Source: Bacteroidota bacterium (GTDB lineage: Bacteria > Bacteroidota > Rhodothermia > Rhodothermales > Rubricoccaceae). From it: a stretch of 38,176 nucleotides of DNA. The stretch spans positions 11,837-50,012 of the forward strand of contig DUBD01000004.1 in the NCBI GenBank assembly GCA_012960515.1. The letters run 5' to 3'. Below are positions 1 through 38,176 of this stretch, piece after piece (positions within the stretch are counted from its first letter, which is position 1; the number at the start of each line of letters is the position of its first letter). The translations under genes were made by a program, and so were the position numbers. The notes under the pieces are model-generated. The model was given only the letters and a program-made list of their open reading frames with translations. It had not been told where the DNA came from and searched no databases.

Positions 1-786
1 GCCCCCGCCGCGGAGGCCCCCGCCTCCTCCGGCGACGGCGCGATGACGCCGGAGCCGACGGTGGAGACCGTGGAGAAGATCGTGGAGAAGGTGGTCTACC
101 GGCCGCACCGCCAGCGCCTCCCGGACGAGCGCCCGAGCGTGACCCACAAGTTCTCCGTGGCCGGCCACGAGGGCTACCTCCACATCGGGCTGTACCCGGA
201 GACGGGCCTGCCCGGCGAGATCTTTATCACGATGGCGAAGCAGGGCTCCACGATCGCGGGGCTCATGGACTCCTTCGCGACGGCGATCTCGCTCGCGCTG
301 CAGTACGGCGTGCCGCTGGAGGACCTGGTGCAGAAGTTCGGCCACGTCCGCTTCGAGCCCTCGGGCTTCACGAACAACCGCCAGATCCCCATCGCGAAGT
401 CCATCACGGACTACATCTTCCGCTACATGGCGCTCAAGTTCCTCCCGGCGCCGGACGCCGCGGCGGGCGACGACCCGTACGCGCAGCCGGAGGAGACGGA
501 GGACCCGATCGTGGCGGTGGCCCAGGAGGCGGCGGCGCACGGCGCGGCCTCGGACGAGTCCCAGGCGGACCTCTTCTCGGTGGCAGAGTCCGCCTCCTCG
601 CCGCACATCGGCGGGACGGTGGAGCAGGTGCTCGCCAGCGGGGAGGCCACGAAGCCCGGCGGCCAGCTCGGCGCCTTCCAGAACCAGGAGGACAGCCCGG
701 CCTGCCCGAACTGCGGCTCCATCACGGTCCGCGCCGGGGCCTGCTACAGCTGCCCGAACTGCGGCAGCACCAGCGGCTGCGGCTGA
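1..786 (+). CDS. nrdJ: Adenosylcobalamin-dependent (class II) ribonucleotide reductase, C-terminal part
   Basis: This is the last 261 residues of a class II ribonucleotide reductase, which converts ribonucleotides to deoxyribonucleotides with coenzyme B12. The reading frame is open from base 1, so the ATG at 43 given by the ORF track is internal and the N-terminal catalytic barrel lies outside the window. The visible part has the family's late conserved block (RQRLPDERPSVTHKFS, then GEIFITMAKQGSTIAGLMDS and FEPSGFTNN), then an acidic Ala-rich linker. It ends in a cysteine-rich tail, CPNCGSITVRAGACYSCPNC, typical of vitamin B12-dependent RNRs, where tail cysteines re-reduce the active site or bind zinc. 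The first 14 codons (APAAEAPASSGDGA) are low-complexity linker. A strong hairpin follows the stop. Family assignment is firm; the symbol follows usual naming for B12-dependent enzymes. Confidence 0.93.
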   Translation, partial: APAAEAPASSGDGAMTPEPTVETVEKIVEKVVYRPHRQRLPDERPSVTHKFSVAGHEGYLHIGLYPETGLPGEIFITMAKQGSTIAGLMDSFATAISLALQYGVPLEDLVQKFGHVRFEPSGFTNNRQIPIAKSITDYIFRYMALKFLPAPDAAAGDDPYAQPEETEDPIVAVAQEAAAHGAASDESQADLFSVAESASSPHIGGTVEQVLASGEATKPGGQLGAFQNQEDSPACPNCGSITVRAGACYSCPNCGSTSGCG

Positions 787-800
787 TCTCTAGATCCCGT

Positions 801-828
801 CCCGCTGGCGGCTTCGGTCGCCAGCGGG
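801..828 (+). terminator. Hairpin terminator after nrdJ, built from the dispersed repeat
   Basis: Ten-base perfect arms CCCGCTGGCG and CGCCAGCGGG surround the loop GCTTCGGT, 14 bases after the nrdJ stop. The tract downstream is GC-rich and then pyrimidine-rich (gggctttccttctt). The right arm is a copy of the window-wide CGCCAGCGGGGCG motif. Confidence 0.7.
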
Positions 829-863
829 GCGCGGGCTTTCCTTCTTGGGAAAGCGGTACCCCT

Positions 864-906
864 GAACGACAACACCCCAGCCGTTGCAGCGGCCGGGGCG
901 TCGTTC
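864..906. terminator. Second imperfect hairpin between nrdJ and the DUF3800-like gene
   Basis: The outer arms GAACGAC and GTCGTTC pair perfectly. Inside them CCCCAGCCG pairs with GCGGCCGGGG with one mismatch. A four-base bulge (AACA) interrupts the left arm. The hairpin could be a terminator or a boundary structure of the following lower-GC gene. It has no T-run. Confidence 0.4.
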
Positions 907-965
907 GAACTGTCTATCACGCGGCGGCGGAGGAAGCCATTGCCCGCGTAATTGAGCGAACGCCC

Positions 966-1871
966 ATGATAAACGAAGTCCCACGCCCAAGCAAAACGGA
1001 CCCTTCCTTTTCAAACACTCGGAGCCTCAACAGCGGTCGCTGTCGACTCGTAGCCGACCACTTCGGCTTCCTTGACGAATCGCGTCTTAACCACGGGAGG
1101 TGGCGGGCGATATCGCTGATCACAGTGTCACTCCGTCACCTCGCCTTGGCCCGAGAGACGGTCCGCCCAATCCTTCAAGACTGGCCTTCGAACTCAAAGA
1201 GCTTCCACTGGGAGGACATCCGGGCTAGGAACAAGGCGGAGGTCGCTATTGCTCTGAATACAGAGGTCGCTGGCCTTGCCCGACGTGGAGTCCTCCGAGC
1301 AGACATCTATTTCTGGGACACCCACGCGGTCTTCTACGATGTGGAAGGGCGAGACGACAAACTCGTCGCGAGCGAAAATGCAGCGGCATTGATCCGCCGA
1401 GTCTGCCAAGACCGCTGGTCAGAGTCTCGGAACTGGATGCTATACCCGCACCGGGGATCCCTGATCGATTGGAATTCGGCTACTCAACGCGCGCAACAGC
1501 GATTCGGAGCTAAGTCAAACATTGGCCTTGATTTCTGCGAGGTGAGTCTTGAGCAGGAGCCGCTTGTAGCAGTTGCGGACTTGCTCGCTAGCGCGGCTGC
1601 CTTCACGGCGAGTCACATCCACGAGAGATCGTTGGTAGAAGCAAGTAGTTGCTCCCATCGGCATCGGTGGCCGGTCATCGATCATCTCTACCGGGAAGTC
1701 CGGGACCTCGGAGTTCGGTTGACGCCGACCGTCGGGTTCAAGACTCCCGTATCGAAGAGTCCTATCAACTTCTGGCCATTCTGGGACAAGAGCGGAAAGG
1801 GGAGGGCGCCTTCCAGAACCGCGACTTCCAGACAACAGCGATACCGGGAGGCTGTGAGCAATTGCTCTTAA
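966..1871 (+). CDS. DUF3800-like protein, probably horizontally acquired
   Basis: A 301-residue protein of unknown function. Two features recall DUF3800: an early Asp-Glu-Ser signature (FLDESR, D37-S39), and a later block in which an acidic residue precedes a conserved LVAVADLLASA segment (about residues 200-210), as in the family's 'ADLLAG' motif. H81 and E83 (SFHWED) could contribute to an active site. Some DUF3800 members sit in defence or mobile regions and have been proposed to adopt an RNase H-like fold; that is family lore, not shown here. GC content (mid-50s) and codon use are clearly below the neighbours, suggesting transfer. The N-terminus is about 30 residues longer than usual before the DES motif, so a later start is possible. 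It stands alone, between a hairpin pair and a repeat patch. Confidence 0.6.
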   Translation: MINEVPRPSKTDPSFSNTRSLNSGRCRLVADHFGFLDESRLNHGRWRAISLITVSLRHLALARETVRPILQDWPSNSKSFHWEDIRARNKAEVAIALNTEVAGLARRGVLRADIYFWDTHAVFYDVEGRDDKLVASENAAALIRRVCQDRWSESRNWMLYPHRGSLIDWNSATQRAQQRFGAKSNIGLDFCEVSLEQEPLVAVADLLASAAAFTASHIHERSLVEASSCSHRHRWPVIDHLYREVRDLGVRLTPTVGFKTPVSKSPINFWPFWDKSGKGRAPSRTATSRQQRYREAVSNCS

Positions 1872-1963
1872 GTCGCGGTCGCTTCCCCGCTGGCAGTCGC
1901 GCTCCCCGAGGCGGACCGCCAGCCCGAGGCCGCGTCCGGCTGGCGGAGGCGGCGGGCGGGCAG

Positions 1964-2019
1964 ATCCCTCGGCTCGCGCTGCTCGCTCGGGATGACACGG
2001 CGCGCTCGGGATGACACGG
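1964..2019. repeat. Dispersed 'ccctcgg...ctcgggatgacac' repeat with a 19-bp tandem duplication
   Basis: The stretch reads atccctcggctcgcgctg, then two tandem copies of CGCTCGGGATGACACGG (1984-2000 and 2003-2019, period 19). It belongs to a type of intergenic repeat common in many bacterial genomes, which translates spuriously to CHPERA/PERSRR-like peptides; two shadow ORFs here contain CHPERA. A related copy lies inside recD. Confidence 0.6.
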
Positions 2020-2062
2020 CGAGGGAGTGAGCGGAGCGGGACGAAACGGGGTGCCGCAGACG

Positions 2063-2076
2063 CGCCCCGCTGGCGG
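2063..2076 (-). repeat. Copy of the dispersed CCGCCAGCGGGGCG motif
   Basis: CGCCCCGCTGGCGG, the reverse orientation of the motif, lies in the non-coding stretch upstream of the 59-residue membrane protein. Confidence 0.6.
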
Positions 2077-2161
2077 TCGTGGTCGTCGGGAGCGGGCGGC
2101 GGGTGAACCGCTCGCGCGGGCTCCGCGTTGACCCGGCCCCTTCTCACTTGCCCCTCCCGAT

Positions 2162-2341
2162 ATGTCCGAGACCCCCACCCGCGGCTTCAGCCCGACCGGC
2201 ATCCTCCTGTTCGGCGTCCTGATCGCCGCCATCCTCTTCGCCGTGTTCATCATCTCGCAGCGCGGTGGCGAGGTGGACGGCCAGCCCGGCACTACCGAGG
2301 TGGACGCGCCCACGCAAATCGAGCCGGAGGACGTCCAGTAG
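2162..2341 (+). CDS. Small single-pass membrane protein (59 aa), unknown function
   Basis: This gene is too short for the ORF track. The ATG at 2162 opens a 59-residue frame: a polar N-terminus (MSETPTRGFSPTG), one clear hydrophobic helix (ILLFGVLIAAILFAVFIIS, about residues 14-32), then an acidic, Gly/Pro-rich tail ending in EPEDVQ. The hydrophobic pattern, GC-rich codon use like its neighbours and a terminator-type hairpin 12 bases after the stop all support a real gene. No Shine-Dalgarno is seen, as elsewhere in the window. The topology cannot be settled from sequence: the charge pattern (one Arg before the helix, Arg after it) is weak. I do not recognise a family, and no neighbour suggests a role. 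Confidence 0.6.
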   Translation: MSETPTRGFSPTGILLFGVLIAAILFAVFIISQRGGEVDGQPGTTEVDAPTQIEPEDVQ

Positions 2342-2353
2342 CGCTTCGCTGGC

Positions 2354-2378
2354 GCCCCGCCTCGGCGTGAGGCGGGGC
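2354..2378 (+). terminator. Hairpin terminator after the 59-aa membrane protein
   Basis: Perfect nine-base arms GCCCCGCCT and AGGCGGGGC enclose a seven-base loop, starting 13 bases after the stop codon. There is no U-tract. Confidence 0.6.
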
Positions 2379-2470
2379 CGCAGTCGGCCGACTCCGCGGC
2401 GGAAGCCACCCGCAGGGCCTGCCCTGGACTGGACTCATAAGGGCGGATCCCTCTCGTGCGGATCGGCCGT

Positions 2471-2492
2471 CATTCCCGCGCAGGCGGGAATG
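2471..2492. repeat. REP-like inverted repeat cattcccgc/gcgggaatg
   Basis: Perfect nine-base arms CATTCCCGC and GCGGGAATG enclose the loop GCAG. The element sits between two converging genes, where it may also act as a terminator for the sugar dehydrogenase gene. Very similar palindromes occur as dispersed repeats in many unrelated bacteria. Confidence 0.6.
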
Positions 2493-2542
2493 GCGGGGAG
2501 GAGAGAGGGGCGCGTTGGGGTCGCGGCATGCGGGACGTGACT

Positions 2543-3730
2543 CTACTCCGCGGCGGGAGTCTCCATCGGCGAGAGCCGCCAGATGGAGCCGTCGCCCTGG
2601 TCCGTGGCGACGTAGAGGTGCCCATCCGGCCCCGGGGTCACGTCGCGGATGCGCACGCCGAGCGGGATCATCTCCTCGTGCGTCACCTCGTTGCCGTCGA
2701 GCGCCAGCCGCACGAGGCCCTGCTGCGAGAGCGCGCTGATGAACAGGCTGCCGGTCCACTCCGGGAACACGTCGGCGGTGTAGAAGCTCATGCCGGAGGG
2801 TGAGATGACCGGCGACCAGTGTCGCACGGCGTCGGTGAACTCCGGGCGCGTGGGCGGGTCCGGGATGGTGGAGCCGTCGTAGTTGTCGCCCCAGCTCACG
2901 ACGGGCCAGCCGTAGTTGGCGCCGGGCGTGATGCGGTTGAGTTCGTCGCCGCCGAGGGGGCCGTACTCCGCCTCCCAGAGCTCACCCGTCTCGGGGTGGA
3001 ACGCGAGGCTCTGCACGTTGCGGTGGCCGTAGCTCCAGATCTCCGGCCTCGCGCCGTCCTGGCCCACGAACGGGTTGTCCTCCGGGACGGAGCCGTCCAG
3101 GTTCAGCCGCACGAGCGTTCCGAGGTGGTTGGAGAGGTCCTGCGCGGGGTCGAACTGGAAGCGCTCGCCGGTGGAGAGGAAGACGTGCTGGCCGTCCGGC
3201 GAGAACGCGATGCGGCCGCCGAAGTGGAGGCCGTTGGCGAACCACGGCTCCTGCGTGAACAGCACCTCGAAGTTCTTCAGGCTGTCGTTCTCCAGCACGC
3301 CGCGCCCGAGTGCCGTCGCGGAGGTGGCGTCCGGGCCGGGGCGCGCATACGCGAGGTAAACGAAGCCGCTCGTCTCGAAGTCCGGCGCGAGGGCCACGTC
3401 CAGCAGCCCGCCCTGGCGCTGCGCGTAGGTGTCCGGCGTGCCCGGCACCGGGCCCGAGACCTCCCCGTCCGCCCCGATGATGCGGAGCCCGCCGCCGCGC
3501 TCGGTCACGAGCAGGCGCCCGTCCGGGAGGAACGCCAGCCCCCACGGATTCGCGAGCCCCGTCGCGACCTCCACCACGGCGACGTTGCCCGCCTCCGTGG
3601 CGACCTCGTCGGTCTGGGTGCCGGGGAGGGCGGCATCGGTGGAGGCAGGGGGGGCGGCGTCGGAGCCGGGTTGGGCGCAGGCCGAGGACGCGAGCGCGAG
3701 AGCGGCGAAGAGCAGGGGAACGCGAGACAT
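2543..3730 (-). CDS. PQQ-dependent soluble sugar dehydrogenase (glucose/sorbosone dehydrogenase family), lipoprotein-type
   Basis: The 395-residue protein has the six-bladed propeller family signatures in order: GLANPWGLAFLPDGRLLVTER, QGGLLDVALAPDF, FGGRIAFSPDGQ, SYGHRNVQSLAFHP, GGDELNRITPGANYGWP and a final GPDGHLYVATD. Such enzymes oxidise aldoses outside the cytoplasm using pyrroloquinoline quinone. The ORF track begins 69 codons earlier, but the first ATG giving a signal sequence is at 3730: MSRVPLLFAALALASSACAQ, with a lipobox-like ASSAC, so the mature protein is probably lipid-anchored. Where the family usually shows WxxEHGP, this one reads WEAEYGP (Tyr for His), so activity should not be assumed. 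It is divergent from the TonB receptor, with 88 bp between the starts. No PQQ synthesis genes are in the window. Confidence 0.85.
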   Translation of the reverse strand: MSRVPLLFAALALASSACAQPGSDAAPPASTDAALPGTQTDEVATEAGNVAVVEVATGLANPWGLAFLPDGRLLVTERGGGLRIIGADGEVSGPVPGTPDTYAQRQGGLLDVALAPDFETSGFVYLAYARPGPDATSATALGRGVLENDSLKNFEVLFTQEPWFANGLHFGGRIAFSPDGQHVFLSTGERFQFDPAQDLSNHLGTLVRLNLDGSVPEDNPFVGQDGARPEIWSYGHRNVQSLAFHPETGELWEAEYGPLGGDELNRITPGANYGWPVVSWGDNYDGSTIPDPPTRPEFTDAVRHWSPVISPSGMSFYTADVFPEWTGSLFISALSQQGLVRLALDGNEVTHEEMIPLGVRIRDVTPGPDGHLYVATDQGDGSIWRLSPMETPAAE

Positions 3731-3794
3731 AGCCGGAGGCAGAAGCGAGACCGTCTCCACCCGGGAGCCCGCCCGGCGGTTCCGCGGAACGCCG

Positions 3795-3808
3795 CGCCCC
3801 GCTGGCGG
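3795..3808 (-). repeat. Copy of the dispersed motif in a divergent promoter region
   Basis: CGCCCCGCTGGCGG lies 10 bases before the start of the TonB-dependent receptor, in the 88-bp divergent spacer shared with the sugar dehydrogenase gene. Confidence 0.6.
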
Positions 3809-3818
3809 TCTCCGCCGG

Positions 3819-5837
3819 ATGCGACACCTCCCGACCCGTCCGACCGCGACCGCCAGTCGGCTGGCGTTGCTCTGCCTCTGCCTCGCCGCGGGCGCCCACG
3901 CCCAGGACCTTCCCTCCGATACCCTCACGCTGCCCACCGCTCGCGTGGAGGCCGCGCGGAGCGCCGGCGGCGTGGCCCGCGCGCCGTTCAGCGTGGCCGT
4001 CGCAGAGCGGGGGCCCGTGCAGCGCGCCGCCGAGGCCGATCTGGAGGCGGCGCTGCGTTCGCTCCCGGGGCTCTTCGTGGCGGACCGGCAGAACCCGGCG
4101 CTCGGCGAGCGGCTGATCGTGCGCGGGCAGGGCTACCGCTCGCCCTTCGGCGTGCGCGGCGTGCAGGTGGTGCTGGACGGCATCCCGCTGACCCTCGCGG
4201 ACGGGCAGGCCACGCTCGGGATCGTGGAGCCGGGGCTGGTGCATCGCGCGGAGATCGTGCGCGGACCGGCGGGGGCGTTGTGGGGCAACGGCTCCGGCGG
4301 CGTCCTCTTTCTGGACACGATCACCGGCGCGGAGGCCGGTGCCACTCTGGAGGCCTCGGGCGGCAGCGACGGGCTGGCGGAGGTCGGCGCCGAGGCGGTG
4401 GGGGAGACGGGCGCGCTGCGGATGGGCGCGGCCGCCTCGCGGCTGTACCGCGAGGGCTACCGGGACTACGCCGAGCAGGAGGTCTACCGCGCCCGCGGCT
4501 GGGCGGACCTCGCGCTGGGCCCCTCCGCCAGCCTCCGCGTCACGGCCGCGCTGGAAGACTCGCCGTTCCTGGAGCACCCCGGTGGGCTCACCGCCGAGCA
4601 ACTCGCCGAGGACCGCCGCCAGCCGGACGCGCGCTTCGTGGAGGCCGAGGCCGGGAAGGCGGTCACACAGGGGCAGGCCGCCGCCTCGCTCACCGCCGCG
4701 ACGCCCGCGGGCGACCTCCGCGCGACGCTCTACGGCGTGGCCCGCGATCTGGACAACCCGCTCCCGTTCGGCTACATCGCGCTGGACCGGACGGCGGGCG
4801 GCGCCAGACTGGCGCTGGAGCGCACGAGCGGGCCGCTCACGCTCACCCTCGGCGCGGATGCCGCGCTCCAACGCGACGACCGCTTCCGCTCGCCCAACGA
4901 AGCCGGGCAGCCGGTCGGAGACCCGACGCTGGACCAGCTGGAGACCGTCGCCAGCGGGGCGCTCTTCGCGCTCGGCCGCGTCCAACTGGCGGACGGCCTG
5001 GCCGCGAGCGCCGCCCTCCGCGCCGACCGCGTCCGCTTCTCCGCGGACGACCGGCTGCTGGGGGACGGCGACCAGAGCGGGAGCCGCGCGCTGGCCGCCC
5101 TCAGCCCGCAGATCGGCGTGACGTACCGGGCGGGGCCCGCGCTCCTCTTCGCCTCTCTCGCGACGGCCTTCGAGACGCCGACGACCACCGAGCTCGTCAA
5201 CCGCCCGGACGGCGGCGGCGGCTTCAACCCGGACCTGGAGCCGCAGCGGACGCTGGGCGTGGAGGTGGGCGCGCGAGGCGTGGCGGGCCGCGTCCTCTAC
5301 GACGTGGCGCTCTACGCGATGGAGGTGCGCGATGGCCTCACGCCGTTCGAGGGGCCGACCGGCCAGACGTTTTTCGAGAACCGCGTTCGCACCCTCCACC
5401 ACGGCGCCGAGGCGTTCGCGGAGTGGCAACCCGTCCCGGCGCTGGCGGCGTCGGCGTCGTACTCGTGGAGCCGGCTCCGCGTGGCCGAGGGGGAGTTCGA
5501 GGGGAACGCGCTGCCGGGCGTGCCGGAGCACCGGCTGGCGGCTCGCGTGCGCCTCTCCCACGCGGGCGTCGTTCTCGCGCCCGAACTCTCCGCCCGCTCC
5601 CGCCTCTACGCGGACGATGCCAACACGGCCTGGGCCGAGGACGCGGTGACGCTGGACCTCACGCTCGCGCACGAGGGCTGGGCGGTCGGCCTCGTGGAGC
5701 TGGCGCCGTTCGTGCGCGTGACGAACCTGCTGGACGCGGAGACGGTCGGCTCCGTCGCGCCCAACGCGTTCGGCGGGCGGTACTACGAGCCCGCGCCAGA
5801 GCGCGCCGTGATCGTCGGGCTGAGCGCGAGGCTGTAA
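3819..5837 (+). CDS. TonB-dependent outer membrane receptor
   Basis: A 672-residue receptor for TonB-energised import across the outer membrane. The ATG at 3819 gives a clean signal peptide (LALLCLCLAAGAHAQ); the ORF-track start at 3429 would run through the opposite-strand gene. A plug domain follows at about residues 30-170: ALRSLPGLFVADRQNPALGE, RLIVRGQGYRSPFGVRGVQV, a VLDGIPLT loop, and the IVRGPAGALWGNGSGGVLFL block typical of the family. The rest alternates beta strands, as in a 22-stranded barrel. It carries no N-terminal carboxypeptidase-like domain, so it is a simple siderophore/vitamin-type receptor rather than SusC-like. It ends in SARL, not the usual terminal Phe. Substrate unknown. 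The divergent sugar dehydrogenase is the only functional hint. Confidence 0.9.
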   Translation: MRHLPTRPTATASRLALLCLCLAAGAHAQDLPSDTLTLPTARVEAARSAGGVARAPFSVAVAERGPVQRAAEADLEAALRSLPGLFVADRQNPALGERLIVRGQGYRSPFGVRGVQVVLDGIPLTLADGQATLGIVEPGLVHRAEIVRGPAGALWGNGSGGVLFLDTITGAEAGATLEASGGSDGLAEVGAEAVGETGALRMGAAASRLYREGYRDYAEQEVYRARGWADLALGPSASLRVTAALEDSPFLEHPGGLTAEQLAEDRRQPDARFVEAEAGKAVTQGQAAASLTAATPAGDLRATLYGVARDLDNPLPFGYIALDRTAGGARLALERTSGPLTLTLGADAALQRDDRFRSPNEAGQPVGDPTLDQLETVASGALFALGRVQLADGLAASAALRADRVRFSADDRLLGDGDQSGSRALAALSPQIGVTYRAGPALLFASLATAFETPTTTELVNRPDGGGGFNPDLEPQRTLGVEVGARGVAGRVLYDVALYAMEVRDGLTPFEGPTGQTFFENRVRTLHHGAEAFAEWQPVPALAASASYSWSRLRVAEGEFEGNALPGVPEHRLAARVRLSHAGVVLAPELSARSRLYADDANTAWAEDAVTLDLTLAHEGWAVGLVELAPFVRVTNLLDAETVGSVAPNAFGGRYYEPAPERAVIVGLSARL

Positions 5838-6038
5838 GAGGGACTGGGGGCTGGCCACCGGGGACTCGCGCTCGCTCATCGCTGCCGCCAGCGGGGCGGG
5901 AGGGCGCCGGCTCCGTTCCACTCGCTCCATCCCACTCGCTCCTACCTACTGGCCCCTCCCGCGCACAACGCACCACTTCTTCGGCCCTTCGCGCAACGGC
6001 GGCGGCCATCTTCGCGGCCTGATCCCCCCGCACTCCCG
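5838..6038. other. Intergenic spacer upstream of hisC
   Basis: The 201-bp gap contains one copy of the dispersed motif (5885-5899, CCGCCAGCGGGGCGG), two near-adjacent copies of CCACTCGCTCC, and a weak promoter-like CATCTTCGCGG about 22-32 bases before hisC (C instead of T at the first position). No gene is visible. Confidence 0.4.
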
Positions 6039-7142
6039 ATGTCTCAGAGCGCCCCCGTCCACCTCGTTCGCGAGGCCGTCCGCCGCGAGAAGGCCTACCG
6101 CGTGCCGACCCAGACCGGCATCGCGGCCAAGCTGGACCAGAACGAGAGCCCCTACAGCGTCCCCGCGGACATCCGCGACGCCGCGCTGGCGGCCGTCCGC
6201 GAGGAGCCGTGGAACCGCTACCCGGACGACCGCCCGCACCGGCTCGTCGCCGCGCTCGCGGAGCGCTGGGGCGCGGACCCGGAGGGCGTGATCGTGGGGC
6301 ACGGTTCCAACGAGATCACGCACACGCTCGGGCTCTGCTTCGTGGACCCCGGCACGCCCGTCGTGCTGCCCACGCCGATGTTCTCGCTGTACACGAGCGT
6401 GATGCGGATGTTCGAGGCCGAGATCCACGAGGTGGGCCCGGAGGCGGACCTCACGCACAGCCCGGCCGCGATCCTCGCGAAGGCGCAGGAGACGGGCGCG
6501 GCGCTGACCGTCGTCACCACGCCCAACAACCCCACGGGGCAGACCATCCCGCACGAGGGGCTCCGCCAGCTGGCGGCGGGCGTGCCCGGCATCCTCGTCG
6601 TGGACGAGGCCTACCACGAGTTCCTCTCCGGCCCCACGGCGATGGACCTCCTCGCGGAGTTCCCCAACGTGCTCGTCATGCGGACCTTCTCCAAGGCGAT
6701 GGGGCTGGCCGGCCTCCGCGTGGGCGCGCTCGTGGGGCGGCCGGAGCTGATCCAGGAGATCGAGAAGGCGCGGCTGCCGTTCCTCGTGGACCGGCTCGCC
6801 GAGGCCGTCGCGCTGGCCGTCCTGGACCGCGAGGACCTGCTGCAAGCCCGCGTGGCCGAGCTGCTCTCCGAGCGCGACCGGCTGGCGGAGTCCGTCGGCG
6901 CGATGGAGGGCTGCGAGGTGCTGCCGGGGAAGGCCAACTTCTTCCTCTTCCGCACGCCGCTCCCGCACGCCGATCTTCGGGCCTCGCTCGCCGCCGACGG
7001 CATCAACGTCCGCGACGTGACGAGCTACCCGGACCTTGCCCCGCGCGACGGCCGCCCCGGCTGGCTCCGCGTCTCCGTCGGCACGCCGGACGAGAACGAC
7101 GCCTTCCTCGCCTCGCTCCGCTCCCACCTGCAGGCGGCGTAG
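6039..7142 (+). CDS. hisC: Histidinol-phosphate aminotransferase
   Basis: A 367-residue fold-type I PLP aminotransferase of the HisC family, which converts imidazole-acetol phosphate plus glutamate to histidinol phosphate. Seen in order: an N-terminal KLDQNESPYSVP substrate block, RYPDDRPHRLVAALAERWG, GHGSNEITHTLGLCF (cofactor phosphate side), TTPNNPTGQTIP, VVDEAYHEF with the PLP-ring Asp, and TFSKAMGLAGLRVG with the Schiff-base lysine K219. RVSVGTPDEND near the end holds the carboxylate-binding Arg. Length is normal for the family. No other his gene is nearby, so it stands apart from a his operon. Related HisC-like enzymes can also act on aromatic amino acids; the adjacent tyrS makes that worth considering but does not show it. 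Confidence 0.9.
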   Translation: MSQSAPVHLVREAVRREKAYRVPTQTGIAAKLDQNESPYSVPADIRDAALAAVREEPWNRYPDDRPHRLVAALAERWGADPEGVIVGHGSNEITHTLGLCFVDPGTPVVLPTPMFSLYTSVMRMFEAEIHEVGPEADLTHSPAAILAKAQETGAALTVVTTPNNPTGQTIPHEGLRQLAAGVPGILVVDEAYHEFLSGPTAMDLLAEFPNVLVMRTFSKAMGLAGLRVGALVGRPELIQEIEKARLPFLVDRLAEAVALAVLDREDLLQARVAELLSERDRLAESVGAMEGCEVLPGKANFFLFRTPLPHADLRASLAADGINVRDVTSYPDLAPRDGRPGWLRVSVGTPDENDAFLASLRSHLQAA

Positions 7143-7228
7143 GGCTCGCCTCGCGCTCGCTCACCCGAACCGCCAGCCCGCCGAGCTTCGCTCGCCCGGC
7201 TTCCCCCACGCATCCCGACTCCTGACTC

Positions 7229-8497
7229 ATGTCCCTCCTCGATGACCTCCGCTGGCGCGGCCTCGTCTACGACCACACGCCCGGCCTGGAGGACCACCTC
7301 GCCAGCGGCCCCGTCACGGCGTACTGCGGCTTCGATCCCACCGCCGACAGCCTCCACATCGGGCACCTGCTCCCGCTGATGGGGCTCGCGCGGCTCCAGC
7401 GGCACGGCCACCGGCCGGTCGCGCTCGTGGGCGGCGGCACGGGGCTCATCGGCGATCCCAGCGGCAAGCGCGCCGAGCGGACGCTCCAGACCCTGGAGCA
7501 GGTGGAGGCCAACGTCCGCGGCCTCCGCGCGCAGATGGAGGCGATCCTGGACTTCGAGGGCGAGCATGCCGCGAAGGTCATGAACAACGCGGACTGGCTC
7601 ACCACCATCCCGCTCACGGACTTCCTGCGCGACGTCGGCAAGCACTTCACCATCGGCTACATGACGGCGAAGGAGAGCGTCAAGAGCCGGCTGGATAGCG
7701 AGGTCGGCCTCTCGTTCACGGAGTTCAGCTACCAACTCCTCCAGGCGTACGACTTCCTCGTGCTCCACGAGCGCGAGGGCGTGACGCTGCAGGTGGGCGG
7801 CTCGGACCAGTGGGGCAACATCACCGCCGGCACGGACCTCATCCGCAAGACGCACGGCGAGAAGGCGCACGGCCTGGTGTACCCGCTCGTCAAGAACGCC
7901 GCGGGCACCAAGTTCGGGAAGACCGAGGCCGGCGCCGTCTGGCTGGACCCCGAGCGCACGAGCCCGTACCGCTTCTACCAGTTCTGGCTGGGCACGGACG
8001 ACCGCGACGTGATCGACCGGCTGAAGTCGTTCACGTGGCTCTCCCGCGAGGAGATCGAGGCGCTGGAGGCGGAGCACGCCGAGGCCCCGCACCGCCGCAT
8101 CGCGCAGAAGGCGCTCGCCGAGGCCGTCACCGCGATGGTCCACGGCCCCGACGGGCTGGCGGGCGCGCAGCGCGCGACGGACGCCCTCTTCGGCGGCGAC
8201 CTCGCGGCGCTGAGCGTGCGCGAGATCGGCGAAGTGTTCGAGGGCGTCCCGGAGTCCGCGATGCCGGCCTCCGCCTTCGAGGGCGAGGGTCTGGAGATCG
8301 TGGACGTGCTCGCCGACGCCGGCGCGACGAAGTCCAAGGGCGAGGCCCGGCGGCTCGTGCAGGGCGGCGGCGTCCGCATCGGCAACGAGAAGGTGGACGC
8401 GGAGCGCCGCGTGACCGTCGCGGACGCACTCCACGGCGAAGTGATCGTCGTGCGGATGGGCAAGAAGCGCGTGCACCTCGTCCGCCTGGAGCGGTAG
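7229..8497 (+). CDS. tyrS: Tyrosine--tRNA ligase
   Basis: A class I aminoacyl-tRNA synthetase of 422 residues, the normal length for bacterial TyrRS. The HIGH signature is at residues 43-46 (SLHIGHLLPL), with AYCGFDPTADSLH just before it. QVGGSDQWGNITAGTDLIRK forms the tyrosine and adenylate site. The KMSKS loop appears as KFGKT (K228-T232), the usual E. coli-type TyrRS variant. An S4 RNA-binding domain closes the protein (about 355-420: KSKGEARRLVQGGGVRIGNEKV). It lies 86 bases after hisC on the same strand and is followed by a repeat-derived hairpin. Function is secure. Confidence 0.97.
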   Translation: MSLLDDLRWRGLVYDHTPGLEDHLASGPVTAYCGFDPTADSLHIGHLLPLMGLARLQRHGHRPVALVGGGTGLIGDPSGKRAERTLQTLEQVEANVRGLRAQMEAILDFEGEHAAKVMNNADWLTTIPLTDFLRDVGKHFTIGYMTAKESVKSRLDSEVGLSFTEFSYQLLQAYDFLVLHEREGVTLQVGGSDQWGNITAGTDLIRKTHGEKAHGLVYPLVKNAAGTKFGKTEAGAVWLDPERTSPYRFYQFWLGTDDRDVIDRLKSFTWLSREEIEALEAEHAEAPHRRIAQKALAEAVTAMVHGPDGLAGAQRATDALFGGDLAALSVREIGEVFEGVPESAMPASAFEGEGLEIVDVLADAGATKSKGEARRLVQGGGVRIGNEKVDAERRVTVADALHGEVIVVRMGKKRVHLVRLER

Positions 8498-8538
8498 CGC
8501 CCGGAGAGCCGCTCGCCCACAGCGGGCGGCTCCGGCCT

Positions 8539-8567
8539 CCCGCTGGCGGAGCGCCACCGCCAGCGGG
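8539..8567 (+). terminator. Repeat-derived hairpin terminator after tyrS
   Basis: Perfect 11-base arms CCCGCTGGCGG and CCGCCAGCGGG surround AGCGCCA. This is a head-to-head pair of the dispersed motif, starting 42 bases after the tyrS stop. It has no U-run. Confidence 0.65.
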
Positions 8568-8723
8568 GCGCGAAGCTCTCGTGCAAACGTTTTCCTTCGG
8601 GAGGCGGCGAGGAGCGGCCTCCGGGCGCGTCTCTGGCCAGAGAGCCCCCTTGGCCCCGCCGGGATAGGGGAGAACGCCGCACACCGCCGGGCGTAGGCCG
8701 GACCTCCCCCGCTTCCTCGCCCG

Positions 8724-8732
8724 TATCTTCCG
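8724..8732 (+). promoter_or_regulatory. Putative -7 promoter box TATCTTCCG
   Basis: Located 42 bases before the start of the bifunctional nuclease gene. It matches the recurring TA(S)(Y)TTC(S)G box seen before other genes here and resembles the Bacteroidota TAnnTTTG element. No TTG is evident at the expected -33 position. Confidence 0.45.
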
Positions 8733-8774
8733 CGCCCTCTGCGCTTTCGCGGCACACGCCCCCTCCGTTCTCCG

Positions 8775-9362
8775 ATGGACTACATCCAGGTCGACATTAT
8801 CGGGCTCTCGACGAGCCCTTCCTCGGGCGGGGCCTACGCCCTCGTCCTCGGCGAAACCAACGGCAACCGGCGCCTCCCCATCATCATCGGGGCCTTCGAG
8901 GCGCAGGCCATCGCGCTGGAGCTGGAGAAGATCCAGCCGCCCCGGCCGATGACGCACGACCTCCTCCGCAACCTCTTCGACGCCCTCGGCGCGGAGGTCA
9001 CGGACATCGCCATCGACGACCTGCGCGAGGGCACCTTCTTCGCCAAGATCCGCTACGTCTACGACGACGAGGAGGCGCAGCTGGACGCCCGCCCGTCCGA
9101 CGCCGTCGCGCTGGCGGTCCGCACGGACGCGCCCATCTTCGTGGCCGCCGAGGTGCTGGAAGAGGCAGGCATCCCCGCCGACGACGAGGAGGACGAGCCG
9201 CAGAGCCCGGAGCCCGCCCGCCGCGCGCCGGCCGAGCCCGCCAGCGGCGGCTCCCGCCTGGAACGGATGGAGGGCCAACTCCAGAAGGCCATCGAGGAGG
9301 AGGACTACGAGATGGCCGCCAAACTGCGCGACGAGATCGCGCGGATGAAGTCCGAGAACTGA
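8775..9362 (+). CDS. Bifunctional nuclease (BFN/DUF151) domain protein with C-terminal UVR motif
   Basis: A 195-residue protein in two parts. Residues 1-135 are the DUF151/BFN domain (GGAYALVLGETNGNRRLPII, then IGAFEAQAIALELE and LDARPSDAVALAVR), a family with reported nuclease activity. After an acidic, Pro/Ala-rich linker, residues 155-195 form a UVR motif like those of UvrB/UvrC (LERMEGQLQKAIEEEDYEMA then AKLRDEIARM), a two-helix protein-interaction element. This BFN-UVR arrangement is, from memory, common in Bacteroidota relatives. Its stop overlaps the next start by one base (TGATG), implying translational coupling. A -7-like box lies upstream. The family call is firm; the cellular role is not established. 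Confidence 0.85.
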   Translation: MDYIQVDIIGLSTSPSSGGAYALVLGETNGNRRLPIIIGAFEAQAIALELEKIQPPRPMTHDLLRNLFDALGAEVTDIAIDDLREGTFFAKIRYVYDDEEAQLDARPSDAVALAVRTDAPIFVAAEVLEEAGIPADDEEDEPQSPEPARRAPAEPASGGSRLERMEGQLQKAIEEEDYEMAAKLRDEIARMKSEN

Positions 9363-9958
9363 TGGCCGCCTGTTTCCGGACGCTCGCGCTCGCCGCGCTG
9401 GCGGTGCTCGCCGCGAGCGCTCCACAGGCACAGAGCATCGCCGGGGCCGAGGCCGCCGCGCAGGCCTACGCCGACGCCATCTCCGCGCAGGATTGGGCCG
9501 CCGCCGCCGCCCTCACAGACTCCACCGACCTCGCCCGGCTGGCGGAGCTGTTCGACGTGATCGCCGCGTTCGGTGAGGAAGGCGCCGACCTCTTCGGCAT
9601 GGACGGCGCCGAGTCCCCGCAGGACGCGTTCGTCGCGCTCATGGAGTTCGTCAGCGGGCAGCCCATGATGGGCGACGTGTTCGGCAGCATCTCCATGGAC
9701 CTGATCGGCAGCGTCGCGGAGTCCGATACCCTCGTGCACGTGCTCGGGCGGACGCAGACCCGGATGCTCGGCTCCGATGTGAGCGGCATCGAGGTCACCA
9801 CAGCGCGATGGGACGGCACGCGCTGGGTGGTCAAGCTGAAAGAAGAGATGGAGGGCATGATCACCGCGATGGAAGCGGCGTTCGCGAACCCCGCCCTCCT
9901 GGAAGGCTTCGGTGATATGCCGCCCCCGCCCCCCTCCGATCCCAAGAAAGAGCGGTGA
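9362..9958 (+). CDS. Secreted protein of unknown function (possible NTF2-like fold)
   Basis: A 198-residue protein with a clear signal peptide (CFRTLALAALAVLAASAPQAQ, cleavage near residue 24). After it comes AAAQAYADAISAQDWAAAAA, the helical opening found in many SnoaL/NTF2-like or DUF4878-like secreted proteins. WDGTRWVVKLKEEMEGMI later resembles the closing strands of that fold. The tail is Pro-rich and basic (PPPPPSDPKKER). The start overlaps the upstream stop by one base, and its own stop overlaps the bshC start by four bases (GTGA), so all three are probably translated from one mRNA. The fold suggestion is weak; I do not recognise a specific family. Confidence 0.75.
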   Translation: MAACFRTLALAALAVLAASAPQAQSIAGAEAAAQAYADAISAQDWAAAAALTDSTDLARLAELFDVIAAFGEEGADLFGMDGAESPQDAFVALMEFVSGQPMMGDVFGSISMDLIGSVAESDTLVHVLGRTQTRMLGSDVSGIEVTTARWDGTRWVVKLKEEMEGMITAMEAAFANPALLEGFGDMPPPPPSDPKKER

Positions 9959-11574
9959 GCACCGAGGCCCGTCCGGTCCCGCACGGCGCACTCGGCGCCA
10001 GCCGGCTGTTCCAAGCGGTCGCCGGCCGCGAGCCCGAGGCCCTCGCCTTCTACGCCCACGACTGGCGCGATGGGCTCGCCGAGGCTGCTCGCATCGCCGC
10101 GGAGCACCCGCGCGACCGAGACGCGCTGGCGGATGCCCTCGTGCAGCAGAACCGCCGCTGGGGCGCGGACGCCGCCGCGATGGCGAACGCCGAGACGCTC
10201 CGCCAGCCGGAGGCCGTCGCGGTCCTCACGGGGCAGCAACTCGGGCTCTTCGGCGGGCCGCTCTACACGGTCTGGAAGGCGCTCGGTGCCGTCCTGACCG
10301 CCCGCCGCGTGGCGCGCGAGACCGGCCGCCCCGCCGTGCCCGTCTTCTGGCTCGCCGGCGAAGACCACGACCTCGACGAGGTCCGCCAGACGCTCGTGCC
10401 TCGCGGCGAATCCGTCGCGGCGGTGGGCTACGGTGCGTCCGACGCCGACAACCGCCAGCCCGTCGGCCGGATCGATCTCGACGCGGAGGCGCTGGCGGAC
10501 GCGCTCGGCGCGATGGAAGCGGCGCTGCCCGAGGGCCCGCACCGCGCGGACGTGGTGGCGCTCCTGCGGCGGACGTGGTCGCCCGGCCGCCCCTGGCGCG
10601 ACGCGTTCGCCGAGACCATCCTCGCGCTGACCCGCGAGACGGGGCTCGTCCTCGTCTCCCCGGACGACCCCGCCATCAAAACCCTCGCGCGCGACCTGTT
10701 CGCGGCGGAGGCGACGGACTGGGAGGCCACGTTCGAGGCGCTCACCGCGCAGACGGAGCGGCTCCGCAGCGCAGGCTTCCACGCGCAGATCGAGCCCGCT
10801 CCGCTCAACCTCTTCCTCCTCGATGGCGACGACCGGCTGGCGCTCGATCCCGGCGCGTCCGGCGTCCGCGTCCGACAGACCGGCGCCCGCGTGGACCTCG
10901 CCGAGACGGCCCGCCAGCGGCCCGGGGCGCTCAGCCCCAACGTGGTCCTCCGCCCGGTGATGCAGGACGCGCTCTTCCCGACCGTCGCGTACGTCGCGGG
11001 GCCGGGGGAGACGGCGTACTTCGCGCAGCTCCGGGGCGTCTACGAGCGGTTCGGCGTGCCGATGCCGGCCATCGTGCCGCGGCTCAGCGTGACGCTCGTG
11101 CCGGCCTCGGTGCGGAAAGTGCTGGACCGCTACGGCCTCGCGCTGCCGGACCTCCGCGAGGGCATCCAGGCGCACTGGAAACGCCTCGCGATGGAAGCCT
11201 CGGACACGGATTTCGCCGCCGCCTTCGCGGACGCGCGCGCCGCCACAGACGCCGAGATCGACCGGCTGGCGCCCCTCGCGACCGGCATCGACACGTCGCT
11301 GGAGGCCGCCGCCGAGGCCGCGCGCACCCACATCCACGCCGCCCTCGCGCGACTCGAAACCAAGACCGTCCGCGTCCAGAAGCGCCGGCACGACGACGTC
11401 CGCGCCCGCCTCGCGCGCGCCCACGCCGCGCTCTGGCCCAACGGGACGCTGCAGGAGCGCGCCGCCAACCCCTTCGCGTTCGCCGTCGCCCTCGGGCTGG
11501 ACGGCTTCGCCTGGCTGGCGGACGCCCTCGGCGAGGACATCGACACGAGCCGGCATTGGGTGGTGGAGGCGTGA
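9955..11574 (+). CDS. bshC: Putative cysteine ligase BshC (bacillithiol biosynthesis)
   Basis: A 539-residue protein with the BshC hallmarks: VLTGQQLGLFGGPLYTVWKA (about residues 90-109), then PVFWLAGEDHDLDEV (129-143), the Rossmann-like core of this family. BshC is credited with adding cysteine to glucosamine-malate in the last step of bacillithiol synthesis, a low-molecular-weight thiol of Firmicutes and Bacteroidota. The C-terminal third is Ala/Arg-rich and helical, consistent with the family's coiled-coil. It starts with GTG in a GTGA overlap with the preceding gene. Length fits. bshA and bshB are not in the window. A terminator-like hairpin lies about 37 bases after the stop. Confidence 0.9.
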   Translation: MSTEARPVPHGALGASRLFQAVAGREPEALAFYAHDWRDGLAEAARIAAEHPRDRDALADALVQQNRRWGADAAAMANAETLRQPEAVAVLTGQQLGLFGGPLYTVWKALGAVLTARRVARETGRPAVPVFWLAGEDHDLDEVRQTLVPRGESVAAVGYGASDADNRQPVGRIDLDAEALADALGAMEAALPEGPHRADVVALLRRTWSPGRPWRDAFAETILALTRETGLVLVSPDDPAIKTLARDLFAAEATDWEATFEALTAQTERLRSAGFHAQIEPAPLNLFLLDGDDRLALDPGASGVRVRQTGARVDLAETARQRPGALSPNVVLRPVMQDALFPTVAYVAGPGETAYFAQLRGVYERFGVPMPAIVPRLSVTLVPASVRKVLDRYGLALPDLREGIQAHWKRLAMEASDTDFAAAFADARAATDAEIDRLAPLATGIDTSLEAAAEAARTHIHAALARLETKTVRVQKRRHDDVRARLARAHAALWPNGTLQERAANPFAFAVALGLDGFAWLADALGEDIDTSRHWVVEA

Positions 11575-11604
11575 GCAGACCGCTCATGACCCCGCCCACC
11601 GGCA

Positions 11605-11635
11605 CCGCCAGCGGGGCGGGGCCCCCGCGTTTTCT
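11605..11635 (+). terminator. Intrinsic terminator after bshC, overlapping a repeat copy
   Basis: The dispersed motif CCGCCAGCGGGGCGG (11605-11619) continues into GGCCCCCGCGTTTT. GCGGGG (11611-11616) can pair with CCCCGC (11623-11628), followed by G and four Ts. This is the window's best example of a hairpin plus T-tract. Confidence 0.55.
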
Positions 11636-11644
11636 CTGACCGCT

Positions 11645-12307
11645 ATGCTGTTCTCCCCCCTCGTCGAGCGCGCCATCGAGATCGCCGCGGAGTGGCACGA
11701 CGGCACGTACCGGAAGGGCCGCTGGACGGACCCCGTGCTGGCCCCGCCGCAGACCGAGGCCCTCGCGCCGGGCGTCCCCGCCATGTCCCACGTCACGACC
11801 GTCGCGCTGACGGTCGCCCGCGCGGGGTGGAGCGACGAGACCATCGCGGCCGCCTTCCTGCACGACACGCTGGAGGACCGCGACCGGCACGCGCGGACGC
11901 TCGCCGCGGACCGGCTGGCGGCGCTCGTCGGCGAGGAGGTCGTCGCGATCGTGGAAGCCGTCACGGAGCCGAAGGTGGACGACGCAGGCCGCCCGCTGGC
12001 GTGGCGCGTCCGCAAGGATGCGTACCTGGCGACGCTCCGGGCGGCCTCCGCCGAGGCCGCGGCCGTCTCGCTCGCGGACAAGCTGCACAACGCCTACGCG
12101 ATGGCCTCCAGCCTGGAGGCCGGCGTGGACATCTTCCGCGCGGCACCGGGCCGCACCGCGCTCTCCGCCGGCGCCGAGGACCAGCTGTGGTACTTCCGCG
12201 CCGTCGTGGAGGCGACCGCGCACCACGAGGACCCGCGGCTGGACGCGCTCCGCGCACGCCTCGCGAAAGAGATCGAGCGGTTCGCCGCCGCCGTGGGGCT
12301 GGCGTAG
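11645..12307 (+). CDS. HD-domain phosphohydrolase (SpoT/RelA hydrolase-like)
   Basis: A 220-residue metal-dependent phosphohydrolase. The metal-binding HD pair is H73-D74 in AFLHDTLEDRD, preceded by MSHVTTVALTVARAGWSDET carrying the first conserved His (H49). The downstream metal Asp is D145 in VSLADKLHNAYAM. The spacing and the HDTLED/ADKLHN pairing are those of the hydrolase half of RelA/SpoT enzymes and small (p)ppGpp hydrolases of the MESH1 type. There is no synthetase, TGS or ACT domain. Hydrolysis of (p)ppGpp is plausible but not proven; other HD enzymes share these motifs. It converges on the MBOAT gene, with a repeat copy between them. Confidence 0.75.
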   Translation: MLFSPLVERAIEIAAEWHDGTYRKGRWTDPVLAPPQTEALAPGVPAMSHVTTVALTVARAGWSDETIAAAFLHDTLEDRDRHARTLAADRLAALVGEEVVAIVEAVTEPKVDDAGRPLAWRVRKDAYLATLRAASAEAAAVSLADKLHNAYAMASSLEAGVDIFRAAPGRTALSAGAEDQLWYFRAVVEATAHHEDPRLDALRARLAKEIERFAAAVGLA

Positions 12308-12339
12308 CTGCCCGCCGAGCGCGACCCTGCCGACCGCCG

Positions 12340-12354
12340 CCGCCAGCGGGGCGG
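12340..12354 (+). repeat. Copy of the dispersed motif between converging genes
   Basis: CCGCCAGCGGGGCGG lies in the 49-bp spacer between the HD-domain gene and the MBOAT gene, one base before the end of the latter. It can fold (CCGCC with GGCGG) and may serve as a two-way terminator. Confidence 0.6.
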
Positions 12355-12356
12355 GA

Positions 12357-13844
12357 TCAGAACTGGAAGTAGATGAACGGGACGGCGCCGTAGCTGCCGA
12401 ACAGGATGATCGCGAGGGAGATCACGATGTAGACCGCCCAGCGCTTCGCGGGCACCATCGCGGCCAACCGCTCGTCCAGGCTCTTGCCGCGCTCCTCCAG
12501 GATGTCCACGAACAGGAACGCGCCCACAGCCGCCACGATCAGCCCGAAGTCGAACACGTCGAAGCCGGGCAGGATGGGGGAGGTGTAGACCCCCTCCGGC
12601 ACCACGAACATCCGCTTCGTCATGGTCCAGGCGTCGCCCAGGCTCGCCGTCCGGAAGGCCTGCCCGCATGCCAGCCAGAGGAAAAACGTCGTCGCGATGC
12701 CGGTTGCCCGGCGGACCGCCGCGATGGGGAGCGCGCCGCCAGCCGCGGCGACCTCGGCGGTGGCGCGGCGCTCGAACAGCTTCCAGAAACGGTCGCGGTA
12801 GGGCTTGAGCAGGCGGCCGAAGATGAGCAGCATCCCGTGCGTGAAGCCGAAGAACACGAAGGTCCACGCGGCGCCGTGCCAGAGCCCGCTCACGGTAAAG
12901 ATGATGAGCAGGTTGAGCATCCCGCGGACCGGCCCCTTCTTCCCGCCGCCGAGCGGGGCGTAGAGGTAGTCCCGGAACCAGGACATCAGACTGATGTGCC
13001 AGCGCCGCCACAACTCGCCCATGGAGGCGGAGAAGTACGGGCGCCGGAAGTTGTCCATGAGCCGGAAGCCCATGACCCGCGCCGCGCCGATGGCGATGAG
13101 GCTGTAGCCCGCGAAGTCGCCGTAGATCTGCCACGCGAAGGCGAGCGAGGCCGCCCACGTCGCGGCACCCCCGAACGCCTCGGGGTTGGCGTAGACCACG
13201 TCCGCGTAGGGCGCCATCCGGTCCGCCACCACGCACTTGATGAAGAACCCCCAGAGCATGAGGCGGAGCCCGCTGGAGGCCAGCTTCATGTCGAACGGGT
13301 GCTCCTTGTGGAACTGGGGGAGCAGCCGGCGGCTCCGCTCGATGGGCCCCGCCACCAGCTGAGGGAAGAACGTGACGTAGAGCGCGAAGATGCCGAGGTG
13401 TGTCTCGGCGTCCTTGTGCCCGCGGTACACGTCCACGGAGTACGAGAGCGTCTGGAACGTGTAGAACGAGATCCCGACGGGGAGCACGAGCGAGGGGACG
13501 TCCAGCGCGGCGTCTCGCGCGAGGTAGCTCGCGAACGCGTTGAACGTCTCGCCGAAGAAGCCGAGGTACTTGAAGGTCCCCAGCATGGCGAGGTTGGCCG
13601 CGAGGCTGACCCAGAGGTACGGCTTCCGCGCCTCCTTCGTGGGCTGCTGCCCCATCTTGACGCCCATGGCGTAGTCCACGAGCGTGGAGGCCACGATGAG
13701 GCCGAGGTACTCCCACCGCCACCAGCCGTAGAAGAAGTAGCTCGCGGCGAGGAGCCAGACCCAGCGGAAGCGGTGCGGGGTGAGGAAGTACACCCCCACT
13801 ACGACCGGGAAGAAGACGACGAACGCGAGCGAGTTGAACAGCAT
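12357..13844 (-). CDS. MBOAT-family O-acyltransferase (AlgI/DltB-like)
   Basis: A 495-residue polytopic membrane protein with the MBOAT signatures: LPVGISFYTFQTLSYSVDVY (121-140), FFPQLVAGPIER (159-170), WQIYGDFAGYSLIAIG, ELWRRWHISLMSWFRDYLYA with H283, and GLWHGAAWTF with the presumed catalytic H323. About ten hydrophobic segments are visible. Members such as AlgI and PatA move acetyl groups across the membrane to modify exopolysaccharide or peptidoglycan. Its 5' neighbour, six bases away, encodes an SGNH-like partner, so the pair is an operon and probably one acylation machine. Which glycan is modified cannot be told, as no polysaccharide cluster is present. The start at 13844 fits the family N-terminus MLFNSLAFVVFFPVV. 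Confidence 0.9.
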   Translation of the reverse strand: MLFNSLAFVVFFPVVVGVYFLTPHRFRWVWLLAASYFFYGWWRWEYLGLIVASTLVDYAMGVKMGQQPTKEARKPYLWVSLAANLAMLGTFKYLGFFGETFNAFASYLARDAALDVPSLVLPVGISFYTFQTLSYSVDVYRGHKDAETHLGIFALYVTFFPQLVAGPIERSRRLLPQFHKEHPFDMKLASSGLRLMLWGFFIKCVVADRMAPYADVVYANPEAFGGAATWAASLAFAWQIYGDFAGYSLIAIGAARVMGFRLMDNFRRPYFSASMGELWRRWHISLMSWFRDYLYAPLGGGKKGPVRGMLNLLIIFTVSGLWHGAAWTFVFFGFTHGMLLIFGRLLKPYRDRFWKLFERRATAEVAAAGGALPIAAVRRATGIATTFFLWLACGQAFRTASLGDAWTMTKRMFVVPEGVYTSPILPGFDVFDFGLIVAAVGAFLFVDILEERGKSLDERLAAMVPAKRWAVYIVISLAIILFGSYGAVPFIYFQF

Positions 13845-13850
13845 CGAGTC

Positions 13851-14945
13851 TCAGCGGGCGTCGGCCGGGGAGGGGAGGGCGCCGTACGGCTCGCCCTGGG
13901 TCACGCGGCGGGGCGCTGGCGCTCCCTCCAGCGGCGGGAGCTCTGCGGCGAGGATGTCCGTCGCGCGGATGGCCATGGGCTCTCCGAGGTGGCCCACGTC
14001 GAACCACGAGGCGCGGTCGAAGAGCTCCGGGTAGCGGTCGGGGTCGTTGAGCACGATCACGGCGCCCTCGCCCAGCGCCTCGCGGACGATCTGGGTCACG
14101 CCCACGCCCCGCTCCGTGCCGACCTGCTCCACGAAGACCACGTCCACGCCCTTCGCGCGGGCGCGCTCCGCGAGGGAGATCCAGGCCTCGGCGGTGGCGC
14201 GGTCCCGGTCGTCCGGGGTGTACGTGGTCCGGGCGCGGATGGAGGCCACGCGGCTGGTGAACTCCGCCTGCCCCTCGGGGGAGAGGAAGGCCTCGCGGCG
14301 GGCCGAGCGGAGCGTGTTCCCGTTCTCTCGGAGCGGGATGTGCCCCCGCCGGCCGACGGCGCGCACCTTCCGGCGCTCGGACCTCCACTCCGTGGAGACG
14401 GAGTTGGCCCAGGCACGGCCCCACCCCACGAGGAACGTGTTGCGCACCCAGTACCGCCAGCGGTTGGCGGCGGGCCGTACCCGCCGCGGCAGCGGGCGGT
14501 CCGAGGCGAGGGCCACGCGCGTCCCGATCATCGCGCGGCGGGCGTCGTGGTAGTGCTGTGCCCGCCGCGTGCTGGCGACCCGCTCCGAGACGCCGATGTC
14601 CACGGGGCCGAACTCCACGACCATCCGGCGGATCGGGAGGCCCATGTTCAGGAGGCGGTCCGCGCGGAAGTGCGTCTCCAGCGCGCGCGAGCCCTGCACG
14701 CCGAAGTTGTACGAGGTCACGCCGTCACCGCGGAGGCTGTCCAGCCGCACCGGGTCGATGTGACGGAGCGTCCGGCTGGAGCCGAGGAAGACCACGTCCG
14801 GCTGCGTTGCGCGGACCTCCTGCAGCTTCACCCAGTAGGGTGCGATGTCGGCGTAGTGATCCTGCGACTTCAGCGCCAGCAGGATGGCGCCGAGGATGAG
14901 CGGATACAGCACCGCACGGACGATGTAGCGGCGGGGGATGCGCAC
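13851..14945 (-). CDS. SGNH/GDSL hydrolase-like membrane-anchored protein, MBOAT partner
   Basis: The 364-residue protein has an N-terminal membrane anchor (AVLYPLILGAILLALKS, residues 11-27). The extracytoplasmic part has PDVVFLGSSRTLRHIDP at 49-65, where S56 or S57 takes the place of the GDS nucleophile, and a late DVGHLGEPMAIRATDIL block with D316 and H319, the Asp-x-x-His of SGNH enzymes. Proteins like AlgX, AlgJ and DltD work this way beside MBOAT transporters, passing the acyl group to the final glycan. The downstream MBOAT gene six bases away supports this. A TACCTTCAG promoter-like box lies 23 bases before the ATG. The substrate is unknown. Confidence 0.7.
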   Translation of the reverse strand: MRIPRRYIVRAVLYPLILGAILLALKSQDHYADIAPYWVKLQEVRATQPDVVFLGSSRTLRHIDPVRLDSLRGDGVTSYNFGVQGSRALETHFRADRLLNMGLPIRRMVVEFGPVDIGVSERVASTRRAQHYHDARRAMIGTRVALASDRPLPRRVRPAANRWRYWVRNTFLVGWGRAWANSVSTEWRSERRKVRAVGRRGHIPLRENGNTLRSARREAFLSPEGQAEFTSRVASIRARTTYTPDDRDRATAEAWISLAERARAKGVDVVFVEQVGTERGVGVTQIVREALGEGAVIVLNDPDRYPELFDRASWFDVGHLGEPMAIRATDILAAELPPLEGAPAPRRVTQGEPYGALPSPADAR

Positions 14946-15278
14946 GCGGACCAGGGAGAGGGCGGAGCCTGAAGGTATCGGTTCGGGAGGGAATCGCGGC
15001 CCCCCCTTGGAATACGTGATCCGGACCCGCCACCGCGCACGGGGAGACGGTGCCTAGTGGAACCCCTGGTGCCTCATTGGGTGCAAGTCACTGGGAAACA
15101 GTAGATAATGCGCCAGGCAGTAGGCGCTATCCTCTGTCGGTCTCGTCTGGGCCGACGGCCCGACTCACAATGCCTGGGCCCGCCACGCCGGCCATCGCGC
15201 CGTGTGGCTCCCGCCCGACGAGGCCCTTTGGGGCGCTGGCGGCTTCGATGAGGGGCGCCAGCGCGCCGGCGGCGCCGC
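14946..15278. other. 333-bp gene-free stretch with clustered short inverted repeats
   Basis: No credible gene is seen here. Around 15045-15165 the sequence is less GC-rich and holds several short pairings in a row: AGTG/CACT (15056, 15089) around ACCC/GGGT (15062, 15079), ACTG/CAGT (15090, 15099), GCGCC/GGCGC (15110, 15123), and GGGCC/GGCCC (15149, 15157). It could be a structured RNA, an upstream leader of the SGNH operon on the minus strand, or the remains of an insertion. It matches no riboswitch or tRNA that I recognise. Confidence 0.3.
14969..14977 (-). promoter_or_regulatory. Putative -7 promoter box TACCTTCAG for the SGNH-MBOAT operon
   Basis: Read on the minus strand, the box ends 23 bases before the start of the SGNH-like gene. 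It is one of eight similar boxes in the window. Confidence 0.5.
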
Positions 15279-15698
15279 TCAGACGAGCGCGCGGTGGTCC
15301 ACCATGATGCACCGCTCGGCGACGTAGGGCAGGCCGGCCTCGGCGGCGGCGGCCTCGGCCTCGGTGGAGTGGACGCCTAACTGTGTCCAGATCAGCGGAG
15401 AGCGGCCCGTGTGCACCGCGCGCGCCGCGGCATCCCGCACCACCCCCGCGGTGTGCTCGCTCCGCCGGAACACGTTGACGATGTCCACCTCCACCGCGTC
15501 CGGGATGGACTGGAGGTCCGGGTAGGCCGGCTCGCCGAGGATCTCCTCGTGGTGGGGGTTCACCGGCACGATGCGGTAGCCCGCCGCCTGGAGGTACTGC
15601 GCGATGCGGTGGCTGGTCTGGAACGCCCGCGGCGAGCACCCCACGACGGCGATGGTGCGGGCGGAGAGGAGGGCGTTGCGGAGGTCGGCGATCTGCAT
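15279..15698 (-). CDS. CoA-binding domain protein (YccU/YneT-like)
   Basis: A 139-residue single-domain Rossmann protein. TIAVVGCSPRAFQTSHRIAQ then YRIVPVNPHHEEILGEPAYP is the nucleotide-binding opening of the CoA-binding domain family. VDIVNVFRRSEHTAGVV and SPLIWTQLGVHSTEAEAAAA follow as usual, and CIMVDHRALV closes. The family resembles the CoA-binding part of succinyl-CoA synthetase, but these stand-alone proteins have no assigned reaction. Length and start (MQIADLRNALLSARTIAVVG) are normal. It is transcribed away from the plus-strand membrane protein gene, with 41 bases between the two starts. Family certain, role unknown. Confidence 0.85.
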   Translation of the reverse strand: MQIADLRNALLSARTIAVVGCSPRAFQTSHRIAQYLQAAGYRIVPVNPHHEEILGEPAYPDLQSIPDAVEVDIVNVFRRSEHTAGVVRDAAARAVHTGRSPLIWTQLGVHSTEAEAAAAEAGLPYVAERCIMVDHRALV

Positions 15699-15739
15699 CG
15701 GGAGTGGCGCGTTGAACCGGAGTCACTAACGTTGCACCC

Positions 15740-16366
15740 ATGCCATCGGGTTCTCGCTCCCGGCCGTCGCCTCCCGCCGAGGCCGTCCCTTCGCCGGCGG
15801 CCCTCACCGCCGTCCCGTCGGATCCGCCAGCGGAGGGCGGGGACGCGCCGGTCTCCCGTCTGGGGCGCTGGCTCCCTCGGTTATCCGGGCTGGTGCGCTT
15901 CGCCTACCGCGTGGGGGGCGCGAGCGCGCTGGCGGCGGGCCTCGTGTGGTGGGTGCTCGTCCGGGGCTACGTGACGGCGGCGGGCGCCGCGGCGTGGGCG
16001 CCCGCGCTCGGGCTGCTGCTGCTCTTCCTCATACCGGCGGGCGCGGCGTGGCTGCTCGGCCTGACGCTCCACGACCTCCTCACGCTGCCGGAGACGCTGC
16101 GGCGGAGCGCGACGGTCGCGGCCTCCGCCTCGCGCGAGGCGCTCCGCGCGGAACGGGGCGGCCGGCTGGCGGGCGCGCTCGGCGCGCTGTGGGCGGCGCG
16201 CGGCTTCGTGCTGGAGTCGCGCGGGGCGTGGGCGAAGGCGGCCACGGCGGCCCGGCTGGTCCGTCTGGCGAAGCTCCCGTTCGCGCTCGGTCTGGCCGGG
16301 TTGTTCGTGCTCAACGGGCCGATGATCGCGGCCGGGCTGCTCGCGCTGCTGCTGCTCCTCTTCTGA
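15740..16366 (+). CDS. Membrane protein of unknown function
   Basis: A 208-residue protein. Residues 1-40 are a disordered Pro/Ala/Ser-rich leader. There are at least three hydrophobic segments: ASALAAGLVWWVLVRGYV, WAPALGLLLLFLIPAGAAWL, and a C-terminal pair around FALGLAGLFVLNGPMIAAGL and LALLLLLF. Between them lies an amphipathic Arg/Ala-rich stretch (TLRRSATVAASASREALRAE, then WAARGFVLESRGAWAKAATA). A TAACGTTG element six bases before the ATG is close to the Bacteroidota -7 box, but its nearness to the start makes it doubtful as the promoter. The PPC-type gene follows 80 bases later. I do not recognise the family. Confidence 0.7.
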   Translation: MPSGSRSRPSPPAEAVPSPAALTAVPSDPPAEGGDAPVSRLGRWLPRLSGLVRFAYRVGGASALAAGLVWWVLVRGYVTAAGAAAWAPALGLLLLFLIPAGAAWLLGLTLHDLLTLPETLRRSATVAASASREALRAERGGRLAGALGALWAARGFVLESRGAWAKAATAARLVRLAKLPFALGLAGLFVLNGPMIAAGLLALLLLLF

Positions 16367-16408
16367 GCCCTCGCGCAGAGCGCGCACGAGCCCGCCAGAG
16401 GCGGACGT

Positions 16409-16417
16409 TACCTTCCG
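16409..16417 (+). promoter_or_regulatory. Putative -7 promoter box TACCTTCCG
   Basis: It lies after the stop of the membrane protein gene and 29 bases before the GTG chosen for the first PPC-type protein. It is one of the arguments for that start over the much earlier ORF-track start. Confidence 0.45.
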
Positions 16418-16446
16418 GCGTCGCCCTGTTCCGGCCCCCAGACCCC

Positions 16447-18240
16447 GTGCCGGCCCCCACCGAGACCCCGACTGTGCCCTCGTCCGAGGCGGCCGCTGAG
16501 ACCCCGCGCGCCGCCCGCTCCCCTGTGGCCTGGCGCCCCACCGACGAGCCCACGCTGGGGACCGGCCTCCGCTCCGGCTGGCGGGACCTCTCGGTGCGCG
16601 TTCGCCTCGCGATGGGGGCGGCCCTCGTCCTCGCGCTGGCGCTGATGACGGCGGGCCTCTGGCAAGAAGCCGCCGAGCCGCCGTCGGACTCCGACGTGCG
16701 GGCGGAGGCCGTGGCGGCGCGCACGGCGTGGGCGGCGGCGAGGCGGCAGGCCCCCACGGCGCTCCAGCCGGGACCGGACGGCGGGTTCGTCGGGGCGGGG
16801 ACGCTGGAGCCGGGAGACGCGGAGACCGGGGCGGGCCGGTACGTGGACTTCCTCAGCGTGGAGCCCTCGGACAGCTCCCGTTTCTCGGTCGTCGTGACCT
16901 CTGCGGCGTTCCGGCCGGACGTGTCCGTGCTCACGCCCGAGGGCGAGCGTCTGGGCGCCTCGTTGCTGCTCGGGACGGACGAGCGCGCCGAGGTGGTGGG
17001 GCTCCGCGGCCCCGGCCGCTTCGAGATCACCGTCACCTCGGCGGAGCCCGGCCGCACGGGCGCCTACGAAGTCGTCACGACGACGCGCGCGGTCCGCGAC
17101 ACGCTTACCTTCTCGGACCCGCTGCGCGCCGATACGCTCGGGGCGGGCACGCCTCGCGCGGGCCGCTACGAGGCGGCGTACGCGCTCCTCGCGGAGCCGG
17201 ACCGGCCGGTCATCCTGGAGGTCGTCTCGCCCGCGTTCCGCCCGCGGCTCACGCTCCTCGGCCCCGCTGGCGAGATCCGCCAGCAGCGCACGCTGGAGCG
17301 CGGCGCGGCGGGGGACAGCCTCTACGGCGTGGTGCTCCGCTTCCACCCGGGGTGGGACCTCCCGTACACGCTCCTCGTCTCCAGCGATGCGCGTGGGCAG
17401 ACGGGCCCCTTCGCGATGGAGCTCAGGACCGTGGACGCGCGCGACATCACGCCGAGCGACCGGGTTCTGAGCGGCACGCTGGGCCAGGAAAGCTGGCTCC
17501 GCGATGGCCGGTACGTGGACGCCTACCGTTTCCGCGTGCGCGCCAACGAGGAGACCGTCCTCGCGGTGCAGAGCAACGACTTCGCCCCCGCCTTCCGGCT
17601 GTGGCGCGAGGAGACCCGCGGCGCGGAGGAGGTGCTCTCCGAACTCAACCGCGCCGAGCGCGCCCGCATCGAGGTCACTCCGGACGACCTGGAGCCCGGC
17701 CTCTACGTCCTGGAGGTCACCAGCGCCGAGGGCGCCGAGGGCGGCGTCTACCCTGGCGGCGACTACACCCTCCGCGTGGAGTCCCGCGTGCCGGTCGATC
17801 TCTTCGGTCCCGCGGACCCGGACGACCCCGACTCCCCCCGCGGCTGGACCGCCCCGGTGCGCGCCTCCGCCAGCGGCACGACCGAGGACGGCGAGACCTT
17901 CGCCTTCGACGTCTCGGGCGTCTCCGTCACCTACCCCGGCGGCGACCGTACGATGATCCAGGTCCGCATCAGCGTCCGCTCTGTGGACTACACCGGACCC
18001 TGGGCACCCTGGCGCCGGTTCGCCTCCCAAAGCACGCTCATGGACATGGACGGCCGCTCGTACCGACCCTCGCCAGGGCTCAGCGCCGGCACCGGGGTCC
18101 TCGCCGAGCCCGGCGCCACCCGCCAGGGGCGCCTCGTCTTCCTCGCCGACGGCGTCCGCACCGACATCCGCCGCCTCGTGCTGGCGGCTCCGCTCGGCGG
18201 CGGCCGCACCGTCCCGCTCCGACTCGACCTCCCCCGCTGA
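16447..18240 (+). CDS. Membrane-anchored protein with three PPC-like domains and a DUF4352-like C-terminus
   Basis: A 597-residue protein of unknown function. The track starts at 15946, inside the previous gene; GTG 16447 is preferred because it follows both that gene's stop and a promoter-like box (GTG 16474 is the alternative). Residues 1-50 are a cytoplasmic Pro-rich tail, followed by one membrane helix (AMGAALVLALALMTAGLW, about 55-72). Three repeated beta-sandwich units follow at about 114-215, 220-325 and 335-455. Each has a 'y.f.v....F.v.v.S..FrP...l..p.G' opening and a 'GrYei.VtS...g.tG.Y.l' close, as in bacterial pre-peptidase C-terminal (PPC) domains. Residues 470-597 resemble DUF4352 (IQVRISVRSVDYTGPWAPWR, MDMDGRSYRPSPGL, RQGRLVFLADG). 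It is probably extracytoplasmic binding or scaffold. No enzyme domain is present. It is paralogous to the next gene, 33 bp away. Confidence 0.7.
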   Translation: MPAPTETPTVPSSEAAAETPRAARSPVAWRPTDEPTLGTGLRSGWRDLSVRVRLAMGAALVLALALMTAGLWQEAAEPPSDSDVRAEAVAARTAWAAARRQAPTALQPGPDGGFVGAGTLEPGDAETGAGRYVDFLSVEPSDSSRFSVVVTSAAFRPDVSVLTPEGERLGASLLLGTDERAEVVGLRGPGRFEITVTSAEPGRTGAYEVVTTTRAVRDTLTFSDPLRADTLGAGTPRAGRYEAAYALLAEPDRPVILEVVSPAFRPRLTLLGPAGEIRQQRTLERGAAGDSLYGVVLRFHPGWDLPYTLLVSSDARGQTGPFAMELRTVDARDITPSDRVLSGTLGQESWLRDGRYVDAYRFRVRANEETVLAVQSNDFAPAFRLWREETRGAEEVLSELNRAERARIEVTPDDLEPGLYVLEVTSAEGAEGGVYPGGDYTLRVESRVPVDLFGPADPDDPDSPRGWTAPVRASASGTTEDGETFAFDVSGVSVTYPGGDRTMIQVRISVRSVDYTGPWAPWRRFASQSTLMDMDGRSYRPSPGLSAGTGVLAEPGATRQGRLVFLADGVRTDIRRLVLAAPLGGGRTVPLRLDLPR

Positions 18241-18273
18241 CCCCGCCCGGTCCGCGGCCGACCTCTCTCCGAC

Positions 18274-19878
18274 ATGGCCCACTTCCACCGCCTCGATGCC
18301 GACTCCGACCGCGAGTTCCTCGCGCGCGGCGAGACCGATCCGTTCACCGGCACGCCCTTCCGCCCCACCAACGTCGTCGTGAAGGCGGAGGACGGGACGG
18401 TGCTGCTGCGCGAGACCTGGGAGGCGCTCGGCGGGCGCTACGCCGGCTCCGCGAAGACGCTCCCCTGGGGCACCTCCGCCGGTGACGGCGCCGCAACGCC
18501 TCCGCCCGCCCGCTCAGACGCCGCCGCGGTCACAGCCGGAGCCGCCGCCGGCGCCGCGACGGGGGCGGCCACGCTTCCCAAGCCGGCCCGCCAGCACGCC
18601 CCGCCGCCGACGCCCATGCCGGACCACGTCCGCGAGCGCCGCCCGAAGCGGCCCTGGCTCCTCCCGGTCCTCGCCGTGGTGGGCGTCGCGCTTGTGCTGA
18701 TCGTGGGTCTCCTCGTGATGAGCGGCCTCCGCGACGACGACCCGGTGGAGACGCCCATCGTGGAGACGGAGGAGCCGGACGCGCCGGAGGTCGTGACCGT
18801 GCAGGCGGGCGTGATCGAGGGGGCGCTGGCGGACGGGGACGCCGAGCGTAACGGCCGCTTCGAGGACCGCTACGCGTTCGTCGCTGATTCCTCCGGCCGT
18901 GTGCTGGAGTTCGCGCTCGTCTCGGACGACTTCCGCCCGGACCTCGTGGTCCGCGGCCCGGACGGCCAGCAGTACGAGGCGAGACCGGTGGGCGACGAGG
19001 GCACCCGCGTGGTCGTCGGTGACCTCCGGGGGCCGGGCCGGTTCGAGATCGTCGTGACCTCGCGTGAGCCCGCCGGCGAGGGCAGCTACTCCCTGGCCAT
19101 CCGTCAGGAGACGCCCATCACCACGCTTCGCGCCGACGGCCAGACCGTCCGCGCTACGCTCGGCGAGCGGAGTGTCCTCGTGGACGGCTTCTTCCGCGAC
19201 ACCTACGAGTTCCCCGTCGAGGCCGAGCGCGAGTACACGCTCGCCGTCGCCTCCAGCGCCTTCGAGGTGGCCACCACGCTCACGGGCCGCAACGGCGCCC
19301 GCGTGACGACCGAGCCCGAGGGCGACGCCGTCACCTTCACCCCCACCGAAGACGGGCGCTACCGGCTGGTGGTGTCCTCGCGCGAGCGGGGGAAGCGCGG
19401 CGCCTACACCGTCACCCTCACCGCCGGGCCCGCGCCGGAAGACGAGGTGCCCGAGGCGCCGCGCGTCCTGGCGGCGAACGCCGCCCCGCTCCGCGACTCC
19501 CTCGCCGTCGGCCAGCAGCGGACGTACACCTTCACGGGCCAGATCGGCGACCGCGTGCGGGTGGACGCCCGAGCGCTCGGGTTCAGCCCGCGCCTCGTGA
19601 TGGTGGGACCGGACGGCCAGCGCGTCACCGGCGACACCGATGAGGAGCGCGCGAGCGTGCAGGGGACCGTCGCCACGGCGGGGACCTACCGCGTGATCCT
19701 CACCGGCGGCGAGGGCTCCGGGCTGGTCCAGCTCACGCTGGAGAAGACGGAGGCCCCCCGCGCCGACGACATCCCGCGGATGCCCGGCCTGGACCGTCCG
19801 CCCGCTCCGGCGCCCGCCCAGGGCGGCGGCGGGCAGAACGGGCAGCCGTACGAAGCGCAGCCCATCGACGCCCCCTGA
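18274..19878 (+). CDS. Membrane-anchored protein with three PPC-like domains, paralogue of the preceding gene
   Basis: A 534-residue protein. Its cytoplasmic N-terminus (1-60) carries a distinct small motif, FLARGETDPFTGTPFRPTNV, then WEALGGRYAG. A low-complexity Ala/Pro linker, a basic RERRPKRP stretch and one membrane helix (LPVLAVVGVALVLIVGLLVM, about 130-149) follow. Outside lie three beta units at about 170-275, 280-380 and 395-500, each with the 'F..D.Y.F......Y.l.v.S..F...l...g' and 'GrYrlvvsSrergkrGaYtv' pattern of PPC domains. The tail is Gly/Gln/Pro-rich. It has the same plan as the upstream gene but lacks the DUF4352-like end and has the extra N-terminal motif, which might sense or bind something in the cytoplasm. 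Function unknown. A 14-bp-stem hairpin terminates it. Confidence 0.75.
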   Translation: MAHFHRLDADSDREFLARGETDPFTGTPFRPTNVVVKAEDGTVLLRETWEALGGRYAGSAKTLPWGTSAGDGAATPPPARSDAAAVTAGAAAGAATGAATLPKPARQHAPPPTPMPDHVRERRPKRPWLLPVLAVVGVALVLIVGLLVMSGLRDDDPVETPIVETEEPDAPEVVTVQAGVIEGALADGDAERNGRFEDRYAFVADSSGRVLEFALVSDDFRPDLVVRGPDGQQYEARPVGDEGTRVVVGDLRGPGRFEIVVTSREPAGEGSYSLAIRQETPITTLRADGQTVRATLGERSVLVDGFFRDTYEFPVEAEREYTLAVASSAFEVATTLTGRNGARVTTEPEGDAVTFTPTEDGRYRLVVSSRERGKRGAYTVTLTAGPAPEDEVPEAPRVLAANAAPLRDSLAVGQQRTYTFTGQIGDRVRVDARALGFSPRLVMVGPDGQRVTGDTDEERASVQGTVATAGTYRVILTGGEGSGLVQLTLEKTEAPRADDIPRMPGLDRPPAPAPAQGGGGQNGQPYEAQPIDAP

Positions 19879-19890
19879 CGCGCAGATCGC

Positions 19891-19932
19891 ACCCGGCGCG
19901 GCGGCCGTTGCTCTGAGCCCGCCGCGCCGGGT
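19891..19932 (+). terminator. Strong hairpin terminator overlapping the next promoter
   Basis: Perfect 14-base arms ACCCGGCGCGGCGG (19891-19904) and CCGCCGCGCCGGGT (19919-19932) enclose a 14-base loop. The last base of the right arm is the first T of the TACCTTCGG box of the next gene, so terminator and promoter share DNA. Confidence 0.7.
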
Positions 19933-19940
19933 ACCTTCGG
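19932..19940 (+). promoter_or_regulatory. Putative -7 promoter box TACCTTCGG
   Basis: Located 18 bases before the ATG of the coiled-coil protein. A TTG at 19908-19910, 21 bases upstream inside the hairpin loop, sits where a Bacteroidota -33 element is expected. This is the best-supported promoter in the window. Confidence 0.55.
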
Positions 19941-19958
19941 CCGCCCCTTCCTCTCCCC

Positions 19959-20165
19959 ATGAGCGACTCCGAAACGATCCGCGTGCCCAAGGCGCGCCTC
20001 CGCGAGGTCAAGGCCGAGATCGACGGCCTTACGGCCGAGCGCGACCGCCTCCGCGCCGAGCTGGCGGCGCTCCGCGAGGAGCACGACAACCTCCGCGCGC
20101 ACCTCACGGGCAGCATCCGCGAGATCGCCAAGCTCAAGGAGCAGCTGGGCGGCGCGGCCCGGTAA
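19959..20165 (+). CDS. Small coiled-coil protein
   Basis: A 68-residue, highly charged protein. After a short SDSETIRVPKARL opening, almost all of it is heptad-patterned coiled coil (LREVKAEIDGLTAERDRLRA, then ELAALREEHDNLRAHL), with Leu/Ile at a/d positions and a C-terminal IAKLKEQLGG. It has no membrane segment or signal. It resembles short dimerising helices such as septum-associated or regulatory coiled coils, but that similarity is compositional only. It has its own promoter-like box just upstream and is 52 bases before the 115-residue unknown protein, probably in one operon with it and menA. Confidence 0.7.
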   Translation: MSDSETIRVPKARLREVKAEIDGLTAERDRLRAELAALREEHDNLRAHLTGSIREIAKLKEQLGGAAR

Positions 20166-20167
20166 CG

Positions 20168-20182
20168 CCGCCAGCGGGGCGG
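20168..20182 (+). repeat. Copy of the dispersed motif
   Basis: CCGCCAGCGGGGCGG starts three bases after the stop of the coiled-coil gene, in the 52-bp spacer before the next gene. Confidence 0.6.
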
Positions 20183-20217
20183 ATGCAACCGCGCACGCCC
20201 TGCCGGGTAGCCCTGCC

Positions 20218-20565
20218 ATGATCCGCGTCCCCTTCTCCACGCCCGACATCGACGGTGGCCTCAGCGAGGGCAAGGGCGTGCTCACGCTCGACGGCGATAC
20301 GCTCACGATCGAGGTGGATGTCGCGTTCATGGGCCTCTTCAAGCGAGACTCCCGGCGCGTCCGCTTCGATATCACGGACCTGGACCAGGTCCGCCACCGC
20401 CGCTCCCCGCTGGGGGACCGCGTGACGTTCCGCACGGACCCGATGGACCTCGTGGGGCGCGTACCGGGCGCGGCGCAGGGCGAGCTGGTCCTGAAGACGA
20501 AGAAGAAGCACCGCCGCGACGTGGAGGCGCTGCTGGAGCGCCTGGAGCTGTGGATCGTGGAGTGA
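20218..20565 (+). CDS. Unknown 115-residue protein upstream of menA
   Basis: A soluble-looking 115-residue protein. Its first two thirds alternate short beta strands (GVLTLDGDTLTIEVDVAFMG, then RRVRFDITDLDQVRHRR, DRVTFRTDPMDLVGRVPG), suggestive of a small PH-like or beta-barrel domain. It ends in a basic stretch and helix (LKTKKKHRRDVEALLERLEL). There is no signal, membrane segment or recognisable motif. Its stop overlaps the GTG of menA in a GTGA quartet, so the two are translationally coupled. Whether it has anything to do with menaquinone is unknown. The PH-like idea rests only on the strand pattern. Confidence 0.7.
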   Translation: MIRVPFSTPDIDGGLSEGKGVLTLDGDTLTIEVDVAFMGLFKRDSRRVRFDITDLDQVRHRRSPLGDRVTFRTDPMDLVGRVPGAAQGELVLKTKKKHRRDVEALLERLELWIVE

Positions 20566-21458
20566 CCGGGCGGCCGTCCACGTTCCGCATCTGGTGGGAC
20601 GCGGCCCGGCCCAAGACGCTGTGGGCCGCCGTCGCGCCGGTCCTGCTGGGCGTGGGCCTCGCGATGGAGCAGGGCGCGTTCCACGCGCTCGCGGCGCTCT
20701 GCGCCCTCGCGGGCGCCGTGCTCATCCAGATCGGGACCAACTTCGTCAACGACTCCGAGGACGCGGTCAAGGGCGCGGACAACGAGGCGCGCAAGGGCCC
20801 GGTGCGGGCCGTCGCCAGCGGGTACGTCTCGCCCGCTTCGATGCGGGCGGCGGGTGCGGTCACCTTCGCGCTGGCGGTCGCGGCGGGCGGGTACCTCATC
20901 GCGCGCGGCGGCTGGCCGATCCTCGCGCTTGGGCTGGTCTGCATCGCCAGCGGCGTGGCGTACACGGCGGGCAAGTACGCGCTCGCGTACACCGGGCTGG
21001 CGGACCTCTTCGTGCTCGTGTTCTTCGGGCCGGTCGCGGTGGCCGGGACGTACTACGTGCAGGCGCTGGACCTCCCCGGCTGGGTACCCATCGCGGGGCT
21101 GGGGCCGGGCGCCCTCGCGACGGCCATCCTGCTCGCCAACAACGTGCGCGACGTGCACGAGGACCGCGCGGCGGACAAGCGGACGCTCGTGGTCCGCTTC
21201 GGGCGGACGTTCGGGGTCCGGCTCTACGGCGCGATGGTGACGCTGGCCGTCGTGGTGCCGGCGGCAATGGTGGTGGTCTCGCGCGGCCACCTCGGCGCGC
21301 TGGCGGCCTCGCTCATCGCGAGCCTGGTGGGGCGGCGGCTCACCGGCACGCTCCGCCAGTCCGAGGACCCGGCGGTGCTCAACCCACTCCTCGGGAAGAC
21401 GGCGCTGCTGCTGTTCGCCTACTGCGTGGCCTTCGCGCTGGGCTGGTGGCTGACGTAG
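20562..21458 (+). CDS. menA: 1,4-dihydroxy-2-naphthoate polyprenyltransferase
   Basis: A 298-residue UbiA-superfamily membrane prenyltransferase that attaches the polyprenyl chain to dihydroxynaphthoate in menaquinone synthesis. The opening WWDAARPKTLWAAVAPVLLG is the MenA N-terminal helix. The first Asp-rich Mg-diphosphate site is NFVNDSEDAVKGAD (about 61-73), and the second is NNVRDVHEDRAADKRTL (about 190), the MenA-type form. Eight or nine hydrophobic helices are visible. The GTG at 20562, overlapping the previous stop as GTGA, is preferred to the track's GTG at 20550. It converges on the low-GC gene, with only 15 bases between the stops. No other men genes are present in the window. Confidence 0.9.
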   Translation: MTGRPSTFRIWWDAARPKTLWAAVAPVLLGVGLAMEQGAFHALAALCALAGAVLIQIGTNFVNDSEDAVKGADNEARKGPVRAVASGYVSPASMRAAGAVTFALAVAAGGYLIARGGWPILALGLVCIASGVAYTAGKYALAYTGLADLFVLVFFGPVAVAGTYYVQALDLPGWVPIAGLGPGALATAILLANNVRDVHEDRAADKRTLVVRFGRTFGVRLYGAMVTLAVVVPAAMVVVSRGHLGALAASLIASLVGRRLTGTLRQSEDPAVLNPLLGKTALLLFAYCVAFALGWWLT

Positions 21459-21473
21459 GGCAGCTGCGAGGAG

Positions 21474-21962
21474 TCAGCCTCCCCCTTGCAGGATCTGAGT
21501 AAGGAGGCTTCCGCCCTGCAATGCGTTTCCTACGATCGGGTGAGCCGCAAATCGGGCAAGCAAGCTGAGAGCCTCCTTTTTCTGCTCTGCCGGAGCGTCT
21601 GACGCTTCGATGACTTCGAGGAGAGCGACGAGCCGGCTGTCGATCTCTTGTCGGTTGTAGTTGCCGATCTGGTTGTTCCCTCCGAAAATGTTGATCGTCT
21701 GGGAGTCAGAAGGTGGAGGGTTGAGTCGCGTCTGACCCGCCTTTCTGATTTCTGGAAAGAACAAGGTGCCTCCATCTGCATCTCCAAAAAACTTCCCGCT
21801 GATGTACCCGTCGCGCCAGAGGGCAACGGTGGTGCGGTTCAGCCGACCTGCTTCCTGAGGCTCCAAACCGAGAAGCTCAGGCGTGAGCTCGCTTTGAGGT
21901 TCAGACCCCCTTTGGCTGTTGAGATAGCTAAGGATGCGCGCTTCAAGGTCGTCTTGGGTCAT
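21474..21962 (-). CDS. Small protein with winged-helix-like N-terminus, RHIM/amyloid-like motif and helical C-terminus
   Basis: A 162-residue protein of unknown function; ATG 21962 is chosen, since the longer ORF-track frame runs back through recD. Residues 1-80 look like a winged helix: LEARILSYL, a helix LLGLEPQEAGRLNRTTVALW, then DGYISGKFFGDADGGTLFFP as the wing. Residues 89-104 are the striking part, TINIFGGNNQIGNYNRQ: a Gly/Asn-rich strand containing Q-I-G-x-x-N, the core pattern of RHIM-type amyloid signalling motifs (RIPK1 has IQIGAYN). Residues 105-145 form a helical hairpin (LVALLEVIEASDAPAEQKKE), and the tail is Gly-rich. GC content is far below its neighbours. It starts 20 bases after recD on the same strand, so it may be co-transcribed with recCBD. 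The gene itself is likely; the motif reading is inference. Confidence 0.7.
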   Translation of the reverse strand: MTQDDLEARILSYLNSQRGSEPQSELTPELLGLEPQEAGRLNRTTVALWRDGYISGKFFGDADGGTLFFPEIRKAGQTRLNPPPSDSQTINIFGGNNQIGNYNRQEIDSRLVALLEVIEASDAPAEQKKEALSLLARFAAHPIVGNALQGGSLLTQILQGGG

Positions 21963-21982
21963 CGTGGATACAGGCTCGTCAG

Positions 21983-23911
21983 CTACGAAGGGAAAGCGGT
22001 GGCCTCGCCCAGCCGCTCCGCCAGCCCGCCGAGGCGGCGCTGCTGCGTCTCCACCGCCGCGTGCACCTGCGCCTCGGCCCCGAACAGCGCCACCGACTGG
22101 CGGGCCCGCGTGGCGGCGGTGTAGAGCAGCTCGCGCGTGAGGAGCGTGGCCCCGCGCGTCCCCGCCTCGGACATCACCGCGCCGACGTGGTCGAACTCCG
22201 AGCCCTGGCTTTTGTGGATGGTCAGCGCCCACGCCGGCTCGTGCGCCGGCAGCCGTGCGAGGGCCACGGGCCGCTCCAGGTGCGCAAAAACCGCGACGGG
22301 CTCCGAGGGCGTCCCCCAGAGCACGCCCACGTCGCCGTTGGAGAGCCCGGTCTCGCGGTCGTTGACGGTCACGAGGACGGGGCGGCCGCGGTAGAACGGC
22401 TCCGCGTAGGGTGGCCACCAGACGAGCTTCTCATCGCGCAGCGCGCCTTCGATGGCGGCGTTCAGGCCCTCCACGCCGCGAGGCCCCCGGCGGACCGCCG
22501 CGAGCAGCCGGAACCGTTCGAGCGCCGCCAGCGCCTCTGCCGCAGTCTCCGTCGTCACCACGTCTCGCGCGTAGCCGACGGCCCACGCGACCGCCTCGCG
22601 CACGTCCTCCGTCAGCGCGACGTCGCGCCGGGCCTCGTCGGTGAGCACCGCCAGCGCGGCGGCCCCGTCCGACTGGCGGATGGCCTCGGAGAGGGCGCCC
22701 ACGTCGGAGTCTGGGCCGAAGCGGCGGCTCTCGGTCAGGCGCACGACGGAGGCGGAGAGCGGCGTGGCGTCCGGGCTGGCGGGCACGTTCGCGAGGCCGA
22801 GGTCCGCGCAGAAGGCGGCGAGGTCGGGCGTTGCGCCTCCCTCGCCCGCGGCACAGAGGTCGGCGAAGGGCGTCCCGGCCTCTACGGGCGCCAGCTGGTC
22901 CGGGTCCCCGAGGACGACGAGCCGGGCCTCGGGGCGGAGCGCGGCCAGGAGCGCGTCGAACATCGGGAGGTCGATCATCGAGCCCTCGTCCACGAGCACG
23001 AGGTCGTGCGGGAGCGGGCGGCGGGCGTCGTGGCGGAAGCCCGCGCGCTCCGGGTGCGCGCCGAGGAGCCGGTGCAGCGTGACGGCTTCAGAGGAGCGGA
23101 GCGGCTCGGCGAGGGCGTCCGGCAGTCCGCCGAGCGCTCGCTGGATGCTCTCGGTGAGCCGTTGGGCGGCCTTGCCCGTCGGTGCCGCCAGCGCGACGCG
23201 CGTCTCGGGGCGGTCCGCGAGGACGAGCGCGAGAAGGCGAGCGGCGGTGTACGTCTTGCCCGTCCCCGGGCCGCCGGCCACGAAGAGCGCGCGCTGGCGG
23301 AGCGCCGCGGCGGCGGCGAGCGCCTGTCGGTCGAGCGCTCCGTCCTCGCGTGGGGAGAACAGCGCCGCGAACGCCTTGCGAGCGGAGTCTCCGGTCTCGC
23401 CGGGTTCGACCGTTCCTTCGGCTTCGCTCAGGACATGCAGTCGGGCGGAGACGGCGCGGGCCACGCGGCGCTCGGCGTCCACGAAGCGGCGGAACGCCAG
23501 CCGGTCGCCGCCCTCCGTGTCCGGCCGCGGCTCGATGACGAGCGGAGCGGCGGAGGCGGCGTCTCCCGCGACGGGGCTCGCCTCCAGAAAGCGCCGCCAA
23601 CTGGCGGCGTCGGGGAGCGGGGGGAGGCCGCGGAAGGCGGAGCGGGCGTGCTCGTCCTCGGGGAACGGCTGCCCGGCGTGGTCCGCGAGGGCGACGGCCG
23701 CGTGTCCGTCGCGGCGGGCGCGCGAGACGAGGGCCCCGGTGAGGGCGACCGCGCGGGCGCGGTCCGGGTCCACGGGCAGCCCTTCGCGTCGGGCGTGCTC
23801 CACGTCCAGCCCGGCGAGGAGGCGGGCCAGCGCGAGGTCCACGGCCTCGGCGGCCTCCGCTTCCGCGATGGCGTCGAGCGCGTCCGTGACGGTGCGGGGG
23901 AGCCTACGCAT
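21983..23911 (-). CDS. recD: RecBCD exonuclease V alpha subunit (RecD helicase)
   Basis: A 642-residue SF1B helicase, the fast 5'-3' motor of RecBCD. Walker A is VAGGPGTGKTYTAARLLALV (211-230), preceded by the RecD N-terminal region. Walker B is LVLVDEGSMIDLPMFDALLA, motif III is LVVLGDPDQLAPVEAGTPF, and the late motifs are LTIHKSQGSEFDHV and LLYTAATRARQSVALF. ATG 23911 overlaps the recB stop by eight bases; the track's longer frame extends into recB. Length fits classic RecD rather than the larger RecD2. The stretch encoding HVLSEAEGTVEPGE (about 159-172) is a copy of a dispersed repeat, between the N-terminal and motor domains. Confidence 0.93.
   Translation of the reverse strand: MRRLPRTVTDALDAIAEAEAAEAVDLALARLLAGLDVEHARREGLPVDPDRARAVALTGALVSRARRDGHAAVALADHAGQPFPEDEHARSAFRGLPPLPDAASWRRFLEASPVAGDAASAAPLVIEPRPDTEGGDRLAFRRFVDAERRVARAVSARLHVLSEAEGTVEPGETGDSARKAFAALFSPREDGALDRQALAAAAALRQRALFVAGGPGTGKTYTAARLLALVLADRPETRVALAAPTGKAAQRLTESIQRALGGLPDALAEPLRSSEAVTLHRLLGAHPERAGFRHDARRPLPHDLVLVDEGSMIDLPMFDALLAALRPEARLVVLGDPDQLAPVEAGTPFADLCAAGEGGATPDLAAFCADLGLANVPASPDATPLSASVVRLTESRRFGPDSDVGALSEAIRQSDGAAALAVLTDEARRDVALTEDVREAVAWAVGYARDVVTTETAAEALAALERFRLLAAVRRGPRGVEGLNAAIEGALRDEKLVWWPPYAEPFYRGRPVLVTVNDRETGLSNGDVGVLWGTPSEPVAVFAHLERPVALARLPAHEPAWALTIHKSQGSEFDHVGAVMSEAGTRGATLLTRELLYTAATRARQSVALFGAEAQVHAAVETQQRRLGGLAERLGEATAFPS
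23408..23437. repeat. Dispersed 'ccttcggcttcgctcagga' repeat inside recD
   Basis: CCTTCGGCTTCGCTCAGGAC belongs to the widespread repeat type whose reverse-strand reading gives PERSRR peptides (a shadow ORF here reads CPERSRR). It is related to the patch at 1964-2019, and here it is read in frame as LSEAEG. Confidence 0.55.
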
Positions 23912-26900
23912 CGGGCGAGAGGAGGCGGTCCAGCGCGAGGATGAGGGCAGCCGACGGTCTGTGCGTGAAAAGGGAGGGATGGGGGATGCGGGGTGCGGGA
24001 GGAGCAGCCTCGCGATCTGCCTCCCCACTCGCCTGGGGGGCGGTCTCCTCAGGCCCGCCGGTGGCTTTCGCCAGCGCGTGGGAAGCGTGTCCCTCATCCC
24101 CGATCGCGTCTCCCTCCATCCCTCTCAAAAACACATACGTCGCGCCGCCGATGTGCGTCTCGTAGTCGTACGCGGTGCCGAGGCGGGAGCGAAGGAAGCG
24201 GTGCAGCCCGAGGGTGTAGAGGTGGAGTTGGAGGCCGTAGTGGTGGCCGAGCATCGTGCTCTGGAGCGCGTCTGGCGTGTAGGCGCTCGCGTCCGATCCG
24301 AGCCGGTTGAACTTCCAGTCCGCCACCCACCACCGGTCGTCCACGCGCGCCACCACGTCGATCTCGCCGACCATCAGGCCGTCCACGGCGTCGCGCGAGA
24401 GGCGCGCGAGAGCGCGGGCGTACTCGGCGCCGAAGGGATTGGTCCCGTGCTCGCGGAACGCGTCCGCCAGCGCGGCGGGGGCGACGCGCCCGAGGGGAAA
24501 GGCGAAGCTCCACTCGGCCGTGCGGTGGTCGGCGTCGGCCATGCGGCGGGGAGCGCCGTCCGGCGAGGCGAACAGCGGCGCCGTGGCTACGCGCTCCAGG
24601 AGCGCTAGCACCTCCTCGGCGGGACGGATCGGGGCGCGGTGGGGGCGGCCCGGCTGGTCCAGCCCGTGCGCCTGGAGCAGGCGCTCGACGGTCTCGCGGT
24701 TGTGTGTGGCCGTCCGCTGGCGGGCCGTCTCGTCGGCGGGGTCGTCCCAGTGGACGTGCTGGAGGATCTGGTGGAGGCAGGTGCCCGGCCCCGTCCCGGC
24801 GGCGAAGGCGTGGAGGCCGGCGGGCGGGGCCTCGTCGCGGGTGTCGGCGTCGGCCTCGTCGGAGGCGGCGAGGCCGGCGGAGTCGTGGGGCTCGGAGCTG
24901 TAGCGGGTCCAGCCGCTGAAGGAGGCGCGGCGCCACTGGTCGCGGGCGCGCTGGCGGGCGTCGTCGGCGAGAGGATGGTCCGCGAGGTCACCGCCCGTGT
25001 TCTGTTCCGGGGCGTAGGGCGCGGCGACGGCGTCGGGGTCGCGGACGCCCATGACTTCCCCGTCCGGGTCCATCGCGCGGACCACCGCCAGCGGGTCCTC
25101 CACGGCGGCGGCGCGGCGGGCGAGCTCCACGTGGTCGGCAAGGGCGTCGGCGTCGGAACCGTCCAGCGGGGCGGCGTGGCCGGCGAGGAGGTAGCCCAGC
25201 CCGCTCATCGCGTCCAGCCGCTTCCGTCGCGCCAGCACCTGTCCCCAGATGACGTAGCACCGCTCGCGCGCCCGCGTCAGCGCGACGTACGCCTTGCGGA
25301 CGTGCTCGGCGAGGTTGTCCACCTGCCGCAGGCGCTCGGTCTCGGGCTGCATCGGCGAGCCGAGGTCGTAGACCACGCCCTCGTCGGTCCGCGCGAGCGT
25401 GGTGGCCTGCATCGTGTAGTCGCGCTCGCTCAGCGACCAGAGGTAGGGCAGGAAGACGATCTCGTACTCCAGCCCCTTCGCGTTGTGGTGCGTCGTGATG
25501 GTGACGGCCTCGGCGTCGCGCTCCAGCCGGAGTTCCTTCATCTCGCGCGAGGGGAGCGCCTGATCCTCGCGGTGGCGGAGCCAGTGCAGCAGGTCTTCGG
25601 GCGAGCGGTCGCCGCCGCCTTCGATCTCGTGGAGCAGCTCGCGGACGTGCCGGAGGTTGGTGGCGCGGCGCTCGCCGTCGGGCGTGGCGAGGACGCGCGC
25701 GAGGACGCCCTGCGTGTGCTGGAAGTCCGTGAGCACGTGGAGGACGCCGCGCGTGCGCCACATCCGGTTCCACGAGCGGACGAGCCCATGGATGCGCTCG
25801 GCCTCGGCGGTGTCGTCGTCCAGAGCGGCGATCTCGGCGGCGGACCAGCCCCATAGCGTCGTCGCGAGGGCGGCGCGGAGGGCGCGCTCGTCGTCCGGGT
25901 GGAGGACCGCGCGGAGCAGGAGTTCCACCTCCGCGATCTCGGCCGACTGGCGGACGTCGTCGGCGCGGGAGACGACGGCGGGGATGCCGAGGGCCTGGAG
26001 CGCCTGGAGCACGTCGGCGGCCTCGTAGCGGGTCGGGACGAGGACGGCGATGTCGGCGGGCGTAACGGGGCGCTCGCCCTCGTCCTCGCGCATCCGGGCC
26101 TCGCGGATCAACCGCGAGATCTCCGCCGCGACGGCTGGCGGGATGCTCTCGCTCGCGGCGGTCTTGCCGAGCGGGCGCCCCTCGCGCATGGGCGTGGGCC
26201 ACCAGACGAGGGGCGGGAGGTCGCCATCGCGCAGCGCCGGTTCCTGCTTCGCCGGGGACGAGTTCACGCGCCGGAACGGGATGCCCTCGAAGAGGAACGG
26301 GCGCTCGGCCTGCTCGAACACGCGGTTGACGGCCTCCACGAGCCCCGCCGTGCTCCGCCAGTTGGTCCCGAGCGTGAAGCGCCGCGTGGACTCGCGCTGC
26401 GCGCCGAGATAGGCGTGCACGTCCGCGCCCCGGAAGGCGTAGATGGCTTGCTTCGGATCGCCGACGAAGTAGAGCGGGCGGCCCTCGAAGGCGCGGCGGA
26501 AGATGGCGTACTGCTGCGGGTCGGTGTCCTGGAACTCGTCGATGAGGGCGACGGAGAACAGCCGCCGGATGCTCTGCGCCAGGAGCGGCCCGGTGGCATC
26601 GTCCGCCAGCGCGTCGTGGAGACGGGCGATGAGGTCGCTGAAGGTGAGCTGGCCGCGGTGCTCTTTGATGGCCTCGACGCGGGCGCCGACCTCGCGCGTG
26701 AACGTGCGGACGAACGCGGTGTCCAGCGCGTCCGCGGCGGTGACGACGGCCTCGCAGGCGAGGAAGCCGGCCCATTGCGTCGCGGCTTCCAGCGTGGCTT
26801 TCTGGTCCTTGCTCCGCTTCGCGCCGACTTTCTTGATCGCGGCCGGGGTGCAGACGCGAACGGCGGAGATCCCGTCGGGGTCGCGTCCCTCGGCGAAGGC

Positions 26901-27860
26901 AGTCACGCGGTCCAGGATCGCGTCGCCCTCGGGGCCGTCCAGCGGCGCGTTCTTGTTCCAGCCGACCGGTGCGAGCACGTCGCGCGCGGCCTCGGCGTCC
27001 CACGACTGGCGGAGCGCGTCGGCGGCGTCCGCCAGCGCGGCGCGGGCGTCCTCGAACGAGGGCCGCTCCGGGCGCAGGATCACGCGCGGGAAGTCCGCGA
27101 TGGCCTTGTGGTGCTGCACCAGGGTGGACGGCGCGCGCCCCTTCTCCAACGCGACGGCGGCGAGCGTCGCGTCGCCGTGGACGAGGCGGGCCCAGGCGTC
27201 GGCGGCGGCGCGGGCGCGGAGGGCGTCGCTGTCGGCGTCCTCCACGAAATCCATCTCGAACGGCGTGGCGCTCTCGAAGGCGGCCTGCTCTAGGATCCGC
27301 TTGCAGAAGCCGTGGATGGTGAAGATGCCGGCCTCGTCCACGCGGTCCAGTGCGGCGAGAAGCCGCGCCTCCGCGCGCGGCTGGCGGAGGAGGCTGGCGA
27401 GCGGGCGCGTGAGGTCGTCGGGCTCGGTCTCGCCTCGCGCGACGCCCAGCGCGGTGCGGAGCGCGGCCCGGATGCGGGTCTTGAGCTCCTCCGTGGCCGC
27501 GTTCGTGAACGTGACGACGAGCAGGCGCCGGAGGTCGGGCAGGTCGTCTGCGCCGGCCAGCCAGTCGGGCGCCTCGGCCTCGGGGTTCTCAGGATCGACG
27601 CCGGCCTCGGGGTCCAGCACGAGGCGGAGCACGAGCCCGGCGATGGCGAACGTCTTGCCGGTCCCGGCGCTGGCCTCGACGAGCGTGCGGCCCGCGAGGA
27701 CGGGCGTGGTCGCGTAGTCGAAGGGGGCGGGGGTTTCGGGTGTCGCGTTCGCGCTGGCGGTTGTGGTGGGCGAGGCGTTCGGCTCGCTGGACGGCTCCGC
27801 CAGCGGGGCGGGGGGCGGCGGTCCGTCGCTCTCGGGCGGGGGCTGGCTGAAGAGGTCCAT
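23904..27860 (-). CDS. recB: RecBCD exonuclease V beta subunit (RecB helicase-nuclease)
   Basis: A 1318-residue UvrD-type 3'-5' helicase with a C-terminal nuclease. The start is ATG 27860, overlapping the recC stop by one base (TGATG); the track's 1963-residue frame is false upstream of that. Residues 1-45 are a Pro/Ser/Ala/Thr-rich leader not typical of RecB. Walker A is VEASAGTGKTFAIAGLVLRL (61-80), followed by VVTFTNAATEELKTRI. Walker B is ALIDEFQDTDPQQYAIF, then VGDPKQAIYAFRGAD, and EAVTITTHHNAKGLEYEIVF and YVALTRARERCYV late. The nuclease domain shows VGEIDVVARVDDRWWVADWK, with the two metal-binding Asp residues and Lys of the RecB family, so Chi-regulated degradation should be possible. 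It is the middle gene of recC-recB-recD. Confidence 0.95.
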   Translation of the reverse strand: MDLFSQPPPESDGPPPPAPLAEPSSEPNASPTTTASANATPETPAPFDYATTPVLAGRTLVEASAGTGKTFAIAGLVLRLVLDPEAGVDPENPEAEAPDWLAGADDLPDLRRLLVVTFTNAATEELKTRIRAALRTALGVARGETEPDDLTRPLASLLRQPRAEARLLAALDRVDEAGIFTIHGFCKRILEQAAFESATPFEMDFVEDADSDALRARAAADAWARLVHGDATLAAVALEKGRAPSTLVQHHKAIADFPRVILRPERPSFEDARAALADAADALRQSWDAEAARDVLAPVGWNKNAPLDGPEGDAILDRVTAFAEGRDPDGISAVRVCTPAAIKKVGAKRSKDQKATLEAATQWAGFLACEAVVTAADALDTAFVRTFTREVGARVEAIKEHRGQLTFSDLIARLHDALADDATGPLLAQSIRRLFSVALIDEFQDTDPQQYAIFRRAFEGRPLYFVGDPKQAIYAFRGADVHAYLGAQRESTRRFTLGTNWRSTAGLVEAVNRVFEQAERPFLFEGIPFRRVNSSPAKQEPALRDGDLPPLVWWPTPMREGRPLGKTAASESIPPAVAAEISRLIREARMREDEGERPVTPADIAVLVPTRYEAADVLQALQALGIPAVVSRADDVRQSAEIAEVELLLRAVLHPDDERALRAALATTLWGWSAAEIAALDDDTAEAERIHGLVRSWNRMWRTRGVLHVLTDFQHTQGVLARVLATPDGERRATNLRHVRELLHEIEGGGDRSPEDLLHWLRHREDQALPSREMKELRLERDAEAVTITTHHNAKGLEYEIVFLPYLWSLSERDYTMQATTLARTDEGVVYDLGSPMQPETERLRQVDNLAEHVRKAYVALTRARERCYVIWGQVLARRKRLDAMSGLGYLLAGHAAPLDGSDADALADHVELARRAAAVEDPLAVVRAMDPDGEVMGVRDPDAVAAPYAPEQNTGGDLADHPLADDARQRARDQWRRASFSGWTRYSSEPHDSAGLAASDEADADTRDEAPPAGLHAFAAGTGPGTCLHQILQHVHWDDPADETARQRTATHNRETVERLLQAHGLDQPGRPHRAPIRPAEEVLALLERVATAPLFASPDGAPRRMADADHRTAEWSFAFPLGRVAPAALADAFREHGTNPFGAEYARALARLSRDAVDGLMVGEIDVVARVDDRWWVADWKFNRLGSDASAYTPDALQSTMLGHHYGLQLHLYTLGLHRFLRSRLGTAYDYETHIGGATYVFLRGMEGDAIGDEGHASHALAKATGGPEETAPQASGEADREAAPPAPRIPHPSLFTHRPSAALILALDRLLSPDA
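27797..27811 (+). repeat. Copy of the dispersed motif inside the recB leader
   Basis: CCGCCAGCGGGGCGG, on the opposite strand to recB, is read in recB as APLAEP within the low-complexity N-terminal leader. Confidence 0.6.
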
Positions 27861-30800
27861 CACGCCGGGACGCCCTCGCGGACGTGGGTCAGGAGCGGTG
27901 CCCAGAGCCCGAGGGCCCAGCGCGCGAAGTGGTCCTCGGGCACGAAGGGGTCCTCCAGGCCGCGCGTGGCGAGTTGGACGTAGGCGTCGGCGTCGTCCGT
28001 GAAGTCGTTCCAGGCGTCGGAGAAGCCCTTGCGAGCCTCGCGCATGGCGCTGTCGTTGGGGCGGAACGCCTCGGCCGTCGCGCGGCCCGCGGTCACGTCC
28101 GCGAAGTGCGCGAGCTGCTTCGCGCTCATCTTCTTCGCGTAGGCGTGCGAGGCCTTTTCGTAAAGCGGGAGCCGCCCGCGCCGCGCCCGCTTGTAGCCTT
28201 TGACGAGCGCCGCCAGCCAGGCGACCGCGTCGTCTTTCGGGACGGCCTCGAAATGCCTGGAGGTGCCGTCCGCGCCGACGGTACAGGTGACGCCCGGTCG
28301 CTGGGCGCACAGCGCGAGGTGGTCGATCCACGCCGCGATGAGGTGCTTCTCGCGGACCTTCCCGGCGCGGTAGCGGAGCGCGCCGCGGACCGTCGTCCGC
28401 TCCAGCGTGCCCACGAGGCGGACGCCCTCCACCTCCAACGCGACCGCCAGCGGGTCCGTCGCGCCCCACGCCTTGACTTCCTGCGCGATGGGCAGCGCTT
28501 CCTTGCAGGCCCGCGCGAGGACGGACGCGCCGGGCGCGCCGCCGGGGATCTGCCCGCTTCGCCTGAGGCGCTCCGCCAGCGCGTCGGGCGTGAGGCCGTC
28601 GATCATGCCGGTGAGGGCGGCCTCGCGGACGTGGTACTGCTCCAGCGCGTTGAGCTCGATGGGCTCGTCGTCGCGGAGCGCGTCGTCGTCCAGATCCAGG
28701 GAGGCGCGGAGGCGGCGGCGGACGACGAACCGGCTGGGGTTGGTCCACGCGTCCGCGAGGGCGGCGAGCGAGATCGTCTCCACCTCGTCCTCGGGATCGG
28801 GGAGCGGCGTCGCGAAAAAGGCGCCGGGCGGGTCCGCGGCGCCCACGCGGTGCTGGGCGGCGTAGCTCGCGAGCGGCCCGCCACCGCCCGAGAAGTAGTC
28901 CGCGGCGAACGGCTGCAGCCGGTGCTCCACGACGAGCTGGCGGTCGGCGTCGGCGCCCCAGTGGCGGCGGGCGGCGTCGCGGAAGGCGTCCAGGCAGACG
29001 CTCGCGGCGCGCTCGGCGTTGTCCTTCTGGCTGCGGCCGACGTAGCTCAGGATCAGCCGGTCGCGCGCGGCGAGGATGGCGTCCACGAAGAGTTGCTTGT
29101 CCAGACCGCGCGGGTCGGCGTCGCCGGGGCGCGGGGCGTGGGCCACCAGATCGAAGTCCGGCGCGAGGTCCGGGGCGGGGTAGACGCCGTCGTTGAGGCC
29201 GAGGAAGGCCACGACCCGGTGCGGCGCGTGCCGGAGCGCGACGGGCCGGGCGACGGTCACACGACCGGTGAGGTACGGCTCGCGCGTCTCGATCTGCTCC
29301 GCCGCGCCGTCCAGGTGGGAGCGGACGGTGCGGAAGGTCACGGGCTCGTCCGGGGAGCCCGCCAGCCCGTGGAGGCGGGCCAGCTCCTGCGCCTGCTGGC
29401 GGAGGTGGACGATGGCGGTGATCTCGTCCTCGGTCTCGGCGCGGAAGGCGCCGTCCAGGAACTGCACGATGCGGGCGGGCCACTCGTCCAGGCGAGCGGG
29501 GCGGTCCAGCGCGTCGAGCGCGGAGAAGAGCGCCTCGGCCCACTCGCAGAAGCGCCCGAGGAGGTCCGCGCCGCCGAGCCCGGCCACGTCGCACGGGAGG
29601 TGCCCGAGGACGAGCCCCGCGCGGCTGGCGGTCTCGCTCGTGGCGTCCGCCAGCGGGGCGGGGTCGCCCGTCATCACGCCGAGGAGCAGCCGGTCCAGCC
29701 CGAAGCGCCACGTGTGCAGGTCGTCCTCGGGGAGGCCGAACGTGCCCTTCTTCTCGGCGGTGAGGCCCCAGCAGACGCCGGCCTCGCGGATCCACGCGCG
29801 GAGCCGCGGCAGCTCTTCCTCGGAGATGTTCGCGGCGCGGCGGACGACCGGCGTCCCGAGCAGGTCCAGCAGGTCGCTCGCGGTCACGCGGCCCTCGTGC
29901 AGCCGGAGCGCGCGGACGAACGCCTCCACCACGCGACGGGCCGGCGCGTGCGGGTGCTCGGCGACGTGGTAGGGAATCCGGAGCTCCGGCGCGGCGTCCT
30001 CGGCGCCGAAGACGGCGTCCACGAGCGGCGCGTACGTATCCAGGTCCGGCGCGATCACGAGCACGTCGGCCGGGCGGAGGTCCGGGATCTGGGCGAACGC
30101 GTCCAGCAGGCAGTCACGGAGGGCCTCCAGTTCGCGCGTGGGCGAGTGGCAGTCGTGGACGCGGATGGAGCCATCCTCCGGGTCCAGCGGGAGGGGGGCG
30201 GCGGGCGGCGTGTCCGCTGCGAGCGCGGCTTGAAGCTGGTGGAGGGCCGTGGCCCCGCCGGTCTCCACCGCCAGCGGCTGGCGGGCGCCGCCGCCGAGGT
30301 CGGCGAGGACGGTCCAATAGTGCCGGGAGCGGCCGGCGAGGGCGCGGAGGAGCGGGTGCGCGTGCGTCTCGCGCGAGGCGTCGCCGGGCGTGACGGCGTA
30401 GAGCGTCACCGGGACGTGCGCCGCGGCCTCGCGGAGGATGCGGAGGTAGAGCGGCGGGAAGAGCAGCGCGCCGAAGACGGCGATCCGTGGCGGAAGCTGC
30501 GCGAGAGTCCGTTCGTCCGGCTGGCGGAGGGTGCGGGCGAGGGCGAGGAGGCCCGAGGCGCGGTCCAGCGTGGGGCGGCCATCCTCCACGAGGCGGCGCC
30601 AGAGCGCGCGCTGCCACGCGCCGTGCGCGAATTCCGGGAGCGGGTCCTCGCCCCGCGCCCACGCCGCCAGCACGTCCGGGCGGTAGACCTGGTAGTCGTC
30701 GAACAGCGCCGCGACCCGCTTCGCGAGGGGCATCACCTGCCCGCCGGTCTTGCTGAGGTACGCCGCCAGCGGGGCGAACGCGGGATCGTCCGGGAGCGAG

Positions 30801-31123
30801 CCGAGGACCGGCGCGAGCCGCCACGCGAGGGGGCCACCGTCGAACGGGTGCCGCTCGCCGTCACCGGGGCTCGCGTGCTGGACCAGCGCCTGCGCGAGGT
30901 CCGAGGCGAACGTGACGGGCGTGCCGAGGTCCAGCGCGGCGGCGCAGCCCAGCCGGTCCGCGAGGGCTTTGGTGAGCCACGCCCGCAGGCCCACGTTCTG
31001 CGCCACGAGCACGGTCTCGGTCTCCGTCGGCGGGAGCGGGTCCCGCGCGAGGGTGTCCGCCAGCGCGTCGAACAGCGGTTCGAGGCGCGGCGCGGTGACG
31101 ACGTGGAAGCCCGGCTCGGGCAC
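27860..31123 (-). CDS. recC: RecBCD exonuclease V gamma subunit (RecC)
   Basis: A 1087-residue RecC, the subunit that holds the complex together and scans for Chi. The opening FHVVTAPRLEPLFDALADTL then VLVAQNVGLRAWLTKALADR is the RecC form of a degenerate helicase domain, with no functional Walker A. TPVTFASDLAQALVQ, FDDYQVYRPDVLAAWARGED, VFGALLFPPLYLRILREAAA and the later VVAFLGLNDGVYPAPDLAPD, YVGRSQKDNAERAASVCLDA follow family order. The C-terminus is a degenerate nuclease-like domain. The GTG start at 31123 lies 24 bases after a TAGCTTCGC box. Two copies of the dispersed motif lie within it, both read as APLA. It heads an operon recC-recB-recD, the usual order, with one-base and eight-base overlaps. 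Confidence 0.92.
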   Translation of the reverse strand: MPEPGFHVVTAPRLEPLFDALADTLARDPLPPTETETVLVAQNVGLRAWLTKALADRLGCAAALDLGTPVTFASDLAQALVQHASPGDGERHPFDGGPLAWRLAPVLGSLPDDPAFAPLAAYLSKTGGQVMPLAKRVAALFDDYQVYRPDVLAAWARGEDPLPEFAHGAWQRALWRRLVEDGRPTLDRASGLLALARTLRQPDERTLAQLPPRIAVFGALLFPPLYLRILREAAAHVPVTLYAVTPGDASRETHAHPLLRALAGRSRHYWTVLADLGGGARQPLAVETGGATALHQLQAALAADTPPAAPLPLDPEDGSIRVHDCHSPTRELEALRDCLLDAFAQIPDLRPADVLVIAPDLDTYAPLVDAVFGAEDAAPELRIPYHVAEHPHAPARRVVEAFVRALRLHEGRVTASDLLDLLGTPVVRRAANISEEELPRLRAWIREAGVCWGLTAEKKGTFGLPEDDLHTWRFGLDRLLLGVMTGDPAPLADATSETASRAGLVLGHLPCDVAGLGGADLLGRFCEWAEALFSALDALDRPARLDEWPARIVQFLDGAFRAETEDEITAIVHLRQQAQELARLHGLAGSPDEPVTFRTVRSHLDGAAEQIETREPYLTGRVTVARPVALRHAPHRVVAFLGLNDGVYPAPDLAPDFDLVAHAPRPGDADPRGLDKQLFVDAILAARDRLILSYVGRSQKDNAERAASVCLDAFRDAARRHWGADADRQLVVEHRLQPFAADYFSGGGGPLASYAAQHRVGAADPPGAFFATPLPDPEDEVETISLAALADAWTNPSRFVVRRRLRASLDLDDDALRDDEPIELNALEQYHVREAALTGMIDGLTPDALAERLRRSGQIPGGAPGASVLARACKEALPIAQEVKAWGATDPLAVALEVEGVRLVGTLERTTVRGALRYRAGKVREKHLIAAWIDHLALCAQRPGVTCTVGADGTSRHFEAVPKDDAVAWLAALVKGYKRARRGRLPLYEKASHAYAKKMSAKQLAHFADVTAGRATAEAFRPNDSAMREARKGFSDAWNDFTDDADAYVQLATRGLEDPFVPEDHFARWALGLWAPLLTHVREGVPA

Positions 31124-31147
31124 GAATGGGTCCGTGTTTTTCAGGCC

Positions 31148-31156
31148 GCGAAGCTA
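31148..31156 (-). promoter_or_regulatory. Putative -7 promoter box TAGCTTCGC for recCBD
   Basis: Read on the minus strand, it lies 24 bases before the recC GTG. A TTG 16 bases further upstream (complement of 31173-31175) could be a -33 element with short spacing. Confidence 0.5.
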
Positions 31157-31182
31157 ACGCCCGGGGCTGCGACAAGGCCCTG

Positions 31183-31857
31183 TCAGCCGCCCTCCTCCGG
31201 CGCCTCTTCTTCCGACTGGCGGGCCTCCTGGCGGCGCATCTCGTGCCCCTTCAGGTGGATGCCGAGGTCGAGCCCGGTCTTGAGGAGCACGAAGAGCGCC
31301 ATCGCCCAGATCGCGCCGTCCGCCGCGAGGAGCAGGAAGCCGCCGGCGATGATCACGATATGGAGCACCACCACGCGGCCGTACGGCTTGAACATCTCCG
31401 CCATCGTGTTCGTCGCGCGCCACTCGCCGCCGGCGAGGTAGTTCATCGCGAACGAGGCGCCGTGGCTCAGCACGAGCGGCACGAGTCCTTCCCACGGGAC
31501 GCCCTCGAACGCCGCCGCCAGCCCGGCGCCCTCCAACTCGCGCCCACCGCCGAACAGGCTGTACACGAACACGCCGTGCACGAACCAGAACATCCCGAAG
31601 TGGACCACGAAGAACCCGCCGGGGACCACCCGCGCGAGGGCCGTCCACCAGCGGATGGGCTCGCCCGCGGTCAGCATCCGCAGCAGCGCGAACGCGCCGA
31701 TCACGCCGTTCTCGGCCCAGTAGAGCCACATGATCCCGAACAGGTCCCACCCGAACCAGATCACGCCCACGAGGGGCACGAGGTTGGCGAGCACCAGCCC
31801 GACGGCCGAGGGGACCGAGGGGCCGCGGACGAGCGGCGCGGTGGCGACGGAGGGCAT
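31183..31857 (-). CDS. DUF6498-like integral membrane protein
   Basis: A 224-residue protein with about six hydrophobic segments. SAVGLVLANLVPLVGVIWFG, MWLYWAENGVIGAFALLRML and HFGMFWFVHGVFVYSLF match my memory of DUF6498, in which a conserved LYW-x-ENxxIG and a HFGxFxxVHxxF block recur. GGEWRATNTMAEMFKPYGRV then VVLHIVIIAGGFLLL follow, and the protein ends in KTGLDLGIHLKGHEMRRQ with an acidic tail. The function of the family is unknown. It is on the minus strand 51 bases after the M23 gene and 59 bases before recC, and may be co-transcribed with the M23 genes. A repeat copy lies just upstream of its start. Confidence 0.75.
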   Translation of the reverse strand: MPSVATAPLVRGPSVPSAVGLVLANLVPLVGVIWFGWDLFGIMWLYWAENGVIGAFALLRMLTAGEPIRWWTALARVVPGGFFVVHFGMFWFVHGVFVYSLFGGGRELEGAGLAAAFEGVPWEGLVPLVLSHGASFAMNYLAGGEWRATNTMAEMFKPYGRVVVLHIVIIAGGFLLLAADGAIWAMALFVLLKTGLDLGIHLKGHEMRRQEARQSEEEAPEEGG

Positions 31858-31868
31858 GGCCGAGGCTA

Positions 31869-31882
31869 CCGCCAGCGGGGCG
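31869..31882 (+). repeat. Copy of the dispersed motif
   Basis: CCGCCAGCGGGGCG lies in the 51-bp spacer between the first M23 gene and the DUF6498-like gene. Confidence 0.6.
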
Positions 31883-31908
31883 AGGGCGGACCTCCCGCGA
31901 TCACGGGA

Positions 31909-32586
31909 TCAGCGGCCGGCGTAGAGCGGGCTCCGCGTCAGCACGTCGTACGGGTTGACGGGCGTGCCGCGGCCGGAGCCGGTCTTGCGGAGCACCTGGA
32001 AGTGGAGGTGCGGGCCCTGCGCGTTGCCTGTGCTGCCCACCGTGCCCAGCACGTCGCCGCGGCGGACCTCGGTGCCGATCTCGACATCGTCCGCGTAGGC
32101 GTCCAGGTGCGCGTAGTAGAAGTCGTGCGTGCCGTCTGCGCTCGTGAGGTAGAGCGTGCGCCCGCCGAGGCTGTTCCAGTGCTTCCGCGAGATCCGTCCG
32201 TCCACGACGGCCACGACGGGCGTTCCGGTGGGCGCCGCGATGTCGATGGCGTTGTGCGTGCGGCCGCCGGACCGCGGGGCGTGGAACGAGTCGCGGAGCT
32301 GGCTCACCTCGATGCCCTCCACCGGGATCATGAGGCCGGCCGCGAGGCCGGGGGCGGCACCGCTCGGGCGCGGGGTAGCGGCGCCGGGCCGCTCCGGGCG
32401 CTCCGCCACGATGCGGACGGCGCCCGTCCGGGGCCGCTCGGCCGGCCGCTCCGTCGCGCGGTCACTGCCGCGGTCGGAGCGGGGCGCCATGGCCCACCCG
32501 CTGGCGGCCGTTCCGGCGGAGGGGGCCGCGCAGGCCGTGAGGACCACCGCCAGCGCGGCGAGCGAGAGGATCGGGAGGGAGCGCAT
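31909..32586 (-). CDS. M23 family metallopeptidase, lipoprotein
   Basis: A 225-residue peptidoglycan endopeptidase-type protein. The N-terminus ILSLAALAVVLTACAAPS is a lipoprotein signal with cysteine at residue 19. An Arg/Pro-rich linker follows, then the LasA/lysostaphin-type domain: RTHNAIDIAAPTGTPVVAVV with H111 and D115 as zinc ligands, DFYYAHLDAYADDVEIGTEV, and GNAQGPHLHFQVLRK with H193-x-H195. All ligands are intact, so it is probably an active zinc hydrolase. It shares the IPVEGIxxxxLxDSF/PRSGGR block with the next two genes. It is probably co-transcribed with the M23 gene 51 bases upstream. Confidence 0.88.
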   Translation of the reverse strand: MRSLPILSLAALAVVLTACAAPSAGTAASGWAMAPRSDRGSDRATERPAERPRTGAVRIVAERPERPGAATPRPSGAAPGLAAGLMIPVEGIEVSQLRDSFHAPRSGGRTHNAIDIAAPTGTPVVAVVDGRISRKHWNSLGGRTLYLTSADGTHDFYYAHLDAYADDVEIGTEVRRGDVLGTVGSTGNAQGPHLHFQVLRKTGSGRGTPVNPYDVLTRSPLYAGR

Positions 32587-32637
32587 GGGCCTGGACGCGA
32601 GTGAGGGATCTCGGGTATCGGCGGCCCGGCGCGAGTC

Positions 32638-33231
32638 TCAACCCCGGACCGTCTCGCGGTCGGTGTGGAGCTCGCTCCGCCGTAGCAGAGGATACGGGTT
32701 GACGGGGCTGCCCCGCCCACGCGATCCGTCCCGCCGGAGCACCTGGAAGTGGAGGTGCGGCGCGCGCGCGTTGCCCGTCGTGCCGACGTAGCCGATCACG
32801 TCGCCCTGCCGCACCTCCGTGCCGACGCTCATGCCGTCGGCGTAACGCGAGAGGTGCGCGTAGTAGAAATCGTGCGAGCCGTCCGCGCTGCGGAGGTAGA
32901 GCGTGATGCCGCCCAGACGGTTGCGCGTGCGGCGCACGATCTCCCCGTCCGCGACGGCCAGCACGGGCGTCCCGCGCGGCGCCATGATGTCGATGGAGCG
33001 GTGCACGCGCCCGCCGGAGCGCGGCGACGTGAACGAGTCCTTGAGGTCGTCCGGGGCGATGCCTTCGACGGGGATGAGCAGGCGGTTCAGGCTAAAGCTC
33101 CGCGCCTCGCGCGTGAGCTGGGCGGGGACCTCGGTCGTGTCCGCGCTGGCGGGCGGCGTCAGCGGGGCGGGCGGCGTGGCGGAGACGGGGAGGGCGAGCG
33201 CGGCGAGGGCCGCGGCGAAGAGGAGACGCAC
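32638..33231 (-). CDS. M23 family metallopeptidase, exported
   Basis: A 197-residue paralogue of the preceding gene. The track starts at 33285, but GTG 33231 gives a proper signal peptide, RLLFAAALAALALPVSA, without cysteine, so this one is secreted or periplasmic rather than lipid-anchored. The M23 domain has RVHRSIDIMAPRGTPVLAVA (H77, D81), DFYYAHLSRYADGMSVGTEV and GNARAPHLHFQVLRRDG (H159-x-H161). All zinc ligands are present. A small Pro/Ala-rich spacer separates the signal and domain. A TAGGTTCTT box 69 bases upstream of the GTG and a CACCCC/GGGGTG hairpin (33283-33298) mark its 5' region. Confidence 0.87.
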   Translation of the reverse strand: MRLLFAAALAALALPVSATPPAPLTPPASADTTEVPAQLTREARSFSLNRLLIPVEGIAPDDLKDSFTSPRSGGRVHRSIDIMAPRGTPVLAVADGEIVRRTRNRLGGITLYLRSADGSHDFYYAHLSRYADGMSVGTEVRQGDVIGYVGTTGNARAPHLHFQVLRRDGSRGRGSPVNPYPLLRRSELHTDRETVRG

Positions 33232-33300
33232 GGGGGGCGGAGGGTGGTGGTGAGGCCCGGCGCACCCCTCGGATCGGGGCGCCACCCCTGGCGGGGTGCG

Positions 33301-33309
33301 AAGAACCTA
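33301..33309 (-). promoter_or_regulatory. Putative -7 promoter box TAGGTTCTT
   Basis: Minus strand, 69 bases before the GTG of the second M23 gene. It agrees with TAnnTTC but is the weakest of the set at its last positions. Confidence 0.35.
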
Positions 33310-33400
33310 ACACCCCGAATCGCTCGGGTGGCCGCTCGTCCTTCCGCGGGTTAGGCGCGGGGCTCGGTCCGCCCGATCCGACCCGCCAGCGGGCGAGCGG

Positions 33401-34063
33401 TTACTCCGCCCCGCTGGCGGTGGCGGTGCGCGAGGAGTCCGGCGCCGCGTAGGGGGCGCGCGCCCGGTCCGAGATCCGCTGGCGCACGTCCAGGAAGCGG
33501 AGGAGGCCGTACGGGTTGAGCGGCGTCTCGCGCCCGCCCGCGCGGAGCACCATCTGCAGGTGGAGGTGCGGCGGCGTGCCGCGCGCGTTGCCCGTCGTGC
33601 CGACGGTGCCGAGCGTGTCGCCGCGGGCGACGGACTGGCCCGCGCGGAGGCCGTCGGCGAAGGCGTCCAGGTGCGCGTAGTAGAACGCGTAGCGGCCCGT
33701 CTCGCTGCGGAGCCAGAGCGCGTTGCCGCCCAGCCCGTTCGTGCCCACGCTCTCCAGTGTCCCGTCCGTGATGGCCACCACGGGCGTCCCGCGCGGCGCG
33801 AAGAGGTCCAGCGCGAGGTGCGTCCGGCCCCCGGAGCGCGCCGTCCGGTAGGAGTCGTAGAGGTCCTCCGGGTTCACGCCCACCACGGGCATCACCACCT
33901 CCGAGCCGTCCAGCGCGCGCGGAGCGGAGTGCGCGCTGGCGGTGCGCGTGGAGGCGCCCGGCGCATCCGTGGAGAACGGCGCGGGCTCGCCGGGCCGCGC
34001 GAGCCAGATGGCCGCGGCTCCGGCGAGGAGCCCCACAAGAGCGGCGATGGCGACGAACTTCAC
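33401..34063 (-). CDS. M23 family metallopeptidase, membrane-anchored
   Basis: A 220-residue third paralogue. GTG 34063 is chosen over the track's ATG at 34087 because a promoter-like TACTTTGGG overlaps that ATG. The N-terminus KFVAIAALVGLLAGAAAIWL is a signal or anchor without cysteine. The domain shows RTHLALDLFAPRGTPVVAIT (H82, D86), AFYYAHLDAFADGLRAGQSV and GTPPHLHLQMVLR (H166-x-H168), where the other two have HFQ. Metal ligands are intact. The last codons, reading TASGAE, are themselves a copy of the dispersed repeat (33406-33420). It is more divergent than the other two and has its own promoter box. Confidence 0.85.
   Translation of the reverse strand: MKFVAIAALVGLLAGAAAIWLARPGEPAPFSTDAPGASTRTASAHSAPRALDGSEVVMPVVGVNPEDLYDSYRTARSGGRTHLALDLFAPRGTPVVAITDGTLESVGTNGLGGNALWLRSETGRYAFYYAHLDAFADGLRAGQSVARGDTLGTVGTTGNARGTPPHLHLQMVLRAGGRETPLNPYGLLRFLDVRQRISDRARAPYAAPDSSRTATASGAE
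33406..33420 (-). repeat. Copy of the dispersed motif at the 3' end of the third M23 gene
   Basis: CCGCCCCGCTGGCGG overlaps the last codons of the gene, encoding ASGAE just before the stop. Confidence 0.6.
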
Positions 34064-34082
34064 GGGCGGAGGCGAGGACCGC

Positions 34083-34091
34083 CCCAAAGTA
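34083..34091 (-). promoter_or_regulatory. Putative -7 promoter box TACTTTGGG
   Basis: Minus strand, 19 bases before GTG 34063 of the third M23 gene. It is the closest match in the window to the classical Bacteroidota TAnnTTTG. Confidence 0.45.
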
Positions 34092-34115
34092 GGAGGCGGG
34101 GCGGGACCGCCCGCC

Positions 34116-34988
34116 TCACCCGCGCACGAGCGCCTTCAGCACGAAGAACACGTTCTCCTTCCGCTCCCGGAGGCGGCGCGTGAAGTACGGCCCCCACTCC
34201 GTGCCGTAGGGCACGTACGTCCGCATCCGGTATCCCTGACGCACGAGGTCCTTCTGCGTCTCATCGCGCAGGCCGTAGAGCATCTGGAACTCGAAGCGGT
34301 CTCGCGAGACGCCCTCCTGCACCACGACGGCCTTCGTGGCCTCGATCAACTCGTCATCGTGCGTGGCGATGCCGGGGTAGCGGGCCTCCGTCAGCAGCGT
34401 CTTCGCGTAGCCCATGTACGCCTCGCGGATGTCCGGCATCCTCTGCAGCGCGAGCTCCGCGGGCTCCTTGTACGCGCCCTTGCAGAGCCGCACGCGGGCG
34501 TTCAGCTCCGCCATCCGCGCGACGTCGCCGCCGGTGCGCGTGAGGTACGCCTGGAGCACCGGCCCCACGTGGTCCGGGTAGTCCGGGTAGACGCGCTCGA
34601 AGAAGTCCAGCGTGGACTGCGTCAGCCCCGACCCCTCCATGTCCAGGCGCACGAAGAGGTCGGCCTCGCGGGCGCGGTCCAGGAGCGTCCGGAGGTTCGC
34701 CTCGCACAGCTCCGCGTCGATCACCTGCCCGATCATGGACAGCTTGATGGAGATCCCGACGGCCTCGGGCGGCGCGCCGCGGCCGTCGCGGTAGACCGCC
34801 AGCCGCTCGACGAGCGCGCAGTACTCGTCGGCGAAGGCCTCGGCACGGGCGCGGTGGGGCACGTCTTCGCCGAGGAGGTCCAGCGTGAAGTAGCGCCCGC
34901 TGTCCAGGATGGGGGCGAGGGCGGGGAGGGCGGCGTCGAGGGACTCGCCGGCTACGAACCGGCGGGCCAGCGCGAAGGGGAGCTTCAT
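34116..34988 (-). CDS. Proline dehydrogenase
   Basis: A 290-residue FAD-dependent proline dehydrogenase (TIM-barrel PRODH), which oxidises L-proline to pyrroline-5-carboxylate. Seen: AVGISIKLSMIGQVIDAELC early in the barrel, LFVRLDMEGSGLTQSTLDFF, RVRLCKGAYKEPAELAL, FEFQMLYGLRDETQKDLV, then YRMRTYVPYGTEWGPYFTRR and LRERKENV, with the paired arginines that bind proline's carboxylate. It is monofunctional: no P5C dehydrogenase domain follows and no such gene is adjacent. Length is typical of the short bacterial type. Start ATG 34988 (MKLPFALARRF). A TAGCTTCGG box lies 91 bases upstream. Confidence 0.92.
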   Translation of the reverse strand: MKLPFALARRFVAGESLDAALPALAPILDSGRYFTLDLLGEDVPHRARAEAFADEYCALVERLAVYRDGRGAPPEAVGISIKLSMIGQVIDAELCEANLRTLLDRAREADLFVRLDMEGSGLTQSTLDFFERVYPDYPDHVGPVLQAYLTRTGGDVARMAELNARVRLCKGAYKEPAELALQRMPDIREAYMGYAKTLLTEARYPGIATHDDELIEATKAVVVQEGVSRDRFEFQMLYGLRDETQKDLVRQGYRMRTYVPYGTEWGPYFTRRLRERKENVFFVLKALVRG

Positions 34989-35079
34989 GGGAGTCAGGGC
35001 GCCCGCCCCGGTGTGGGGCGGGGGAGCCGCGGCGGCGCGCCTGTGGGAGTCCTGTCGGAAGCGCTTCGATGCCGGGCGG

Positions 35080-35088
35080 CCGAAGCTA
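35080..35088 (-). promoter_or_regulatory. Putative -7 promoter box TAGCTTCGG for proline dehydrogenase
   Basis: Minus strand, 91 bases before the proline dehydrogenase ATG, in the 201-bp divergent spacer with the histidine kinase. That spacer also holds a variant repeat copy (35164-35175) and TACGATTCG touching the kinase GTG. Confidence 0.45.
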
Positions 35089-35189
35089 CGCGGGGGCGGT
35101 GGGCGGGGCTTCGTGAGGATGGAACGATATGTGCCTGAAGGCGGGGAGTCCCACTTGCCGCCCCGCCAGCGGGGTGCGCGCTACGATTC

Positions 35190-37748
<2,559 letters not shown>

Positions 37749-37785
37749 CGCGGAACCCGGACCGGCGCAGGCCCTTCCACGGCCC

Positions 37786-37935
37786 ATGCCCCACCTCGCC
37801 ATCGTCGGCGCGGGGGCGGCCGGGCTTGCCGCCGCCTTCGCGCTCCGCTCCGACTCCCTCCGCGTCACCGTCTTCGAGAAGAGCCGCGGCCTCGCGGGCC
37901 GCGCCGCCCCCCAAGCTTTTTGGCTACGTGTGTGA
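37786..37935 (+). pseudogene. 5' fragment of a FAD/NAD(P)-dependent oxidoreductase, cut off by AT-rich DNA
   Basis: The ATG at 37786 opens a flavoprotein N-terminus: HLAIVGAGAAGLAAAFALRS is a GxGxxG dinucleotide-binding strand-turn-helix, followed by VTVFEKSRGLAGRAA, the second strand with the ribose-binding Glu and the SRGLAGR loop seen in amine-oxidase-like or renalase-type flavoproteins. After codon 43 (about 37911) the sequence changes sharply to AT-rich DNA and the frame stops at 37933 (TGA). Only about 49 residues of an expected 300 or more remain. Either the gene is interrupted by a real insertion or array, or the assembly joins unrelated DNA here. Confidence 0.7.
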
Positions 37936-38176
37936 GAAATTTCCTGTCCCTGGCCGCGAAAATGAATTCTCGCACACCCGCTCGAGAGGGTCAAAAATGA
38001 TTAAAAATGAGATTAAAATCGTCTGATTTCGAGCGGGTGTGTGAACAAAAACATTCTCTTTTGTGAGGGAAAATGAATTCTTACAACCCCGCTCGAAAGG
38101 GTCAACATTCTCTAAAAATGAGATAAAAATCGTCTGAGTTCGAGCGGGTGTGTGAACAAAAACATTCTCTTTTGTG
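37928..38176. repeat. AT-rich tandem repeat array, period about 110 bp, with internal inverted repeats
   Basis: GTGTGTGA recurs at 37928, 38037 and 38148 (spacing 109 and 111). AAAATGAATTCT recurs at 37959 and 38070, and CGAGCGGGTGTGTGAACAAA at 38030 and 38141 (both spacing 111). Within unit 1, CACACCCGCTCGA (37973-37985) and TCGAGCGGGTGTG (38029-38041) are a perfect 13-bp inverted repeat around an AT-rich 43-bp loop; unit 2 keeps ten of those pairs. The window ends with a third unit only begun. Base composition is unlike everything else here. Confidence 0.85.

Follow-up and report, generated by a model that had tools for sequence, protein, structure and literature searches.

We analysed a 38,176-nucleotide stretch of DNA (the window) in which a small gene lies between recD and menA, with the following features:

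20550 to 21458, plus strand: menA (UbiA family, PF01040), the convergent neighbour.
21474 to 21962, minus strand: gene for a 162-residue protein, assigned to a RHIM-like module family by a profile match and the A4 alignment (GC3 0.632).
21474 to 21647, minus strand: residues 106-162 and the stop codon, predicted helical hairpin and uncharged Gly-rich tail (invariant I, E, E and H-P; AlphaFold helices).
21648 to 21698, minus strand: residues 89-105, the RHIM-like motif TINIFGGNNQIGNYNRQ (Q, G and N invariant in alignments A3 and A4; the aligned stretch of phage relatives matches PF12721).
21654 to 21671, minus strand: the core QIGNYN within the motif.
21705 to 21962, minus strand: residues 1-86, N-terminal region, possibly winged-helix-like (23% over 52 aa against an E. 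coli relative).
21983 to 24097, minus strand: recD, the upstream neighbour, a housekeeping gene (Pfam RecD_N PF21185, AAA_19/AAA_30 and UvrD_C_2).

The low-GC, single-frame gene that a sequence-only reading had placed directly behind recD was recovered when the open reading frame, coordinates and GC were recomputed. Its 162 codons are uninterrupted by a stop, it starts 20 bases after the stop of recD on the same strand, and it ends 15 bases from menA, towards which it converges. The GC content is 0.569 (0.632, 0.442 and 0.632 at the three codon positions), compared to 0.763 for recD (GC3 0.915), 0.740 for menA (0.970) and 0.754 for recC (0.958). Because no 489-base stretch elsewhere in the window has a lower GC, and because its GC3 lies far from the 0.92-0.97 of recD, menA, recC and tyrS, it was probably acquired horizontally. 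A longer frame of 314 aa running through recD was rejected, its Arg/Ala/Gly-rich extension overlapping recD in another frame. At 966-1871 (plus strand) lies one more gene of low GC (301 aa, GC 0.576, GC3 0.649; no Pfam match at E<=0.01), likely a further import. Three tandem paralogous ORFs on the minus strand (31909-32586, 32638-33285 and 33401-34087) have the stretch DS...PRSGGR.H...D in common and resemble, by eye, M23-type peptidases.

The window protein (P0001) has no match in Pfam, NCBIfam, PADLOC or the PDB, and direct searches with it returned none in plasmids, phages, viral contigs or genome contigs. A phylum-wide search gave one weak match, to protein P0002 of genome G125 (E=1.1e-6, residues 95-151), and phrog_16834 matched residues 85-146 (E=2.7e-5); relatives could be reached only via this weak match and PHROGs. 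P0002 led to the Enterobacter plasmid protein P0004 (47% over 97 aa), and later relatives came from Erwinia, Mangrovibacter, viral contigs and 11 of 5426 E. coli genomes. We define the module here as a QIG-x-x-N motif followed by an EEKxEA hairpin, an HP pair and an uncharged tail. A profile built from seven relatives without P0001 matched it at 52.1 bits (E=2.7e-14, 10,000 sequences), the motif and the hairpin both aligning in register, and the best of 5000 shuffles of P0001 reached 9.0 bits. In A4, the invariant columns are Q14, G16 and N19 of the motif and I34, E42, E46, H57 and P58 of the hairpin; the NNQIGNYN stretch to which the sequence-only reading had drawn attention is thus conserved in homologues at its Q, G and N. 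The hexamer alone is mildly unusual (of 5000 shuffled versions of the protein, 39 contain Q[IV]G..N, 0.8%), and with a motif-only profile P0001 scored 9.1 bits and ranked second of 5001 sequences. Since the motif by itself is weak evidence, the assignment rests on the whole module, in whose alignment P0001 is the most divergent sequence. By this homology, the C-terminal half, comprising the NNQIGNYN motif, the helical hairpin and the uncharged tail, is part of a mobile module. Two sets of candidates were set aside: a second match in the protein's own genome (C191, 34% over 69 aa) was judged a chance match after reading its locus, and looser relatives of the AbiTii and SQIQQG types are not counted as members, the joint alignment retaining no invariant column.

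Relatives with the same layout as the window protein were found in its phylum, in Enterobacterales and in viral contigs. A second set, from tailed-phage contigs and the Cronobacter phage ENT39118 (P0017, P0018, P0022 and L026), carries the same C-terminal module on another, beta-rich N-terminal domain. Across the phylum, with 297 genomes searched, the profile matched G000 and G125 and nothing else save the motif alone in G303. The G303 relative, in the genus of G125 (locus L034, 1495-1896, minus strand), breaks off directly behind its motif (GNAQIGDRW), and its module appears to be decaying or rearranged. Among 274 genomes of Erwinia's class only Erwinia itself was matched, and the family is therefore rare in that class. 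In one Leclercia plasmid protein, the partner fused to the beta-rich domain is a CAP12/Pycsar TIR domain (PF10137, E=4e-35). The beta-rich domain itself has no Pfam match and recurs with a RHIM-like or TIR partner at L053 (3986-5086), L018, L028 and L052, and could possibly be a common sensor or adaptor domain. On Phaeobacter, Agrobacterium and Sinorhizobium plasmids (L054:3995-4573, L055:4001-4627 and L056), the beta-rich domain is followed by the motif NIxGxNARVNINSTDNS and helices; this is perhaps another assembly motif. The papers searched, a set outside which preprints and most subscription journals fall, contained no study of the module family.

The AlphaFold model of the window protein has an overall pLDDT of 46.6. 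Helices at residues 101-119 and 125-140 (pLDDT about 70) agree with the helical hairpin that had been read from the sequence, and the model of the Mangrovibacter relative repeats it (residues 125-140 and 146-161). The QIG stretch has low pLDDT, is rich in Gly, Asn and Gln, and lies between two separable domains. After HP141-142 the tail of the window protein is free of charged residues, and the tails of relatives, often Gly-rich, have 0-1; that of the window protein is only moderately hydrophobic (maximum KD17 0.91). Such an uncharged tail would suit clustering at a membrane. The N-terminal half falls below pLDDT 50 in both models. It is weakly collinear with that of the E. coli relative (E=0.29), an hhalign profile comparison of this half gave no match, and a fold search found no significant match, as a model of such low confidence would lead one to expect. 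The winged helix that had been read from the sequence is thus a tentative label for this half.

The protein might instead be a small DNA-binding regulator, for example the repressor of some mobile element or defence island, with a winged helix as its N-terminal half and with the QIG motif and hairpin serving to oligomerise the protein on DNA, without amyloid or toxicity. The layout of the relatives, an N-terminal domain ending in ...GLILTEEGQ and then the module, is consistent with such a regulator, as are sub-threshold wHTH-PRTase_assc matches of the looser relatives P0004 (E=0.056) and P0008 (E=0.014). However, phage members join the module to a quite different, beta-rich domain, which argues against a fixed link between the module and DNA binding; a Gly-rich tail free of charge would be unusual in a regulator, and the phage members match RHIM. 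We consider this explanation unlikely.

It has been previously reported that the core tetrad of the RHIM reads (V/I)-Q-(V/I/L/C)-G (PMC9444067). Within the aligned stretch, three phage members exceed the curated Pfam cut-off of 20 bits for PF12721 (P0017, 26.4 bits; L028:5710-6204, 27.9; L026:2-406, 25.8), with cores IQVG, IQVG and IQIG, and P0018 (core VQIG) stays below it at 15.1 bits. The core is AQVG in enterobacterial members (A-Q-[IV]-G), AQIG in G125 and NQIG in the window protein, which keeps three of the four core positions and fails the tetrad. Neither P0001, its motif peptide nor its own genome matches PF12721, and none of the 297 genomes of the phylum has a match above the cut-off. 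The RHIM likeness proposed from the sequence alone therefore stands in part: the motif is conserved and phage homologues pass PF12721 in the aligned stretch, but P0001 itself does not match, its core being N-Q-I-G. As judged by alignment, the window protein is homologous over the module to RHIM-scoring proteins, yet it fails the strict RHIM test.

These divergent cores bear on a further explanation, namely that the Q-I-G-x-x-N stretch serves as a short beta element or linker of an ordinary kind, kept for folding with the hairpin, and that its RHIM likeness is convergent and involves no signalling amyloid. The three of four core positions in P0001, the A-Q-[IV]-G of enterobacterial relatives and the low motif-only score would fit this account. 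The three phage members above the curated cut-off argue against it, as does the setting of the stretch, with its Gly/Asn/Gln richness and low pLDDT between separable domains, and we find it rather improbable.

At 10 of 10 other wHTH-like loci examined, a gene for a zinc-ribbon protein of about 85 aa lies directly 3' of the wHTH-like relative: in G125 (L005), on the Enterobacter plasmid (L009), in Erwinia (L013) and Mangrovibacter (L014), on three viral contigs (L015-L017) and in E. coli (L021, L022 and L057). In two of the three E. coli islands its frame is broken. The zinc ribbon of relatives matches the PADLOC candidate PDC-M14A (E=3e-10 and 9e-9). In addition, the type I RM genes hsdS and hsdR lie close by at the G125 locus, and the island around the E. 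coli copies encodes a GIY-YIG nuclease (T5orf172, PDC-S57 match) and type I RM or BREX. Between zinc ribbon and nuclease, two of these islands (L022:9840-10814 and L021:9842-10816) encode a 324-aa protein without a Pfam match, which has a weak mid-protein PADLOC match to REase_II (E=4e-4). A survey of PDC-M14A found it in 5 of 307 genomes, mostly as longer zinc-ribbon proteins, and only that of G125 adjoins the RHIM-like module. At L063, in a genome of the window's class (G167), a PDC-M14A-like zinc ribbon has as its neighbour a protein that, judged by eye, contains a TIR-like stretch, which suggests that the zinc ribbon can pair with TIR or RHIM-like proteins. By association, these surroundings point to conflict biology. 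The sequence-only reading had expected relatives near defence or recCBD genes; type I RM, BREX, GIY-YIG and zinc-ribbon genes bear out the first of these, and none of the relatives lies by recBCD.

The zinc-ribbon partner was found neither in the window nor in the protein's own genome (92% complete). No such gene follows the window gene, the position of menA leaving no room for one, and no recognised defence gene adjoins it in the window. The gene could therefore be an orphaned remnant, half of a two-gene cassette of module protein and zinc ribbon that lost its partner after landing behind recD and now does little. Consistent with this, the zinc ribbon is present at ten other wHTH-like loci and absent here, the gene is missing from all eight other genomes of the window's taxonomic family, and P0001 is the outlier of the alignment. 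On the other hand, the frame is intact over 162 codons with the conserved residues kept, and phage members of the family also occur without a zinc ribbon, so the partner may be dispensable. We regard a remnant that now does little as quite improbable.

The position behind recD had been read as possibly functional, with the gene perhaps serving as a watcher of RecBCD inhibition. None of the homologues found has recD or recBCD as a neighbour. The gene is absent from the congener G004, where menA is conserved (79%) and the menA-recD interval holds NAD-kinase-like, band-7-like and Nudix-like genes (named by eye); G005, G006 and G008 have no such gene behind recD, and in the first 4.4 kb or so downstream from it no menA was found. 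Because the neighbours of relatives and the recD-menA junction differ, and because the base composition is foreign, the position looks incidental, although co-transcription by read-through from recD is possible. Thus, a watcher functionally coupled to the recCBD operon, for which the shared strand and the 20-base spacing speak, is highly improbable given homologues placed elsewhere, the congener and three other family members without the gene behind recD, and the foreign base composition. In terms of homology, the motif insight of the sequence-only reading is backed, and its recCBD story is not.

Taken together, we give about an even chance to the following explanation: the window gene arrived by horizontal transfer and belongs, as a divergent member standing alone, to a mobile family whose small, defence-associated proteins join a RHIM-like module to a variable N-terminal domain. 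The family design would combine this variable domain (wHTH-like at best in the window, small and beta-rich in phages) with the RHIM-like motif, the hairpin and a Gly-rich tail. In the proposed mechanism, the N-terminal domain would sense a cue related to phage or DNA. Several molecules would then stack their QIG-x-x-N motifs into a cross-beta, RHIM-like assembly, as homology to RHIM-scoring proteins suggests. This assembly would cluster the helical or hydrophobic tails, leading to membrane insertion or to recruitment of a partner, the zinc ribbon in relatives. Finally, the infected cell would be stopped, a defence outcome to which the neighbouring genes point. The data show that the C-terminal module belongs to the family, that its motif is conserved, that the base composition is foreign and that relatives have defence neighbourhoods and a zinc-ribbon partner, while sensing, amyloid assembly, toxicity and anti-phage activity are inferred; since the canonical partner was not found in the window genome, the gene there would act alone, as a self-contained effector, or be an orphaned piece.

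Reviewers of amyloid signalling have asked if bacteria have NLR-independent signalling amyloids (PMC7889193). The module family is a compact candidate, with proteins of about 160-180 residues and phage motifs that pass the RHIM model, and its two-gene cassette is already present in some E. coli chromosomes. The interesting object is thus the family rather than the single gene: an NLR-independent, phage- and plasmid-borne RHIM-like module of unicellular bacteria, through which the range of the animal necroptosis motif could come to include ordinary unicellular bacteria as well as their phages. Tentatively, and as less likely than not, we suggest a RHIM-type signalling amyloid that is NLR-independent and common to bacteria, plasmids and temperate phages, in which interchangeable sensors share one module that acts through a membrane-active tail or together with a zinc-ribbon partner. 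It would serve in both phage-against-phage and host-against-phage conflict, and the window protein would be its stand-alone version.

Several known systems resemble parts of this family. The PADLOC candidate PDC-M14 corresponds to the zinc-ribbon partner of relatives through PDC-M14A, whereas the window gene lacks that partner and the RHIM-like protein matches no PADLOC model. CAP12/Pycsar TIR effectors (PF10137) have the beta-rich N-terminal domain in common with the phage RHIM-like members, but the window protein has neither this domain nor a TIR domain. AbiTii proteins (PF18864) with a SQIQIG-type tail, together with phrog_16834, show a Q-I-G/Q-I-Q-rich stretch, then helices and a hydrophobic end; phrog_16834 matches P0001 and P0003, and P0003 in turn matches AbiTii tails. 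This relation to P0001 is weak and transitive, and the N-terminal domain and motif spelling differ. The RHIM itself (PF12721; RIPK1, RIPK3, TRIF, ZBP1 and viral RHIMs) shares the short Q-hydrophobic-G core in a Gly/Asn/Gln-rich setting, but the window protein lacks both the PF12721 match and a kinase or adaptor partner. A bacterial parallel is BASS3 (Dyrka et al. 2020, as cited in PMC7889193 and PMC8086366), an amyloid signalling motif of the RHIM/PP type that multicellular bacteria carry in NLR/BELL pairs (PMC7889193, PMC8086366, PMC12261475); like the module, it is related to the RHIM and occurs in bacterial proteins to which a role in defence or cell death is ascribed. Neither an NLR nor a BELL gene turned up next to any locus examined, the window gene has recD and menA as neighbours and shares its motif with no adjacent NLR or BELL effector gene, and neither a second module copy nor a QIG[DN]xxN-coding site was found in its own genome (92% complete). 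Compared by description, BASS motifs lie at protein ends in NLR and BELL effector gene pairs, whereas the motif described here is internal, and its family resides in plasmids, phages and unicellular Enterobacterales rather than in multicellular bacteria.
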